Source of the DNA: SAR86 cluster bacterium
GTDB lineage: Bacteria > Pseudomonadota > Gammaproteobacteria > Magnimaribacterales > Magnimaribacteraceae
Length of the DNA stretch: 64,000 bases
Direction of reading: 5' to 3'
Assembly: GCA_029268615.1 (NCBI GenBank)
Contig: JAQWNM010000010.1
Span: forward strand, 62,001-126,000
Shown piece after piece: positions 1 to 64,000 of this stretch (position 1 is its first letter; the number at the start of each line of letters is the position of its first letter). The notes under the pieces were generated by a model. That model worked only from the letters and a program-made list of their open reading frames with translations. It made no database searches and had not been told where the DNA came from. A program made the position numbers and the translations under genes.

Positions 1-552
1 TGAAGAGGCCTCAAGAGAAACAATAGAGCAATTATTATCCACCATTAATCCTAAAGTTTGCTGAATAGTTATTGGATCTGGTGTAGTTAGATTAGATATC
101 TCTATTTTTTTTCCATTTATACAACTATTGATAGTACTTATATAACCTGTTTTTAAACTAATTCTTTGAGAGATTTTTGATAATGTCTCCACATAAGTAG
201 TCTTCCCATTTGTACCAGTGGCACAAAAAATATCTAGTTTTTTGGAAGGTTCATCATAAAAAGAAGAAGCAATTAAACCTAAATTTTGTCGTAGTTTTGG
301 ATGATAAAATACTTTTGAATTTCTAATATTTTCTTTTTGATCTGTAAAAACTAATTTAGCTCCATTTGTAATTGCTTCATTAATATATTTATTTCCATCT
401 TGCGAACTGCCTTTTAAAGCAAAAAATATATCTCCTTTCTTTACTCTTCTGCTATCTAAGGAAAGTCCTGTTATTATTTTTTTATTCATACCCTCAGGTA
501 AAGATACACCTTTCATAAAATCATTTAATTTTTTTGAATTTTTTGATGTCAC
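1..552 (-). CDS. murE: UDP-N-acetylmuramyl-tripeptide synthetase MurE (N-terminal part, cut by window edge)
   Basis: Adds the third stem-peptide residue (usually meso-diaminopimelate) to UDP-MurNAc-L-Ala-D-Glu in the cytoplasm. About 184 residues are visible. The Mur-ligase ATP loop ATGTNGKTT lies at about residues 111-119, followed by the LTTPDP motif near residue 148 that contacts the substrate in this family. I chose the GTG start at 552: an AGGA sits about 9 bases upstream and the gene then begins 1 base after the ftsI stop; an in-frame ATG at 516 is the alternative. It follows ftsI as in the normal dcw cluster. The C-terminal ligase domain lies outside the window. Confidence 0.9.
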   Translation of the reverse strand, partial: MTSKNSKKLNDFMKGVSLPEGMNKKIITGLSLDSRRVKKGDIFFALKGSSQDGNKYINEAITNGAKLVFTDQKENIRNSKVFYHPKLRQNLGLIASSFYDEPSKKLDIFCATGTNGKTTYVETLSKISQRISLKTGYISTINSCINGKKIEISNLTTPDPITIQQTLGLMVDNNCSIVSLEASS

Positions 553-553
553 G

Positions 554-2209
554 CTAAATTCCTGAGTTAATAGTATGTAACGATTGCTCCATTACTCTAG
601 AAAAAAGAGGTGCGGCAACAGAAGATCCTGAATGGATTTCTCCTTCAAGCCCATGCAAGCTTACAATTGCTACTATTTTAGGTTTTTTAGAAGGGGCAAA
701 GCCAGCAAAGATCGCTGAATATACTTGTTTATTATTCTCTATATTTTCTACAGTACCAGTTTTTCCGGAAACAGAAATTGCTTTAATTCTAGCTCTTTTT
801 GCAGTCCCAAAATTACTATTAACAGCTTGATAAAGTGTTTCATTTATAAAATTTACTGTTTCTTCTGATATAACTCTTTTACTCTCAATAAAATAAGGCA
901 TTTCTTCATTATTTTTAAATAATGTTAGTTCCTTGTAAATGCCATTAGATGCTAATATCGAATAAGCTTGAGCTAAATGTATTGACGTAACAGACATTCC
1001 ATAACCATAACAAGCACTTACTTTGTCTCTTGGGGTCACTGCATCTGTATAAGATAAAAAACCTTCCCTAGTATTAATTAAAATACTAGCGGGATAACTG
1101 CCAATGCCAAATTTACCTAGATATTCATATATAAAACCTTTTTCTACTTTAGAACAGAGCTTAACCATTCCTACATTGCTTGATCTAGCTATAATCTCTG
1201 AAAGAGTAAGCTCCCCATAATCTCTATAATCTTCAGTTCTATACCCTCCAAAATCTATCCAACCTGGAGATGTATCAATAATTTTACTAACATCATAATT
1301 ATTAAAATCTATTACTGCGGCCATGGCTATAGGTTTTATTACTGAACCTGGCTGAAATAAATCAATTGCTGATCTATTTCTTAATAATGAAAAATCAGAT
1401 AACTCTTTTCTATTTGATGGCTCAAAAGAAGGATAATTTGCCATAGCTAATATTTCTGAAGATATTGGGTCTACTAATATAATAGATCCAGATTTTGCTC
1501 CATGATTCAAGACACTAGATCTAAGTTCATTATAAGCAATCGACTGTATCCTGATATCCAAAGTCATATTTATATTCCTGCCTCTTTCAGGTTCTACTCT
1601 AATTCCATAAAGTTTATTACCAACTCTATCTTTAGAACCGTTAAAGCTGCCTGAAGTACTCTTCATATAATTATCAAATAGTTTTTCAGCACCTTGAAGA
1701 CCATTTCTGTCTATATCTGTTATACCAACAGCATGGGCACTAATTTCTCCTTGTGGATAGCTCCTTTTTAAGTCCCTTAATAGTGAAATTCCTTTTATAC
1801 CAAGTCTTTCAATTTCAATCTTTTCTTTTAAAGTAAGATGTCTTTTTACTTGAATAAAACCTTTTTTATTCCTAATTTTATTAGCAAAATTTTTTTCATC
1901 CTCTCTTAAGATGTGTAAAACTGAGCTTATTTTTTTTGGAGTTGGATCAAAATTTTCTAGGTCAACCTGAAGAGTATAGGACTCAACATCTAATGCTAAA
2001 TATTTACCATTTCTATCTAGAATAGACCCTCTAGGTGCATTAATAGAATATTTAGCTGTAATTCTATTTTCTGATGTTCGATCTAAAAAATTTGAATCGT
2101 AAACCTGAACGTATATTAGCCTTATAAACAGCAAAGTTAATAAAGTAATAAAGAATATTCTCAAGGAAAGACTTCTTCCCTCAAAAAGGACAAGTCTATG
2201 TGACGACAT
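554..2209 (-). CDS. ftsI: Peptidoglycan D,D-transpeptidase FtsI (PBP3)
   Basis: Class B penicillin-binding protein that cross-links septal peptidoglycan, anchored in the inner membrane with its catalytic domain in the periplasm. There is a single transmembrane segment at about residues 17-37. The transpeptidase motifs appear in order: SVIK (nucleophile Ser, near residue 290), SSN (near 345) and KTG (near 480). The length of 551 aa is normal. The start lies 8 bases downstream of the ftsZ stop and the gene is followed directly by murE. Finding ftsI after ftsZ, rather than directly after ftsL, is unusual for the dcw cluster. Confidence 0.95.
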   Translation of the reverse strand: MSSHRLVLFEGRSLSLRIFFITLLTLLFIRLIYVQVYDSNFLDRTSENRITAKYSINAPRGSILDRNGKYLALDVESYTLQVDLENFDPTPKKISSVLHILREDEKNFANKIRNKKGFIQVKRHLTLKEKIEIERLGIKGISLLRDLKRSYPQGEISAHAVGITDIDRNGLQGAEKLFDNYMKSTSGSFNGSKDRVGNKLYGIRVEPERGRNINMTLDIRIQSIAYNELRSSVLNHGAKSGSIILVDPISSEILAMANYPSFEPSNRKELSDFSLLRNRSAIDLFQPGSVIKPIAMAAVIDFNNYDVSKIIDTSPGWIDFGGYRTEDYRDYGELTLSEIIARSSNVGMVKLCSKVEKGFIYEYLGKFGIGSYPASILINTREGFLSYTDAVTPRDKVSACYGYGMSVTSIHLAQAYSILASNGIYKELTLFKNNEEMPYFIESKRVISEETVNFINETLYQAVNSNFGTAKRARIKAISVSGKTGTVENIENNKQVYSAIFAGFAPSKKPKIVAIVSLHGLEGEIHSGSSVAAPLFSRVMEQSLHTINSGI

Positions 2210-2217
2210 ACTTAATT

Positions 2218-3390
2218 CTAATCTATTTGATTTCTCACAAAAGATGGTATGTCTAATAGATCCTCTTCTGTATTAATATTTTCTTCTTTGTTTATATTCT
2301 GATGGAGTATTTCAGAATTAGAATTATTATCTATTATCTGTTGAGCAGCTGCACTTAAAGGAGGTCGATTTGAGCTATCTATTAAATTTCCTGCACTATG
2401 AATAGGGGAAACTCTTTGCATCTTCTTATTAGAATTCAAACCAGTAGCTACTACAGTAACTGTTAATGTTTCTCCTGCATTTTGATCTATAACTGTTCCT
2501 GGGACAATAAGGGCATCTTCGGAGGCAAAACCTTGGATACAATCTCCAGCAATTTCAAGTTCTTCTAATGTTAAATCAGGACCAGCTGTAATATTTAACA
2601 AAACACCTTTCGCATCCTTTAGATTTATATCTTCTAATAGTTTGGATCCTACTGCTTGCTCAGCAGCTTCCTTTGCTCTATTAGGACCTGAAGAGGAGCC
2701 TGTGCCCATCATTGCAGTTCCTTTTTCAGACATAATTGTTTTAACATCTGCAAAATCAACATTAATCATTCCTGGCTTTATTATAATATCTGAGATACCT
2801 CTAACAGCTCCTCCTAATACATCATTAGCTGCCTGAAAACCTTCTAACATAGTACAACCCTTTCCTAAAACTTCTAATAATTTTTGATTAGGTATAGTTA
2901 TCAATGAATCAACCTCTTCAATCATGGACGTAATGCCTTCTTCAGCAATTTTCATCTTTTTCTTACCTTCTAAACCAAATGGTTTTGTTACAACTGCAAC
3001 TGTTAAAGCTCCTAACTCTTTGGCTACTTGAGCTACGACAGGAGAAGCACCTGTTCCCGTTCCACCTCCCATTCCAGCTGCTATAAACACCATATCTGCA
3101 CCTTTAATTAACTCTCTCAATCTATCTCTGTCTTCTAATGCTGCTAGTCTTCCAACCTCCGGATCAGTACCTGCTCCCATGCCATTTGTGATACTTTCTC
3201 CTAAAATTAGTTTTTGTAATGATGGGTTGTCATCTAAAGCCTGTTTGTCAGTATTTATTGAAATAAAATCAGCTCCCTCTATTCCTTGTTCAACCATTTG
3301 TTTTACTGCATTACCTCCGCCTCCACCTATGCCAAATACTTTTATTTTTGCTTTTCCCAAATTATCATCCAATATTTCCCAGTCACTCAT
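2218..3390 (-). CDS. ftsZ: Cell division GTPase FtsZ
   Basis: Tubulin-like GTPase that polymerises into the cytokinetic ring. The tubulin signature GGGTGTGASP is near residue 108. The C-terminal peptide ending DIPSFVRNQID matches the conserved tail that binds FtsA and ZipA. The length of 390 aa is typical. A strong ribosome binding site (AAAGGAG) precedes the ATG. It lies 18 bases after ftsA, as in the usual ftsQ-ftsA-ftsZ order, but here the trio sits between ftsL and ftsI. Confidence 0.98.
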   Translation of the reverse strand: MSDWEILDDNLGKAKIKVFGIGGGGGNAVKQMVEQGIEGADFISINTDKQALDDNPSLQKLILGESITNGMGAGTDPEVGRLAALEDRDRLRELIKGADMVFIAAGMGGGTGTGASPVVAQVAKELGALTVAVVTKPFGLEGKKKMKIAEEGITSMIEEVDSLITIPNQKLLEVLGKGCTMLEGFQAANDVLGGAVRGISDIIIKPGMINVDFADVKTIMSEKGTAMMGTGSSSGPNRAKEAAEQAVGSKLLEDINLKDAKGVLLNITAGPDLTLEELEIAGDCIQGFASEDALIVPGTVIDQNAGETLTVTVVATGLNSNKKMQRVSPIHSAGNLIDSSNRPPLSAAAQQIIDNNSNSEILHQNINKEENINTEEDLLDIPSFVRNQID

Positions 3391-3408
3391 ATTAATCTCC
3401 TTTTAGAT

Positions 3409-4638
3409 TTAAAGATTTCCACCAAACCAACGTGCTACTCTTGTTATAATATTTTTGTCTCTATTTATGTAATTAAGATGGTCTTCTTTGAGTTGCTTAT
3501 GACCAAATAAAACTAAGCCAACGGATGTTGCATATATTGGATTACTTAAAATCTCAGTAAACCCATCAAAGAGCTGAGGTGAACCAATTCTGACTGGCGC
3601 ATGAAAAACTTCTTCTGCTAACTCTACTGCTCCCTCTATTCTAGATGCTCCTCCTGTAAGTACTAACCCTGCTGGAATTAATTGATCAAAACCACTTAAA
3701 TTTAATTTTTGTTGGACGATACTTAAGATTTCAACATATCTTCTTTCAAGAACATCTGATAAAGCTTGTCTTGATAACTCTCTTTCAGGCCTTCCTCCCA
3801 CACCTGAAACCATCATTACTTCATCAGAACTTGTTAATGAACTTATGGCACAACCATATCTTTGTTTTATCTCTTCTGCTTGTGTTCTAGGAGTTCTTAG
3901 AGCTTCTGCTACATCATTAGTAACATGATCTCCAGCTATAGGAATAACATCAGTATAAGAAATTGATCCTTCAGTAAAAGCTGCTATATCTGTAGTTCCT
4001 CCTCCTATATCTATTAAGCATACTCCTAGATCTCTCTCATCTTCAGTTAAAACTGAGTAACTTGAAGCAAGCTGTTCTAGAACAAACCCTTCAACATTTA
4101 GACCACATGCCTTTACACATTTATAGATATTTTGAGAAGAATTCTCACTACAAGTAACTAAATGAACCTTTGCTTCTAATCGAGCACCTGCCATTCCTAG
4201 GGGTTCCTTTATGCCATTTTGTTTATCTATTATGTAATCTCTAGGCAAAACATGAAGTAACCTTTGATCTGCTGGAATAGCCATAGCCTGTGCGGTCTCA
4301 AGTACCCTGTCTACATCAGTAAATTTGACTTCACCGTCTCTTATAGGCACAACTCCCTCAGAGTTCAATCCTCTGATATGACTACCTGAGATGCCAACAT
4401 AACAAGAGGATATATGACAACCTGACATATTTTCTGCTTCTTGTAGAGACTTCTTGATAGCATGAGTTGTAGATTCAATATCAACAACCACTCCATTTTT
4501 TAAACCTTTAGAGGGATGAGAACCGATTCCTAATATTTGTATAGAATCATCAAGATTTGCTTCAGCTACTATTACAACTATCTTAGAAGTCCCTATATCT
4601 AAGCCTACTAACATTTCTCCTCCAGCTGTTGTACTCAT
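3409..4638 (-). CDS. ftsA: Cell division protein FtsA
   Basis: Actin-like ATPase that tethers FtsZ to the membrane and links it to the septal synthase complex. The N-terminal MLVGLDIGTSK phosphate-binding motif, the internal IDIGGGTTDIA phosphate-2 motif and the LTGGAS adenosine motif are all visible. The C-terminus (IITRVARWFGGNL) resembles the family's amphipathic membrane-targeting helix. A ribosome binding site AGGGAG lies upstream of the ATG. It follows ftsQ and precedes ftsZ; 409 aa is a normal length. Confidence 0.97.
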   Translation of the reverse strand: MSTTAGGEMLVGLDIGTSKIVVIVAEANLDDSIQILGIGSHPSKGLKNGVVVDIESTTHAIKKSLQEAENMSGCHISSCYVGISGSHIRGLNSEGVVPIRDGEVKFTDVDRVLETAQAMAIPADQRLLHVLPRDYIIDKQNGIKEPLGMAGARLEAKVHLVTCSENSSQNIYKCVKACGLNVEGFVLEQLASSYSVLTEDERDLGVCLIDIGGGTTDIAAFTEGSISYTDVIPIAGDHVTNDVAEALRTPRTQAEEIKQRYGCAISSLTSSDEVMMVSGVGGRPERELSRQALSDVLERRYVEILSIVQQKLNLSGFDQLIPAGLVLTGGASRIEGAVELAEEVFHAPVRIGSPQLFDGFTEILSNPIYATSVGLVLFGHKQLKEDHLNYINRDKNIITRVARWFGGNL

Positions 4639-4668
4639 TTTTTCTCCCTTTTTATTTCAAGTTATAGT

Positions 4669-5331
4669 TTATGAAAATAAAACTGCTACACCATTTTTAT
4701 ATCGGAAATCTAACCTCTTAAGGTTCTTCTTATTTCCTGAGGAGAGCTCAAACTGTATTAATTGCTCGAGACGTCTGAGCTGCCCTCGGAATTCATAAAA
4801 ATCAAAGAATATTAAAGTTGAATCACTTGTTAATGCTTTTAAATAACCATTCTCTAAAGAAAGAGTTTCTACTGATTTATTAATTTTCATCAAGACTAAT
4901 TGCAATCTCCTTGAAAAATCTATCAACTTAAATCTTTTACTTTCCTCTCCAAATAACTGCACTAAGTCTAATTCTAAGGAAGTGCGATCAGGTGAGATAA
5001 TTATTCCTGACTGGGTTAAATAACTATCTTTATTCCAATAAGCTGTTGGTTGATATTCTTTTATTTTTACCTCTAGATTTTGCATCCATCTATTCCTAGA
5101 GCTTAAGTTGTTAACCCAAGAAGTAGAAAATAAATTCGTAAAGTTCTCCTGAGTAGAATCTTTAAGATTAATAAAACTTAGGATTTTTTTATCTAGAAAC
5201 TGCTCATCAGAAATTAACGGGTACTTTGAGGTCATCTTAAAGTCTTCTAATTTAAATTGTCCTGACGAAGAGAAACTAGAACAACTTGTAATTATGAATA
5301 GGAATAAAAAAATAATAAAATATTTATTCAT
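4669..5331 (-). CDS. ftsQ: Divisome protein FtsQ, short form with lipoprotein-like signal
   Basis: FtsQ bridges early and late divisome proteins in the periplasm. The identification rests on the POTRA-like start (YPLISDEQFLDKKI), the following WVNNLSSRNRW...LEVKIKEYQPTAYW stretch, and the C-terminal LDFRYKNGVAV, which matches the DLRYxNGxAV end of FtsQ. Its place directly before ftsA agrees. Oddly, the N-terminus lacks the usual cytoplasmic tail: MNK is followed by a short hydrophobic run and ITSC, a valid lipobox with Cys17 followed by Ser. So the protein may be lipid-anchored, or the Cys may simply lie at the end of a short transmembrane helix. Length 220 aa, shorter than typical FtsQ. Confidence 0.8.
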   Translation of the reverse strand: MNKYFIIFLFLFIITSCSSFSSSGQFKLEDFKMTSKYPLISDEQFLDKKILSFINLKDSTQENFTNLFSTSWVNNLSSRNRWMQNLEVKIKEYQPTAYWNKDSYLTQSGIIISPDRTSLELDLVQLFGEESKRFKLIDFSRRLQLVLMKINKSVETLSLENGYLKALTSDSTLIFFDFYEFRGQLRRLEQLIQFELSSGNKKNLKRLDFRYKNGVAVLFS

Positions 5332-5332
5332 C

Positions 5333-5617
5333 TTAATTTTGTATTTTCACCCTTATTATCTTAGACATTCTTGGAATCCTCATTTGCATGCCTTCTCTTG
5401 CAACTTTATTAATGGTATTTTGATTATTTAGATAACCAATCTCTTCTGATAAAAAATTAAACTCACTAATTAATCGCCCTTTCTTTACATTTAATTCCTC
5501 TAAGACTGAAAAATAAGACCTATACTCATAAGTTTGGATGATAACTATCAGACTAGATATAAATACAAAAACACCTGCTAAATAAATAAAAAAATATAAT
5601 TTTATTACATTGGTCAT
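5333..5617 (-). CDS. ftsL: Cell division protein FtsL
   Basis: Small bitopic divisome protein that forms a complex with FtsB and FtsQ and activates septal synthesis. It has 94 residues: a transmembrane segment at about residues 7-28, then a heptad-like periplasmic segment (LEELNVKKGRLISEFNFL) and the IxxVAREGMQMRIP end typical of FtsL. The start codon overlaps the rsmH stop as ATGA, indicating translational coupling. The next gene, one base on, is ftsQ rather than the expected ftsI. Confidence 0.88.
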   Translation of the reverse strand: MTNVIKLYFFIYLAGVFVFISSLIVIIQTYEYRSYFSVLEELNVKKGRLISEFNFLSEEIGYLNNQNTINKVAREGMQMRIPRMSKIIRVKIQN

Positions 5618-6492
5618 GCCAACCTCTCACCGATTCTAAGGATTGCACTCCTTGCTCTAGGATTATTTCTTACCTCTGATCTTTCTGGTTTAAAGGGTTT
5701 TCCTCCTACTAATTTAAATTTAAAAGAAGATCCTTCCCTATCTTTTCCTTGTATAAACCTTTTTGCAATTCTATCTTCCATAGAATGAAAGCTTATAATT
5801 GCAAATCTGCCACCTGGCAACAAAAGTTCAGCTATAGCTTCAAGAACCATCCTTAATTCTTCTATTTCTTTATTTATAAACATTCTAATTGCTCTAAAAG
5901 AATTAGTAGCAGGATGCCTTTTTGATGTCCTAGGGATAATAGATGAAATTAAATCTGCAAGGTCCTTTGTATTCTTAAAGGAATTTCTACTTCTTTCCTT
6001 GCATATAGCTTTAGCTATCTTCCTAGATGCTCTTTCTTCGCCGAGCATCCAAAGAACTTCTTCTATCTCTTTTTGACTTGCAATATTTAACCACTGACTA
6101 GCTGGAATTCCTTCAGAAGGATTCATTCTCATATCTAGAGGTCCATCTTCCTGAAAACTAAACCCTCTTTCTGGGGTATTTAATTGAAAGGATGATATCC
6201 CTAAATCTAATAGCGCTCCATTTAATCTACAAGGCTTTATATGAGAAGTGATCTTACTAAAAGTATCATTAATAACTACTACTCTTGAATCTGATATAGC
6301 TATTTTAGAAGCTAACGATGCCGAATATGGATCTCTATCAATAGCATATAGTCTAGCTTTAGAAGATAAATTATTCAGGATTTCTTTAGAATGTCCACCT
6401 AAACCAAAAGTACAATCAGCATATTTTCCAGATTTATCTACTAATAAATTATTAATTACTTCAGTCACCATAACTGGTTCGTGTAATTTCAT
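5614..6492 (-). CDS. rsmH: 16S rRNA (cytosine-1402-N4)-methyltransferase RsmH
   Basis: S-adenosylmethionine-dependent methyltransferase acting on C1402 of 16S rRNA; RsmI, encoded nearby, modifies the same nucleotide. The sequence opens with HEPVMVTEV, followed by the SAM-binding YADCTFGLGGHS motif; the conserved ISFHSMEDRIAKRF lies near the C-terminus. The length of 292 aa fits. It starts 2 bases after the mraZ stop and ends overlapping ftsL, as in most dcw clusters. Confidence 0.96.
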   Translation of the reverse strand: MKLHEPVMVTEVINNLLVDKSGKYADCTFGLGGHSKEILNNLSSKARLYAIDRDPYSASLASKIAISDSRVVVINDTFSKITSHIKPCRLNGALLDLGISSFQLNTPERGFSFQEDGPLDMRMNPSEGIPASQWLNIASQKEIEEVLWMLGEERASRKIAKAICKERSRNSFKNTKDLADLISSIIPRTSKRHPATNSFRAIRMFINKEIEELRMVLEAIAELLLPGGRFAIISFHSMEDRIAKRFIQGKDREGSSFKFKLVGGKPFKPERSEVRNNPRARSAILRIGERLA

Positions 6493-6494
6493 TA

Positions 6495-6974
6495 TTAAAA
6501 AGGAATTTCCTCTACTGACAACGGCATATCTAATAATAAATCTTCATGTTCTACTTGTAAGCCTTGTTGTTTTTTATTCCAATTATCAACACTCCATAAC
6601 TCAAATTTTGAACCCATCCCTACTAAAGATATCTGTTCTTTACAATTAAGACTTGCGTAATCTCTCAAAAGTTGCGGTATTAGTAAAATCATCCTTTCAG
6701 AGACCTCAAAGTCTGTTACTGATGCATTGCCTAGGATCTTCCATTTAATTGCTCTAGTTTTGTTATTTAAGCCTCCTAAGGCTTCTATTTTTGAAGACAC
6801 ATCTTGCCATGATCTTCCTGGATATATTATTAAAGCAGGGTATTGAGGATCTCTTGTAATTACCAAGCTCCCTTCGCAAGAAGAACGAAGTAAATCTCTG
6901 TATTTTGCTGGGATCACTATCCTCCCTTTTGCATCTAAAGTTAGGGTGTTTGCCCCATAAATTCCTAAAGTCAT
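6495..6974 (-). CDS. mraZ: Transcriptional regulator MraZ
   Basis: AbrB-like DNA-binding repressor of the dcw cluster. Two SpoVT/AbrB-type half-domains are visible: an N-terminal one (LTLDAKGRIVIPAKYR) and a degenerate C-terminal one (VSERMILLIPQLLRDYA). Length 159 aa. It heads the cluster, and three 10-bp-spaced AAGTG repeats lie 60-85 bases upstream of its start, which is where autorepression would act. No strong ribosome binding site precedes the ATG. Confidence 0.95.
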   Translation of the reverse strand: MTLGIYGANTLTLDAKGRIVIPAKYRDLLRSSCEGSLVITRDPQYPALIIYPGRSWQDVSSKIEALGGLNNKTRAIKWKILGNASVTDFEVSERMILLIPQLLRDYASLNCKEQISLVGMGSKFELWSVDNWNKKQQGLQVEHEDLLLDMPLSVEEIPF

Positions 6975-7033
6975 TTATATTTCTAATATCTAAATACATA
7001 AACATCTTTTGATAATGTAATGTAATTTTGTTC

Positions 7034-7058
7034 CACTTATACACACTTCAGTACACTT
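7034..7058 (-). promoter_or_regulatory. Probable MraZ operator: three direct AAGTG repeats
   Basis: On the minus strand, AAGTG occurs three times at exactly 10-bp spacing (plus-strand CACTT at 7034, 7044 and 7054). MraZ proteins bind sets of short G-rich direct repeats with one-turn periodicity upstream of mraZ, so this matches an autoregulatory operator in kind and place. The third repeat overlaps the candidate -10 box. Spacing and position are read directly; binding is inferred. Confidence 0.65.
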
Positions 7059-7084
7059 TATGTAAAAATACTAGTGCTTGTCAA
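7055..7084 (-). promoter_or_regulatory. Candidate sigma-70 promoter of the mraZ/dcw cluster
   Basis: A perfect -35 TTGACA on the minus strand (7084-7079) is followed after 18 bp by TAAAGT (7060-7055), a 4/6 match to the -10 consensus. The start would be near 7048, inside the AAGTG repeat array, about 75 bases upstream of mraZ. A promoter overlapped by an operator fits MraZ autorepression. Confidence 0.5.
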
Positions 7085-7137
7085 CCTTTTGGTTGCACTT
7101 AATAAATAAAAAAAAATGTAAGTTTAAGAAAGTAAGG

Positions 7138-7470
7138 TTGAGTTAGCCGATAAGCCGGGTTCTGTCTTGGATAATCATTCATCTAGATCTCACGTCACCG
7201 TAAGACTCAAGCAACCTACCCAGATTCAATGAGAGCATCATTCTAGAATCTCTATTTGGTCTTGCTCCAAGCGGGGTTTACCTTGCCATCAGATGTTACC
7301 ATCTGTGCGGTGCGCTCTTACCACACCTTTTCACCCTTACCTTTACGGCGGTTTATTTTCTGCTGCACTTTCCGTAGACTTACATCTCCCAGGTGTTACC
7401 TGGCGCTTTGCTCTATGGAGCCCGGACTTTCCTCTCTTAAAAAATAAGAGCGATTACCTAGCTAACTCAA
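7138..7470 (-). ncRNA. rnpB: RNase P RNA (catalytic subunit, type A)
   Basis: Ribozyme that matures the 5' ends of tRNAs together with RnpA. On the minus strand the conserved 5' core AGAGGAAAGTCCGGGCTCC and the box CAGGTAACACCTGG are clear; the 3' end carries CAGAACCCGGCTTATCGGC, the family's conserved 3' element. The 5' TTGAGTTAGC pairs with the 3' GCTAACTCAA to form helix P1 and fixes the ends at about 333 nt. Its place between rsmI and mraZ is the same as in Pseudomonas. Short reading frames inside it are spurious. Confidence 0.97.
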
Positions 7471-7474
7471 TTTC

Positions 7475-7480
7475 ATTATA
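7475..7480 (-). promoter_or_regulatory. -10 box of the rnpB promoter
   Basis: A perfect TATAAT on the minus strand (7480-7475) predicts transcription starting near 7468, which agrees with the 5' end deduced independently from helix P1. The -35 region (around 7498-7503) matches the consensus poorly. Confidence 0.6.
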
Positions 7481-7508
7481 GAACATGTTGAGTTTTTTTA
7501 AGAAGTAT

Positions 7509-8345
7509 TTAAATAAGTTGCTTATATAGTCTATTCTTTTTAATTCTAAGTATTTCGGATGCCAAGCTCAGAGCTTCTTTTTTGGATAATCTTGATGATA
7601 AAATTTCGATAACTCTTAAATCTTCACTACTAAGATCCTTTGTATTTCCATCTATAAATTCAGCCCCTTGCACCAATAATACAAATTCACCCTTTTGACC
7701 ATAATCATCTTGAGATAATAGGTCAATTAATTCTTCAGCAGTCCCTCTATATAAACACTCATGTATTTTTGTTAATTCTCTTCCTAAAACTAAAGACCTT
7801 GTTGAATCAATAAAGTTAATATCTTCTAATAACTTAATTATCCTTAACCCAGACTCAAAAAAGATACTGCTTAAATCATTATGCTTTAAATCTGATAGTA
7901 ACTCCGTCCTTTTCTTACCTTTTCTTGGTACAAATCCTTGAAATATGAATCTATCAGCAGGTAAGCCTGCTACACTTAAAATAGCTGTAATTGAAGATAC
8001 ACCTGGTACAGGGATTACTCTAATACCAAAGTCTAAAGCTGCCTTTATCAGCGTATAACCAGGATCAGAAACACAAGGCGTACCGGCATCAGAAACTAAT
8101 GCTATACTTTTTCCTAGGGTCAAAAATTGTATTAATTTATCTATCTTTTTTGGGCTTGAATGATCATGATAAGAAATTAATTTTGTGCTTATGTTCTTAT
8201 TAGAAAAAAGTTTTTTTGTATTTCTTGTATCTTCTGCAGCGCAAATATCTACACTTCTTAATATGCTGATACCCCTAAGAGTTATATCTTCCAAATTGCC
8301 AATGGGTGTTGCTACTACATATAATGTTCCTAATTCACTTAACAT
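7509..8345 (-). CDS. rsmI: 16S rRNA (cytidine-1402-2'-O)-methyltransferase RsmI
   Basis: Tetrapyrrole-methylase-fold enzyme that 2'-O-methylates C1402 of 16S rRNA, the same residue modified by RsmH. Visible motifs are LYVVATPIGNLEDIT at the N-terminus, EDTRNTKKL, and the GTPCVSDPG loop near residue 90. Length 278 aa. It is divergent from the LpoA-like gene with only 10 bases between start codons, the rsmI/lpoA arrangement known in gammaproteobacteria. Confidence 0.96.
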   Translation of the reverse strand: MLSELGTLYVVATPIGNLEDITLRGISILRSVDICAAEDTRNTKKLFSNKNISTKLISYHDHSSPKKIDKLIQFLTLGKSIALVSDAGTPCVSDPGYTLIKAALDFGIRVIPVPGVSSITAILSVAGLPADRFIFQGFVPRKGKKRTELLSDLKHNDLSSIFFESGLRIIKLLEDINFIDSTRSLVLGRELTKIHECLYRGTAEELIDLLSQDDYGQKGEFVLLVQGAEFIDGNTKDLSSEDLRVIEILSSRLSKKEALSLASEILRIKKNRLYKQLI

Positions 8346-8355
8346 ATAAAATATC

Positions 8356-9525
8356 TTGAAAAACTATATTAAATATCTCTTTTTGATTGTTATAAAGATA
8401 ACTTTTTTAAGTTGTGCGTCTAATACATATTATCAAGACAACTCTTATAGAGACAGCAAATTATTCCAAGAACCTCAAATTGAATATCATTTTGATAAAA
8501 TGCCTAATAATATAAATGTTATTTTTTTTACATCTAAATTAACAAAACCTGAAGATAGTATTATTCAAGGGTTTCTAAATAATTATTATTCAAATCTAAA
8601 ATTATATAATCCAGAAATTTTATTCTTAAGAATTACTGAAGATCAGATAAAAAACCAAGTATGTAAAAAAGAAACTTCAAGAATAAGCTATCCTGTAATT
8701 ATAGATTTAAATAAAGATAATTCAGAACTAAAGAAGAAATGTTTAAGAGAAATAATTAGAGATAAAGGTCTATTAGTTTCTATCTATGAGGATAATGAGA
8801 TATCACAAAATTGGATTCATCAAATATCGTTTGATAAACAGAAAGAGGAGTATGATTTTCTTAATTATGCCCGAAGTCAACAATCAAATGATATTTTATT
8901 AATTAAGAATCAGGATGTAAAAGAAGATTCATATATTGAAGATTCCTGGAAATCTTTGAAAGGTAATATAAAAAGAATTAGTATACTTGAAGAGTCAAAA
9001 ACATATGAAAATCTAATTTCAGAATCGCTATCAATAGATAGAAGTATTGACAGAAAAAAAATTCTCTCGTACAAAACTTCTTTAAATTTAGGCTTCTCTC
9101 CTAGAAGGAGGTCTGATGTAGACTCCATAATTATAAATACAAACATAGATCAAGCAAAATCTATAAATCCTGCAATAGCTTATAATTTTTCTGAAGACTT
9201 AAATATTTATTACATAAATACTCAAGAATATAATTATCAATTTAACTTAAATAATCGAGATCTTAATGGGGTCACACTCTTTGAATATCCTATAAATATT
9301 ATAAACGAAGATATAATTAATAGGAATGACATAGAAAAGGTGATGTATGCTACTGGTTTTGATATTTTTGAAATCTATTTGTTGATTAATAATAAAAGTA
9401 CGAAGCGAAGATTCTCCTACCTAGGCTTATCTGGGCAATTTAAAATAAACTCAACTCTTTCAATAGAAAGAAAAAGACCTTTACTTAAAATTAATCAAGA
9501 CAGATTTAAGGTCATCACACCTTAG
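8356..9525 (+). CDS. lpoA: LpoA-like penicillin-binding-protein activator lipoprotein (shortened)
   Basis: LpoA is an outer-membrane lipoprotein that reaches through the periplasm to activate PBP1a. A signal sequence ends in FLSC (Cys20), a slightly atypical lipobox. The C-terminal half has the conserved run RRRSDVDSIIINT, the following YINTQEYNY, NNRDLNGVTLFEYP and the GLSGQFKINS end, matching the LpoA C-terminal domain. It is only 389 aa against about 600-680 in well-studied LpoA proteins, so the N-terminal helical-repeat domain looks reduced or lost. Position divergent to rsmI supports the call. Its 3' end overlaps the 3' end of sspA by 11 bases. Confidence 0.75.
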   Translation: MKNYIKYLFLIVIKITFLSCASNTYYQDNSYRDSKLFQEPQIEYHFDKMPNNINVIFFTSKLTKPEDSIIQGFLNNYYSNLKLYNPEILFLRITEDQIKNQVCKKETSRISYPVIIDLNKDNSELKKKCLREIIRDKGLLVSIYEDNEISQNWIHQISFDKQKEEYDFLNYARSQQSNDILLIKNQDVKEDSYIEDSWKSLKGNIKRISILEESKTYENLISESLSIDRSIDRKKILSYKTSLNLGFSPRRRSDVDSIIINTNIDQAKSINPAIAYNFSEDLNIYYINTQEYNYQFNLNNRDLNGVTLFEYPINIINEDIINRNDIEKVMYATGFDIFEIYLLINNKSTKRRFSYLGLSGQFKINSTLSIERKRPLLKINQDRFKVITP

Positions 9526-10165
9526 CGGAAAAATCCCTCATTTCTTCTTCTATCTCAGATAGGCTCGATTTAAAAGAATCTCTTGAAAATACTCTTTGCA
9601 TGTATTCATATATTGGTTTTGATTTCTTATCTTTTGAAATATCAATACCAACAAAAGGTAATCTCCATAAAATAGGGGCTATACAACAATCCACAATTGA
9701 GAATTCATCAGACATGAAATATTTTTTATCTGCAAAAATTGGAGCTGCGGAGATGATTTTATCTTTCAGATCTTTCTTAGTTTTTGATAACTTTGAACTA
9801 GATAGATTAGAGGCAATAAGAGCATCTAAGTCATCACACCACTCGTTTTGAAGTCTTAGGATGAACAATCTAGAAATAGCCTTAACCACTGGATAAACAG
9901 GCATTAAAGGAGGGTGAGGAAACCTTTCTTCAAGATACTCCATTAGTACAGTTGAATCATATAAACAAACATCCCTATCTATTAATACAGGGGGTTCTGC
10001 ATTTGGGTTTATTTCTAAAATCTCTGGGTCTACGTTATCTATGTCCATATTAATGATTTCTGTAGATAGACCTTTTTCTTCTAGAACAATCCTTACCCTG
10101 TGGCTATATTGACTATTTGGATCTGAATATAAGGCCATAGAGGTTCTTTGAGTTATTGATACCAT
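9515..10165 (-). CDS. sspA: Stringent starvation protein A (GST-fold RNA polymerase-associated)
   Basis: SspA binds RNA polymerase holoenzyme and alters transcription during starvation. The glutathione S-transferase-like fold shows as an N-terminal thioredoxin-like part (MALYSDPNSQYSHRVRIVLEEKG, with NAEPPVLIDRDVCLYDSTVLMEYL) followed by a helical domain. SspA lacks the catalytic residue of true GSTs, and none is evident here. It follows petC, the usual petABC-sspA order; the partner sspB normally downstream is missing. Length 216 aa. Confidence 0.9.
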   Translation of the reverse strand: MVSITQRTSMALYSDPNSQYSHRVRIVLEEKGLSTEIINMDIDNVDPEILEINPNAEPPVLIDRDVCLYDSTVLMEYLEERFPHPPLMPVYPVVKAISRLFILRLQNEWCDDLDALIASNLSSSKLSKTKKDLKDKIISAAPIFADKKYFMSDEFSIVDCCIAPILWRLPFVGIDISKDKKSKPIYEYMQRVFSRDSFKSSLSEIEEEMRDFSAKV

Positions 10166-10189
10166 AAATTTATTTTAGTAATTAATTGA

Positions 10190-11005
10190 TTAATGAAGAT
10201 CCTTTTTAAATTCTCTATAAAGTAAATATCCAAATATTGAGAAAACAACAAGATATAAAATAACATAAATACCTAAAGTTTTTCTTTCTTCACGTATAGG
10301 ATCGGACATGTATGAAAGAAAATTAGTCAGATCTTGCATTGCCAAATCAAATTCATTAGATGTCATCTGTCCTGATTCAGTAATTTCTAAAAAACCACAT
10401 TTTTCAGAGGTTAAGACATCTCCAGTAAGAGGATCTTGTTTTAGGCCTCCATTATCTGCCAAATCAGGAACTTGCTTACATACAGCAACTTGATTCCCTT
10501 GAAGATGGGATAAAACATTTGGCATGCCTACATTTGGATATACTGCATTATTAACACCTAGAGGTCTAGTTTCATCTGAGTAAAAAGATCTCAAATAATT
10601 ATAAACCCATTCCTCTCCCCTTAAAGAAGCCTCCAAAGTTAAATCTGGTGGAGCTGCACCAAACCATTCTTTTGCATCTTTAGATGTCATCCCAATATCA
10701 ATTAAATCTCCCATTTTTTGATTACCAAAAATAAGATTTTCTTTGAAAATTTCTTCTGGAATTCCTAAATCTTCAGCAACTCTATTATATCTAGCATATT
10801 TTAATGAATGGCAACCTAAACAATAATTGAAATAGAGCTGAGCTCCTCTTTGCAATGATGCTTTGTCATCATGATTTATTTCAACTTCTTGACACTCTCC
10901 CTGAAGGCTGCCATCTTCAGTAGAAATTAATTCTCCGCAAGGTCCAGAAGACGAAGACAATATATCTAAAGAAAATATTGCTAACAAGATACTAAGGTAC
11001 TTCAT
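10190..11005 (-). CDS. petC: Cytochrome c1, ubiquinol-cytochrome c reductase subunit
   Basis: Carries electrons from the Rieske protein to soluble cytochrome c, in the inner membrane facing the periplasm. An N-terminal signal peptide precedes the haem attachment site CLGCH (Cys62, Cys65, His66). The GMPNVL stretch contains the likely axial methionine. A C-terminal transmembrane helix (YVILYLVVFSIFGYLLY) anchors the protein. The start overlaps the petB stop by 4 bases. Length 271 aa. Confidence 0.95.
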   Translation of the reverse strand: MKYLSILLAIFSLDILSSSSGPCGELISTEDGSLQGECQEVEINHDDKASLQRGAQLYFNYCLGCHSLKYARYNRVAEDLGIPEEIFKENLIFGNQKMGDLIDIGMTSKDAKEWFGAAPPDLTLEASLRGEEWVYNYLRSFYSDETRPLGVNNAVYPNVGMPNVLSHLQGNQVAVCKQVPDLADNGGLKQDPLTGDVLTSEKCGFLEITESGQMTSNEFDLAMQDLTNFLSYMSDPIREERKTLGIYVILYLVVFSIFGYLLYREFKKDLH

Positions 11006-12240
11006 GAAAGAAAAACCCTATCTGGCACAGGCTTACAAGTTTCATACTTAGTATATATAGGCATAAGTAGAAAATATGCAAAATATGTCAATGTGAATAT
11101 TTGCGCCAGGACAGTTCTTGCTGGACTTGGCGCAACAGTGCCTAAATAACCTAGTACTAAAAAACTAACAATGAAAACGGCTAAAAATAATTTACTATAA
11201 ATTCCTTTATATCTTATAGATTTGACTGGACTTCTATCTAGCCAGGGCATGGCTACAAATATTGCTATTCCTGCAGCCATAACCACAAAGCCAAGAAATT
11301 TAGCAGAAAGGCCAAAAAGGGGAAATGTGATAGCTCTTAACATTGCATAAAAGGGAGTGTAATACCAAGAAGGAACAATATGTTCCGGGGTTTTCAATCT
11401 ATCAGCTGCTTCGTAGTTAACAGCCTCGATAATATAACCCCCTCCATCAGGATAAAAGAACATGATGAAACAAAAGAAAATTAAGAAAACTCCTATAGCA
11501 TAAATATCATGCGTTATGTCATACGGAAAAAAAGGCTTAGTGTCCAAAGGTACACCATCTTCATCAGTATATTTCTTGACATCTACACCATCAGGATTAT
11601 TAGATCCAACTTCATGTAAAGCTAAAAAATGAACAAATACAACTACAATTAAAGCTAGAGGAAGCAAGACTACATGTAAAGCAAAAAGCCTTGTAAGAGT
11701 AATTCCAGAAATTAAATAGTCACCTCTTATCCATGTTAAGAGATCTTCGCCTACAAGAGGGATAGAACCAAATAATGACATAATAACTTGAGCTGCCCAA
11801 AAGGACATCTGGCCCCAAGGTAAAACATAACCAGTAAAGCCTAAAGCGCATAAAAGAAAATAAGTTATCCACCCTAAGACCCAAATTAACTCTCTCGGTT
11901 TCTGATAGGAACCGTAAAGCAATCCCCGTAGCATATGTAAATATATAAGTGCAAAAAACGCAGAAGCTCCTGTTGTATGCATATAACGAATAATCCATCC
12001 ATATTTCACATCCCGCATAATGTATTGTATGGAAGCAAATGCTCCCTCTGCAGTAGGATCATAATTCATGAGTAACCAAATCCCAGAAAGGAATTGAATG
12101 ACCATTACTAAAACTAGAAGTACGCCAGCTAAGTACCAAATGTTCATATTAATGGGAGCAGGATATTTAGATAGATGTCTTTCCCAAGTTGCCGTAACTG
12201 GCAATCTATCATCAACCCAATTAAGTACTTTACTAAACAT
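11002..12240 (-). CDS. petB: Cytochrome b, ubiquinol-cytochrome c reductase subunit
   Basis: Membrane core of the bc1 complex with the two b-type haems and the quinol oxidation and reduction sites. The protein is highly hydrophobic, with about eight helices; haem-ligand histidines lie in YMHTTGAS and in the later LFALHVVLLP and HFLALHEVG segments. The quinol-site motif appears as VPSWYYTPFYAMLRA (PEWY-like, here PSWY). Length 412 aa. It overlaps petA by one base and petC by four, so translation is probably coupled. Confidence 0.96.
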   Translation of the reverse strand: MFSKVLNWVDDRLPVTATWERHLSKYPAPINMNIWYLAGVLLVLVMVIQFLSGIWLLMNYDPTAEGAFASIQYIMRDVKYGWIIRYMHTTGASAFFALIYLHMLRGLLYGSYQKPRELIWVLGWITYFLLCALGFTGYVLPWGQMSFWAAQVIMSLFGSIPLVGEDLLTWIRGDYLISGITLTRLFALHVVLLPLALIVVVFVHFLALHEVGSNNPDGVDVKKYTDEDGVPLDTKPFFPYDITHDIYAIGVFLIFFCFIMFFYPDGGGYIIEAVNYEAADRLKTPEHIVPSWYYTPFYAMLRAITFPLFGLSAKFLGFVVMAAGIAIFVAMPWLDRSPVKSIRYKGIYSKLFLAVFIVSFLVLGYLGTVAPSPARTVLAQIFTLTYFAYFLLMPIYTKYETCKPVPDRVFLS

Positions 12241-12836
12241 TAAGCTTCCTCTTCATCTAGTCCTATAACTAAAACCTGTTCACTTTCATAGTAATGAGGT
12301 GGTACTTTTAAATTATCTGGAGCTGGAACTCCAGAATAAACTCTTCCTGCTAAATCAAATTTAGAACCATGACACGGACAGAAAAAACCGCCTTGCCAAT
12401 CAGAATCAAATTCATTGGACCCTAACTCCGGATAATATTTTGGAGAGCAACTCAAATGAGTACAGACGCCACTTAAGACTGAAATACCTTCTTTTCTAGC
12501 TCTAAACGGATTCTTTGCATATTCTGGTTGTTGATCTTCAGCAGAATCTGGGTCAGATAGTCTTGATAAATTATTACCTAAAACCAATAAAGAATCTATT
12601 GAATGACTTACAACAAAAATAGGCTCTCCTCTCCATTCAACTATCATCATCTCACCTGGTTGTAATTTACTTATATCTACCTTAGTAGGAGCCCCGGCTG
12701 CTTGAGCTTTAGCACTAGGGGCCCATGAAGCTAAAAAAGGAACGGCTGCACCAATCACACCAACTCCACCAATAACAGAAGTTGCGGCTATTAAGAATTT
12801 TCTTCTTCCTGGCTTAGAAGGAGGTTTTGGTTGCAT
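12240..12836 (-). CDS. petA: Rieske iron-sulfur protein of the bc1 complex
   Basis: Transfers an electron from ubiquinol to cytochrome c1 through a 2Fe-2S cluster. Both cluster-binding boxes are intact: CTHLSC and CPCHG. The N-terminus carries a twin-arginine-type motif (GRRKFLIAAT) before the hydrophobic anchor, as expected for a Tat-exported folded Fe-S protein. Length 198 aa. It starts 3 bases after rpsI, in the conserved rplM-rpsI-petABC-sspA run. Confidence 0.96.
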   Translation of the reverse strand: MQPKPPSKPGRRKFLIAATSVIGGVGVIGAAVPFLASWAPSAKAQAAGAPTKVDISKLQPGEMMIVEWRGEPIFVVSHSIDSLLVLGNNLSRLSDPDSAEDQQPEYAKNPFRARKEGISVLSGVCTHLSCSPKYYPELGSNEFDSDWQGGFFCPCHGSKFDLAGRVYSGVPAPDNLKVPPHYYESEQVLVIGLDEEEA

Positions 12837-12839
12837 AGA

Positions 12840-13226
12840 TTATCTTTTTGAGAATTGAGGTTTCTTTCGTGCCTTCCTAAAACCAGCCTTTTTTCTTTCT
12901 ACTTTTCTAGCGTCTCGTGTCAGAAAACCTTCTTTTCTTAGTTGAGGTCTTAAATCCTCATCATACTTTAAAAGAGCTCTAGCTATACCTAATTGTACGG
13001 CACCTGCCTGACCAAAACTTCCACCACCAGATACTGTTGCCTTAATATCAAAATTATCGGTCATTTCTAATGATTCTAAAGGTTGCTTAACTAACATTTG
13101 AGCTACCTCTCTAGGAAAATAGTTTGATAACTCCCTACCATTTACAATAATTGAACCTTTTCCTTTTTTTAAAAACACTCTTGCAGTTGCTGTTTTTCTT
13201 CGTCCAGTTGTTAATATTTGTTCCAA
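12840..13226 (-). CDS. rpsI: 30S ribosomal protein S9
   Basis: Small-subunit protein whose C-terminal tail reaches the P-site tRNA. The family start [16 protein letters not shown] and end [10 protein letters not shown] (consensus KARRRPQFSKR) are both present. 128 aa, standard. It is cotranscribed with rplM, 12 bases upstream. Confidence 0.99.
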
Positions 13227-13238
13227 ATCTATCTCCGT

Positions 13239-13667
13239 TTAAAAAGTTAAGGCTAAAGGATTTTGAGCTATATGGGGATGATCTTGATCCTCATAAACCT
13301 TTAACTTAGTTATCATTAATTTGCCTAATTTATTTTTTGGCAACATACCTTTCACAGCAGATTTAATGACCTGTGTAGCATCCTGATCAAGGATGGTTTC
13401 TAAATTTTTAGACTTTATGCCACCAGGATATCCCGTGTGATGATAATAAGTCTTATCTTTCAATTTATTACCTGTTACTTTGATCTTTTTAGCATTAATT
13501 ACAACAATATAATCTCCTAAATCTGAGTGCGGGGTATATTCCGGTTTGTGCTTGCCTCTAAGTATGTGAGCTATGCTAGATGCTAATCTGCCTAGTATCT
13601 GATCTGACGCATCAACAACAAACCATTTTGGCTCTACTTCTGTATTTGTGAAACTTTTGGTAATCAT
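13239..13667 (-). CDS. rplM: 50S ribosomal protein L13
   Basis: Early-assembling large-subunit protein. The family motifs [16 protein letters not shown], the [20 protein letters not shown] run and the [16 protein letters not shown] end are all present. 142 aa, standard. First gene of the rplM-rpsI-petABC-sspA unit; the 127-base gap upstream, shared with the divergent protease gene, must hold the promoters, but I could not assign convincing boxes. Confidence 0.99.
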
Positions 13668-13794
13668 TTTAGATGTACTTTTTGAAAAAAAGCATTTTAA
13701 ACTATCAGAGGGGTTAAATACAACAATCCTTAAAAGAATTACTAAACTTTAACTTTTACTTGTCTAGTAAAATTAATAATCTAATATCTATATT

Positions 13795-14874
13795 ATGAAA
13801 TTTTTCCTTGGTAAACAAAATAGAATAGCTCTTTACTTGTTCATAGTTGGCATGATCTTTGGGTTATTTATTCTAAGTTTAAAATCTGATTTGTTCAATC
13901 TCGAAAGAAATAAAAATGACATAATAAATGTCTATAGTTATTCAAATGTTGTTGAAAAATCAATGCCTTCAGTAGTGAATATATATAGCAAAAGGCTTAA
14001 AACAAATCCGTCTAGACAATATAGAAGCAGGGGGCTCCCCTTTAATTCAATATTTGGATCCCAAAAACCTTTTGAAGAAACCAGTCTTGGGTCTGGCGTT
14101 ATTTTCAGCGCAGATGGTTATTTGCTGACAAACTTACATGTCATTGGTAATAAAAATACAAAAATAATAGTGGAATTAGCAGACGGCAGGAAGAAGGAAG
14201 CTAAAGTAATAGGGGTAGATGTAGGAACAGACTTAGCTGTTTTAAAAATTGAATCTTCAAAAAAACTTCCTTCACTGGAAATAGGAAACTCAGATGTAGT
14301 TAAGATTGGAGACATTGTTTTAGCAATAGGCAACCCTTATGGGGTCGGTAGATCGGTTAGTCTAGGAATTATAAGCGCTACTGGAAGAGAATATAATAAT
14401 CCATACTCTAATTATATTCAGACAGATGCAGCTATAAACAAAGGCAACTCTGGTGGAGCGTTGATTGATGCAAAAGGCAGACTAATTGGGATTAATACGC
14501 TAATTAGAAGTTCTTCAGGAGGTTCTGAAGGAATTGGTCTGGCCATACCATCCTTAACAGCCCTTGAAATCTTTAGTGATTTAGTAAAATTTGGAGAAGT
14601 AAGAAGAGGCTGGATAGGATTCAATATAGACCCAGCTTCTTTAAGGCAAGAAGGAATACTGACAGTGAATTACATTCACCCAAATAGCCCAGCTGATAAA
14701 GGTAATCTAAAGAAAAATGATGTTATAAAAGAAATAAATGGTAAAGAAGCTTCCTATGATCAGTTATTTAAGGAATTTGTAAGATCAAAACCTGGCCAAA
14801 ATATCAAATTAGGTGTAGAAAGAGATGGAAAAAATTTAGAATTGAACTTCGTCACACAAATTTCTCCAAATTAA
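13795..14874 (+). CDS. degS: DegS/AlgW-type periplasmic serine protease with one PDZ domain
   Basis: HtrA-family protease that senses misfolded outer-membrane proteins and makes the first cut in the anti-sigma factor RseA/MucA in known systems. There is an N-terminal membrane anchor (about residues 11-29). The catalytic triad is His115 (NLHVIGN), Asp145 (VGTDLAV) and Ser218 (GNSGGAL). One C-terminal PDZ domain (about 265-355) and the membrane anchor favour DegS over DegP/DegQ. No rseA or rpoE is in the window. It converges on hisD, as the homologue does in Pseudomonas. Confidence 0.88.
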   Translation: MKFFLGKQNRIALYLFIVGMIFGLFILSLKSDLFNLERNKNDIINVYSYSNVVEKSMPSVVNIYSKRLKTNPSRQYRSRGLPFNSIFGSQKPFEETSLGSGVIFSADGYLLTNLHVIGNKNTKIIVELADGRKKEAKVIGVDVGTDLAVLKIESSKKLPSLEIGNSDVVKIGDIVLAIGNPYGVGRSVSLGIISATGREYNNPYSNYIQTDAAINKGNSGGALIDAKGRLIGINTLIRSSSGGSEGIGLAIPSLTALEIFSDLVKFGEVRRGWIGFNIDPASLRQEGILTVNYIHPNSPADKGNLKKNDVIKEINGKEASYDQLFKEFVRSKPGQNIKLGVERDGKNLELNFVTQISPN

Positions 14875-14876
14875 CC

Positions 14877-16184
14877 TCAAGGCTTCTTCCTAACTCTAGC
14901 TGACATAGCATGCGCAGGCAATCCCTCAGAATTTGCTAAAATAATTGTATTATCAATAAGATCTTCATACTCATGTTTTTTCATCTTTCTTAGATCTACT
15001 ATATTTAAAAATTTAATAAAATCTTCTACGCACAAAGAAGAGGCAAACCTTGCAGAGCCTCCAGTTGGGAGAATGTGACTAGGTCCTAATATATAATCTG
15101 ATAGTGCTATGGACGACTCTTGCCCTAATAATATAAGTCCTGCGTTTCGAACTTTTGGAATAAATTTCTCTACTTCTTTAATTGATAAATGTAAATGTTC
15201 GGGAGCTATCTGATTTGAAATATCTATAGCTTCTGAAATATCTCTAACTTCAATCGCACAGCCATGATTCCTAAAAGATTCCAGTATTATCTCTTTTCTT
15301 TCAGTTTCTTTTAAGAAACCTAATAAATTTTTTTCGATATTATCTATAAAGTCCTTACTATCACTAATTAGAATAGGTCGGGCAAACTCATCATGTTCCG
15401 CTTGAGAAATGAGATCCCAAGCCACAACTTCAATTTTTGAATGTTCATTAGCTATCACAACTATTTCTGAAGGGCCTTGTATCCCATCTATCCCTACTCT
15501 GCCATAAAGTTGTCTTTTAGCTTCAGTAACAAATTTATTCCCAGGACCAATTATTTTATCTACTCGAGATATTGACTCTGTTCCTAGTGATAAAGCAGCT
15601 ATAGCTTGAGCTCCTCCAAACGTATATACCTTATCGATTTTAGCTATTTTAGCTGCTGCCAAAGTTAAATGACTATATTTACCGCTAGGAGTTGGCATAG
15701 TTACACAAACTTCTCCTACCTCTGCTACTTGGGCTGGGACACATCCCATTAACACGGAAGAAGGATAGCTTGCCTTACCTCCAGGAACATATACACCCGC
15801 CCTCTCTAAAGGATTAAAGACTCTATATAAGAAATCATTCTTATGATTATTCTTATAATTTAGTAAAGTTTTCCTATGAAACTCTTCTATTCTTCTTGCA
15901 GATAATTCTAAGGCAACTAATTCTTCTTTATTCACTGTTTTATAGCTATTGTCTAAAAAAGAAGAATCAAAAATACATTCATCAATTGCTTTTACATCCC
16001 TTTTATCAAATAAATTTGTATAGTGTATTAAAGCTTCATCTCCTTTTAATTGAATTTCTTCTATAATGCTACTCACTAAATCTTGAACTTCAGAAGATGG
16101 TGTTACTCCAGAAAATACATAGGAATCAAAATCTCTTTTAAAAGATTGTTTAGATGTCTTAAATCTCTTTGAAAATAACTGCAT
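14877..16184 (-). CDS. hisD: Histidinol dehydrogenase
   Basis: Zinc enzyme catalysing the last two oxidation steps of histidine synthesis, histidinol to histidine. Recognisable runs are ERAGVYVPGGKASYPSSVLM, DGIQGPSEIVVIAN, the QAEHDE metal/catalytic loop and ILPTGGSARFASSL near the C-terminus. I chose the ATG at 16184, which overlaps the hisG stop as TGATG, rather than an upstream TTG at 16202; this gives 435 aa. Order murA-hisG-hisD as in Pseudomonas, but hisC does not follow. Confidence 0.96.
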   Translation of the reverse strand: MQLFSKRFKTSKQSFKRDFDSYVFSGVTPSSEVQDLVSSIIEEIQLKGDEALIHYTNLFDKRDVKAIDECIFDSSFLDNSYKTVNKEELVALELSARRIEEFHRKTLLNYKNNHKNDFLYRVFNPLERAGVYVPGGKASYPSSVLMGCVPAQVAEVGEVCVTMPTPSGKYSHLTLAAAKIAKIDKVYTFGGAQAIAALSLGTESISRVDKIIGPGNKFVTEAKRQLYGRVGIDGIQGPSEIVVIANEHSKIEVVAWDLISQAEHDEFARPILISDSKDFIDNIEKNLLGFLKETERKEIILESFRNHGCAIEVRDISEAIDISNQIAPEHLHLSIKEVEKFIPKVRNAGLILLGQESSIALSDYILGPSHILPTGGSARFASSLCVEDFIKFLNIVDLRKMKKHEYEDLIDNTIILANSEGLPAHAMSARVRKKP

Positions 16185-16810
16185 CAATTTCTTAAAAGGC
16201 AATTTGTTAATTCATCTGCTATGGAATTCTTAGTCTTTAAAGCCGCTTTATTAACTATCAATCTAGAAGTTATATCTTTAATGACTTCAACTTCTTTCAA
16301 GCCATTTTCTTTTAACGTTTTGCCTGTAGCAACTAAATCAATTATTGCATCACAAAGCCCTAAAGAAGGAGCAATCTCTATTGATCCATTAAGATAAATA
16401 GTTTCAGCTTGAATTCCTTTAGTAGCAAGAAAGTCACTAGAAAATTTTGGATACTTCGTAGCGACTCTTATTTTAGAAGAATTATTATTAAAAATCTCTG
16501 GAGCGGCAAGTGATATTCGACAATGGGCTATGTCGAGATCAGCTATTTCGAAATAATCATTAGAATGCTTCTCTAATAAAACATCTTTACCAACTACCCC
16601 AAAATGAGCAGCGCCACTAAGGACATATGTTGGGATGTCCCATCCTCTAATAATGATTATCTTTAGATTAGGTGTCTTAGTATCAAGAAGAAGTTTTCTT
16701 GATAGGTTAGGGTCATCCTTTAGTGAAAATTCTGTTTTCTCCAATAAAGGAAGAACGCTTTCTAATATTCTTCCTTTTGGTAAGGCTAAGATTGATATTG
16801 ATTGATTCAT
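16184..16810 (-). CDS. hisG: ATP phosphoribosyltransferase, short form
   Basis: First enzyme of histidine synthesis, joining ATP and PRPP. It opens ILALPKGRILESVLPLL and has the PRPP-binding run ATGKTLKENGL near residue 160. With 208 aa it lacks the C-terminal regulatory domain, so it belongs to the short HisG type that needs the HisZ subunit for activity; hisZ is not in this window. The stop overlaps the hisD start. Confidence 0.95.
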   Translation of the reverse strand: MNQSISILALPKGRILESVLPLLEKTEFSLKDDPNLSRKLLLDTKTPNLKIIIIRGWDIPTYVLSGAAHFGVVGKDVLLEKHSNDYFEIADLDIAHCRISLAAPEIFNNNSSKIRVATKYPKFSSDFLATKGIQAETIYLNGSIEIAPSLGLCDAIIDLVATGKTLKENGLKEVEVIKDITSRLIVNKAALKTKNSIADELTNCLLRN

Positions 16811-16845
16811 CTTAATAAATAAAAGAGAAGTTCGTCATAATATAT

Positions 16846-18105
<1,260 letters not shown>

Positions 18106-18711
18106 TTATATTGAAGTCTCCCAAGCTAAGATTACTTGATCATAATCATTAGATTTATCATTCATTAAGGATTTGAATTGCTTTTTAAAAATAGAACCTA
18201 AATTGACACCATTAATAATTATATTTATTACTTTCCACATTCCTTGCTTATCTTTGTACATACTATACATGCCCTGGTAATTCTTAGATGAAGTGACAAT
18301 TTCCAGGTAAACCCTTTCCCTTCCTGGTTTTTTTGATTCCTCTTTTTTAGGTAAGATAATTATCCTTTCATCTTTAAATTCCGCTAAAGTTTTAGCGTAA
18401 GTCTGAAGAAGACTGATTTTAAAGACTTTAGAGAATTCATCTTTTTGTTTTGTAGAGGCCCCAAGATAAAATTTCTTACCCATGACATTCCTAGATATTC
18501 TATCAAAATCAACTAAAGGAATAAGGGCTTCTTCTATTGATCGGATAAAAATATCAGGGTTATTAGAGTAATTTCCCTGTTGATCTTTTATGATCTCTAT
18601 AATTTCTTGATGCACCTTCTCAACATAGTCATGAGCTTCTCCGGCATAAATAACTTTAGAGAATATTAAGATAAATGAAAAAGTAATTGTTAATATAGCT
18701 TTCATAATCAA
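18106..18711 (-). CDS. mlaC: Periplasmic phospholipid-binding protein MlaC
   Basis: MlaC shuttles phospholipids between the outer-membrane MlaA complex and the inner-membrane MlaFEDB transporter. A signal peptide ends at about IYA|GEA (residue 23). The body shows the Tol-Tol/Ttg2 family pattern (LVDFDRISRNVMGKKFY, LLQTYAKTLAEFKDERI, NIIINGVNLGSIFKKQF). Length 201 aa. The genes mlaF, mlaE, mlaD, mlaB and ibaG that normally accompany mlaC before murA are absent here; only mlaC remains attached to murA. Confidence 0.88.
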   Translation of the reverse strand: MIMKAILTITFSFILIFSKVIYAGEAHDYVEKVHQEIIEIIKDQQGNYSNNPDIFIRSIEEALIPLVDFDRISRNVMGKKFYLGASTKQKDEFSKVFKISLLQTYAKTLAEFKDERIIILPKKEESKKPGRERVYLEIVTSSKNYQGMYSMYKDKQGMWKVINIIINGVNLGSIFKKQFKSLMNDKSNDYDQVILAWETSI

Positions 18712-18821
18712 ACAAGAAGAAATAAGAATAAATTAATAGAAAACCTATTATACCATTTAGATGGTAATATTTTATTACAAGCCTATTTTAAAGTTTAATA
18801 AATTATTTATATAAGATTAAT

Positions 18822-19778
18822 ATGAACATTACTACTTTTCTCTTAATAAGCATCGGCATCTTATTAATATGGAAAGCTGCTGAAGCTCTTGAGAAATATG
18901 CCATATTGACTTCCAATAAGTTTAATATCTCCCCTTTCATTATAGGATCTACAATTATTGCTTTAGGCACTTCATCTCCAGAGATATTTACTACAATTTT
19001 TGCTTCTATCAATGAACAAGGGACTCTTATTATAGGAAATGTTATAGGTTCAAATATCGCTAATCTTTCATTAGTTTTTGGAATAACTGTATTTATACTA
19101 GGCCTTAAAAAATGTGAGATAAAAGAAGAATCAAAAAACTTAACCTTAAATCTTTCACTGCTATTACTATCTACTTTAGTATTATCTTTAGTATTAAGTT
19201 TTTATCCATTTTCTTTTTCTTCTTCCATTTGCCTGCTTGCCCTTTTATGCTTGATAATATTCACTTGGTTCAAAACAAAAAATTTTGATGAATCTCAAAC
19301 AGCTCAAAAAGAAAGTAATCCTATCCCAAAGCTTATATCTTCAATAGCATTTATCTGCCTAGGATCATGGCTAATTGTCAAAGGTGCTGATAACATTCTT
19401 AGAGAATTTGAGGTAGGCCAAATGTTTGTTGGATTCACAGTTTTAGCTATAGGAACTAGCCTGCCAGAAATAGCTGCTTCCATATCTCTTGGTCTTAAAG
19501 GAAGATATGAAGCTGTAGCCGGAACTTTAATTGGCTCAAATATATTCAATGGATTACTAGTTATGGCCATTCCAGGATTATTTTTTAATGAAGATGCTTT
19601 ATCTTCTGGCTGGATGATTACAGAATGGCTCTCATTGTTAGCATGTTTATTTATAATAACTTTAATGTTTTGTGCATATTTAGAAGTGATTGCTTTCAAA
19701 CCTAAAAAAGCTAGCTCTATTTTAGGCCTTGTCTTTATAGGCAGTTATTTTATAGCATTAACAATTTCGTATAATTAA
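18822..19778 (+). CDS. YrbG-like calcium/sodium antiporter
   Basis: Inner-membrane cation/Ca2+ exchanger family protein with about ten helices. The two inverted alpha-repeat signatures are clear: GSTIIALGTSSPE near residue 50 and GFTVLAIGTSLPE near residue 205, whose acidic residues bind cation in the family. Length 318 aa. It opens the plus-strand run to kdsD and lptB, exactly as yrbG does in many gammaproteobacteria. The substrate is inferred from the family only. Confidence 0.88.
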   Translation: MNITTFLLISIGILLIWKAAEALEKYAILTSNKFNISPFIIGSTIIALGTSSPEIFTTIFASINEQGTLIIGNVIGSNIANLSLVFGITVFILGLKKCEIKEESKNLTLNLSLLLLSTLVLSLVLSFYPFSFSSSICLLALLCLIIFTWFKTKNFDESQTAQKESNPIPKLISSIAFICLGSWLIVKGADNILREFEVGQMFVGFTVLAIGTSLPEIAASISLGLKGRYEAVAGTLIGSNIFNGLLVMAIPGLFFNEDALSSGWMITEWLSLLACLFIITLMFCAYLEVIAFKPKKASSILGLVFIGSYFIALTISYN

Positions 19779-19781
19779 AAG

Positions 19782-20753
19782 ATGCATAAATCTAAATTCA
19801 CTAAATCAGCAAAAAAGACTTTCGATATTGAAGCCAAAGAAATTAAGAGCCTCTCTAAATTACTAGACAAAAACTTTGATAAAGTCTGCAATACTCTAAA
19901 AAAGTGTAAAGGAAGAATAATAACACTAGGAGTAGGAAAATCTGGACACATAGCTCATAAAATTTCTGCAACACTTTCTAGCACTCAATCACCATCTTTC
20001 TTCATTAATGCTGCGGAAGCCTTGCATGGAGATCTTGGCGCCATTGATAGTGATGATGTCATTTTAATAATTTCTTATTCTGGTCAAAGTGAAGAAATTC
20101 TTAATGTCCTGCCAAGGCTCAAAGAAATTGGCTGCACTCTCATTTCAATTACCGGAAAAAGAAATTCTGAAATAGCAGAAAAATCTAATCTCACCCTTAT
20201 TCTAAATATAGAAAAAGAAGCATGTCCACTAGATCTTGCACCAACAGCCAGTACCACAGCTACACTTGCATTAGGAGATGCTATAGCACTAGCTATTTTT
20301 GAATCCAAAGGACTTAAGTCAAACGACTTTGCAAGATCCCATCCAGGAGGTCTACTAGGGAAAAGACTTACCTTAAAAGTTAAAGATTTGATGCATCTAA
20401 AAAGAAACCTCCCATTAATCAATAAAGAAACTTACCTCTCAAAAGCTCTTATAGAAATTTCCAAGAAAAATTTAGGTTTAGCTCTTGTAGTGGATGCCAA
20501 AAAAGAACTCATAGGTATTTTTACTGATGGCGACTTAAGAAGATGCATAAATAAAAAAATAGATATTCATAAAACCAAAATAAATTCAGTAATGTCTAAG
20601 AAAGGAAAGTCTATCGATGAATCTGAACTAGCGGTTGAAGCTATGAAAATTATGGAATCAAATGAAATCTATTCTCTTGTTGTCTTAGATGACTCTAAGA
20701 AACTAAGCGGCATTATCAGAATGCATGATCTTCTAAAATCTGGACTTTTATGA
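19782..20753 (+). CDS. kdsD: D-arabinose 5-phosphate isomerase KdsD
   Basis: Converts ribulose 5-phosphate to arabinose 5-phosphate, the first step towards KDO for lipopolysaccharide. An N-terminal SIS sugar-isomerase domain (ITLGVGKSGHIAHKISATLSS, the HGDLGAID loop, SYSGQSEE) is followed by two CBS domains (about residues 205-320; IGIFTDGDLRR is typical). The full length of 323 aa argues for a functional enzyme. kdsC, which usually follows, is not present. Confidence 0.95.
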   Translation: MHKSKFTKSAKKTFDIEAKEIKSLSKLLDKNFDKVCNTLKKCKGRIITLGVGKSGHIAHKISATLSSTQSPSFFINAAEALHGDLGAIDSDDVILIISYSGQSEEILNVLPRLKEIGCTLISITGKRNSEIAEKSNLTLILNIEKEACPLDLAPTASTTATLALGDAIALAIFESKGLKSNDFARSHPGGLLGKRLTLKVKDLMHLKRNLPLINKETYLSKALIEISKKNLGLALVVDAKKELIGIFTDGDLRRCINKKIDIHKTKINSVMSKKGKSIDESELAVEAMKIMESNEIYSLVVLDDSKKLSGIIRMHDLLKSGLL

Positions 20754-21265
20754 GAGTAAAATATTATTTTATTTTAATTTTCTTGGAATCTACCATTTTA
20801 TTTCCTTTCTCTATCCTAGAAGCAAATGATAGATTTATTGAGATCCACAACGCAAAATTTTTAATTCAAAACTTAAATAGCCAAAAAATTATAAAAATAA
20901 ATTCCCAACTAACTTCTTTACACAAGAATGAAATAAAATTGGCATCTCCGAAATTACAATTTTTTCAAAATGGGGTTAAAAATTTAGAAGTGCATTCTTT
21001 AGTAGGAGGAATTTCTGAGAAATTTACTAAATTTAACTTTAAAGGGCTAAGTAAATTCACTAAGTATGGGAACGATGGATCTATATTAGCTATTGGAACA
21101 GGGGAATGGTTTAAATTCACCTCTAAAAGCAAGAACCTAGAAATAATAAATAATGCAAAAATAAAACAAAAAAAATTTGAACTTAATGCTGATAAGATAT
21201 CTTTAGACCTAAATTCAATGAAAATTATAGAATCTACTAACCCTCAATTTTCTTCTCATAAGTAA
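20750..21265 (+). CDS. LptA/LptC-like periplasmic LPS transport protein
   Basis: Lpt proteins with beta-jellyroll folds form the periplasmic bridge carrying LPS to the outer membrane. This 171-aa protein has a signal peptide or anchor ending near LEA|ND (residue 25). Its C-terminal half (GTGEWFKFTSKSKNLEII then NADKISLDLN) resembles the repeating strands of LptA; the N-terminal half looks more like LptC. It sits between kdsD and lptB, where most relatives have both lptC and lptA. The start overlaps the kdsD stop by 4 bases. Assignment to LptA or LptC is uncertain. Confidence 0.65.
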   Translation: MRVKYYFILIFLESTILFPFSILEANDRFIEIHNAKFLIQNLNSQKIIKINSQLTSLHKNEIKLASPKLQFFQNGVKNLEVHSLVGGISEKFTKFNFKGLSKFTKYGNDGSILAIGTGEWFKFTSKSKNLEIINNAKIKQKKFELNADKISLDLNSMKIIESTNPQFSSHK

Positions 21266-21266
21266 A

Positions 21267-21992
21267 ATGCAACTTCTTGCTAATAACTTATTTAAAAGCT
21301 TCTCAAAAAAAATAGTTGTGAATAATGTCAGTCTTAAAATAGAACCTGGAGATACTTTTGGTCTTTTAGGGCCAAATGGAGCAGGAAAGACTACATTGTT
21401 CTATCTTTTAGCAGGATTAATTTATCCTGATAAAGGTGAAATATTTATAGAAGATAAGAATATAACAAAGAATGATATATCTATTAGATCAAAATATGGC
21501 TTATCTTATCTACCACAAGAGTCTTCCGTCTTTAAAGGACTTACAGTTAGACAAAATATAGAGGCTGCATTGCAAATACGTAATTTAGATAAAAAGGATT
21601 TAGAGCAAAATCTTATTAATTTAAGTGATGATCTGAATCTTTCACATCTTCTAAATGACAAAGGTAGCACTCTTTCAGGTGGTGAAAGAAGAAGGGTTGA
21701 AATAGCAAGGGCTTTAGCTACTAAACCAAAATTTCTATTATTAGATGAACCTTTTGCTGGCGTTGATCCTATTGCTGTATCAGAAATAAAATCAATCATC
21801 AAATCTTTAAATAGTATTAATATTGGTGTAGTGATAAGCGATCATAATGTAAGAGAAACTATGCAAATATGTAAAACTATCGCAATTCTTCATGAAGGTA
21901 AAATTATAGCTGAAGGGTCACCAGAGACAGTTTCAAAAGATGCAATTGTTCAAGATATTTACTTAGGTGAAGACTATTTAAAAGACAATTGA
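21267..21992 (+). CDS. lptB: LPS export ABC transporter ATP-binding protein LptB
   Basis: ATPase driving LPS extraction from the inner membrane with LptF and LptG. It has Walker A GPNGAGKTT, the ABC signature LSGGERRR, Walker B LLLDEPFAGVDP and the switch region DHNVRET. Length 241 aa. It starts 1 base after the LptA/C-like gene, and its stop overlaps the rpoN start. Confidence 0.97.
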   Translation: MQLLANNLFKSFSKKIVVNNVSLKIEPGDTFGLLGPNGAGKTTLFYLLAGLIYPDKGEIFIEDKNITKNDISIRSKYGLSYLPQESSVFKGLTVRQNIEAALQIRNLDKKDLEQNLINLSDDLNLSHLLNDKGSTLSGGERRRVEIARALATKPKFLLLDEPFAGVDPIAVSEIKSIIKSLNSINIGVVISDHNVRETMQICKTIAILHEGKIIAEGSPETVSKDAIVQDIYLGEDYLKDN

Positions 21993-23257
21993 AACAAACT
22001 TTAAAGACCAAAAGCAAACAAAGTTTATTGCTTACTAGTGAACTTAAACAACAAATTAAGTTACTTGCATTTTCAACATCAGAACTTAGAAAATTTTTGC
22101 TAAAACACCTAATCGTTCCCCTAGAAGAAGAAAATAAAAAAAGTATTTCTAGATTTAGGAAAGAACAATTCTTAGATAATTTTACTTCAAAGTCATTTTC
22201 TATTGAACATACAGAAGAAGAAACTCTTAAAGATTGTTTATTAAAACAATTAGATGAAACTATATCCCAAGGACCTGAACATTTATTAGGTGAATATCTA
22301 ATAGACTCAATAGAAGAATCAGGAAAATTAGATGCAAAAATTGACCTTAATGACTTAAAAAGTATAGTCTATGAAGAGTTCAAAATTATTGTTTCTTCTA
22401 ATGATATAGAAAAAACAATAAAAAAAATCCAGCAAATGGATCCTATAGGATGCTGCTTTAGATCAACCATGGAAACCCTCATAATACAAACTGAGGATCT
22501 AGATATAGATTTAAAGGACGCAGAAGAGATTAAAAAAATACTTCTCGATGTTTATAAGGGTAAAAATACTCTTGATGAAATAAGTATAGAATTAAAAAAA
22601 ATTATCAAGGGACTTAACCCAGAACCTGGTTGGGCTATTGGGTCTAATCAAGATATCTACTTAAAACCGGAAATAGAATTCATTAAAAAAAAATCTGGGT
22701 GGCAAGCTGTCCTCTTAGACTCTGTTATAAGTAATAATTTACTAAAAGATATTGAATCAATTATATCTCTTGATAAAAACCAAGAAAAAAAGAAGAATGC
22801 AAAACATCTCTTGGATGGAATAAAAAGAAGAAATAGATCTCTTTTAGTTGTTTCTCAGTTTATTGCTCATCATCAAAGTAATTTCTTGGATGACAAATCT
22901 AATGGCATTGAACCTCTTTTATTAAAAGATATTGCAAGAGAACTTGAATTCCATGAGTCAACTATTTCTAGGCTATTAGCCCATAAATACATACAAATTC
23001 CTGGAAAAATTATACTTTTAAAGTCTCTTTTATCTAAGAAAATAGGATCTAAGATTGGGACAGAAATTTTATCTACCTCAATGTTTAAAGAATTATTAAT
23101 TAAAACTATCAAGGAAGAAAATACTTCTAAGCCTATAAGCGATCAAGAACTAAGTAATTTGTTTAAAAAAGAAAAAAAATTATTTGTATCTAGAAGAGTT
23201 ATTTCAAAATATAGAAAAGAATTAAATATACCTTCATCCTTAGGAAGAAAGAAATAA
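21989..23257 (+). CDS. rpoN: RNA polymerase sigma-54 factor RpoN
   Basis: Alternative sigma factor for -24/-12 promoters that needs AAA+ enhancer-binding activators. The N-terminal activator-response region (LLTSELKQQIKLLAFSTSELRKFL), the core-binding region and the C-terminal RpoN box (SRRVISKYRKELNIPSS, where the family has ARRTVAKYRExLxIPSS) are all present. Length 422 aa, slightly short. The start is a TTG overlapping the lptB stop (TTGA). The hpf, ptsN and rapZ genes that usually follow are missing. Confidence 0.95.
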   Translation: MKQTLKTKSKQSLLLTSELKQQIKLLAFSTSELRKFLLKHLIVPLEEENKKSISRFRKEQFLDNFTSKSFSIEHTEEETLKDCLLKQLDETISQGPEHLLGEYLIDSIEESGKLDAKIDLNDLKSIVYEEFKIIVSSNDIEKTIKKIQQMDPIGCCFRSTMETLIIQTEDLDIDLKDAEEIKKILLDVYKGKNTLDEISIELKKIIKGLNPEPGWAIGSNQDIYLKPEIEFIKKKSGWQAVLLDSVISNNLLKDIESIISLDKNQEKKKNAKHLLDGIKRRNRSLLVVSQFIAHHQSNFLDDKSNGIEPLLLKDIARELEFHESTISRLLAHKYIQIPGKIILLKSLLSKKIGSKIGTEILSTSMFKELLIKTIKEENTSKPISDQELSNLFKKEKKLFVSRRVISKYRKELNIPSSLGRKK

Positions 23258-23321
23258 ACTTCGGGTCTACCAAAAAGAAGCATATTATTTTTGAGCACAA
23301 ATTCTCTGGTAGAATCCACTT

Positions 23322-24665
23322 GTGCAAAAAATAAACAAAAAATCTTCTGATTTTTCATTCTTCAAAGAAGAGTTATCTTCTGGTGCATATTCAAAAATAA
23401 GCAGAATGCTAAATGGACTAGCTCCTTCAGATATTGCTGATCTCTTAGAATCAAGTCCTCCTAGAGATAGAGAGGTATTGTGGCAACTACTTTATAAAGA
23501 CAATGAAGGCGAGGTCTTGAACTCGCTTTCAGACCCTTTAAAGGAGTCCTTTCTCTTAGAGATGGATGCAATTGAAGTTATAGAAATAACTGAAACACTA
23601 GAACCCGATGAATTAGCAGATATTCTTCAAAGGCTACCTGAAACTGTTAGTAATGAAGTTCTATCTGTCATGTCCGAACAAAATCGGAAAAGGTTGGAGT
23701 TAGTTTTATCATATCCTGAAGATACAGCAGGTGGATTGATGAATACTGATATTATAGCTATTCGTACTAGTCACACTTTAGAGGTAGTGTTGAGATATCT
23801 TCGTATGCAGGAGAATCTGCCATCTTCTACAGATAACTTGTATGTTGTAACTAAAGAAAATAAATTTAAAGGCTCATTACCAATAAGTACCTTACTGACC
23901 TCAGATCCAACAATGAATGTTGGAGATGTTTATGATGCAAATCATATCCCAATTATGGCTACTGAGTCTGAAAATGAGGTATCTAGGCTCTTTGAAAAAA
24001 AAGATCTAATTTCAGCACCTGTAATTGATGAAGAAAACAATCTTCTGGGAAGAATAACCATTGATGATGTGGTGGATGTTATAAAAGAAGAAGCAGATGA
24101 ATCATTACGTCAACTTACTGGACTTGAAGAGGATACTTTTGCAAAAGCGTCAGTAGCAACAAAAAATAGAGCACTCTGGCTAGGCATTAATTTAATTACT
24201 GCCTTTATTGCCGCTTTCAGCATTGACTTATTTAAAGATACTATTCAAGAGTTGGTTACTCTTGCAGTTTTAATGCCAATAGTTGCAAGTATGGGAGGGG
24301 TTGCAGCTACACAAACTCTAACAATAATGGTTAGGGGCATGGCTATGAATCAGATTAATAGATCTAATATTAGATGGTTAATTACAAGAGAAACTATTGT
24401 AGGTTTATGTAATGGCCTCATCTGGGCCTTGGTAGTTTCCTTAATAGCTGTTTATTGGTTTGATGATTTTTTAATAGCAAAAATTATAGGCATTGCAATG
24501 ATAATAAATCTATTAATAGCAGTCATAAGTGGTTCAGCAGTTCCTATAATTCTAAAGATTCTAAAAATTGATCCTGGTATTGGAGGGGCAGTTATTGTAA
24601 CTACAATCACAGATGTATCTGGTTTTGTATCTTTTCTTGGATTAGCTACTTTGTATCTTCATTAA
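23322..24665 (+). CDS. mgtE: Magnesium transporter MgtE
   Basis: Mg2+-gated Mg2+ channel of the inner membrane. An N-terminal superhelical domain (ALPSDIADLLE-like repeats) is followed by two CBS domains (about residues 135-260) and a C-terminal five-helix pore domain containing LAVLMPIVASMGGVAATQTLTIMVRG, a highly conserved MgtE run. Length 447 aa. It probably starts at GTG 23322. Its stop overlaps that of the convergent YhdP-like gene by 4 bases. Confidence 0.95.
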   Translation: MQKINKKSSDFSFFKEELSSGAYSKISRMLNGLAPSDIADLLESSPPRDREVLWQLLYKDNEGEVLNSLSDPLKESFLLEMDAIEVIEITETLEPDELADILQRLPETVSNEVLSVMSEQNRKRLELVLSYPEDTAGGLMNTDIIAIRTSHTLEVVLRYLRMQENLPSSTDNLYVVTKENKFKGSLPISTLLTSDPTMNVGDVYDANHIPIMATESENEVSRLFEKKDLISAPVIDEENNLLGRITIDDVVDVIKEEADESLRQLTGLEEDTFAKASVATKNRALWLGINLITAFIAAFSIDLFKDTIQELVTLAVLMPIVASMGGVAATQTLTIMVRGMAMNQINRSNIRWLITRETIVGLCNGLIWALVVSLIAVYWFDDFLIAKIIGIAMIINLLIAVISGSAVPIILKILKIDPGIGGAVIVTTITDVSGFVSFLGLATLYLH

Positions 24666-26395
24666 TTATTCCAACCTATAAACTCCACCACTGGATCTTC
24701 TATATTTCCATTAACCAACCATTTGCCTGTTCCAATTTTGTCTATCTTATCTTCAAATAATTTACCTGCTATATAAAATGCACCAGCGGTAACAGGACCA
24801 CCTAAAACTAAAGCATATGCAGGAAGATATTCGTTTAGAGGCAAAGTTGTTAATACTTGAAATTCTAATTCATCAAAATTACCTTTAGAATCTCTTAAAG
24901 CAAAACCTGTCCACCTAATCTCACTTGAACCACTTTTGAATAAAACTACCTTATTAATCTTAATAGAACTTTTCTCAAGAGAAAAACCTCCAGAAACACT
25001 ATCTACTCCAAAACCAGAACTTAGAAGTTTAGTGAAATCTAGATTAGTAACTTTCTCAAAAGTATCCGTCAAATTGAATATACTTATAAATCGTAAATAA
25101 TTTGACTTAACCTTTAGCTCCTCATCAAGTTCAGAAAAAATAAGATTCTTAGTAGAGAAAATTATATCTCCTTTTATTTGATTAAAACTTAAACCATCCA
25201 ACAAACCATCCCAAGAAATATTTAACTCTAGATTCGTAGAATTTGAAGATAAATTAGAAGAGTATCCAAGTTCTTCCAAACCGTCTGCGATATTTTGTGT
25301 AACTAATTCTCCATTAAAAGAACTATTCCAAGTATCTTGCTTTTCTTTGAACTCAATAGTTGAACCTTTCTTTTGAGATAAAACCTCCCATAATCCATAG
25401 TTTCCTTTGATATTTGTTAACTTAATAGATGAAGAATTAAGATAATCAAAACTCCATCTTCCTCTATACTTATTATCAATAAATAATTCATCTACTTTAA
25501 TAGAAATGGGTAATCGCACACTTTCTTTTACGTATTTTAAAAATGAAGAATTATTCTTACCCCCTGAACTTATGTTAATAAAATCAAATATAATAGTTAA
25601 ATCTTTAGAAGGATTTTGCGTATAGTTAAGTTTCCCTTTTAAGATATGAGATTGAAAGTTACTTTCAATACTTATGAAATTATTATCAACATAGATGAAA
25701 CTACCATCTGCATTAATCGGGCCGATGTATGAACAAAAAGAACATAGATAATTAACTTCTGGATTATTAAAATCTAAGTTATCAGCTAAAAAATCTACAT
25801 TTGCTTCAAAAGCTTTTAAAGGGTTTAACCTTAAATCACCCTTTATGTAAATTAAACCTTCTTCATTTAACTTTAACTTCAATACATATTCTTTTTTTCT
25901 ATCTAAAGTTTTAAAAGAAACCTCTGATAAAATATACCTAATATCTTCATCTTTTAGAGAAAAAATATTTAGATTATTTAAACTTAAAGAGTCTACTTTA
26001 TTGAGTACTTTTAAATAATCTAAGCTTTTTCCTGACTTATCTAATCCAGGAATATATAAAGATCCTTGATCAAAACCTACATGATTAACATAAAAATTAA
26101 GATCGGATATAGATCTTAATAAATCTAAGTCTAAATTTAAATTGTTAGCTTCGAAAGACCATTCATCTCTCGATAAAGGTTTTATTTTTACAAAATCTAA
26201 ATATAAAATATGTTTCTTTGGAGATTTTAAACTCATGGAAGTAATTTCCATCTCTAAATCATAATCAAAGAAATTAGCAATCTTTTTTGAGGCAAGTTGA
26301 AAAGCACTCGGAAAATAAAATATGCTAAAAAAAAGAAGAGTCAATAAAAAGACTAGACTTATACAAAAATTGGCAAATGCAGTAATCCCTTTCAT
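24662..26395 (-). CDS. YhdP-like AsmA-family envelope protein, about half the usual length
   Basis: YhdP and its AsmA-like relatives form long beta-groove bridges implicated in moving phospholipids to the outer membrane. A single N-terminal transmembrane helix (about residues 8-30) is followed by a long beta-rich periplasmic part. The C-terminal run LVLGGPVTAGAFYIAGKLFEDKIDKIG and the ending GxxxDPVVEF match the YhdP C-terminus well. At 577 aa it is less than half of the roughly 1270 aa of E. coli YhdP. It follows mreD by 15 bases; maf and rng, normally between them, are absent. Confidence 0.75.
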   Translation of the reverse strand: MKGITAFANFCISLVFLLTLLFFSIFYFPSAFQLASKKIANFFDYDLEMEITSMSLKSPKKHILYLDFVKIKPLSRDEWSFEANNLNLDLDLLRSISDLNFYVNHVGFDQGSLYIPGLDKSGKSLDYLKVLNKVDSLSLNNLNIFSLKDEDIRYILSEVSFKTLDRKKEYVLKLKLNEEGLIYIKGDLRLNPLKAFEANVDFLADNLDFNNPEVNYLCSFCSYIGPINADGSFIYVDNNFISIESNFQSHILKGKLNYTQNPSKDLTIIFDFINISSGGKNNSSFLKYVKESVRLPISIKVDELFIDNKYRGRWSFDYLNSSSIKLTNIKGNYGLWEVLSQKKGSTIEFKEKQDTWNSSFNGELVTQNIADGLEELGYSSNLSSNSTNLELNISWDGLLDGLSFNQIKGDIIFSTKNLIFSELDEELKVKSNYLRFISIFNLTDTFEKVTNLDFTKLLSSGFGVDSVSGGFSLEKSSIKINKVVLFKSGSSEIRWTGFALRDSKGNFDELEFQVLTTLPLNEYLPAYALVLGGPVTAGAFYIAGKLFEDKIDKIGTGKWLVNGNIEDPVVEFIGWNN

Positions 26396-26410
26396 GAATT
26401 TAATACAAGG

Positions 26411-26905
26411 CTAAAGAATAAATCTTCTTCTATATGCGCGCGAAATATAGAAAAAGGGTGTCCAAATTAATGCATTTATAAAACTATTGATTAGCCCTTG
26501 ATAAAAAAATGTACTAAATTCAATGGCAACATACTGACCACCTAAGTAGTTGCTTAAAGTTATAAGATTTACTAATAAAGATAGAAGGAATACACCCAAA
26601 GATTGTTGAACCTTCTTCATAACTCTAAACTGATAGAAGAATCTTTGACTTAAAAAAGAAACTGACATGAAAGCTAGAGAATGAATACCAAGTAGATTAC
26701 CATTTAATAAATCAAAAAAGAAACCAAAAATAAAAGAGTAAGCCAACCCAATTTTATCTGGTATAGCAACATTCCAATAAATAAAAGTTAGTAAAAGGAA
26801 TGACGGTTTGATAACACCAAGACTACCCTGCCAAAATAAACTTTCGAAGAATAAGGATAAAATAAATGCAGTTAATAAAATGACTTGATTTCTAAAGTTC
26901 TTCAT
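26411..26905 (-). CDS. mreD: Rod shape-determining protein MreD
   Basis: Polytopic inner-membrane protein of the elongasome. Five to six hydrophobic helices fill its 164 residues; FGFFFDLLNGNLLGIHSLAFM matches the FGLLLDLLxGxxLGxHAL family motif. The start overlaps the mreC stop by 4 bases. Identified by pattern and by its place after mreB-mreC. Confidence 0.9.
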   Translation of the reverse strand: MKNFRNQVILLTAFILSLFFESLFWQGSLGVIKPSFLLLTFIYWNVAIPDKIGLAYSFIFGFFFDLLNGNLLGIHSLAFMSVSFLSQRFFYQFRVMKKVQQSLGVFLLSLLVNLITLSNYLGGQYVAIEFSTFFYQGLINSFINALIWTPFFYISRAYRRRFIL

Positions 26906-27777
26906 TTTAACTTGCCTAAGTAGTCTTCAGAAGTTAATACTAAAAAGAGATCTTGATTCTGTGGATTGGAAATTAAATCTACTTTAATTTCTAAAAATTT
27001 ATTCTCTGACTTATCTAAAATAGAACTTATCCTACCTACAGGATAACCTGCAGGAACATCTCCGCCTAGGCCAGAAGAAACTAACAACTCACCTTCTTCG
27101 AATTCAGCTGTTTTCTTCATATTTATAATATATCCAGATTTACCCAGACCATTTCCTTGAAGAATCCCATGTAAACTAGTGCGAAGAGAAATAACTGGTA
27201 TTAAGGAATCTATATGAGAAAGTAACATTACTTCTGCACTTTTGATGCCTACACTTGATATTTTCCCTATCAAACCATTGTCAGAAAAAACAGGCTGTTC
27301 CAACCTAATCTCCTCTCCCTTTTGATAATTAACAGTTAAGATTGGCATGATAAAATTATTACTTAATCGGCTTTTAGTTACCAAAGTAAAGAATTTATTT
27401 GAAATAAGGGTACTGCCTATCAGTGACTTAAGTTCATTATTTTCTTTTCTAATTGTATCTAGAGAAGAATTCTCAAGTTTTAATAAATAAGTCTGTCTTT
27501 CAAGAGTTGCTATTTGCTTTTTTAAATCAAGTTTTGTTTTTAATGTAAAGTCAATCTCTCTATAGATATTAGAAGGCAATTCACTTAAAAGATAAAAAGG
27601 TATTAATAGGTCATGAGAAAAGCCCCTAATTTTATTAGAAATCGAGGAATTAAGATCTACTATAGTTACTAAAATACAAAGAATAGTTCCTATAATAAAC
27701 CTAGAGAACCTCATAGAGGGAGTAGCAAAGATTGCTTCGCTACTTATTTTAGAACTTCTGTGATCTTTTGGAGTCAT
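26902..27777 (-). CDS. mreC: Rod shape-determining protein MreC
   Basis: Periplasmic scaffold linking MreB filaments to the cell-wall synthases. An N-terminal transmembrane helix (about residues 27-43) is followed by a coiled coil (about 85-120) and the beta-barrel domain with FSDNGLIGKISSVGIKSAEVMLLSH and LLVSSGLGGDVPAGYPVGRI, both characteristic of MreC. Length 291 aa. Confidence 0.95.
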   Translation of the reverse strand: MTPKDHRSSKISSEAIFATPSMRFSRFIIGTILCILVTIVDLNSSISNKIRGFSHDLLIPFYLLSELPSNIYREIDFTLKTKLDLKKQIATLERQTYLLKLENSSLDTIRKENNELKSLIGSTLISNKFFTLVTKSRLSNNFIMPILTVNYQKGEEIRLEQPVFSDNGLIGKISSVGIKSAEVMLLSHIDSLIPVISLRTSLHGILQGNGLGKSGYIINMKKTAEFEEGELLVSSGLGGDVPAGYPVGRISSILDKSENKFLEIKVDLISNPQNQDLFLVLTSEDYLGKLK

Positions 27778-27819
27778 GAATCTAATAAACTAGATCATTA
27801 ATAAAGGACTCTTCTCCTT

Positions 27820-28860
27820 CTATTCATCTGTAGATAATAAATCAATATCATACTTATCCATAATCTCAAGTGCTCTTCCTCCACCTCTTGCTACACAGGT
27901 TAGAGGGTCTTCTGCTACTAAGACAGGGATTCCAGTCTGAGAACTAATTAAAGCATCTATATCCCTTAATTTAGCTCCGCCTCCAGTTAAAATTATCCCT
28001 CTTTCAGAAATATCTGAACTTAATTCAGGAGGCGACTGCTCTAAAGCGCCCCTAATAGCCTGGACAATAGATGATAAAGGTTCGAGCATTGCATCGTAGA
28101 TTTGATTGGTATTTAATTCAAAAGTCAAAGGGACTCCTTCAGCTAAATTCCTTCCTCTTACTTCCATCTTTAAGATTTCACTATTTGGAGATGCTGCCCC
28201 TATATCATGCTTGACTCTTTCTGCAGTAGCCTCACCTATAAGCACGCCATGATTACGTCTTACAAATGAAACTATTGAGTCATCAAGCCTATCTCCACCA
28301 ACTTTAAGAGAATTTGAATACACCACACCGTTCAAAGCTAGAATTGCTATCTCAGTAGTTCCGCCTCCTATATCAACAACCATTGAACCACTAGCTTCTT
28401 CTACAGGAAGTCCTGCTCCTATAGCAGCTGCCATAGGCTCTTCAATCAATCTTACTTCTCTTGCTCCTGCTCCTAATACCGATTCTCTTATCGCTCTTCT
28501 CTCAACTTGAGTAGACTGGCACGGCACACAGACTAAAATTCTAGGGCTAGGTCTAACAAAGCTATCTTCATGAACTTGTTGAATAAAGTGCTGTAACATT
28601 TTTTCAGTGACCTGAAAATCTGCGATCACGCCATCTTTCAAAGGACGAATCGCTGATATATTACCTGGAGTTCTGCCTAACATCTTTTTAGCTTCAGCTC
28701 CAACTGCTACAACTGTCCTTTGACCCCCTTGAGTTCTTATCGCAACAACTGAAGGTTCATCAAGAATAATGCCCTTTTCTCTTACATAAACAAGAGTATT
28801 AGCCGTACCAAGATCTATAGAAAGATCGTTTGAAAATAAACCACGTAATCTTTTTAACAT
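27820..28860 (-). CDS. mreB: Rod shape-determining actin homologue MreB
   Basis: Forms membrane-associated filaments that guide lateral wall growth, implying a rod-shaped cell. Actin-fold motifs are intact: [14 protein letters not shown], the [11 protein letters not shown] phosphate-2 loop and [13 protein letters not shown]. Length 346 aa, standard. It is divergent from gatC across 113 bases. Confidence 0.99.
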
Positions 28861-28973
28861 TTATTAATTACAAAATAAAATTTAAGAAAGCCAACTTTAA
28901 CAACAGGTTAGTTTTTGAGCAAGGAATCTTATGGTACATTATCGATCTTTTTTAATTAATACTAAAAGATCAT

Positions 28974-29270
28974 ATGTCAATTAAAGATAAAGATTTAGAA
29001 GAAATTGCTCACTTAGCTAGAATTGGTATCAATCCTTCTTTATTTCCAGAATTAAAAAAAGATTTAGAGAATATTCTAAATCTAGTAGAAGAAATGAATA
29101 AAGTGGATACTGGTAAAATAGATCCTATGAGTCACCCTCTTGATATTTCTCAACCTTTAAGAAAAGATGAAGTGAGCGAAGAAAATGAAAGAGATAAATT
29201 GCAAAAGAATGCACCTTTAACAAAATCTGGTCTTTTTTTAGTTCCTCAAGTTATAGATGCGACAGAGTAA
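28974..29270 (+). CDS. gatC: Asp-tRNA(Asn)/Glu-tRNA(Gln) amidotransferase subunit C
   Basis: Small stabilising subunit of the GatCAB amidotransferase. The family pattern EEIAHLARIGINP, the central VDTGKIDPMSHP and the LRKDEV end are all visible in 98 aa. First gene of gatC-gatA-gatB, divergent from mreB as in Pseudomonas. Confidence 0.95.
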   Translation: MSIKDKDLEEIAHLARIGINPSLFPELKKDLENILNLVEEMNKVDTGKIDPMSHPLDISQPLRKDEVSEENERDKLQKNAPLTKSGLFLVPQVIDATE

Positions 29271-29273
29271 GCT

Positions 29274-30737
29274 ATGGAAGAACTATTTAATCTCAGTATA
29301 AAAAAACAAATTGAAGGTTTAAAAACCAAAAAATTTTCCTGTGAGGAACTTTTGAATTCATATTACACTAGAATAGAATCAATAAATTCTAAGATCAATT
29401 GTTATATAACAATTGAAGATTTAGACTCTCTTAAAAAGGATGCAAAAGAATCAGATAAAAGATACCTTAATAATTCTGCATTGCCCTTGGAAGGTATTCC
29501 AATAGCTCATAAGGATATTTTTTGTACTGAAGGCTTACTAACTACCTGCGGTTCAAGGATGCTAAATAACTTTATACCTCCATATTCTTCAACCGTTGTT
29601 GAAAATTTTAAAACAGCAGGGGCAATATCTTTAGGTAAAACAAATATGGATGAATTCGCAATGGGCTCTTCTAATGAAACTAGTTTTTACGGTGATGTAA
29701 AAAACCCTTGGGATTTAGAATGTGTTCCAGGAGGATCTTCTGGTGGTTCAGCAGCATGTGTAGCAGCTTCCCTAGCATCTGCATCAACTGGAACAGATAC
29801 AGGAGGATCTATTAGACAGCCAGCATCTTTATGCGGCATAACGGGAATTAAACCTACTTATGGAAGAGTTTCCAGATATGGAATGATAGCCTTTGCATCA
29901 AGTTTAGACCAGGGAGGAGTCCTTGCAAAGTCGGCAGAAGATGCTGCTCTTATGCTTGAAATAATGAGTGGCTATGACCCAAAAGACTCAACATCTCTAA
30001 ATGTTGATGTGCCTAACTTTGCATTAGAAGCTCAAAATGATCTTAAAGATATAAAAATAGGTCTTCCAATTGAGTTCTTTGAAAAAGATATTCCTCAACA
30101 TGTACAAAAATCTATTGATGAAGCTATAAAAATATTAGAAAAACTAGGTGCTAAATTCCAGAAAATTTCTTTGCCTAATGTTGACCTTGGAATAGCAGCC
30201 TATTACGTAATTGCACCAGCTGAGTGCTCCGCAAACCTTTCAAGATATGATGGAGTTAAATTTGGTTACAGATGTGAAAATCCAAAGGACTTGGATGATC
30301 TTTATAGCAGGACTAGAGAAGACGGTTTTGGTTATGAAGTTAAAAAAAGGATTCTAACTGGGACCTATGTCCTTTCTGCCGGTTATTATGATGCTTATTA
30401 TTTAAAGGCACAAAAATGCAGACAACTTATTGCTAATGATTTCAAGGAAGTTTTTAAAGAAGTTGATATGATTTTATCTCCTACTGCCCCTGACACTGCC
30501 TTTAAAATTGGCTCTAAATCTAAAGATCCATTATCCATGTATCTTGAAGATATTTTTACCATACCAGCAAATTTGGCAGGACTTCCAGGAATTTCTTTCC
30601 CATGCGGTAATAATCAAGGATTACCAATTGGATTGCAATTAATCGGAAATCATTTACAAGAAAGTTCCATATTATGTGTTGCACAAAATTTTCAACTAGA
30701 GACAAACTGGCATCTTGAAAGACCTAATATTAAATAA
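29274..30737 (+). CDS. gatA: Asp-tRNA(Asn)/Glu-tRNA(Gln) amidotransferase subunit A
   Basis: Amidase-signature subunit that releases ammonia from glutamine for tRNA-bound Asp or Glu. The Ser-cisSer-Lys triad is visible: Lys in PIAHKDIFC (near residue 80) and the two serines in the GGSSGGSAA and [11 protein letters not shown] runs (near 155-180). Length 487 aa, standard. It starts 3 bases after gatC. Confidence 0.98.
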
Positions 30738-30738
30738 G

Positions 30739-32178
30739 ATGAATAATAATTGGGAGATAGTTATAGGACTTGAAGTCCATGTCCAATTGGCAACTAAATC
30801 TAAGATATTTTCTGGAGCTAGCACAACATTTGGAGCTGCTCCTAATACTCAAGCCTGTAATATTGATCTTGGTATGCCTGGAGTATTGCCTGTATTAAAT
30901 GAAGAAGTACTTAAAATGGCTGTTAAATTTGGTCTAGCCATTGGTGCAAATATAAATAGTCCTACTCAATTTGCGAGAAAGAATTATTTCTATCCAGATT
31001 TACCCAAGGGTTACCAAATTAGTCAATTAGATAGGCCGATAGTGGAAGGTGGGTCATTAAATATAGAAATAGATAATAATACTGAAAAGACTATAAGGAT
31101 AACTAGAGCACATTTAGAAGAAGATGCAGGAAAATCTCTCCATGAAGATTTTGCTGGAATGACTGGTATAGATCTTAATAGAGCAGGAACTCCTTTGCTA
31201 GAAATTGTTTCAGAACCAGATCTAAGAAGTGCTCAAGAATCAGTCCAGTACTTAAAAAAGATCCACTCTATCATTAGATATTTAGGAATATCAGACGGAA
31301 ATATGGCAGAAGGCTCTATGCGATGTGATGCTAATGTTTCAGTTAGAGAAATAGGCCAAACTGAATATGGCACTCGAACAGAGATAAAAAATATCAACTC
31401 TTTTCGGTTTGTAGAAAAAGCAATAAATTATGAGTTAAAAAGACAAATAGAAGTCATAGAATCTGGAGGTAGAATTATTCAAGAAACTCGACTTTATGAT
31501 TCACAACTAGATCTAACAAAACCAATGAGGTCTAAAGAAGTTGCAAATGATTATAGGTATTTTCCTGAGCCTGATTTATTACCGGTTATCCTAGAAGATG
31601 AATTTATAAAAAATATCAGTGATAATTTACCAGAGCTTCCAACTCAGAAGAGTAAAAGGTTTATCAAAGAATATCATTTAAATAATTATGATGCTGGCGT
31701 TTTGTCAGCAGAAATAGAACTTGCTAATTTTTTTGAAGAAGCGATCAAGCTTTCTAACTCTCCTAAACCAACAGCTAATTGGGTAATGGGAGAACTCCTT
31801 GGTGCTTTAAACAAAGATAATCTTTCAGTAAGTGAATCAAAAGTAAGTGCAAGAAATCTGGGTACGCTAGTAAAAAGAATAGAAGACCAAACAATATCTG
31901 GCAAGACCGCTAAAGAAGTATTTGAAATTATGTGGCAAGAAACAAAAGATGTAGATGACATAATTGAAAGTAAAGGTCTTCAGCAATTAACTAATACAGG
32001 CCAAATAGAAGATTTAGTGGACAAAGTTTTGAGAGAAAATCCCGATCAACTAAACAAATTTAAATCTGGAAAAGATAAATTATTTGGTTTTTTTGTCGGT
32101 CAAGTTATGAGAGCATCGAAAGGAAAAGCTAATCCTAGTCAGGTAAATGACGTCCTAAATAAAAGGTTAAAAGAATAG
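30739..32178 (+). CDS. gatB: Asp-tRNA(Asn)/Glu-tRNA(Gln) amidotransferase subunit B
   Basis: tRNA-binding subunit that activates the aminoacyl group and receives ammonia through the channel from GatA. It begins [16 protein letters not shown]; later runs are [42 protein letters not shown] and the C-terminal YqeY-like domain. I chose the ATG at 30739, directly after the gatA stop, over an upstream TTG at 30715 inside gatA; this gives 479 aa. Its 3' end overlaps by 12 bases the frame of the convergent regulator pseudogene. Confidence 0.97.
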
Positions 32179-32646
32179 CCTATCTTGAAGATGCAGATTA
32201 ATCATGTTTCTGAAATCTTTGACAGTCCTTTTTCTTTCTAATTTTGGTGAATGAGCAACATGTTCTAGAAATCCATAAAAACACATTAGTACCAAATCAG
32301 TTTGCCTCTCTAAAACATTTGGAGCCTTTCCGGGCCAACCCTTCTTAATAATCTGAAGTAACTTCTTCCTATAAATTAGCTTATTTTTAGATTTAAAATC
32401 TGCGGGATGCTCAGCTTTTTTAAGTTTCTCGTCAAGAACTTTGTAGACTTTTTTCTACAAGCTTTTTTGTTCTTTTAAAAAAATATCTTCAATAGAGGAA
32501 AAGTATTCTAAAGCTCCTGAAGTTTCCATAGAAAGTTCTTTTGCTATAAGAGGAATTGAAATCCTTTCAATTCTTCTATCCCTTCTTAATGAAGAAATAG
32601 TCTTAGATAAAATCTTGTCTCTTATAATAGCACTTTTCTTGACCAT
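32167..32646 (-). pseudogene. TetR-family regulator interrupted by an in-frame TAG
   Basis: The first 63 codons from ATG 32646 (or 64 from GTG 32649) encode a TetR-type helix-turn-helix (RRIERISIPLIAKELSMETSGALEYFSS). A TAG at 32457-32455 ends that frame, but the same frame then stays open for 95 more codons to a TAA at 32169-32167. This gives a helical C-terminal domain (from KKVYKVLDEKLKKAEHP to [12 protein letters not shown]) of the size expected for TetR proteins. So one base change has split a whole regulator gene, unless the amber is read through or is a sequence error. Its ATG overlaps the SDR stop by one base, placing it last in the lipid operon. Confidence 0.75.
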
Positions 32647-33371
32647 CACATTTCTTGTGAAGATGGCCTTATTATCATTTCATTAACCGAAACAGACTCA
32701 GGTTGATTAATACAATAACAAATTGCAGAAGCTATATCATTTGCATCTAAAAAATCATGATTTAATCTTTCAAGCATTGCTTTCATGACTGTCTCATCTT
32801 TTATTGAATTACCTAATTCAGTTGTAACTGCCCCCGGGCTAATATTAGTAACTCTTACTTTGTTGGCAAGTTCTTGGCGTAAGCCTTCACTAATTGCTCG
32901 AACCGCAAACTTTGTCCCAGAGTAAACAGCTGTCATTGCTCCTGATCTATGACCCGCTACTGAAGAAACATTAATAATATGTCCTGATTCTCTTTCAAGC
33001 ATATGATTAAGAACAGAATCAATTCCATAAAGAACTCCTTTGATATTTACATCTATTGTTTCATCCCATTCTGAAACCCGCCTTGAAGAAATCAATGACA
33101 AGGGCATTATCCCGGCATTATTAACTAACACATCTACCCTACCGAAAAGGGATAGAGTTTCTTCAGACATTTTTAACATTTCTTTATGATTTGCAACATC
33201 GGCAACATGGTAGTGAGCATCTTCACCTAATTCTTCAGCTATCTTCTTAAGTTTATCTTCTCTTCTAGCAACTAACATAACCTTAGCGCCACCATTGATA
33301 AGCATTCTAGATGTGGCCTCTCCTATCCCACTGCTTGCTCCAGTTACTATTACTACTTTCTTAGTTGTCAT
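32646..33371 (-). CDS. Short-chain dehydrogenase/reductase
   Basis: NAD(P)-dependent oxidoreductase of the classical SDR family. The cofactor motif VTGASSGIGEA is at the N-terminus, NNAG near residue 90, the catalytic Ser in INVSSVAGH and the YxxxK pair in YSGTKFAVRA. Length 241 aa. Between a MaoC-type hydratase and a TetR regulator gene it could act on a hydroxyacyl or ketoacyl thioester, but substrate cannot be read from the sequence. Confidence 0.9.
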   Translation of the reverse strand: MTTKKVVIVTGASSGIGEATSRMLINGGAKVMLVARREDKLKKIAEELGEDAHYHVADVANHKEMLKMSEETLSLFGRVDVLVNNAGIMPLSLISSRRVSEWDETIDVNIKGVLYGIDSVLNHMLERESGHIINVSSVAGHRSGAMTAVYSGTKFAVRAISEGLRQELANKVRVTNISPGAVTTELGNSIKDETVMKAMLERLNHDFLDANDIASAICYCINQPESVSVNEMIIRPSSQEM

Positions 33372-33378
33372 GGGTTAT

Positions 33379-33834
33379 CTACACCATAAACATTGTCAGA
33401 GCTTCAGCAAAATAGGCCGGTTTTTCTATGCCTTCAATTTCCATAACTACTTCTGACTTTAATAACCATTGTCCAGGATTTTTTTCTGTTACCTCCTTAA
33501 GAGTACTTCTTACTCTCACTTTTGCTCCCGAAGGTACTGGACTTAAAAACCTAACTTTATCAAGACCATAATTTATACCTGCCTTTACATTTTCAGGAAA
33601 AATAGTTCCTGCTTGAGAAGTTAAATAAGGAAGTAGAGAAAGAGATAAAAAACCATGGGCAATTGTAGAACCAAATAAAGGTTTGGCTGCCTCTTCATCT
33701 ACATGAATAAATTGATGATCCTCAGTTACATCAGCAAATTTATTAATTCTTTCTTGATCTATCTGAAACCAATCAGACACTCCTAATTCCTCTCCAATAT
33801 AATCTTTTATATTTTCTGCGGCGACTATCTTCAT
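33379..33834 (-). CDS. MaoC-like (R)-specific enoyl-CoA hydratase
   Basis: Single hot-dog-fold protein of the MaoC/NodN type, 151 aa. It begins IKDYIGEELGVSDWFQIDQERINKFADVT and holds the catalytic hydratase motif as DHQFIHVDEEAA followed by STIAHGFLSLSLLPYL. A strong AAGGAG ribosome binding site precedes the ATG. With the acyl-CoA ligase upstream and the SDR downstream it suggests a short activated fatty-acid pathway; the direction of flux is not evident. Confidence 0.88.
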   Translation of the reverse strand: MKIVAAENIKDYIGEELGVSDWFQIDQERINKFADVTEDHQFIHVDEEAAKPLFGSTIAHGFLSLSLLPYLTSQAGTIFPENVKAGINYGLDKVRFLSPVPSGAKVRVRSTLKEVTEKNPGQWLLKSEVVMEIEGIEKPAYFAEALTMFMV

Positions 33835-33844
33835 AATTATCTCC

Positions 33845-35467
33845 TTACTTATTTAATAAATGTTCTTTATATTCCTCTCTTAATCCGGTCTTAAGTAGTT
33901 TTCCAGTAGCGGTATGAGGTAGCTCTTCTACAAAGATCACATCATCTGGCATCCAAAATTTAGCTATCTTATCTTCTAAGAAATTTAAAACTTCCTCTTT
34001 TGAAATATTTTTTCCCTCTGCTAGAACTACAAATAAGATGGGTCTTTCATCCCATTTCTCATGAAGAGCTCCAATAACGCAGGCCTCTGCTATATCTTGA
34101 TGACCAACTGCTATATTTTCTAAATCAATTGAGCTTATCCATTCCCCTCCAGATTTAATAACGTCCTTACTTCTGTCGACAATTTGCATATATCCTTCAG
34201 GATTAATAGTTGCAACATCTCCAGTATCAAACCAACCGTTTCTATCCAAAGCTGAATCTTCAGACTTATAATACCTTTCAACAATAGTAGGTCCTTTAAC
34301 CATCAATCTTCCAAAAGTTTTTCCATCTCGGGGAAGTTCTTCTCCCGATTCGTCGGCAATCATCATTTCGACGCCAAAAATTGATTTACCTTGCTTTTGT
34401 TGAATATCATAACGTTCTTCTAAGCTCATATTTTCCATAGCTGGTGTTTTACTTGTCATAGTTCCAAGAGGGCTCATTTCTGTCATACCCCATCCATGAA
34501 GTAAAAAAGCAGCATGCTTTTCTTCAAACTCCTTAATCATAGCTCTAGGTGCGGAAGATCCTCCAACTAAGACTGTGTCTACAGAATCTAATACGTGATT
34601 TCCTTTATTTAGATGTTGAAGTAAACCTAACCAAACCGTAGGAACGCCTAATAAAATATTGGGTTTCTCAGCTTCTATAAGAGCATGTAAGGATGCTCCA
34701 TCTAAGTCGGGTCCAGGCAGTACCATTTTACATCCAAACATACATGATGCGTAAGGCAAACCCCATGCGTTAACATGAAACATTGGAACAACAGGTAACA
34801 ACACGCTTGAATTAGATAAATTCATTCCATTACCTGAACTTGCCATCCATCCATGTAAAATTGTAGAACGATTTGAGTATAAGACTCCTTTAGGATTTCC
34901 AGTAGTGCCTGATGTATAACAAAGAGAAGAGGCTGCATTTTCGTCTAAATCTGGCCAACTAAATTCTTCAGATTCGTTCTCAATTAATTCTTCATAACAT
35001 AAAATATTCTTTAACCTAGTATTTGGCATATGATCTTTATCGGTTAAGACGATTACACCTTTTATAGAAGGAAGTTTTTCAATTAATGACTCGATCAAAC
35101 TTACAAAAGATAAATCTATAAAGAGATACTTATTTTCAGCATGATTTATTATATATTCTAGTTGCTCTGGAAAAAGTCTTGGATTTATAGTGTGTACTAT
35201 TGATCCTATCCCAGAAACTCCAAAATATAATTCAAAATGTCTATATGTATTCCATGCCAAAGTTCCGACAATATCTCCTTTTTTAAATCCCATTTTAGTA
35301 AGAGCATTTGCTAATTTTCTAGATCTATTTGCTGAGTCTTCTAATGAGTACCTATGTATAGAACCTTCTACAGTTTTAGAAACTATCTCGGTATCAGCGT
35401 GATTTTTTACAGCATGCTCTATTAATCCAGAAATCAATACCTGACTTCCCATCATATTTCCTAACAT
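33845..35467 (-). CDS. Acyl-CoA synthetase (fatty acid-CoA ligase family)
   Basis: Adenylate-forming enzyme that activates a carboxylic acid with ATP and CoA. The AMP-binding loop [18 protein letters not shown] is near residue 185, [15 protein letters not shown] near 330, and the hinge and C-terminal catalytic lysine region ([20 protein letters not shown], then [15 protein letters not shown]) is intact. Length 540 aa. Most similar in pattern to medium- or long-chain ligases; the chain length is a guess. It starts 2 bases after the GH84 stop, with a GGGAG ribosome binding site inside that gene. Confidence 0.92.
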
Positions 35468-35469
35468 TC

Positions 35470-36609
35470 TTAACTCCCTTTCTTTTTTAATTTACTTGAT
35501 ATAATTTTATTTAACGGACCAGAATATCTCCGTAAAGCCCAAGCTTCAAGTGACTTTTTATCATTTCCTTCGATAATCTTTTTAAGAAAACGTAAATTAT
35601 TAAAGAAATCCCATAAAAAAGGAGACCATTCCAGCTGAAGTTGACTCTTCCACTCTATACATAAATCATTCGAAAGATCTATCAATATATCAATATCTTC
35701 AACTTTACTTAGATCAGGAACTATGTCAAAAGGACCATAAAAAAAAGGCATGAGTTGCTTAAAAGCATCTGGAATTTCAAACTTTTTTAAAATATCATCA
35801 GTTTTTAACTTGCCATCTAGTTGAGATAAAATAATACTATCAGTGATTGGTAGCCCTGTTCCATTCAATCCAAAACCTTTAACATTTTCTATATTAATAA
35901 GTCTATCCTTTAGAGGTCCTATGAAAAACTTTGTTGGGCAGTAATCGTTGGCATAATAGTTATCCCAAATTAATACTGGATTAGAAATGACTTTTTGTAA
36001 TTCTTGAATTTCTTCGTCGATAATTGATTCACTCACAACATTTTTTCCTGTCCAAAGCATGGGCAAATTACTTGGTACTTCTTCTGCTAAAGTCTTTAAG
36101 TAAGGTGAATTAAAAATATCATCACCAGCAAAACTATTACAATAAACTGTAGGGCAAAAAATTAACGGGCTAGTAGATTTTTTTTCTAAATATTGTGAGA
36201 TTTGATTTATTATATTTCCATGTTCAACAGCTAAATATTTATCTCTCTTAAATTCAAGATCATCAAACAAGATTCCAAATTCTGAAAAGCCGACTGAATG
36301 TAATTGGTTGAATTTCTCTTTTAAGTTCTCCAAGTCACTAGCAGCTCCTTTACTAAAACTAATTCCAGGGGATAAACAAAAATAAGGTGTAATTCCTAGT
36401 TGGGTTGCTTCTTCTGTAAAACTTTTAAAATTATGCAATGCATCGTCAGGATAAGGTGTGGACCATTTTATTCGGTGATATGGATCTTCTTTAGGGGCAT
36501 ATATATATAAATCCATCCCAAGATGAGAAATAGATTTTAATATAGTGGACCTGTCTTTCCAGGATAACAGCTTGCCATAATAGCCTTCAATGTAGCCCTT
36601 AAATTGCAT
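35470..36609 (-). CDS. GH84-type beta-N-acetylglucosaminidase (O-GlcNAcase-like), cytosolic
   Basis: GH84 enzymes remove terminal beta-N-acetylglucosamine by substrate-assisted catalysis. The family runs are clear: FKGYIEGYYGKLLSWKDR at the start, YIYAPKEDPYHRIKW, the catalytic Asp pair in ILFDDLEF (near residue 117), FCPTVYC, MLWTGKNVVS and LIWDNYYANDYCP. There is no signal peptide and no extra binding module; 379 aa is about the minimal catalytic unit plus a short helical end. It sits 1 base after moeB/thiF and 2 bases before the acyl-CoA ligase, in the prfA-prmC run. The natural substrate is unknown. Confidence 0.85.
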   Translation of the reverse strand: MQFKGYIEGYYGKLLSWKDRSTILKSISHLGMDLYIYAPKEDPYHRIKWSTPYPDDALHNFKSFTEEATQLGITPYFCLSPGISFSKGAASDLENLKEKFNQLHSVGFSEFGILFDDLEFKRDKYLAVEHGNIINQISQYLEKKSTSPLIFCPTVYCNSFAGDDIFNSPYLKTLAEEVPSNLPMLWTGKNVVSESIIDEEIQELQKVISNPVLIWDNYYANDYCPTKFFIGPLKDRLINIENVKGFGLNGTGLPITDSIILSQLDGKLKTDDILKKFEIPDAFKQLMPFFYGPFDIVPDLSKVEDIDILIDLSNDLCIEWKSQLQLEWSPFLWDFFNNLRFLKKIIEGNDKKSLEAWALRRYSGPLNKIISSKLKKKGS

Positions 36610-36610
36610 A

Positions 36611-37357
36611 CTATTTATTCCCGCAAGTTGAGCACAAAGGATCTCTCTTAATATTTAGCCTTTGAGTTTCCCCTTTTAAAAAATCATAATTCTCTAAGAT
36701 AGACTCTCGATATGAACTCAAATTTAATATCTTTTTTAACGCTTCAATTACTTGCATAGAACCTATAATGCCAGTTATTGGTGCCAAAATACCAGCTTCT
36801 GAACAACTTAAATCCTCCTGCTCAGTAAAACCAAAACAACATTCATAACAAGATGAATTTGGTAATTCAAAATTAAATACTGAAATCTGTCCTGACCAAC
36901 CTAAAGCTGCTCCAGATATTAAGAAAGCTTTTTTACTAAAAGCAACTGAATTGATAGCATAACGAGAAGCAAAATTATCAGTTGCATCTATTATGATTTC
37001 ACCCTTTAAGATAAATTCTGTTAAAACCTCAATATCAATCTCTTTTTCTATTCCTTGGACCGAAGAATCTGATCTAATCTTACTTAGAGCTTCTAAAGTT
37101 TGATTAACTTTAGATTTATTAATATCCGACTCCTGAAATAGAACCTGTCTATGTAAATTTGAAATATCAACATGGTCATAATCGCAAAGAATGAGTTCTC
37201 CTATTCCAGCCCTACATAAATAATTAGCTGCAATAGATCCAAGTGCTCCAAGGCCTATGACAACTACCCTAGCATTGTTAATTCTTTGTTGCCCTTCTAC
37301 ATCAATCTCAGGCAATAAAATCTGCCTACTATATCTTAATAAATCTTTATCTTTCAT
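36611..37357 (-). CDS. MoeB/ThiF-family sulfur-carrier adenylyltransferase
   Basis: E1-like enzyme that adenylates the C-terminal glycine of a MoaD- or ThiS-type sulfur carrier. It opens RYSRQILLPEIDVEGQQRI, has the nucleotide loop VVVIGLGALGS, the DYDHVDISNLHRQVLF run and two zinc CxxC pairs (CYEC, CSTC). Length 248 aa, without a C-terminal rhodanese domain. moeB follows prmC in Pseudomonas too. Whether molybdopterin or thiamine is served cannot be decided here, so no symbol is given. Confidence 0.88.
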   Translation of the reverse strand: MKDKDLLRYSRQILLPEIDVEGQQRINNARVVVIGLGALGSIAANYLCRAGIGELILCDYDHVDISNLHRQVLFQESDINKSKVNQTLEALSKIRSDSSVQGIEKEIDIEVLTEFILKGEIIIDATDNFASRYAINSVAFSKKAFLISGAALGWSGQISVFNFELPNSSCYECCFGFTEQEDLSCSEAGILAPITGIIGSMQVIEALKKILNLSSYRESILENYDFLKGETQRLNIKRDPLCSTCGNK

Positions 37358-37359
37358 GC

Positions 37360-38196
37360 CTATATTTTTATACCTCTTGAAATACGATCATCTCCATTTA
37401 AGTCTTTATAAGAAGTGTAATCTTCAAAAGAAAAATTATTAAAAATATCTTTTACTATATTTTTTTGCTCTGGAGAATGTTCTAAGAACAACATTCCTTT
37501 CTTTCTAAGACAGTAAGAACTTTCTTCAACAATTTTTTGTATGTCCTCTAATCCATTTTTATTAGAAACTAGAGAATTAAGAGGTTCGAATCTAACTCCA
37601 TCTCCTAATAATCTAGGATCATTTTTAAATATATACGGCGGGTTACTCACAACAACATCCAGTGATCCCTTTTTTATAGAAGATAACCAGTCCCCTTGAA
37701 TCAGATTAATTTCAATTCCAAGGTCTATTTCATTCTGCTTAGCTACTTTTAATGCTCGATATGACTTTTCTAATGCAAATACCTTCCATTCTTTTCTTTC
37801 ATGAGCTAATGCCAATGATATTGCTCCACTTCCTGTTCCAGCATCTAATATTTGAATTGATTCTTGACCATAAATGTCTAAAACAATTTCGACTAAAGTT
37901 TCCGTCTCTGGCCTTGGAACTAACACATGTTTATTTACCGATAACTCTATATTCCAAAATCCTTTTTTTTCTAAAATATATGCGAGAGGCTCGCCTAGAT
38001 TTCTTCTATTTATTGATTGCTTTATTATATTTAGATTCGTCTTATTGATGTTCAAAAATTTATTTGTATACAAAGAACTTCTTGAAACACCTAAAATATG
38101 TGAGAAGATATTTTCTACATCCAAAGCTTCAACATAATTGCTATTTTTAGCGAATTCTAAATATTCCATAAAAACAGATGATGATCCAGATCTCAT
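37360..38196 (-). CDS. prmC: Release factor glutamine N5-methyltransferase PrmC
   Basis: Methylates the glutamine of the GGQ motif of release factors. The N-terminal helical domain is followed by VLVPRPETETLVE, the SAM loop ILDAGTGSGAISLALA and the catalytic NPPYI motif (VVSNPPYIF, near residue 190). Length 278 aa. Its start follows the stop of prfA, its substrate, without a gap. Confidence 0.96.
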   Translation of the reverse strand: MRSGSSSVFMEYLEFAKNSNYVEALDVENIFSHILGVSRSSLYTNKFLNINKTNLNIIKQSINRRNLGEPLAYILEKKGFWNIELSVNKHVLVPRPETETLVEIVLDIYGQESIQILDAGTGSGAISLALAHERKEWKVFALEKSYRALKVAKQNEIDLGIEINLIQGDWLSSIKKGSLDVVVSNPPYIFKNDPRLLGDGVRFEPLNSLVSNKNGLEDIQKIVEESSYCLRKKGMLFLEHSPEQKNIVKDIFNNFSFEDYTSYKDLNGDDRISRGIKI

Positions 38197-39285
38197 TTAA
38201 GACCCTTCTTCTAACTTAGCTAGCGCCATAGCTTGCTCTTCTTCTAGTAATGCTGAAATCATGGACTCCATATCTCCATCTAAAAAACCTTCAAAGTTAT
38301 GAACTGATGTCACTATCCTGTGGTCTGTAATTCTTGCTTGAGGATAGTTATAAGTCCTAATCTTTTCAGATCTGTCACCAGAACCAACCATTAATCTTCT
38401 GCTTTCTGCTTGCTCTGCATCTACTTTAGACTTCTCTAACTCCATCAACTTAGATTGAAGTAATTGCAAAGCTTTTTCTTTGTTTTTATGTTGGGATCTA
38501 CCATCTTGACATTCAACAACTATTCCTGAGGGAATATGAGTTAATCTTACAGCTGAATCAGTCTTATTAACATGCTGTCCTCCTGCTCCTGAAGCTCTAA
38601 ATGTATCTATCCTTAAATCACTTTTATCTATGGAAATAGCATCTAAAGTTGCCATTTCTGGTAAAACTGCGACAGAACATGCTGACGTATGGACCCGACC
38701 TTGAGATTCCGTTACTGGAACTCTCTGGACTCTATGAACTCCCGATTCAAATTTCAACTTCTTATAAACATCTTTTCCTTCAATTTTTGCAACTATTTCT
38801 TTGAAACCTCCATGATCTCCGTGACGAATATTAATAGTTTCTATTGTCCATTTATTTCTTTCAGCAAGTCTTGTGTACATTCTAAAAAGATCACCTGAAA
38901 ATAAAGCTGCTTCGTCCCCTCCTGTACCAGCTCTTATTTCTAAATAAACATCTTTTGAGTCATCCGGATCTTTTGGAAGGAGGTGCTGACGTATTTCTAA
39001 CATTATTATCTTCAACTCATTTTCTAGTTCCTCACTTTCAGATTGGGCTAATTCCCTCAGTTCATTATCAGAATCATTTTTTAATTGATTTAGCTCCGCC
39101 AATGATTCTTGAATCTCAACATATCTATTATATCCTGAGATAATTGGTCCAAGATCTGCATACTCTTTTGACAATGCAACAAAGTTTTCTTGATTCTCAG
39201 TTACATCTGGTAAGCTAAGTAATGACTCTACTTCTTTATATCTTAGAGAAATCTGTTTTAATTTGTTTATTAAACTATCTAGCAT
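38197..39285 (-). CDS. prfA: Peptide chain release factor 1
   Basis: Terminates translation at UAA and UAG. The GGQ hydrolysis motif (RASGAGGQHVNKTDSAVRL) and the RF1-type PxT codon-recognition element (PVTESQGRVHTS) are visible. Length 362 aa, standard. In most gammaproteobacteria hemA lies between the divergent lolB and prfA; here only 36 bases separate them. An intact RF1 means that the amber codon in the downstream regulator gene should terminate translation. Confidence 0.98.
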   Translation of the reverse strand: MLDSLINKLKQISLRYKEVESLLSLPDVTENQENFVALSKEYADLGPIISGYNRYVEIQESLAELNQLKNDSDNELRELAQSESEELENELKIIMLEIRQHLLPKDPDDSKDVYLEIRAGTGGDEAALFSGDLFRMYTRLAERNKWTIETINIRHGDHGGFKEIVAKIEGKDVYKKLKFESGVHRVQRVPVTESQGRVHTSACSVAVLPEMATLDAISIDKSDLRIDTFRASGAGGQHVNKTDSAVRLTHIPSGIVVECQDGRSQHKNKEKALQLLQSKLMELEKSKVDAEQAESRRLMVGSGDRSEKIRTYNYPQARITDHRIVTSVHNFEGFLDGDMESMISALLEEEQAMALAKLEEGS

Positions 39286-39321
39286 TTTTAATAATATCTT
39301 AATTTAGGTTTTTTATAATTC

Positions 39322-39840
39322 ATGAGAATTCTTAACATAATCTTAACTCCCCTAATCATTAGCTTAGTTTTTTATTCTTGTAGTGCCAAGAGAATTCATA
39401 ATGACATAGATATAAAAAAAATAAATGTAGATGAAATTGCAGTAATTTCAGCAAAAATAAGCTTCAAAAAAAATGATAAGTTGATTTCGGGTTATTTTAA
39501 ACTAATTAAATTAAATTCATCTTATAAAATTATTCTTGGAAAGAATTACTTATTTCCTGAGAATTCTTCAATTATCCCTGAAAATAAACTTCTTGATCTA
39601 AATGAATTAATATCAACAATGAGTAATGATTTTAATCTTCCTTTAAAATTAAAAATAAATACCAAAGAATTAATAGCTATTTTATTAGGAAATACACATG
39701 ATAAAAGTTTTGGGAGTATGAAATTACAAATTAAACACAATTATCAAGGATCTAAAAATAAGATTTATCCTAGGAATACTATTATCTCTACAGATAATGA
39801 AGAGATTAAAATAGCCATAGACTCTATAACAATAATTTAA
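39322..39840 (+). CDS. LolB-like outer-membrane lipoprotein (assigned mainly by position)
   Basis: LolB accepts lipoproteins from LolA and inserts them into the outer membrane. The protein is 172 aa with a lipoprotein-type signal ending in FYSC (Cys20; Phe at -3 is atypical). The rest is beta-rich and poorly conserved (SAKISFKKNDKLISGYFKL, LKLNSSYKIILGKN resemble the first LolB strands). Its place, divergent from prfA and 8 bases before ispE, is that of lolB in gammaproteobacteria. Without synteny I would call it an unknown lipoprotein. Confidence 0.55.
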   Translation: MRILNIILTPLIISLVFYSCSAKRIHNDIDIKKINVDEIAVISAKISFKKNDKLISGYFKLIKLNSSYKIILGKNYLFPENSSIIPENKLLDLNELISTMSNDFNLPLKLKINTKELIAILLGNTHDKSFGSMKLQIKHNYQGSKNKIYPRNTIISTDNEEIKIAIDSITII

Positions 39841-39848
39841 ATTATTCT

Positions 39849-40664
39849 ATGATTCTAAAAGCTCCAGCTAAAATTAATTTACACCTCCAAGTTATAAAGA
39901 AAAGAAATGACGGGTTTCATGATATTAGAACTGCTTTTGAATTAATTGATTTATATGACATTATTTCTATCGAACCTGCTATAGAAAATATTACTCTAAA
40001 AGAAGAAGCAAATAGGATTAAAAATAATATTATTCTTAAGGCTGCATTTAATTTGAAAAAATTATGTTCAGTGAAGATGGGAGCAGACATATCTTTAAAA
40101 AAGAACATACCTATGCAAATGGGGCTTGGGGGAGGAAGCTCGGATGCAGCTGCTGTTTTACTTGGACTTAATAAACTTTGGAATACTAATTTAAATACAG
40201 AGGAATTAAGTGCTCTTGGAAAAGAATTAGGTTCAGATGTCCCGTTGTTTATAAAAGGAACATCTTCCTGGGGGGAAGGAAGAGGTGATATTCTATCGGA
40301 AATCATTATTCCAAAAAGAACTTATTTACTAGCCTTACCTAAAGAAGGTATCAGTACCAAAATTGCTTTTGATAATATAGTAGTAGACTCAAAACATAAG
40401 TTTAGTCTAGATGATTTTATGCATGGAAAGAAGATAAATGACTTCCAGGATTATGCGCTGAAGTCTTCAGATGAAATTCGTCGTACTTTTGATATACTTC
40501 AAAAATATAACAAACCAATGTTAACTGGCACGGGTTCAGCACTATTTATAGAATTTGATAACAAAAAAAAAGCAAATATGGTATTTCAAGAAATAAAAAA
40601 GAAAATTGAAGTAATTTTAGTTAATAGCTTAGATTCCTCACCCTTAAAGACTTTATTGACATAA
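39849..40664 (+). CDS. ispE: 4-diphosphocytidyl-2-C-methyl-D-erythritol kinase
   Basis: GHMP kinase of the MEP isoprenoid pathway. It starts LKAPAKINLHLQVIKKRNDGFHDI, and the ATP loop PMQMGLGGGSSDAAAVL is near residue 95; LGSDVPLFIKG and the LTGTGSALF run complete the pattern. Length 271 aa. It is followed by tRNA-Gln and prs, as in Pseudomonas. Confidence 0.96.
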   Translation: MILKAPAKINLHLQVIKKRNDGFHDIRTAFELIDLYDIISIEPAIENITLKEEANRIKNNIILKAAFNLKKLCSVKMGADISLKKNIPMQMGLGGGSSDAAAVLLGLNKLWNTNLNTEELSALGKELGSDVPLFIKGTSSWGEGRGDILSEIIIPKRTYLLALPKEGISTKIAFDNIVVDSKHKFSLDDFMHGKKINDFQDYALKSSDEIRRTFDILQKYNKPMLTGTGSALFIEFDNKKKANMVFQEIKKKIEVILVNSLDSSPLKTLLT

Positions 40665-40683
40665 AATACGAATTATATGAAAT

Positions 40684-40758
40684 TGGGGTGTGGCCAAGCG
40701 GTAAGGCAACGGCTTTTGATGCCGTCATTCGCTGGTTCGAATCCAGCCACCCCAGCCA
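40684..40758 (+). tRNA. tRNA-Gln (anticodon TTG)
   Basis: Acceptor TGGGGTG pairs with CACCCCA and CCA is encoded. The anticodon arm CGGC-TTTTGAT-GCCG gives TTG, and the T-arm has GGTTCGAATCC. 75 nt. It sits between ispE and prs, its usual place in Pseudomonas. A TTGACA at 40656 lies too close to serve as its own -35 box. Confidence 0.97.
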
Positions 40759-40786
40759 AAAAAAAACTAGATGAGAATATTTAACC

Positions 40787-41743
40787 ATGAATAATTCAAG
40801 AACAGGTCTTATGCTTTTTTCGGGTACTGGAAACCTCAAATTGTCGGAAAAAATTAGTAAAGATTTAAGAATTTCATTAGGAAAGGCTAACGTAGGTCAA
40901 TTTAGTGATGGAGAAATAAGTGTTCAAATCGAGGACAATGTTAGGGGTATGGATGTCTTTCTTATACAACCAACTTGCTCTCCAGCTAATAATAATTTAA
41001 TGGAATTAATTATTATGGTAGATGCAATCAGAAGGTCTTCGGCAGCCAGAATAACTGCAGTAGTTCCTTATTATGGATATGCTCGACAAGATAGACGGGT
41101 CCGATCTGAAAGAGTCCCAATAAGTGCAAAAATCACTGCGGATATGCTTCAAAGGTCAGGAATCGATAGAGTCTTAACAGTGGAATTGCATTCAGAACAG
41201 ATACAAGGTTTTTTCGATATTCCTGTAGATAATGTTTATGGAACAAGAATCCTAAGAGATGATATTTCTCAACAAAAATTAAAAAATCCTTTAATTGTCT
41301 CTCCAGATGTTGGAGGAGTTGTTAGATCAAGAGCCTTAGCTAAGGCACTTTCTTTAACAGATTTAGCGATCATAGATAAAAGAAGAGACTCTGCTAACAA
41401 TTCAGAAGTTATGAACGTAATAGGTGAAGTTGAAGGAAAAGACTGCTTAATAGTAGATGATATAGTAGATACAGCTGGAACACTATGCAATGCAGCAGCC
41501 GCACTTAAGAGTAAAGGTGCTAAACAAGTCCAAGCTTATGCAGTACATCCAGTGCTTTCAGGAGAAGCTATTGAGAAAATAAATAAATCAATGCTTGATC
41601 AATTGGTAGTAACCGATACTATACCGCTTTCTGAGATAGCTCTGAAGTCAAAAAAGATAAGAGTAATATCTATGGCTTCTACATTAGCCGAAGCTATTAG
41701 AAGAGTTAACAATGAAGAATCTATAAGTGCAATGTTCTTATAA
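40787..41743 (+). CDS. prs: Ribose-phosphate pyrophosphokinase
   Basis: Makes PRPP for nucleotides, histidine and tryptophan (histidine genes hisG and hisD are in this window). It has the flexible loop [11 protein letters not shown] and the PRPP-binding [14 protein letters not shown]. Length 318 aa, class I. Confidence 0.98.
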
Positions 41744-41764
41744 TGGAACTGGGAGAATATTAAA

Positions 41765-42463
41765 ATGGCAGAAGGTCTAAATATAATAGCAGAAGAAAGA
41801 AAGCTAAAAGGAAAATCTAATAGTAGAACTCTAAGGAGCCAAAACTTAATACCTGCTGTTATCTATGGTGCTAAAGATGAAGCCAAGAAAATTCAAATCT
41901 TAGAGAAAGATTTAGTAAAAGCTACTCAATTCTCTGGATTTTCTAGTCAAGTAATCAAAATTACATTAGCTAGTGACTCTCTAAATGTTGTTCTCAAAGA
42001 ATTACAACTCCACCCTTCTTCTCAAAAATTGATGCATGCTGATTTCTTGCGTGTAGACCCAGACACAAGAATAAATCTCTCAATACCTGTAAGGTTTATA
42101 AATGAAGACACTTGTGTTGGAGTTAAAATAGGGGGCGGAGTAGTTAGTCATTTAATCAACAATATTGAAATTAGTTGCCTAGCTTCAAATCTTCCAGAAT
42201 ACATTGAAGTAGATGTTGAAAACTTAGAACTTGGTTCTTCTGTATTTCTATCTGAACTAAAACTAGGATTAGGGGTAGAAATTCCTTCATTAGCATTGGG
42301 TGAGGATAGAGATCAGGCAGTTGTGTCAATTACAGAAGCAAAAATAATTGATATTGAGCCAGAAATTGAAACATTAGAAGAAGGTGAAGAGTCTGAAGAT
42401 GGAGATGAGTCAAAAGAAGATTCTGATGAAGAATCAGAGAAAGAACCTAAAGAAGAAAATTAA
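41765..42463 (+). CDS. rplY: 50S ribosomal protein L25/CTC with acidic tail
   Basis: Binds 5S rRNA. The N-terminal L25 domain (ERKLKGKSNSRTLRSQNLIPAVIYG) is followed by the CTC-type C-terminal domain (about residues 95-185). The last 35 or so residues are almost all Glu, Asp, Ser and Lys, an acidic disordered tail. Length 232 aa. A GGGAG lies upstream of the start. Followed by pth and ychF, the usual order. Confidence 0.96.
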   Translation: MAEGLNIIAEERKLKGKSNSRTLRSQNLIPAVIYGAKDEAKKIQILEKDLVKATQFSGFSSQVIKITLASDSLNVVLKELQLHPSSQKLMHADFLRVDPDTRINLSIPVRFINEDTCVGVKIGGGVVSHLINNIEISCLASNLPEYIEVDVENLELGSSVFLSELKLGLGVEIPSLALGEDRDQAVVSITEAKIIDIEPEIETLEEGEESEDGDESKEDSDEESEKEPKEEN

Positions 42464-42490
42464 AGAAAAAGCTCCCAATTTTCAACCTTT

Positions 42491-43066
42491 ATGAAAAACC
42501 TACTCATAGTTGGATTAGGAAATCCAGATACTGAGTATGAGTCTACAAGGCATAATGTAGGAGCTCAATTTGTAACAAAATTGGCTGAATCTTATTTCAT
42601 AAAATTAAAAAAAAATACAAACCTAAAAGGGTTCCATGCTATCCATAAAATAGAAGGAATTAGTCTAAATCTTCTAGTACCTTCGGTCTATATGAACAAT
42701 AGCGGTCAAAGTGTTAAGGCTACTAAGAAATACTTAAATTTAAAAGCATCTGAAATAATTATTGTTCATGATGAATTAGATCTTCCTGTTGGTATTTCTC
42801 GATATAAGGTTGGCGGAGGGCATGGAGGTCATAATGGAGTTAGGGATATAATTGAGAACATTTCTGACCCATCGTTCCATAGAATTAGGATAGGTATAGG
42901 TCATCCTGGTATTAATAAAGATGTAACCAAATATGTCTTGAGTAAACCCAAAAAATTAGATTTACCCTTTATAGAAACTTCTTATTCCAATATATTACAG
43001 ATCATGCCAAAGATCCTTAAACGTGACTGGCAGAAAGCTATGTTAGAACTCCATACCAAGGAATAG
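42491..43066 (+). CDS. pth: Peptidyl-tRNA hydrolase
   Basis: Rescues peptidyl-tRNAs that drop off the ribosome. It has LLIVGLGNPDTEYESTRHNVGAQFV, containing the catalytic His, and IIVHDELDLPVG and GGGHGGHNGVRDI. Length 191 aa. It is 2 bases before ychF. Confidence 0.97.
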   Translation: MKNLLIVGLGNPDTEYESTRHNVGAQFVTKLAESYFIKLKKNTNLKGFHAIHKIEGISLNLLVPSVYMNNSGQSVKATKKYLNLKASEIIIVHDELDLPVGISRYKVGGGHGGHNGVRDIIENISDPSFHRIRIGIGHPGINKDVTKYVLSKPKKLDLPFIETSYSNILQIMPKILKRDWQKAMLELHTKE

Positions 43067-43068
43067 AT

Positions 43069-44157
43069 ATGAGTTTAAAATGTGGTATTGTTGGATTACC
43101 AAATGTCGGTAAATCTACTTTATTCAATGCATTAACTTCGGCAGGAATAGAAGCTCAGAATTTTCCTTTCTGCACTATCGAACCTAACAAAGGTATAGTT
43201 CCTATTCCAGATCAAAGGTTAAAAGCGATAGCAGGAATTGTAGATCCTAAAAAAATTATTCCAGCAATAACTGAGTTTGTTGACATTGCTGGACTCGTAA
43301 AAGGAGCCTCAAATGGCGAAGGTTTAGGAAACCAATTTTTATCTCATATCAGAGAAACGCAAGCTATAGTTCATGTTGTAAGGTGCTTTGAAAATACTGA
43401 TATCACACATGTTCATAATGAAATCAACCCAATAGCTGACCTAGAAACTGTAGAGATGGAATTATTACTTGCAGACCTAGATATTTTAATTAAAGCTCAA
43501 GATAAACTAGAGAAACAATACAGAAGCGGAGATAAGGATATTAAAAATCAATTTGAATCTCTTGAAGGTCTCAAGGATGATTTAAGTAAAGGTGTGTTTG
43601 CCAAAGACAGTGAATTTATTGAATCTGAAAAATATTTTTTTAAAAGCCTACAGCTTATTACTCTAAAACCATCTATTTATATTGCAAATGTTGAAGAAAT
43701 AAATGATAAAAATGAAATGACAGAAACTTTAAAAGGATATGCATTCAAAAAGAAAGCTCGTTGCCTTACTTTATGCAACCAAATAGAGTCAGAGATAGCA
43801 GAACTGGATGTAAAAGAAAGAAGTGAATTTTTAAAAGATCTAGGAATGAAAGAACCTGGGCTAAATAAATTAATTAGAGAAAGTTATGACATGTTAGGCT
43901 TACAAAATTACTTTACTGCTGGAAAACAGGAAGTCCGTGCATGGACGATACAAAGAAATGCGACCGCTCCTCAAGCAGCTGGTGAAATTCACTCAGATTT
44001 CGAGAAAGGCTTTATTAGAGCTGAAACAATAGCTTATGAAGATTATATTAAATACCAAGGGGAATCTGGCGCCAAAGAAGCTGGAAAACTTAGATCTGAA
44101 GGAAGTGATTATATTGTAAAGGATGGGGATATAATCCATTTTAGATTTAATGTATAA
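43069..44157 (+). CDS. ychF: Ribosome-binding ATPase YchF (OBG family)
   Basis: Obg-family P-loop protein that prefers ATP. It has GLPNVGKSTLFNALTSAG, the switch II DIAGLVKGAS, and a C-terminal TGS domain (about residues 275-360, RAWTIQRNATAPQAAG). Length 362 aa, standard. Confidence 0.97.
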   Translation: MSLKCGIVGLPNVGKSTLFNALTSAGIEAQNFPFCTIEPNKGIVPIPDQRLKAIAGIVDPKKIIPAITEFVDIAGLVKGASNGEGLGNQFLSHIRETQAIVHVVRCFENTDITHVHNEINPIADLETVEMELLLADLDILIKAQDKLEKQYRSGDKDIKNQFESLEGLKDDLSKGVFAKDSEFIESEKYFFKSLQLITLKPSIYIANVEEINDKNEMTETLKGYAFKKKARCLTLCNQIESEIAELDVKERSEFLKDLGMKEPGLNKLIRESYDMLGLQNYFTAGKQEVRAWTIQRNATAPQAAGEIHSDFEKGFIRAETIAYEDYIKYQGESGAKEAGKLRSEGSDYIVKDGDIIHFRFNV

Positions 44158-44164
44158 AACAAGC

Positions 44165-44193
44165 TTGACTTTAGACTCTCAGAATCTGAAAAT
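44165..44193 (+). promoter_or_regulatory. Candidate promoter of the tRNA-Met gene
   Basis: TTGACT (5/6) at 44165-44170 and GAAAAT (4/6) at 44188-44193 are 17 bp apart. A start near 44200 falls just before the tRNA at 44203. It lies in the short gap after the ychF stop. Confidence 0.45.
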
Positions 44194-44202
44194 TCGCATC
44201 TT

Positions 44203-44279
44203 GGCTATGTAGCTCAGCTGGTTAGAGCGCGGCATTCATAATGCCGAGGTCGGTAGTTCAAGTCTACCCATAGCCACCA
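44203..44279 (+). tRNA. tRNA-Met, elongator (anticodon CAT)
   Basis: Acceptor GGCTATG pairs with CATAGCC and ACCA is encoded. The anticodon arm CGGCA-TTCATAA-TGCCG gives CAT. The fully paired 1:72 end and the overall likeness to the elongator tRNA-Met (GGCTAxGTAGCTCAG start) separate it from the initiator at 53801. 77 nt. Confidence 0.95.
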
Positions 44280-44292
44280 CCCCATAAATTAC

Positions 44293-45096
44293 TTAAAGAT
44301 ATTTATGAAAAAATAACCTTTGTAAATCAGCAATATTTTTACCATATCCTGGGTCATTATCAAATGCATGTTCTTGCCCTGAAAAAATATGGAGCTCTGC
44401 AGGAACTTTTTCCTTGACTAAAGCTTCATAAAATAAAGAGCTATCTTCTAACTTAACTAACTTATCAGAGGATCCATGGACCAACATACAAGGAGGGTAT
44501 TTTTCCGTTACATAATTTATAGGGCTCGCCCTATCATAATCCTCTTGGGCAGCTTTTTTACCCATTAATGCAAGAAAAGCATTATCTAAAGGATCTATGT
44601 GTGTAAGATTCTTAATTGAAGTTGGTGGATAAATAGCACATACTGCTTTAACTGCAGAATCTACATCATTATTACCTCCTTGACCCTCAAAATCATTATT
44701 TAAAAAAGATGCTCCTGCCATTAGAGCTAAATGACCACCGGCAGAATTACCACTTATTCCTATTCTTTTTGGATCAACTCCTAATTTATCAGAATTAAAT
44801 CTTAAATATCTAATAGCACATTTAACATCTTGAATTTGAGCAGGCCATAATTCTTGATGAGATAATCTGTAAGAACTACAAAAACAAACAAATCCATATC
44901 TTGCTAATAGTATTCCATAACCTCTAAGTTGATTTTTATCTCCTTCATACCAACCTCCTCCATGAACTATTACTATAGCCGGTCTATCTTTGTCTTGATA
45001 AGGAGGTAAAAATAGATCTCCAAATAATTTTTTTTCTCCCCCTTGACCAAAAAGAATATCATTTTTTATATTTACTCTGCCTTATTGAATTTTCAT
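44293..45096 (-). pseudogene. Alpha/beta hydrolase (BD-FAE-like esterase/lipase) with a stop at codon 5
   Basis: Read on the minus strand, one frame encodes a complete hydrolase: oxyanion loop IVHGGGWYEG, nucleophile GISGNSAGGHLAL, acid in VHGSSDKLV and catalytic His in SGQEHAFD. The homologous sequence extends upstream of the first in-frame ATG inside the body (44721) to about GRVNIKNDILFGQGGEKKL. The only in-frame ATG far enough upstream, at 45096, is followed after four codons by TAA (45084-45082). No ATG, GTG or TTG lies between that stop and the body. Either a nonsense change has disabled the gene, a rare start codon is used, or the base is wrong. It begins directly after a terminator hairpin and has no evident promoter or ribosome binding site. 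Confidence 0.7.
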
Positions 45097-45109
45097 ATTA
45101 TTTAAGTTT

Positions 45110-45138
45110 AAAAAAAAGGCACCTCTTGGTGCCTTTTT
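45110..45138 (-). terminator. Intrinsic terminator after the small membrane-protein genes
   Basis: GGCACC (45118-45123), loop TCTT and GGTGCC (45128-45133) form a stem extended by flanking A and T runs. On the minus strand the stem is followed by a T-run. It lies about 14 bases past the stop of the small gene at 45152; the symmetric A/T flanks could allow use in both directions. Confidence 0.85.
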
Positions 45139-45151
45139 AAGGTTGAATAAA

Positions 45152-45382
45152 CTAGGAACGATTATTCCAATAACCTAAAATAATTATCAAAGCAATTACA
45201 ACTCCTAACCCTTCAGAGCCCAGGGTATCTATAATTGGTTTAATATTATCTAGAACACCACCAAAAAATGGAGTTCCTGGTCCAAATAGTACTGAAACTA
45301 GTAATGCTACAGAAACAACTAAGGACAAAACCTTAGTAAGTTCCCATAACCAATCACTTATTCTATTAATTAAATCTGACAT
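45152..45382 (-). CDS. Small two-helix membrane protein A (unknown; paralogue of the next gene)
   Basis: I do not recognise this 76-aa protein. It has two hydrophobic helices (about residues 15-33 and 57-70) joined by a loop FGPGTPFFGGVLDN...DTLGSEGL. The same loop pattern FGxGxPFxGGVLDN and DTLGxxGL occurs in the adjacent small gene, so the two are paralogues. A very strong ribosome binding site (GGTGGAGGT, 4 bases from the ATG) suggests high translation. A hairpin precedes it and an intrinsic terminator follows. No signal peptide, cysteine or catalytic-type residue is evident. It could be a holin-like, pore-forming or scaffold protein; nothing decides this. Confidence 0.75.
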   Translation of the reverse strand: MSDLINRISDWLWELTKVLSLVVSVALLVSVLFGPGTPFFGGVLDNIKPIIDTLGSEGLGVVIALIIILGYWNNRS

Positions 45383-45400
45383 ACAACCTCCACCTATTAG

Positions 45401-45433
45401 AAAAAAGAAAGGGGTACCCTAGGGCCCCCTTTC
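45401..45433 (-). terminator. Hairpin with U-tract between the two small genes (terminator or attenuator)
   Basis: On the minus strand GAAAGGGG (45433-45426) pairs with CCCCTTTC (45414-45407), with an inner CCC/GGG pairing in the loop, followed by six T. It lies 22 bases after the stop of the upstream small gene and just before the ribosome binding site of the downstream one. No separate promoter fits in the 73-base gap, so the second gene probably depends on read-through. Confidence 0.75.
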
Positions 45434-45455
45434 AAGTAATACCGGTGTAAAAGAC

Positions 45456-45674
45456 CTAGTTATAAAGATCTAACAATACCGCTAAAACAATAAGTCCTAT
45501 AAGTCCGTTAGCACCTAAAGTGTCAACAAGAGCTAGAAGGTTATCTAGAACTCCGCCGACAAAAGGTACTCCTGAACCGAAGACCACACCAGCAGCAACT
45601 CCTAATCCAACAAGAGCAACTACTATGCCTGTAAGCGATCCGATGATATCTCTAAGAGAATTTAATGCATTCAT
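45456..45674 (-). CDS. Small two-helix membrane protein B (unknown; paralogue of the previous gene)
   Basis: 72-aa hydrophobic protein, unrecognised. Helix 1 is at about residues 15-33 (glycine- and valine-rich), helix 2 at about 56-70, and the loop FGSGVPFVGGVLDN...DTLGANGL matches its neighbour at most positions. There are few charged residues outside the ends. A moderate ribosome binding site (GGGTG) precedes the ATG. It lies 124 bases downstream of pnp on the same strand; I found no convincing promoter in that gap, so it may be transcribed from pnp or from a promoter I missed. Confidence 0.78.
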   Translation of the reverse strand: MNALNSLRDIIGSLTGIVVALVGLGVAAGVVFGSGVPFVGGVLDNLLALVDTLGANGLIGLIVLAVLLDLYN

Positions 45675-45798
45675 TTTTCACCCATAATATTTAGCTAAAC
45701 AAATACTTAGATTAATATCTAAGTAAACCCATTAGAACCCAACCAGAGAACTATAACAACATTGGACTAACACAAAAAGGTCAAAGACACAAATATAA

Positions 45799-47880
45799 TT
45801 ATTTCTCAATTCCTTTCATGGTTAAACGAATTTTACCTCTTGAGTCTACTTCTAAAACTTTAACACTAATTTTTTCACCTTCGGTTAAAACGTCTGTAAC
45901 TTTTTCAACTCTTTCTTCTGAAATTTCTGAGATATGAACCAATCCATCCGTATTTGGTAGAATTGTTACAAAAGCTCCAAAATCAGTAATTTTTGCAACT
46001 TTTCCTTCATAGATCTTATTCACTTCTGGACTGGCAGTAACTTCTTCTACTCTCTGTACAGCTAATTCTCTTGATTTAGCATTATCACCATAAATTGTGA
46101 CTCTTCCATTATCATCAACATCTATCAAAGTTTCTGTTTCTGATGTTAATGCTCTTATAGTGTCACCACCTTTACCTATCAGATCTCTAATCTTTGACTT
46201 GTCAATTTGTAAAACTACTGCCTGAGGTGCTTTATCAGAGAGAGTGGCTTTTGATTCAGTTATTGTTTCATTCATGTTCTCAAGAATATGAATTCTGGCT
46301 ACCTGTGCTTTCTCTAAGGCTACTTCAAAAATTTCTTCAGTTATACCATCTATCTTTATATCCATTTGAAGAGCGGTTATACCTTCAGAAGTTCCTGCTA
46401 CCTTAAAATCCATGTCTCCTAAATGATCTTCGTCTCCTAATATATCTGTTATGACAGCAAAGCCTGAATCTTCTTTCACCAAGCCCATAGCTATACCTGC
46501 AACTGCTGCTCTTATTGGTACCCCCGTATCCATTAGTGCTAGACTAGAACCACAGACTGAGGCCATTGAACTGGAGCCGTTAGACTCTGTAATTTCAGAA
46601 ACTACTCTAATAGTATACGGGAAATCTTCGGGGTCTGGCAGCACTGCTTCCAATGCTCTTCTGGCTAATTTACCATGACCTATTTCCCTTCTTTTTGGTC
46701 CAGCTAAAAATCCTGCTTCTCCTACAGAGTAAGGTGGGAAATTATAATGAAGCATAAATTGATCTTTAAATTCTCCCTCTATAGCATCAATTATCTGAGC
46801 TTGTTTTGGAGATCCTAAAGTTGTAACCACTAGTGCCTGGGTTTCTCCTCTTGTAAATAAAGCTGACCCATGAGTATTTTTTAAAACACCAATCTCTGAA
46901 TATAATTGCCTAACTTGATCTAAATCTCGTCCATCTATCCTAGGCTCTCCATTTATAAGTCTAGTTCTGACAATACTCTTCTCAATTTTCTTAAAGGCAT
47001 CTAATAGATCTGAATCAGTATACTCAGAATCTTCAGAAGAAAGATTTTGAAGAATTTCTTCCTTAATTTCATTAAGTTTCTGGACCCTAGCTTGCTTTTC
47101 TTTAATTGAATATGCGTCAGTTATCTTTGCTTCAAAAGATTCAGTAACTTTTTCTATAAGTTCGTTTGTTATTTCTTTAGATATATACTCAACATCTGGT
47201 TTTCCTATTTCAACAGCCATTTCTTTAATTGCAGAGATAACAACCTGCATCTCTTTATGAGCAAATAATATCGCTCCAAGCATTTGGCTTTCTGATAATT
47301 CTTTTGCTTCTGATTCAACCATAATTACTGCTTTATCACTAGCTGCAACCACCATATCCAAGTAAGAATTCTCTAATTGACTCCTTTTAGGATTAAGTAC
47401 GTACTTCCCTTCTATAAAACCTACTCTTGCAGCTCCCAATGGACCATTAAATGGAAGCCCGGAAATAGCAATAGCAGCTGAAGCGCCAAGAAAAGCAACT
47501 ACATCAGGATCTGTATCTTTATCTGCTGAGATGACAGTGCAAACAACTTGAACTTCATATAGAAAATCATTATTAAATAAAGGTCTCAAAGGTCTATCAA
47601 TGAGTCTAGAAGTTAAAGTTTCTTTCTCTGTAGGTCGACCTTCTCGTTTAAAGAAACCTCCTGGAATCTTTCCAGTAGAATAAGTCTTTTCTATGTAATT
47701 TACAGTTAATGGGAAAAAATCTTGGTGTTCTCCTGGTGCTTTGCCTAGAACAACAGTTGCAAGAACTTGTGTATTGTCGCAAGTGACTAGAATTGAGCCA
47801 GTTGCTTGTTTAGCAACTCTACCGGTCTCAAAAGTTACTTCTTTATCACCGAAGAGTATTGTTTTTTTGTATGCTTTCAT
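45799..47880 (-). CDS. pnp: Polyribonucleotide nucleotidyltransferase (PNPase)
   Basis: 3'-5' phosphorolytic exoribonuclease of the degradosome. Two RNase PH domains, with [27 protein letters not shown] in the first and [24 protein letters not shown] and [19 protein letters not shown] in the second, are followed by a KH domain ([15 protein letters not shown], near residue 560) and an S1 domain (about 622-690). Length 693 aa. It follows rpsO, as in E. coli. Confidence 0.98.
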
Positions 47881-47905
47881 AATTACTTTTTTTTACAATT
47901 ATTCG

Positions 47906-47929
47906 TCTTGAATAACTATTTATTCAAGA
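47906..47929 (-). other. Stem-loop in the rpsO-pnp intergenic region
   Basis: TCTTGAATA (47906-47914) and TATTCAAGA (47921-47929) form a perfect 9-bp stem with a 6-base loop, between the rpsO stop and the pnp start. No T-run follows at once on the minus strand, so it is not a standard terminator. In E. coli the same gap carries an RNase III-processed hairpin used in pnp autocontrol; an equivalent role here is inferred from position. Confidence 0.6.
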
Positions 47930-47962
47930 TATATAAATTAATTTGGGTTTAAATAAATAAAA

Positions 47963-48232
47963 CTACCTTCTAAGACCCAAGTCTTCGAGTAGCTTCTTAT
48001 AAGTATCTGGCTTATGGGATTTAATATAATCCAAAAGCTTTCTTCTTCTATTGACCATTCTTATCAATCCTCTTCTAGAATGATGGTCCTTCTTATTGTC
48101 TTTAAAATGATTGTTCAAAGAATCTATATTGGCAGATAGCAAAGCTATCTGAACCTCTGGTGAACCTGTATCTTCCTTTCCGCGACCAAATTTACTAACT
48201 AAATCTTTCTTATCTATGCTGCTTAATGCCAA
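47963..48232 (-). CDS. rpsO: 30S ribosomal protein S15
   Basis: Primary binding protein of the 16S rRNA central domain. It has [45 protein letters not shown], and 89 aa as usual. Between truB and pnp. Confidence 0.99.
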
Positions 48233-48268
48233 AACTCAACCTTATTATTTATTAAACTAAATTAAATA

Positions 48269-49135
48269 CTAACTAGGAAGTAACCTTTTGGACTTAAGAA
48301 TATCTAATTCATTTAAATCCCCTATACCTAAAAAAATATTATTTTTTGTATATATTTTAACTAACCCAGTAGTATCTTGGTGTGCATTATAGTCAACTGA
48401 CTGACCTTTCCTAATCTTTTTTGCATCTTCTTCTGAAATAAATACAGATGGGAGATCTGATATATAAACATCTGCAGGCGATAAGTAATCTAAAATATTA
48501 CTTTTATTTAATGTCTTAAGAGGTACAGAATGGGTTATGGAATGTTTTCCAATAGAAATTCTTCTCAGATCTTTTAAGGTTGAACCAACTCCTAGTTCCC
48601 TACCTATTGATTCAACTAATGACCTTATATATGTTCCTTTCGAGCAAACTACCTCTAATTCAAATGTATGTTTATTTAAGGATAAGACTTCAATTGACCT
48701 TATATCAATAGATCTAGATTCTCTTTTAAAATAAATTCCTTTTCTTACCCATCTATACATTGGTTGTCCATTTTTCTTTATAGCTGAATACATAGAAGGT
48801 ATTTGTGATTGCATTCCAAGAAAACTATTTAAAATTTTATCTAAACTTAAATGACTCCTCCCAGGATCTTTCCTTTGCAAAATTTCTCCCTCTAAATCGC
48901 CTGTAGAAGTAATTACTCCTAGAATTGCAGATAATCTGTAATTCTTATATTGATCAGTAATAAATGAACTAAACCTAGTTGCATTGCCAAAGCATATGGG
49001 CAGGAGACCGCTAGCTAAAGGATCTAAAGTCCCACAATGCCCTATTTTTTTTATTCCTAAAGTTTTCCTCAAGTTATAAACACAACTCGCTGAACTTATT
49101 CCTTTAGGTTTATCTAAAAGTAATACTCCATTCAT
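48269..49135 (-). CDS. truB: tRNA pseudouridine(55) synthase TruB
   Basis: Makes pseudouridine 55 in the tRNA T-loop. It opens GVLLLDKPKGISSASCVYNLRK; the catalytic Asp is in HCGTLDPLASGLLPICFG (near residue 40). Length 288 aa with a short C-terminal PUA-like part. It lies between rbfA and rpsO. Confidence 0.97.
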   Translation of the reverse strand: MNGVLLLDKPKGISSASCVYNLRKTLGIKKIGHCGTLDPLASGLLPICFGNATRFSSFITDQYKNYRLSAILGVITSTGDLEGEILQRKDPGRSHLSLDKILNSFLGMQSQIPSMYSAIKKNGQPMYRWVRKGIYFKRESRSIDIRSIEVLSLNKHTFELEVVCSKGTYIRSLVESIGRELGVGSTLKDLRRISIGKHSITHSVPLKTLNKSNILDYLSPADVYISDLPSVFISEEDAKKIRKGQSVDYNAHQDTTGLVKIYTKNNIFLGIGDLNELDILKSKRLLPS

Positions 49136-49140
49136 ATAAT

Positions 49141-49461
49141 CTAATTTTCTAAAATATCAATTTCGGGTGAGAAAATTAAGTCTGGAGTATATTTTAAACG
49201 TAAATTTGAGCTCAAAACTCCTCTTATGAAGCCTTTTGCCTTAACTAAACCTTCTTGCAAGTCTTCTTCTGATACATTATTGAAACTATTAAAAGAAGAA
49301 AAGTATACGTAAGCTTGTTTTTTATCTTCAGATAACTCTACCCTAGTTAAAGTTAATCCATAAAGTCTAGGATCTTTAACTTTATTGTTAATTATTTGGG
49401 ATAATTCTCTTTTAATTTGATCTTGAAGCCTATCTGCTCTAGTGAAGTCTAAAGATTTCAT
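49141..49461 (-). CDS. rbfA: Ribosome-binding factor A
   Basis: KH-fold factor for late 30S maturation. It begins FTRADRLQDQIKRELSQIINNKVKDPRL and has VELSEDKKQAYVYFS. 106 aa. The start overlaps the infB stop by 4 bases. Confidence 0.95.
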   Translation of the reverse strand: MKSLDFTRADRLQDQIKRELSQIINNKVKDPRLYGLTLTRVELSEDKKQAYVYFSSFNSFNNVSEEDLQEGLVKAKGFIRGVLSSNLRLKYTPDLIFSPEIDILEN

Positions 49462-51803
49462 GCACTTAAGGTTCTCTTAACTTCCAAACGTTCAAATACT
49501 TCTATCTTGTCTCCAACTTTCACGTCTTTATAATTAGTAATTCCAAGGCCACATTCCATTCCTGTCTTAACCTCAGATGCATCATCTTTAAATCGCCTTA
49601 GAGAATCTAACTTACCTTCGAATATAACTATATTATCCCTAATTACCCTCAGAGGACTATTCCTCTTGATAGAACCTTCTATAACCATAGATCCAGCAAT
49701 TAAACCAAATTTTGGAGAGGTAAATAGATCTCTTACTTCTGCGGTTCCTAGAATATTTTCTTTAATCTCGGGTTCTAACTTTCCTTCTATAAGCTCTTTA
49801 ATTGAATCTAATAAATCATATATTATGGAAAATAGCTTTATATCTATAGACTCATTCTCTGCAATATTTTTTGCCGCATTATCAGCCCTCACATTAAACC
49901 CAATGACATAAGCATCAGCTGTACGAGCTAAATTTATATCATTTTCATTAATGCCTCCAACAGATTTATGTATGATATTTATTTTTGTTTCTTCAGATTG
50001 AAAATTTCCTATTGAACCGACAATAGCTTCTAAAGAACCATGAGTATCTGCCTTTATAAGAAGGTTTATTAATATTTTTGACTTATCATTTAGTTCAAAG
50101 AATGCATCTACATTTGAAATTTGTTGTCTAGAAAGTCTATTCAATCTTGATCTTTCAGCCCTTTCTTGAGAAATATCTTTTGCCATTTTTTCACTTGAAA
50201 CAACTATGAAGTCTTCGCCTGCAATAGGTGGTGTTTCTAGACCGGTAACTATTACAGGCGAAGAAGGTTCAGCAAATTCAACTTTTTTGTTATTCTCATC
50301 GATTAAGGTTCTAACTTTTTTAGTTTGCTCGCCTAGCAAAATAATATCTCCTAGCTTTAAAGTTCCTTTTTGAACTAATAATGTTGCTATTGCTCCTTGA
50401 CCTTTCTGGGTAGAGGAATCCAATACGATGCCTGTAGCAGACCCTTTAAAAAATGTTTTTAATTCTAAAACCTCAGCTTCTAAAGCTATAGCTTCAAGTA
50501 GATTATCAACTCCTTCTCCCGTTAAAGCTGAAACTGGAATAAATTGAGTATTGCCTCCCCAATCTTCAGGAACAAGATCTAATTCAGATAGCTCTTTTTT
50601 TATCTTCTCAAGATCCGCACCATCGGTGTCAATTTTATTTACCGCAACAATTATGGTGACGCCTGCAACTTTAGCATGGTTTACCGCTTCTTCTGTTTGC
50701 GGTTGAACACCATCATCAGCTGCAACGACTAGCACAACAATATCAGTTGAATTTGCTCCTCTAGCTCTAATCTCAGTAAATGCAGCATGCCCTGGAGTAT
50801 CTATAAAAGTAATTTCACCAGACTTAGTTTGTGCTTTGTAAGCACCTATTTTTTGGGTTATTCCGCCATCTTCACTAGAAGCTACTTTTGCACTCCTTAT
50901 AAAATCTAACAAAGTAGTCTTACCATGATCAACGTGACCCAAGACAGAAACAACAGGTGTTCTAGATGACTCTTTTCCGGAATAAGATACTAATTCCTGT
51001 AATTTATCTTCCTCGAAGACTTCCGAAGCAATTTCGCCTAAATGACCTAACTCTTCAGTTATTAATATGGCAGTATCTTGATCTAAAGTTTGATTTATAG
51101 TTGCCATAACCCCAAGACTCATAAGTTTCTTTAAAAGTTCACCTCCCTTAATGGAGAGTAATTGCGCTAAATCTGCAACAGATATTGATTCAGGAATTTG
51201 AATTTTCTTTTGAATAAACTCAGCAGGTTTCTCAAATTTATGTTGTTCTGAAGATTTAGATTTAAGTTCAAGAATCCTTTCTCCTTCTAACTCTCTTTCT
51301 TCTCTTTTAGAGATCCTAGAAGAAGAATCCTTCTTGGTGTCAACAGGAATCTTTTTAGCTGTTGCACTTTCATCTTTCTTAGAAGTTCTTCTAACTTTGG
51401 TTTTGCCCAGAAGATCTACTTTTTTATCTACTTTTTCTTTGGCGTTAGCTTTTTCTTGTTCATTTGCTTTTCTTTTTGCTTCAGCAGATTTAAAATCTAT
51501 TGAATCCGAGTCATCAGATTTGTCTACTGAAGAAGTGGTCTTAATTTTATTCTTTCTTTGTATTTCTATCTTGTTAGAAACTTGTGAAACTTCTTTTTCT
51601 TTTGTCTTCTTTTTTAAAGAAATAGTAGAAGTTTTTTTAAACTTTGGGTTTTTTAAATGCTCTAATAATTTTTTTCTATCTTTATCAGTAACTATTTCAT
51701 CTTCTGAAGCATGTTTAAGACTAGCTTCTTTCATTCTAGACAAGAGCTTTCCTGAAGAGAACCCTACAATTTCAGCTAGCTTTTTTACCGTTAAATCAGC
51801 CAT
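49458..51803 (-). CDS. infB: Translation initiation factor IF-2
   Basis: GTPase that brings fMet-tRNA to the 30S subunit. An N-terminal IF2_N domain ([20 protein letters not shown]) is followed by a long charged Lys/Glu/Ser linker, a second IF2_N, and the G domain with [12 protein letters not shown] (near residue 288), [15 protein letters not shown] and NKID. The C-terminal domains II-IV are complete. Length 781 aa. In the nusA-infB-rbfA order. Confidence 0.98.
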
Positions 51804-51811
51804 TATTAAGT

Positions 51812-53302
51812 TTATTCATTTTCAAACCAATGTGCTCTGGCTTTCATTATTAAATCTGCTGCAGCCTTCTCATCTATCTTCACAAGCTCAAGTAGTTCAT
51901 CTACTGATTGTTCTGCTAAATCTTCTTTATTTTTTATTCCTGCCTGGTTTAGTTCCATAGCAAACGGAACATCAATTCCCTCAATAGACATTAAATCATT
52001 ATCATCACTCTCTTTATCGCTGTCTAAATCTGATTCAAGATCAATAGCTGATTCTAACAAAGCAGCTTTTGCTCTATCTATGAGCACTGAAGCAATTTCA
52101 TCATCAAAACCGTCTATAGAAGCTATGGTTTCTATAGAGGAATCTGCAACTAACCTAATTGAACTTAAACCTTCTTGTTCAAGTAATTCCGCTACTTCTA
52201 CTTCAATATCTAAGTTCAAAATCAACGATCCTGTTGTTTCAGAATTACTTTCTTCTGATTCATTAACTTCATCTTTGTTCAATACATTTAATTTCCAACC
52301 TGTTAACTGACTTGCTAATCTCACATTTTGACCACTCTTTCCTATAGCTTGAGCAAAAGTATCAGATGTAACTGTAATATCCATAGAACCTTTGGTCTCA
52401 TCTAAGACAATCGATGTAATGTCTGCAGGGCCCATTGAATTAATAACTAATTGCGCAGGGTCATCATCCCAAATTATGATATCTATTCTCTCATTACCTA
52501 TTTCTGAAGATACTGCTTGAACTCTTGAACCTCTCATTCCTACACATGCCCCTACAGGATCTATTCTATTATCGTTTGTTTTGACAGCTATTTTCGATCG
52601 TGAACCAGCATCTCTTGCTACTGCTTTGATTTCAATAACTTGTTCAGAAATCTCTGGAACCTCAATCCTAAAAAGTTGCTCAACCATTTCTGGACATTTT
52701 CTACTTAAAGCTAATTGGGATCCTCTATTCTCTCTTTCTTCTTCAAATAATATGCCTTTAATTCTTTCTCCAAGTCTAAAAGATTCGCCTTGGATTAATT
52801 CAGTTCTAGGTAAAATTGCCTCTGCATTATCTCCTAAATCTACTATTAAAAAATCTCTATTAACTTTCTTTATTTCTCCATTGACCATCTCTCCCAAGTA
52901 AGCTTTATATTTACTTACAATTTGAGATCTTTCAGCCTCTCGAACTTTTTGAACAATAACTTGTTTGGCAGCTTGGGCTGCAATTCTTCCAAAAGCAACA
53001 TTTTCTACTTGTTCTTTAATTATCGAACCTATTTCTAAGGTTTCATCTTTTTTCTTAGCTTCTTCAAGAGTTAATTGATATCCTGGAAATTCATATTCTT
53101 CATCCAAAGTAACTAACCAAGTTCTATAAGTTAGATAATTCCCAGTCTCTGTGTCAATTTCTACAATAATTTCTGTAGGTTCTGAATACCTCTTTTTAGT
53201 GGCAGAAGCCAAAGCTAGTTCGATGGCTTCAAAAATAGATTCCTTGGGTAAACTCTTTTCACCTGAGACTGATTCCGCAACTAATAAAATTTCATTTTGC
53301 AT
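51812..53302 (-). CDS. nusA: Transcription termination/antitermination factor NusA
   Basis: Binds RNA polymerase and modulates pausing, termination and antitermination. N-terminal domain, S1 domain (about 135-200), two KH domains with CVGMRGSRVQAVSSEIGNERIDII and IGKSGQNVRLASQLTGWKLNV, and two C-terminal acidic repeats, the last ending ADLIMKARAHWFENE. Length 496 aa, as in E. coli. Confidence 0.97.
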   Translation of the reverse strand: MQNEILLVAESVSGEKSLPKESIFEAIELALASATKKRYSEPTEIIVEIDTETGNYLTYRTWLVTLDEEYEFPGYQLTLEEAKKKDETLEIGSIIKEQVENVAFGRIAAQAAKQVIVQKVREAERSQIVSKYKAYLGEMVNGEIKKVNRDFLIVDLGDNAEAILPRTELIQGESFRLGERIKGILFEEERENRGSQLALSRKCPEMVEQLFRIEVPEISEQVIEIKAVARDAGSRSKIAVKTNDNRIDPVGACVGMRGSRVQAVSSEIGNERIDIIIWDDDPAQLVINSMGPADITSIVLDETKGSMDITVTSDTFAQAIGKSGQNVRLASQLTGWKLNVLNKDEVNESEESNSETTGSLILNLDIEVEVAELLEQEGLSSIRLVADSSIETIASIDGFDDEIASVLIDRAKAALLESAIDLESDLDSDKESDDNDLMSIEGIDVPFAMELNQAGIKNKEDLAEQSVDELLELVKIDEKAAADLIMKARAHWFENE

Positions 53303-53310
53303 AACTTATC

Positions 53311-53757
53311 CTAAAATATTTCCTTCAAATTAGCTTTTTCAATTTCACTAAAACTTATTTCTAATATATCTTCTTTTACAACTAAGATAATACTCTCTTC
53401 TTTTACTTTTTCTAGAATACCTTCTTGAGTCTTATATTTATTGTCTTCATCCCTATATCTTATTCTAAGATTAGACCCTAAATATAAAGAAAATTGGTCT
53501 TTTCTAAATAATGTTCTATCTATTCCAGGTGACGAAACTTCTAAGCTATAAACAGATTCAAAAAGTTCGCTTGCATCTAACATAGCACTTAAATGTCTAC
53601 TAACTAGAGAACAATCCTCAACATTTATACTTTCAGTACTATCTATAAATACTCGAAGAGTCTTAGATCTTCCATTTCCAGAAGTCTCTAATCCCCATAA
53701 TCTGAAACCTAATCTTTCAAGATCATCTTCTATTAATTTTTCTACTTTATCTATCAT
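53311..53757 (-). CDS. rimP: Ribosome maturation factor RimP
   Basis: Needed for 30S assembly. It has LEDDLERLGFRLWGLETSG, DCSLVSRHLSAMLDA and the signature VYSLEVSSPGIDRTLFRKDQF. 148 aa. It starts 15 bases past the U-tract of the tRNA-fMet terminator, so it relies on read-through or a local promoter. Confidence 0.95.
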   Translation of the reverse strand: MIDKVEKLIEDDLERLGFRLWGLETSGNGRSKTLRVFIDSTESINVEDCSLVSRHLSAMLDASELFESVYSLEVSSPGIDRTLFRKDQFSLYLGSNLRIRYRDEDNKYKTQEGILEKVKEESIILVVKEDILEISFSEIEKANLKEIF

Positions 53758-53772
53758 AAACTATTAAATAAC

Positions 53773-53795
53773 AAAAAAAGCCCTCTAAGGGCTTT
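53773..53795 (-). terminator. Intrinsic terminator after tRNA-fMet
   Basis: On the minus strand AAAGCCCT-TAG-AGGGCTTT makes an 8-bp stem and is followed by T residues (plus-strand A-run 53773-53779). It starts 5 bases past the tRNA 3' end and lies just before rimP, so it may act as a partial terminator adjusting tRNA and mRNA output. Confidence 0.85.
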
Positions 53796-53800
53796 ATTAT

Positions 53801-53877
<77 letters not shown>

Positions 53878-53889
53878 ACAAACCGGAGG

Positions 53890-53918
53890 AGTATAGTAAT
53901 TGCTTGATTGCGGGTCAA
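53890..53918 (-). promoter_or_regulatory. Promoter of tRNA-fMet (and possibly rimP-nusA-infB)
   Basis: On the minus strand TTGACC (53918-53913, 5/6) and TATACT (53895-53890, 5/6) are 17 bp apart. The start would be near 53883, six bases before the mature tRNA 5' end. It lies wholly between tRNA-Leu and tRNA-fMet. Confidence 0.75.
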
Positions 53919-53937
53919 GAAGGTTATTTTTTTTATT

Positions 53938-54023
53938 TGGTGCCGAAGAGAGGATTCGAACCTCCACGGGCTAAGCCCACTACCCCCTCAAGGTAGCGTG
54001 TCTACCAATTTCACCACTTCGGC
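53938..54023 (-). tRNA. tRNA-Leu (anticodon GAG)
   Basis: Type II tRNA of 86 nt with a long variable arm. Acceptor GCCGAAG pairs with CTTCGGC and ACCA is encoded. The anticodon arm CTACC-TTGAGGG-GGTAG gives GAG. It sits directly after secG, as leuU does in E. coli. Confidence 0.97.
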
Positions 54024-54031
54024 TGAAATAT

Positions 54032-54349
54032 TTAATCAGGTAATTTATCAGGAAAATTATTAACTTCTTCTTTGTCATTAATTGATTCTTCATTGACATT
54101 TATGGGGATCGATTGAGAAGAGTGCCTTATATTCCAGGTCATCCCAAGGCTAACCAATAGAAACATAAAAGCCAAAAAAGCAGTTATTTTTGTTAGAGGA
54201 TTTGGAGAAGAAGACGGCCCAAACATTGTATTTGAGGAACCGCTCCCAAAAGCGCTTCCTATATCTGAACCCTTACCTTGTTGTAAAAGTATCAAAATAA
54301 TGAGGGTAACTGAGATTAAGATATAAAAAAATAAAATTAAATTTTCCAT
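54032..54349 (-). CDS. secG: Preprotein translocase subunit SecG
   Basis: Accessory membrane subunit of SecYEG. Two helices flank the conserved LQQGKGSDIGSAFGSGSSNTMFG; the second helix is followed by an acidic tail. 105 aa. It overlaps tpiA by one base and precedes tRNA-Leu. Confidence 0.95.
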   Translation of the reverse strand: MENLILFFYILISVTLIILILLQQGKGSDIGSAFGSGSSNTMFGPSSSPNPLTKITAFLAFMFLLVSLGMTWNIRHSSQSIPINVNEESINDKEEVNNFPDKLPD

Positions 54350-55098
54350 TATTGACTTTTTGTTACTATGTTAATAAATTCTTTAGGATTGATAGATGCG
54401 CCTCCAACAAGTAATCCATCAACTTCCTTTAATTCAGATAAACTCTTTGCATTATCTTGCAGAACACTGCCTCCGTAAAGTATTGGAATAGAATTAGTAT
54501 CTAAAATTTTTAATAAAGTATTTTTAATAAAATTATGGGTTTCAGATATTATAAGTGGATCTGCAGTATCTCCTGATCCAATTGCCCAAATAGGTTCATA
54601 TGCAATCAATAAAGAACTTTTAAGATCTTTAATCTTAAAAGGTTCCAGAAAGGATAATTGGGACTCTAGAACATTAAAAGTCTTGGACTCTAATTTTTCA
54701 TCTTTAGATTCACCTATGCAAAAAATAACTTTTAAACCAACCTTTAAAGCTGATGCAACTTTTTTTGACAATTCTTCATTTTTTTCTCCTACTTTTTCTC
54801 TTCTCTCAGAATGTCCTATCAAAGCATATTGACATCCAGCATCGAGAAGCATTTCTGCTGAAACACCTCCGGTCAGTGATTCATCAGAATCTGCGTCTAC
54901 ATTTTGAGCGCCCAAGTTAATTCCTAGTTTTCTTTTGTAAAGAATATTAGAAGTTGATTTTAAAAAACACATAGGAGGACAAAGAATACATCTACTTTGA
55001 AGATCTTCTGGCATTAAACTAACCTCATCCAGCCAAGAAGAAATCATATCAAAGGATCCGTTCATCTTAAAATTGGCAATAATTTGAAAATTCTTCAT
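54349..55098 (-). CDS. tpiA: Triosephosphate isomerase
   Basis: Interconverts dihydroxyacetone phosphate and glyceraldehyde 3-phosphate. It has NFKMNGS (Lys), ALIGHSERR (His), IAYEPIWAIGSGDTA (Glu) and ILYGGSV. 249 aa. In the conserved glmM-tpiA-secG order. Confidence 0.98.
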   Translation of the reverse strand: MKNFQIIANFKMNGSFDMISSWLDEVSLMPEDLQSRCILCPPMCFLKSTSNILYKRKLGINLGAQNVDADSDESLTGGVSAEMLLDAGCQYALIGHSERREKVGEKNEELSKKVASALKVGLKVIFCIGESKDEKLESKTFNVLESQLSFLEPFKIKDLKSSLLIAYEPIWAIGSGDTADPLIISETHNFIKNTLLKILDTNSIPILYGGSVLQDNAKSLSELKEVDGLLVGGASINPKEFINIVTKSQ

Positions 55099-55102
55099 TT
55101 TG

Positions 55103-56470
55103 CTAAGCTATATTTTTTATAACTTCGGCCAACCTATCTGCTGAATCATTAGTAAGTTCTGGTGTATTGGCTTCAACCATTATTCTAATTAGAGGTTCTG
55201 TTCCTGAAGGTCTAAGCAGAATCCTGCCTTCATTCTTTAGACGTTTTTCTAAATCAGAGACCGTTGCTCTAAGTTTTTGGTTCATTATAACTTTATGAGG
55301 ATTTGTGACCTTTAGGTTTATGAGCTTTTGTGGATATTTCTTGAATGAAGAAAGAGACTCTTCTAAAGTCATATTTAAGTTCTGTAATGCTAAAAGTATT
55401 TGAAGGGATGCTATGCAAGCATCTCCAGTAGTTGAAGATTCTAGGCATATTATATGTCCAGAAGGCTCTCCTCCCAAAAGCCACCCTTTGTTAAGCATTT
55501 CTTCAAGAACAAACTTATCACCAACATCAGATCTAATAAAATCTATATTATTTTTTTTAAAGATATTCTCTAAAGCTGAATTTGTCATTAAAGTTCCAAC
55601 GACACCTTTTGAGGGTTTAGAGGTTTTATTATTGATAATCTTTGATAATGCAAGGATGTAAAGTAAATCGTCTCCGTCTAAAATATTACCACTTCTATCA
55701 ACTACATTTATCCTGTCTCCATCGCCATCAAATGCCATACCTAAGTCACAATTATTTTGATTTGTAGATTCAATTAATACCTTAGGATCAGTTGAACCAC
55801 AATTTTTGTTTATATTTGTACCGTCAGGCTCAACAGCAATGGCAAAGACTTCAGCGCCTAATTCCTCAAATATTTTAGGGCCAACAGAATAAGCTGAACC
55901 ATTAGCGCAATCTAAACATATTCTTAAACCAGTAAGATCGAGATCAGGAACTGAAGATTTACAAAATTCAATATACCGACCTTGAGCATCATTGAGCCTA
56001 TCAGTTTTACCAAGGGTCGATGCTTCAACAACTTGAATTTCTTGAGTTAATAAAATTTCTATTTTTTTTTCTAACTTACTTGAAATTTTATAACCATCAT
56101 TTGAAAAAAATTTTATGCCATTGTCCTCAAAAGAATTATGAGAGGCACTTATAACTACTCCCATTTTATTCTGAGATTTAGCCAGATGAGCTACAGCTGG
56201 CGTAGGTAAAGGGCCTAAAAGGGTAACATTCATTCCAGCAGAAATTAAACCCGCCTGTAAAGCAGATTCCAACATATACCCCGATATCCTAGTATCCTTA
56301 CCTATCAAAATCCTATCAATATTTTCAGATAAGAATACCTTACCTGCAGCCCACCCAAGCTTTGTTACGAATAAAGGATTCATTGTGGAGTCAATGGGAC
56401 CTCTTATACCATCTGTACCAAAACGTCTATCCATACTTAAGACTTTTGGATTTTTTTGCTTAACTTCCAT
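55103..56470 (-). CDS. glmM: Phosphoglucosamine mutase GlmM
   Basis: Converts glucosamine 6-phosphate to the 1-phosphate for UDP-GlcNAc. It has RRFGTDGIRG near the N-terminus, the phosphoserine loop GVVISASHNSFEDNG, the metal loop AFDGDGDRI and LRPSGTEPLIRIMVE. Homologues usually start within a few residues of the FGTDGIRG run, so the ATG at 56434 (443 aa) may be the true start rather than 56470. folP, the usual upstream neighbour, is missing. Confidence 0.96.
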   Translation of the reverse strand: MEVKQKNPKVLSMDRRFGTDGIRGPIDSTMNPLFVTKLGWAAGKVFLSENIDRILIGKDTRISGYMLESALQAGLISAGMNVTLLGPLPTPAVAHLAKSQNKMGVVISASHNSFEDNGIKFFSNDGYKISSKLEKKIEILLTQEIQVVEASTLGKTDRLNDAQGRYIEFCKSSVPDLDLTGLRICLDCANGSAYSVGPKIFEELGAEVFAIAVEPDGTNINKNCGSTDPKVLIESTNQNNCDLGMAFDGDGDRINVVDRSGNILDGDDLLYILALSKIINNKTSKPSKGVVGTLMTNSALENIFKKNNIDFIRSDVGDKFVLEEMLNKGWLLGGEPSGHIICLESSTTGDACIASLQILLALQNLNMTLEESLSSFKKYPQKLINLKVTNPHKVIMNQKLRATVSDLEKRLKNEGRILLRPSGTEPLIRIMVEANTPELTNDSADRLAEVIKNIA

Positions 56471-56489
56471 TCAAGTCTTAAGAAAAGAT

Positions 56490-58391
56490 TTAAGTTTGTT
56501 CTGCAGGATTTCCAATTGTAGGATCCTGTTCATCTTCATTATTATCTGCTCCCTCTAAGGACTCAGATTGCCGAGGTTTAGCTCCTGCCATTATGTCATC
56601 TATTTGATTCCTATCTAGAGTTTCGTAATCCATTAAAGCCTGAGCCATTGTATTAAGTTTATCTATGTTCTCTTCTAAAATCTTTTTAGCCTTAGAATAA
56701 CAATTTTTCACAATGTCTTTAATTTCTTCATCAATAACTTTTGCTGTTGCTTCTGAAAAAGTTTGTTGAGTATTTCCGGCTGTCCTTCCTAAGAAAGGTT
56801 CATCTGAATCAGAATCGAATTTCAAAGGGCCTAATTTTTTAGAAAACCCCCATTTGGTAATCATATTCCTAGCTAATTCAGTTGCTCTTTCAATATCATT
56901 AGCAGCTCCTGTTGTAACTCCTTCATCTGAATAAATTAATTCCTCTGCTATCCTTCCTCCATATAGGCCACAAATTCTATCTAAAATTCCTTGGGAGCTG
57001 TGACTATATTTATCCTCTTCTGGAAGAAAAACAGTCACCCCCAAGGCTCTACCTCTGGGAATAATGGAAACCTTATAAACTGGGTCATGATGCTCTAGAG
57101 ATCTTCCAACAATTGTATGCCCAGCCTCATGAAAAGCTGTTTTTAGCTTCTCCTCTTCAGACATCACCATAGATCGTCTTTCGGCACCCATCATTACTTT
57201 ATCCTTGGCTGCTTCTAGTTCTACCATAGAAACAAGTTTTTTTGATGCACGTGCTGCCATTAAGGCCGATTCATTTATTAAATTTGCAAGATCAGCTCCT
57301 GAAAATCCTGGGGTCCCCCTTGCTATCACTGAAGGATCAACTGTATCTGCAATCGGCACCTTTTTCATATGAACTTTTAAAATTTGTTCTCTTCCTCTAA
57401 TATCAGGTAAAGGCACTACAACTTGTCTATCAAATCTTCCGGGTCTCAATAAGGCAGGGTCTAAAACATCTGGCCTATTAGTTGCAGCTATAATAATAAT
57501 ACCTTGATTCTCTTCAAATCCATCCATCTCTACTAAAAGTTGGTTAAGCGTTTGTTCTCTTTCATCATGTCCGCCACCTAATCCTGCCCCTCTATGTCTG
57601 CCCACTGCATCGATCTCATCTATGAATACTATGCAAGGGGAATGTTTTTTTGCTTGCTCAAACATATCTCGTACTCTTGATGCTCCAACTCCAACAAACA
57701 TTTCTACAAAATCGGACCCAGAAATACTGAAGAAAGGAACTTCTGCTTCCCCCGCTATTGCTCTTGATAACAAAGTTTTACCTGTTCCAGGAGTGCCAAC
57801 AAGAAGAATTCCTGTCGGAATCTTACCGCCTAATTTTTGAAATTTAGTTGGATCTCTAAGGAAATCTACAACCTCTTGAACTTCCTCTTTAGCCTCTTCA
57901 ATTCCTGCAACATCAACAAATTTTGTTTTTACCTTTCCCCCCTCAAGAAGCTTTGCTTTACTCTTACCAAAGCTCATGGGTCCTGATTTTCCACCCATGC
58001 CTCCCTGCATTTGTCTCATGAAAAACATAAAAACTGCCAGGATTATTAAAATGGGAAAGCTAGCTATAAAAAGCTGCTTCCATAAAGAAGGTTTATCCGG
58101 TTTTTGTCCTTCTATAGAAACTCTATGATCTTTCAAAACTTCACTCAAATCATCTTGTAAATAAGGAGGTTTTACCGTCTCAAACTTGCTGCCATTAACT
58201 GAGATACCTTTAATAGTATAATTATCGCTTCCAAACTCGACACTTAAAACTTGATCACTTTCGACTTGAGATATAAATTCTGAGTAACTAATGTCTCTTA
58301 CCTCTTCTTCATTAGGAAAATTACTCACAACGGACAGAATAGTCCCAGCCAAAAAGAGCCAAAACAAAATATTTTTTACCAATTCACTCAT
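56490..58391 (-). CDS. ftsH: ATP-dependent zinc metalloprotease FtsH
   Basis: Membrane-bound AAA+ protease; in E. coli it controls LpxC and degrades unassembled membrane proteins. Two N-terminal helices (about residues 8-23 and 107-124) flank a periplasmic domain; then Walker A GTPGTGKT, Walker [12 protein letters not shown], the second region of homology, and the zinc site HEAGH (near residue 417). Length 633 aa. It lies between rlmE and glmM. Confidence 0.98.
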
Positions 58392-58404
58392 AATTCAATC
58401 CTGA

Positions 58405-59001
58405 TTATAACTTATCTAAAGCTAAGAGATATGTCTCACTTGAGTTAGATCTTGAAGACGAAGGTTTCCTTATTTTTACTTTATTAAAGTTAGATTCTAT
58501 ATATTTTTTTGCAAAATCGAAACTTTCTCCTTGAAATACTTTTATTACTAAATGGCCTTTTTGGTTCAAGTACAGCTCATTTATCTTAAAAACAGTTTTC
58601 AATAAAGAGATCATCTCAGCATCATCTTTTTCTCTTATACCACTTATATTGGGTGCTAAATCTGATAAAACAAGGTTAAAAGATTGAAATTCTGCCCATG
58701 GAACATTCTCAAATAAGTCTTGCATGCTTAATTGATAGAATTTTGTGTTATCAATTTGCTTCATAGGCTGTCTATCCACTGAAAAAACCTTTCCAGATGT
58801 TCCGACAATTTCAGAAGCAACCTGTGACCAGCCACCAGGATATGAACCTAAATCCAGTATTTGCATACCTTTTTTAATTAATTCATCTTTTTTTAAAATC
58901 TCTATAAGCTTTAAAGCTGACCTTGACCTATAACCTTTTTTTTTTGCTTCTAGAGCAAATGAATCTGCTTTGCTATATTTATTATTCTTAGACTTAACCA
59001 A
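58405..59001 (-). CDS. rlmE: 23S rRNA (uridine-2552-2'-O)-methyltransferase RlmE
   Basis: 2'-O-methylates U2552 in the A-loop. It has RSRSALKLIEI, the SAM loop ILDLGSYPGGWSQVA, LVLSDLAPNISG and the catalytic-type Lys in HLVIKVFQG. Length 198 aa. It directly precedes ftsH, as in E. coli. Confidence 0.96.
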   Translation of the reverse strand: MVKSKNNKYSKADSFALEAKKKGYRSRSALKLIEILKKDELIKKGMQILDLGSYPGGWSQVASEIVGTSGKVFSVDRQPMKQIDNTKFYQLSMQDLFENVPWAEFQSFNLVLSDLAPNISGIREKDDAEMISLLKTVFKINELYLNQKGHLVIKVFQGESFDFAKKYIESNFNKVKIRKPSSSRSNSSETYLLALDKL

Positions 59002-59003
59002 TG

Positions 59004-59480
59004 TTATAAATGCTTAACTGAAAGAATTTCGTAAGTCTTTTTACCTTTAGGTACTTCAATGCTAACCTCTTCTCCTACAGACTTGCCTATCAACCCTCTA
59101 GATAAAGGAGATAATACAGATATTTTTCCTTCTGAAACTTCTGACTCATCTTCTCCTACAATTTTATAAATTACTTCTTCATCCGAATCAACGTCTACTA
59201 ATTCTACTGTTACACCAAATATTACTTTGTTGGAAGGTTCTATTTTTGTGATGTCTATTACTTGAGCATCAGCTAAATGAGATTCTATATTTCTTATTTT
59301 AGATTCAACTAGACCTTGTTGCTCTTTTGCTGCGTGATATTCAGCATTTTCTTTTAGATCACCCAACTCTCTAGCAGAAGCTATTGCATTAGATATGTTA
59401 ACTCTGTCAACAAACTTAAGCTGTTCAAGTTGCTCTCTTAGTTTAGCTTCACCTTCAAGAGTCATAGGAAATTTAGACAT
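59004..59480 (-). CDS. greA: Transcription elongation factor GreA
   Basis: Stimulates transcript cleavage by backtracked RNA polymerase. It has the N-terminal coiled coil with [21 protein letters not shown] and [21 protein letters not shown] (acidic tip), and the C-terminal FKBP-like domain with [22 protein letters not shown]. 158 aa. Between carB and rlmE. Confidence 0.98.
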
Positions 59481-59494
59481 AAAATTCTTAAGAT

Positions 59495-62400
59495 TTAAGA
59501 ACTTATATTAGCATGAAGTTCTTGGATGGAGTTAATGCTCCAATCCTCTTTATTCCTCAAAACAGCGCAGACCGCTCTTCCACCTTCCATAGTGGTAGTA
59601 CAGTATATCTTTTCCTCTAGAGCGGTCCTCCTAATAGATGCTGAATCTATAATTGATTGCCTACCTTCTGTTGAATTGACCACTATGTCTATTTCTCTAT
59701 TTTTCATTAAGTCAACAATATGAGGTCTTCCTTGAGCTACTTTATTAACTAGTTTGTAAGGAATATTCGCTTTTTTAATATTCTCAGCCGTACCTTTTGT
59801 CGCAATAATATTGAATCCTAATTCAGAAAACTCTCTTGCTAAATCTCCAATCTGGCTCTGATCTGAATCACGGACACTCAAGAAGACAGTTCCAATCTTA
59901 GGAATAGTTGCTCCTGAAGAAATTTGTGCTTTTTCATAAGCTTCAGCAAAGGATCTTCCTATTCCCATAACTTCGCCAGTTGATTTCATTTCAGGCCCTA
60001 AAATAGGATCTACATTATTAAATCTAGAAAAAGGCAAAACGGCTTCTTTAACAGACACAAAATTAGGTATTATTTCTGAAGTTATGCCTTGATCTTCTAG
60101 GGATAGACCTACCATGCACCTTGCGCCTATTTTAGCTAATGAAACCCCTATACACTTAGAAACAAAAGGGATTGTTCTGGAAGCTCTTGGATTAACTTCT
60201 AGTAAAAAAAGTTTATCATTGAGATACGCAAGTTGTACATTAATTAAACCTACTGCTTTTATTTCTATAGCTATCTTTTTGACCATACTATTTATTTCAC
60301 TTACCAGTTCATTCGATAAGTTATAAGGGGGTAAAGAGCATGCCGAATCTCCTGAATGGATCCCTGCCTGTTCTATATGTTGGAGAACGCCACCTATAAT
60401 TACTCTCTCCCCATCACTAACAGCCTCTATATCTAATTCAACGGCTAAATTCAAATAACTATCTAACAAAACTGGGCTATCTTCACTTGCTTGAACGGCA
60501 TCTATTAGATAATGTTCTAAATCTTTTAAATTGTGAACAACTTCCATTGCTCGACCACCTAAAACATATGAAGGTCTCACCACGATAGGAAAACCTATTT
60601 TCTCGGCAACTTCTAGAGATTCTTTATTATTGAATGCTAGTCCATTCGAGGGTTGATTCAAGTCTAATTTTTTTACAAACTGTTGAAACCTGCCTCTATC
60701 TTCAGCTAAATCGATAGCATCTGGAGAAGTGCCAATAATTGGAACCCCATTTTTTTTGAGCTCAACAGCTAACTTAAGAGGTGTCTGCCCTCCATACTGG
60801 ACAATAACACCCGAAGGATTCTCAACCCTTACGATTTCAAGAACATCTTCAAAAGTTATTGGTTCAAAATATAGTCTGTCTGAAATATCATAATCTGTTG
60901 AAACTGTCTCGGGATTGCAATTTATCATGATTGTTTCATAACCATCTTCTCTCAAAGCTAAAGCTGCATGAACACAACAATAGTCGAACTCAATACCTTG
61001 TCCTATTCTATTTGGGCCACCTCCAAGAATAATAATTTTTTTATTTTTGGTAGGTAAAGACTCGCATTCTATTTCATAAGTCGAGTACATATAAGCTGTT
61101 GGAGACTCAAATTCTGCAGCACAAGTATCTACTCTTTTATAAACAGGTCTTAATCCTAGAGCATGCCTTTTAACTCTTACGTCCTCTTCATCAACTCCTA
61201 AGATTTCAGAAATCCTAGCATCTGAAAATCCCTTCCTTTTAAGATGGAATAATTCTTCTCTTTCAATTAAATTTAAATCTCTTGAAGATAGTTTTTTTTC
61301 TTCTAAAACTAAATCTAAGATTTGTGCAATAAACCATGGATCTATCTTAGAAATTTCATAAACCTCTTCTTCAGAAATTCCAAATCTTAGAGCATCGGCT
61401 ACTAACCATAATCGATCTGGACTTGCTGATCCAATTTCAAATTTCAAAAAAGCTTCATCATGATTTGTTTCATCAAATAGCTCAACTAAACCATTCCTGT
61501 CTATTTCCAAAGCTCTTATTGCTTTCTGCAAAGACTCCTGAAAAGTTCTTCCCATAGCCATAACCTCGCCTACCGATTTCATTTGAGTTCCTAACCTTGG
61601 CTCTGCTTGAGGAAATTTTTCAAAATTAAACCTTGGAATTTTAGTAACTACATAGTCTATAGAAGGTTCAAATGAAGCTGGAATAGATCCACCTGTTATA
61701 TCATTATCTAATTCATCTAATGTATAACCTATAGCTAATTTTGCAGCTACTTTAGCTATAGGAAATCCAGTTGCCTTGGAAGCTAAGGCAGAAGACCTAG
61801 AGACTCTCGGATTCATCTCTATAACAAGCAATTCGCCAGTTTCTGGATTAATAGTGAATTGAACATTGGAACCTCCTGTTTCAACACCTATTTCTCTTAG
61901 AATAGCCATGGACGCATCTCTCATCACTTGATATTCCTTGTCAGTTAAGGTTTGAGCCGGAGCTACTGTGATCGAATCTCCAGTATGCACACCCATTGGG
62001 TCTAAATTTTCTATACTGCAAACTATAATACAATTATCCTTCCTATCCCTAACTACCTCCATCTCAAATTCTTTCCACCCCCCTAGGAATTCATCTATGT
62101 AAACCTCTCCAGTTGGAGATAATTCAAACCCTCCAGCACAAATTGCTTGAAATTCATTAAGATTATAGGCGATGCCCCCTCCAGCGCCTCCCATTGTAAA
62201 ATTAGGTCTGATAACGCAAGGGAATCCTATATCTTCTATTATTCTATTTGCCTCTTCTTCATTATGGGCTAAATCTGCCTTTGGAGTTTTTAAACCTATC
62301 TTCGTCATAGCTGCAGCAAATAAGTCTCTATCTTCAGCTTTATCAATTGCTTCTTTAGACGCTCCTATCATTTTAATTTCATATCTATCCAGAACACCAT

Positions 62401-62713
62401 TTTTATGAAGATCTAAAGCTGCATTCAAAGCAGTTTGACCTCCCATAGTTGGCAAAATTGCATCAGGTTTCTCTTTTTGGATTATCTTTTCTATGGTTTG
62501 CCATCTAACAGGTTCTATGTAGATTGAATCCGCCATTGAAGGATCAGTCATGATGGTAGCTGGATTTGAATTTATCAAAATAACTCTTATACCTTCTTCT
62601 TTCAAAGCTTTGCATGCCTGAGCTCCGGAATAATCAAACTCACATGCTTGACCTATAACTATAGGACCAGCCCCTAAAATTAAAACTGAATTAATATCTT
62701 TTCTTTTAGGCAT
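59495..62713 (-). CDS. carB: Carbamoyl-phosphate synthase large subunit
   Basis: Makes carbamoyl phosphate for pyrimidines and arginine. Two homologous synthetase halves, each with an ATP-grasp domain ([22 protein letters not shown] in the first, [21 protein letters not shown] in the second), and a C-terminal MGS-like allosteric domain (from about residue 940). Length 1072 aa, full. The start overlaps the carA stop by 8 bases. Confidence 0.99.
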
Positions 62714-63824
62714 TTCTTATTTCCATCTCTTGTATAAATTTCTCAAATAATCCATTTAAATCTTTAGGTCCAGGGCTTGCTTCGGGATGACCTTGAAAAC
62801 TAAAAGCAGGGCTGTTTTGGTATTCTATACCCTGAATAGAGCCATCAAATAAAGATCTATGAGTAACTTTCACCTCTTTTGGTAAAGAACTATCATCTAG
62901 TGTAAAACCATGATTCTGGCTCGTTATAGAAACAATTCCTGAACTAAGCTCTTGAACTGGATGATTAGAGCCGTGATGACCAAATTTCATTTTTTTTGTT
63001 TTAGCACCTAAAGCTAACCCTAAAAGTTGATGCCCTAAACAAATTCCAAAAATAGGAATTTTTGACTTTATTAAAGATTTAATTGATTCTATAGCGTAGG
63101 TGCAAGGTTCTGGATCTCCAGGGCCATTGGATAGAAATACTCCATCAGGACTCATACTTAAAACCTCTTCATGAGAAGTAGAAGCGGGAACTACAATAAC
63201 CTCACAACCTTTTGCACTCAATATTCGTAAAATATTTTTTTTCACACCAAAATCATAGGCTACAACCTTATATTTATAGTCATTTAATGTTATATCTAAG
63301 CTATCATTTTCAAAAGAATATACTGAACTAGTTGTTACTTCTTTAGCTAAATCCTTCCCTGACATACCCTTGAATTCTTTAGCAAATTGAATAGCTTCTT
63401 TGTCAGATATATCAATATCTGAAAATATTGAACATGATTGAGCACCTTTTTTTCTAAGTATTTTTGTTAACTGACGCGTATCTACATCTGAAATTGCTAC
63501 TATTTCATTTGTCTCAAGATAAGATTGCAAAGACATTTCATTTCTCCAGCTACTAGTTATAAGAGGAAGATCCCTTATAACTAGACCTGAAGCCCAAACT
63601 GATTCTGACTCTTTATCTTCTTTGTTGGTTCCAGTATTACCAATATGAGGATAAGTAAACATTATGACCTGATTAGTATAGGAAGGATCAGTTAGGACCT
63701 CTTGATATCCAGTCATAGAAGTATTAAAGATTAGTTCTCCATTTATAGCGCCTTTAACTCCTATTCCCTTCCCATAAAAAACAGATCCATCTTCTAGTGC
63801 CAGTAAGGCCTTATTCTGATTCAT
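62706..63824 (-). CDS. carA: Carbamoyl-phosphate synthase small (glutaminase) subunit
   Basis: Class I glutamine amidotransferase supplying ammonia to CarB. N-terminal CPSase domain ([17 protein letters not shown]) and the catalytic Cys in [15 protein letters not shown], His in [11 protein letters not shown]. Length 372 aa. No clear ribosome binding site precedes the ATG, but a 34-codon leader frame overlaps its start, so translation may be coupled to it. Confidence 0.98.
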
Positions 63825-63915
63825 CAGCTAGCAAGTATAATTTGACTGAAACAAAAAAAAACGGACTAGAAGGAAATTCTAGGTCCGTAATCTTGTATAT
63901 AATGCTAATAGGCAT
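63811..63915 (-). CDS. Possible carAB leader peptide (34 codons)
   Basis: An ATG at 63915 opens a frame ([14 protein letters not shown], then [11 protein letters not shown]) that runs through the terminator hairpin and its T-tract and stops at TAA 63813-63811, inside the start of carA. A leader frame spanning the attenuator is the layout known from E. coli pyrBI. No ribosome binding site is seen because the predicted transcript starts just upstream, so translation would need an almost leaderless start. Real translation is unproven. Confidence 0.3.
63853..63888 (-). terminator. Intrinsic terminator (attenuator) in the carAB leader
   Basis: ACGGAC+TAGAA (63861-63871) pairs with TTCTA+GTCCGT (63877-63888) with a one-base bulge and a 5-base loop, followed on the minus strand by nine T (63861-63853). 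It lies between the predicted promoter and carA, where it can only act on carAB transcription or on a transcript from further upstream. Confidence 0.85.
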
Positions 63916-63924
63916 TAAAAAAGC

Positions 63925-63953
63925 ACTATAATAAATGTAAAGTTATCTGTCCA
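63925..63953 (-). promoter_or_regulatory. Promoter of carAB
   Basis: On the minus strand TGGACA (63953-63948, 5/6) and TATAGT (63930-63925, 5/6) are exactly 17 bp apart. The predicted start near 63918 falls in a run of six T (63922-63917). The remaining bases up to the window end show no further feature. Confidence 0.7.
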
Positions 63954-64000
63954 TCTAAATAAATTAAATTACTTCATTTTTTGAATCAATGATTAAAGAA

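Follow-up and report, generated by a model that had tools for sequence, protein, structure and literature searches.

The tandem genes A and B encode two small paralogous membrane proteins that form a new protein family of a recognizable kind, that of small zipper-bearing membrane hairpins, lying outside the named families. Our working hypothesis, to which we give an even chance of being correct, is that the two proteins are subunits of a single inner-membrane oligomer, B being the minor and A the major component, and that a leaky terminator keeps A in excess. The SAR86 and SAR92 bacteria are common in the surface ocean and have small genomes, yet they have kept this unnamed pair almost without exception, and a near-core membrane module that is unnamed in any family library constitutes a real gap in knowledge of these cells. 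Within the window (the whole 64 000 nt stretch of DNA that was analysed) the genes and their ribosome-binding sites are located as follows.

45799–47880: pnp, upstream of A and with the pair downstream of it; PNPase domains by Pfam
45679–45683, minus strand: ribosome-binding site of A, GGGTG (GGGTGA), read in the sequence; GGGTGA is conserved
45456–45674, minus strand: gene A, encoding a two-TM protein of 72 aa with a glycine zipper, G25xxxG29xxxG33, in TM1
45387–45394, minus strand: ribosome-binding site of B, GGTGGAGG, read in the sequence
45152–45382, minus strand: gene B, encoding a paralogue of A of 76 aa with small-xxx-small-xxx-G at the positions of the TM1 zipper of A

The preliminary description of this DNA had reported adjacent paralogous ORFs of 76 and 72 codons, specifying tandem two-helix membrane proteins, one of the genes having strong ribosome binding. 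The ORFs are present as claimed, with 27 of 69 residues identical between A and B (39 %, E = 2e-16), both products are predicted helical hairpins, and good ribosome-binding sites precede both genes. They are the only two copies of the family in this genome of 1.77 Mb. A lack of homologues anywhere had been named as a reason to doubt the genes, and homologues were found: with A as the query, matches were present in 49 of 61 relatives, among them 15 of 17 genera and, of the 26 high-quality genomes from the SAR86 order, 24. Since the two genes are adjacent in nearly every carrier, and since pairwise dN/dS values of approximately 0.05–0.3 indicate purifying selection, A and B are genuine genes and not chance ORFs. 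A search of the literature on SAR86 and SAR92 'omics found no transcript or protein record of either. Codon usage is uninformative on the expression of A and B here, because that of the ribosomal-protein genes is indistinguishable from that of the other genes in this genome.

Distribution, descent and gene neighbourhoods

The tally obtained with A was identical to that from a profile search built on 20 sequences, and the wide conservation within one clade that had been named as a check is borne out by the presence of the pair in nearly all high-quality genomes of the SAR86 order. The pair is not indispensable, as it is absent from a complete genome of the order (G036). The closest named relatives of the genome of the window are SAR86 cluster records, with 79–86 % identity for A. 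Tandem pairs 50–66 % identical to A also occur in SAR92/Porticoccaceae, A-like genes are present in Woeseia-like gammaproteobacteria, and more distant pairs were found in G398 and in G161/G277, the second gene of the latter having a longer loop. A sample of the class gave matches in 11 of 369 genomes, three of these belonging to the SAR86 order and some of the matches being weak, and a sample of the phylum gave two weak matches beyond the genome of the window itself. In family f112 the A-like gene is present once, twice or three times, flanked by a ubiA-like and a dapD-like gene, and no B is adjacent. In G437, of this family, there are three tandem A-like copies (L119:1492–2554), and the near-identity of the first and third suggests that a duplication or gene conversion took place recently.

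In a tree of 91 sequences the deepest split, which is weakly supported (88/45), separates the A from the B sequences of SAR86 and SAR92, and the more distant pairs of G398 and G161 cluster apart from these. B is an old duplicate, and A and B are ancient paralogues. In the B half of the tree SAR92 nests with SAR86 family f1 (100/95), which suggests transfer between the SAR86 and SAR92 lineages, a reading to be taken with caution given the few columns of the alignment.

In families f1 and f2 the pair comes after pnp, but its neighbours are unrelated genes in families f3 and f4 and also in SAR92, where at least two different arrangements occur, and no constantly linked partner gene was found among the SAR86-family and SAR92 neighbourhoods compared. 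The special link to pnp that the preliminary description had entertained is therefore not upheld, the pair having in addition its own conserved upstream region, and the varied gene context rules out pnp as a functional partner. This same variability of context suggests that the A/B module is a self-contained unit.

Two neighbouring genes in other genomes may be mentioned. A third gene adjoins the pair in a SAR92 genome (L069:5759–6085) and encodes a protein of approximately 105 aa with a family-like turn (DGLPVVGGYITTILGNL); it gave no family match and is absent from the genome of the window. The second gene adjoining the A-like gene in a Woeseia-like genome (L080:5319–6005) specifies two TM segments separated by a predicted coiled coil of approximately 150 residues. 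Its identification as a B with a coiled-coil insert stands as a lead only, since the match to B was weak and split (E = 2–9 at Z = 5000).

Protein anatomy and comparison with known systems

No credible match was found in Pfam for A, B or 20 relatives, and NCBIfam, PHROG, PADLOC and PDB sequences gave no credible match for A or B, so that the earlier statement that they fit no known family stands. Fold searches returned no structural match to either protein; a single row proposing PSII PsbZ as the fold of B (E = 8.4) was dismissed as noise. SecE/SecG, ATP synthase subunit c and known holins had already been set aside on motif, and the family models agree. Only one of the 20 relatives matches SecG, at E = 0.13, subunit c gave no Pfam match to A, B or the 20 relatives, no Asp/Glu is conserved in TM2, and MscL gave no family-model match for A, B or relatives. 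The best PHROG holin match has E = 0.12, and this weak match, with the size and hydrophobicity of the proteins, is what could recommend a holin, or another membrane protein of a mobile element, that the host took over from a phage or such an element. We find such an origin scarcely credible, as the pair shows vertical, order-wide conservation and housekeeping neighbours, and as searches of phages, plasmids and viral contigs gave no match, on which ground a viral, phage or plasmid origin was rejected.

The models of A (pLDDT 75, pTM 0.41) and B (pLDDT 81.5, pTM 0.49), both of moderate quality, are helical hairpins. In the preliminary description the helices diverge around a nearly invariant loop, to which a function was ascribed. 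This pattern is seen when A is compared with B, but not within either type: among A-type proteins (n=29) entropy is lowest in TM1, at 0.67 bits, with the loop at 0.95, and among B-type proteins (n=25) the loop, TM1 and TM2 are about equal (0.99, 1.02 and 0.90 bits). In A (n=29) conservation is highest over the last part of TM1 together with the turn (GVAAGVVFG..PFVG), and the proposed functional loop must be widened to include both, and with them the glycine zipper. The GxxxGxxxG zipper is present in TM1 of 35 of 45 A proteins, the remainder having Ala, Ser or Asp at one position, and nearly all B proteins have Ala/Ser/Gly at the first two zipper positions and G at the third. In distant relatives position 29 of the zipper is Glu, Asp or Gln.

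The mean net charge of the loop is −2.6 in A and −2.3 in B, and this acidic loop is probably periplasmic. The tails of B, with mean net charges of +1.3 and +1.6, fit an N-in/C-in protein with a periplasmic loop. Those of A average −0.3 and +0.6, and its topology is uncertain because the N-terminal tail is not basic (mean −0.33); the same N-in/C-in arrangement with a periplasmic loop is likely for A by homology only.

The turn FG.PF.GG is conserved across both A and B, and could be a docking site if the two were small regulatory or stabilizing proteins attached to some larger membrane complex whose genes lie elsewhere, as many small membrane proteins of bacteria are. The small size of A and B, their variable context and their want of linked partner genes would suit such a role. 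We regard accessory proteins of this kind as the main rival to a shared major/minor assembly, and as rather unlikely: conservation in A is strongest in the zipper, and the order-wide retention of two paralogues with a conserved attenuator suggests a fixed A : B relation.

MscL and ATP synthase subunit c are glycine-zipper oligomeric membrane proteins and, like A and B, small two-TM hairpins, in which a zipper of small residues could let identical subunits pack together. A and B differ from them in having no sequence match to either, no conserved carboxylate in TM2 and a gene context that is not theirs. The two hydrophobic helices and short turn of A and B are shared with pilins of the VirB2/TraA type, and the major/minor logic, together with one weak pilin-like match in NCBIfam (E = 0.029), would allow A and B to be the major and minor subunits of an extracellular fibre. 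This we consider very unlikely, given that the neighbourhoods of the pair that were read hold no type IV secretion genes and that the proteins have no recognizable signal peptide and no Pfam match.

Glycine zippers are known in transmembrane and oligomerizing proteins, and the nearest system in outline is Cdz of Caulobacter, in which CdzC and CdzD, small glycine-zipper proteins of 86 and 84 aa, form a two-protein contact-dependent surface bacteriocin (PMC5380434). Two small tandem genes for glycine-zipper proteins are common to both, and A and B might by this analogy kill neighbouring cells on contact. The Cdz system is, however, defined by exporter and immunity genes (PMC5380434), whereas neither a type I exporter nor an immunity gene lies beside the pair in the neighbourhoods read, and no exporter leader was recognized. 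Mature Cdz proteins are 75 % Gly, Ala, Val and Ile (PMC5380434), as against roughly half, by eye, in A. With the pair near-universal in the SAR86 order as well, a bacteriocin of this kind seems to us very unlikely.

Hairpins and putative leader of the transcript

Four elements of the transcript lie around the two genes.

45675–45798, minus strand: stretch preceding A and lying 3' of pnp, with conserved blocks; putative 5' leader and separate promoter
45704–45725, minus strand: stem-loop in the putative leader of A; the stem is kept at the site with a different sequence in SAR86 family f1
45407–45433, minus strand: terminator-like hairpin between A and B, with a U-tract at 45401–45406
45115–45136, minus strand: hairpin 3' of B that resembles an intrinsic terminator, with a U-tract behind it

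A hairpin with a U-tract had been reported after each gene, and both were found. The hairpin after B departs clearly from what its composition would give by chance (z = −3.98), and a terminator-like hairpin follows B in family f1 and most SAR92. That after A (spacer GAAAGGGGGCCCTAGGGTACCCCTTTC, then TTTTTT) does not stand out when this genome is taken by itself (z = −0.71), but relatives have kept it. A hairpin of −9 kcal mol⁻¹ or better with a T-rich tail occurs in 44 of 51 distinct A–B spacers, compared with 104 of 1530 dinucleotide shuffles of those spacers (6.8 %), the 51 spacers being related by descent and thus not 51 independent tests; the remaining seven have no strong hairpin. The consensus stem from 22 SAR86 and SAR92 spacers has eight pairs, two of which show two-sided compensating changes. 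For the hairpin after A, a predicted, conserved attenuator between the two genes is the better reading.

The 124 nt upstream of A contain blocks conserved across family f1, including the stem-loop and the GGGTGA ribosome-binding site, and may be read as the pair's own putative promoter and leader. Rfam contained no relevant family for the locus. A tRNA gene is located downstream of the pair (window 44203–44276), with ychF on one side and an alpha/beta-hydrolase-like ORF on the other.

Termination within an operon that reduces a downstream subunit has a measured precedent in an archaeon (PMC10450193). As in A/B, the terminator there lies between genes of one transcription unit; the differences are that this case is archaeal and its termination was measured, whereas A and B are bacterial membrane paralogues with a terminator predicted from sequence.

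Candidate assembly and variants of the family

From charges and models, A and B would each be a helical hairpin with both ends cytoplasmic and the short acidic loop periplasmic. The TM1 glycine zipper of A would pack neighbouring copies into a homo-oligomer, which B, with Ala/Ser/Gly at the zipper positions, may join as a minor subunit or cap. The pair has its own conserved upstream region, strong ribosome-binding sites and a terminator-like hairpin in the spacer, so that the majority of transcripts would end behind A, with fewer reading through to B. No dedicated partner genes would be needed for the assembly to act as a small pore or, in a less specific reading, as a membrane-organizing scaffold. 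Oligomerization, the A : B ratio and this final function, whether pore or scaffold, are all points that we infer.

The order-wide presence of the pair in SAR86 and its presence in SAR92, the purifying selection, the varied gene context, the separate A and B clades, the small residues at the zipper positions of both proteins, their acidic loops, the hairpin in most A–B spacers with its compensating changes and the conserved upstream blocks speak for a shared assembly. Against it are the lack of a fold match, the moderate models, the literature search that found no transcript or protein record, the N-terminal tail of A that is not basic, family f112 with no adjacent B, the variation at position 29, the 7 of 51 spacers with no strong hairpin and the absence of the pair from G036. 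It is tempting to go further and to envisage a two-component inner-membrane assembly that is near-core in the envelope of surface-ocean bacteria, has its subunit ratio set by a leaky terminator and moves between SAR86 and SAR92 as a two-gene unit, a fuller picture that we offer tentatively and with more doubt than confidence. The conserved attenuator makes the major/minor ratio directly testable in existing metatranscriptomes and metaproteomes.

Other members of the family depart from the simple hairpin. Four SAR86 proteins of 112–118 aa (L139:2994–3344, L140:3033–3392, L141:3185–3523 and L142:3383–3769), detected by profile, are distant paralogues of A and B in which the N-terminal half resembles the A/B hairpin (..VLFSPDIRGNFVGLVSALLDRGLVG..) and an extra TM segment is present at the C terminus. 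A B-like protein in G285 (L108:4587–5135) carries a long Lys/Thr-rich C-terminal tail.
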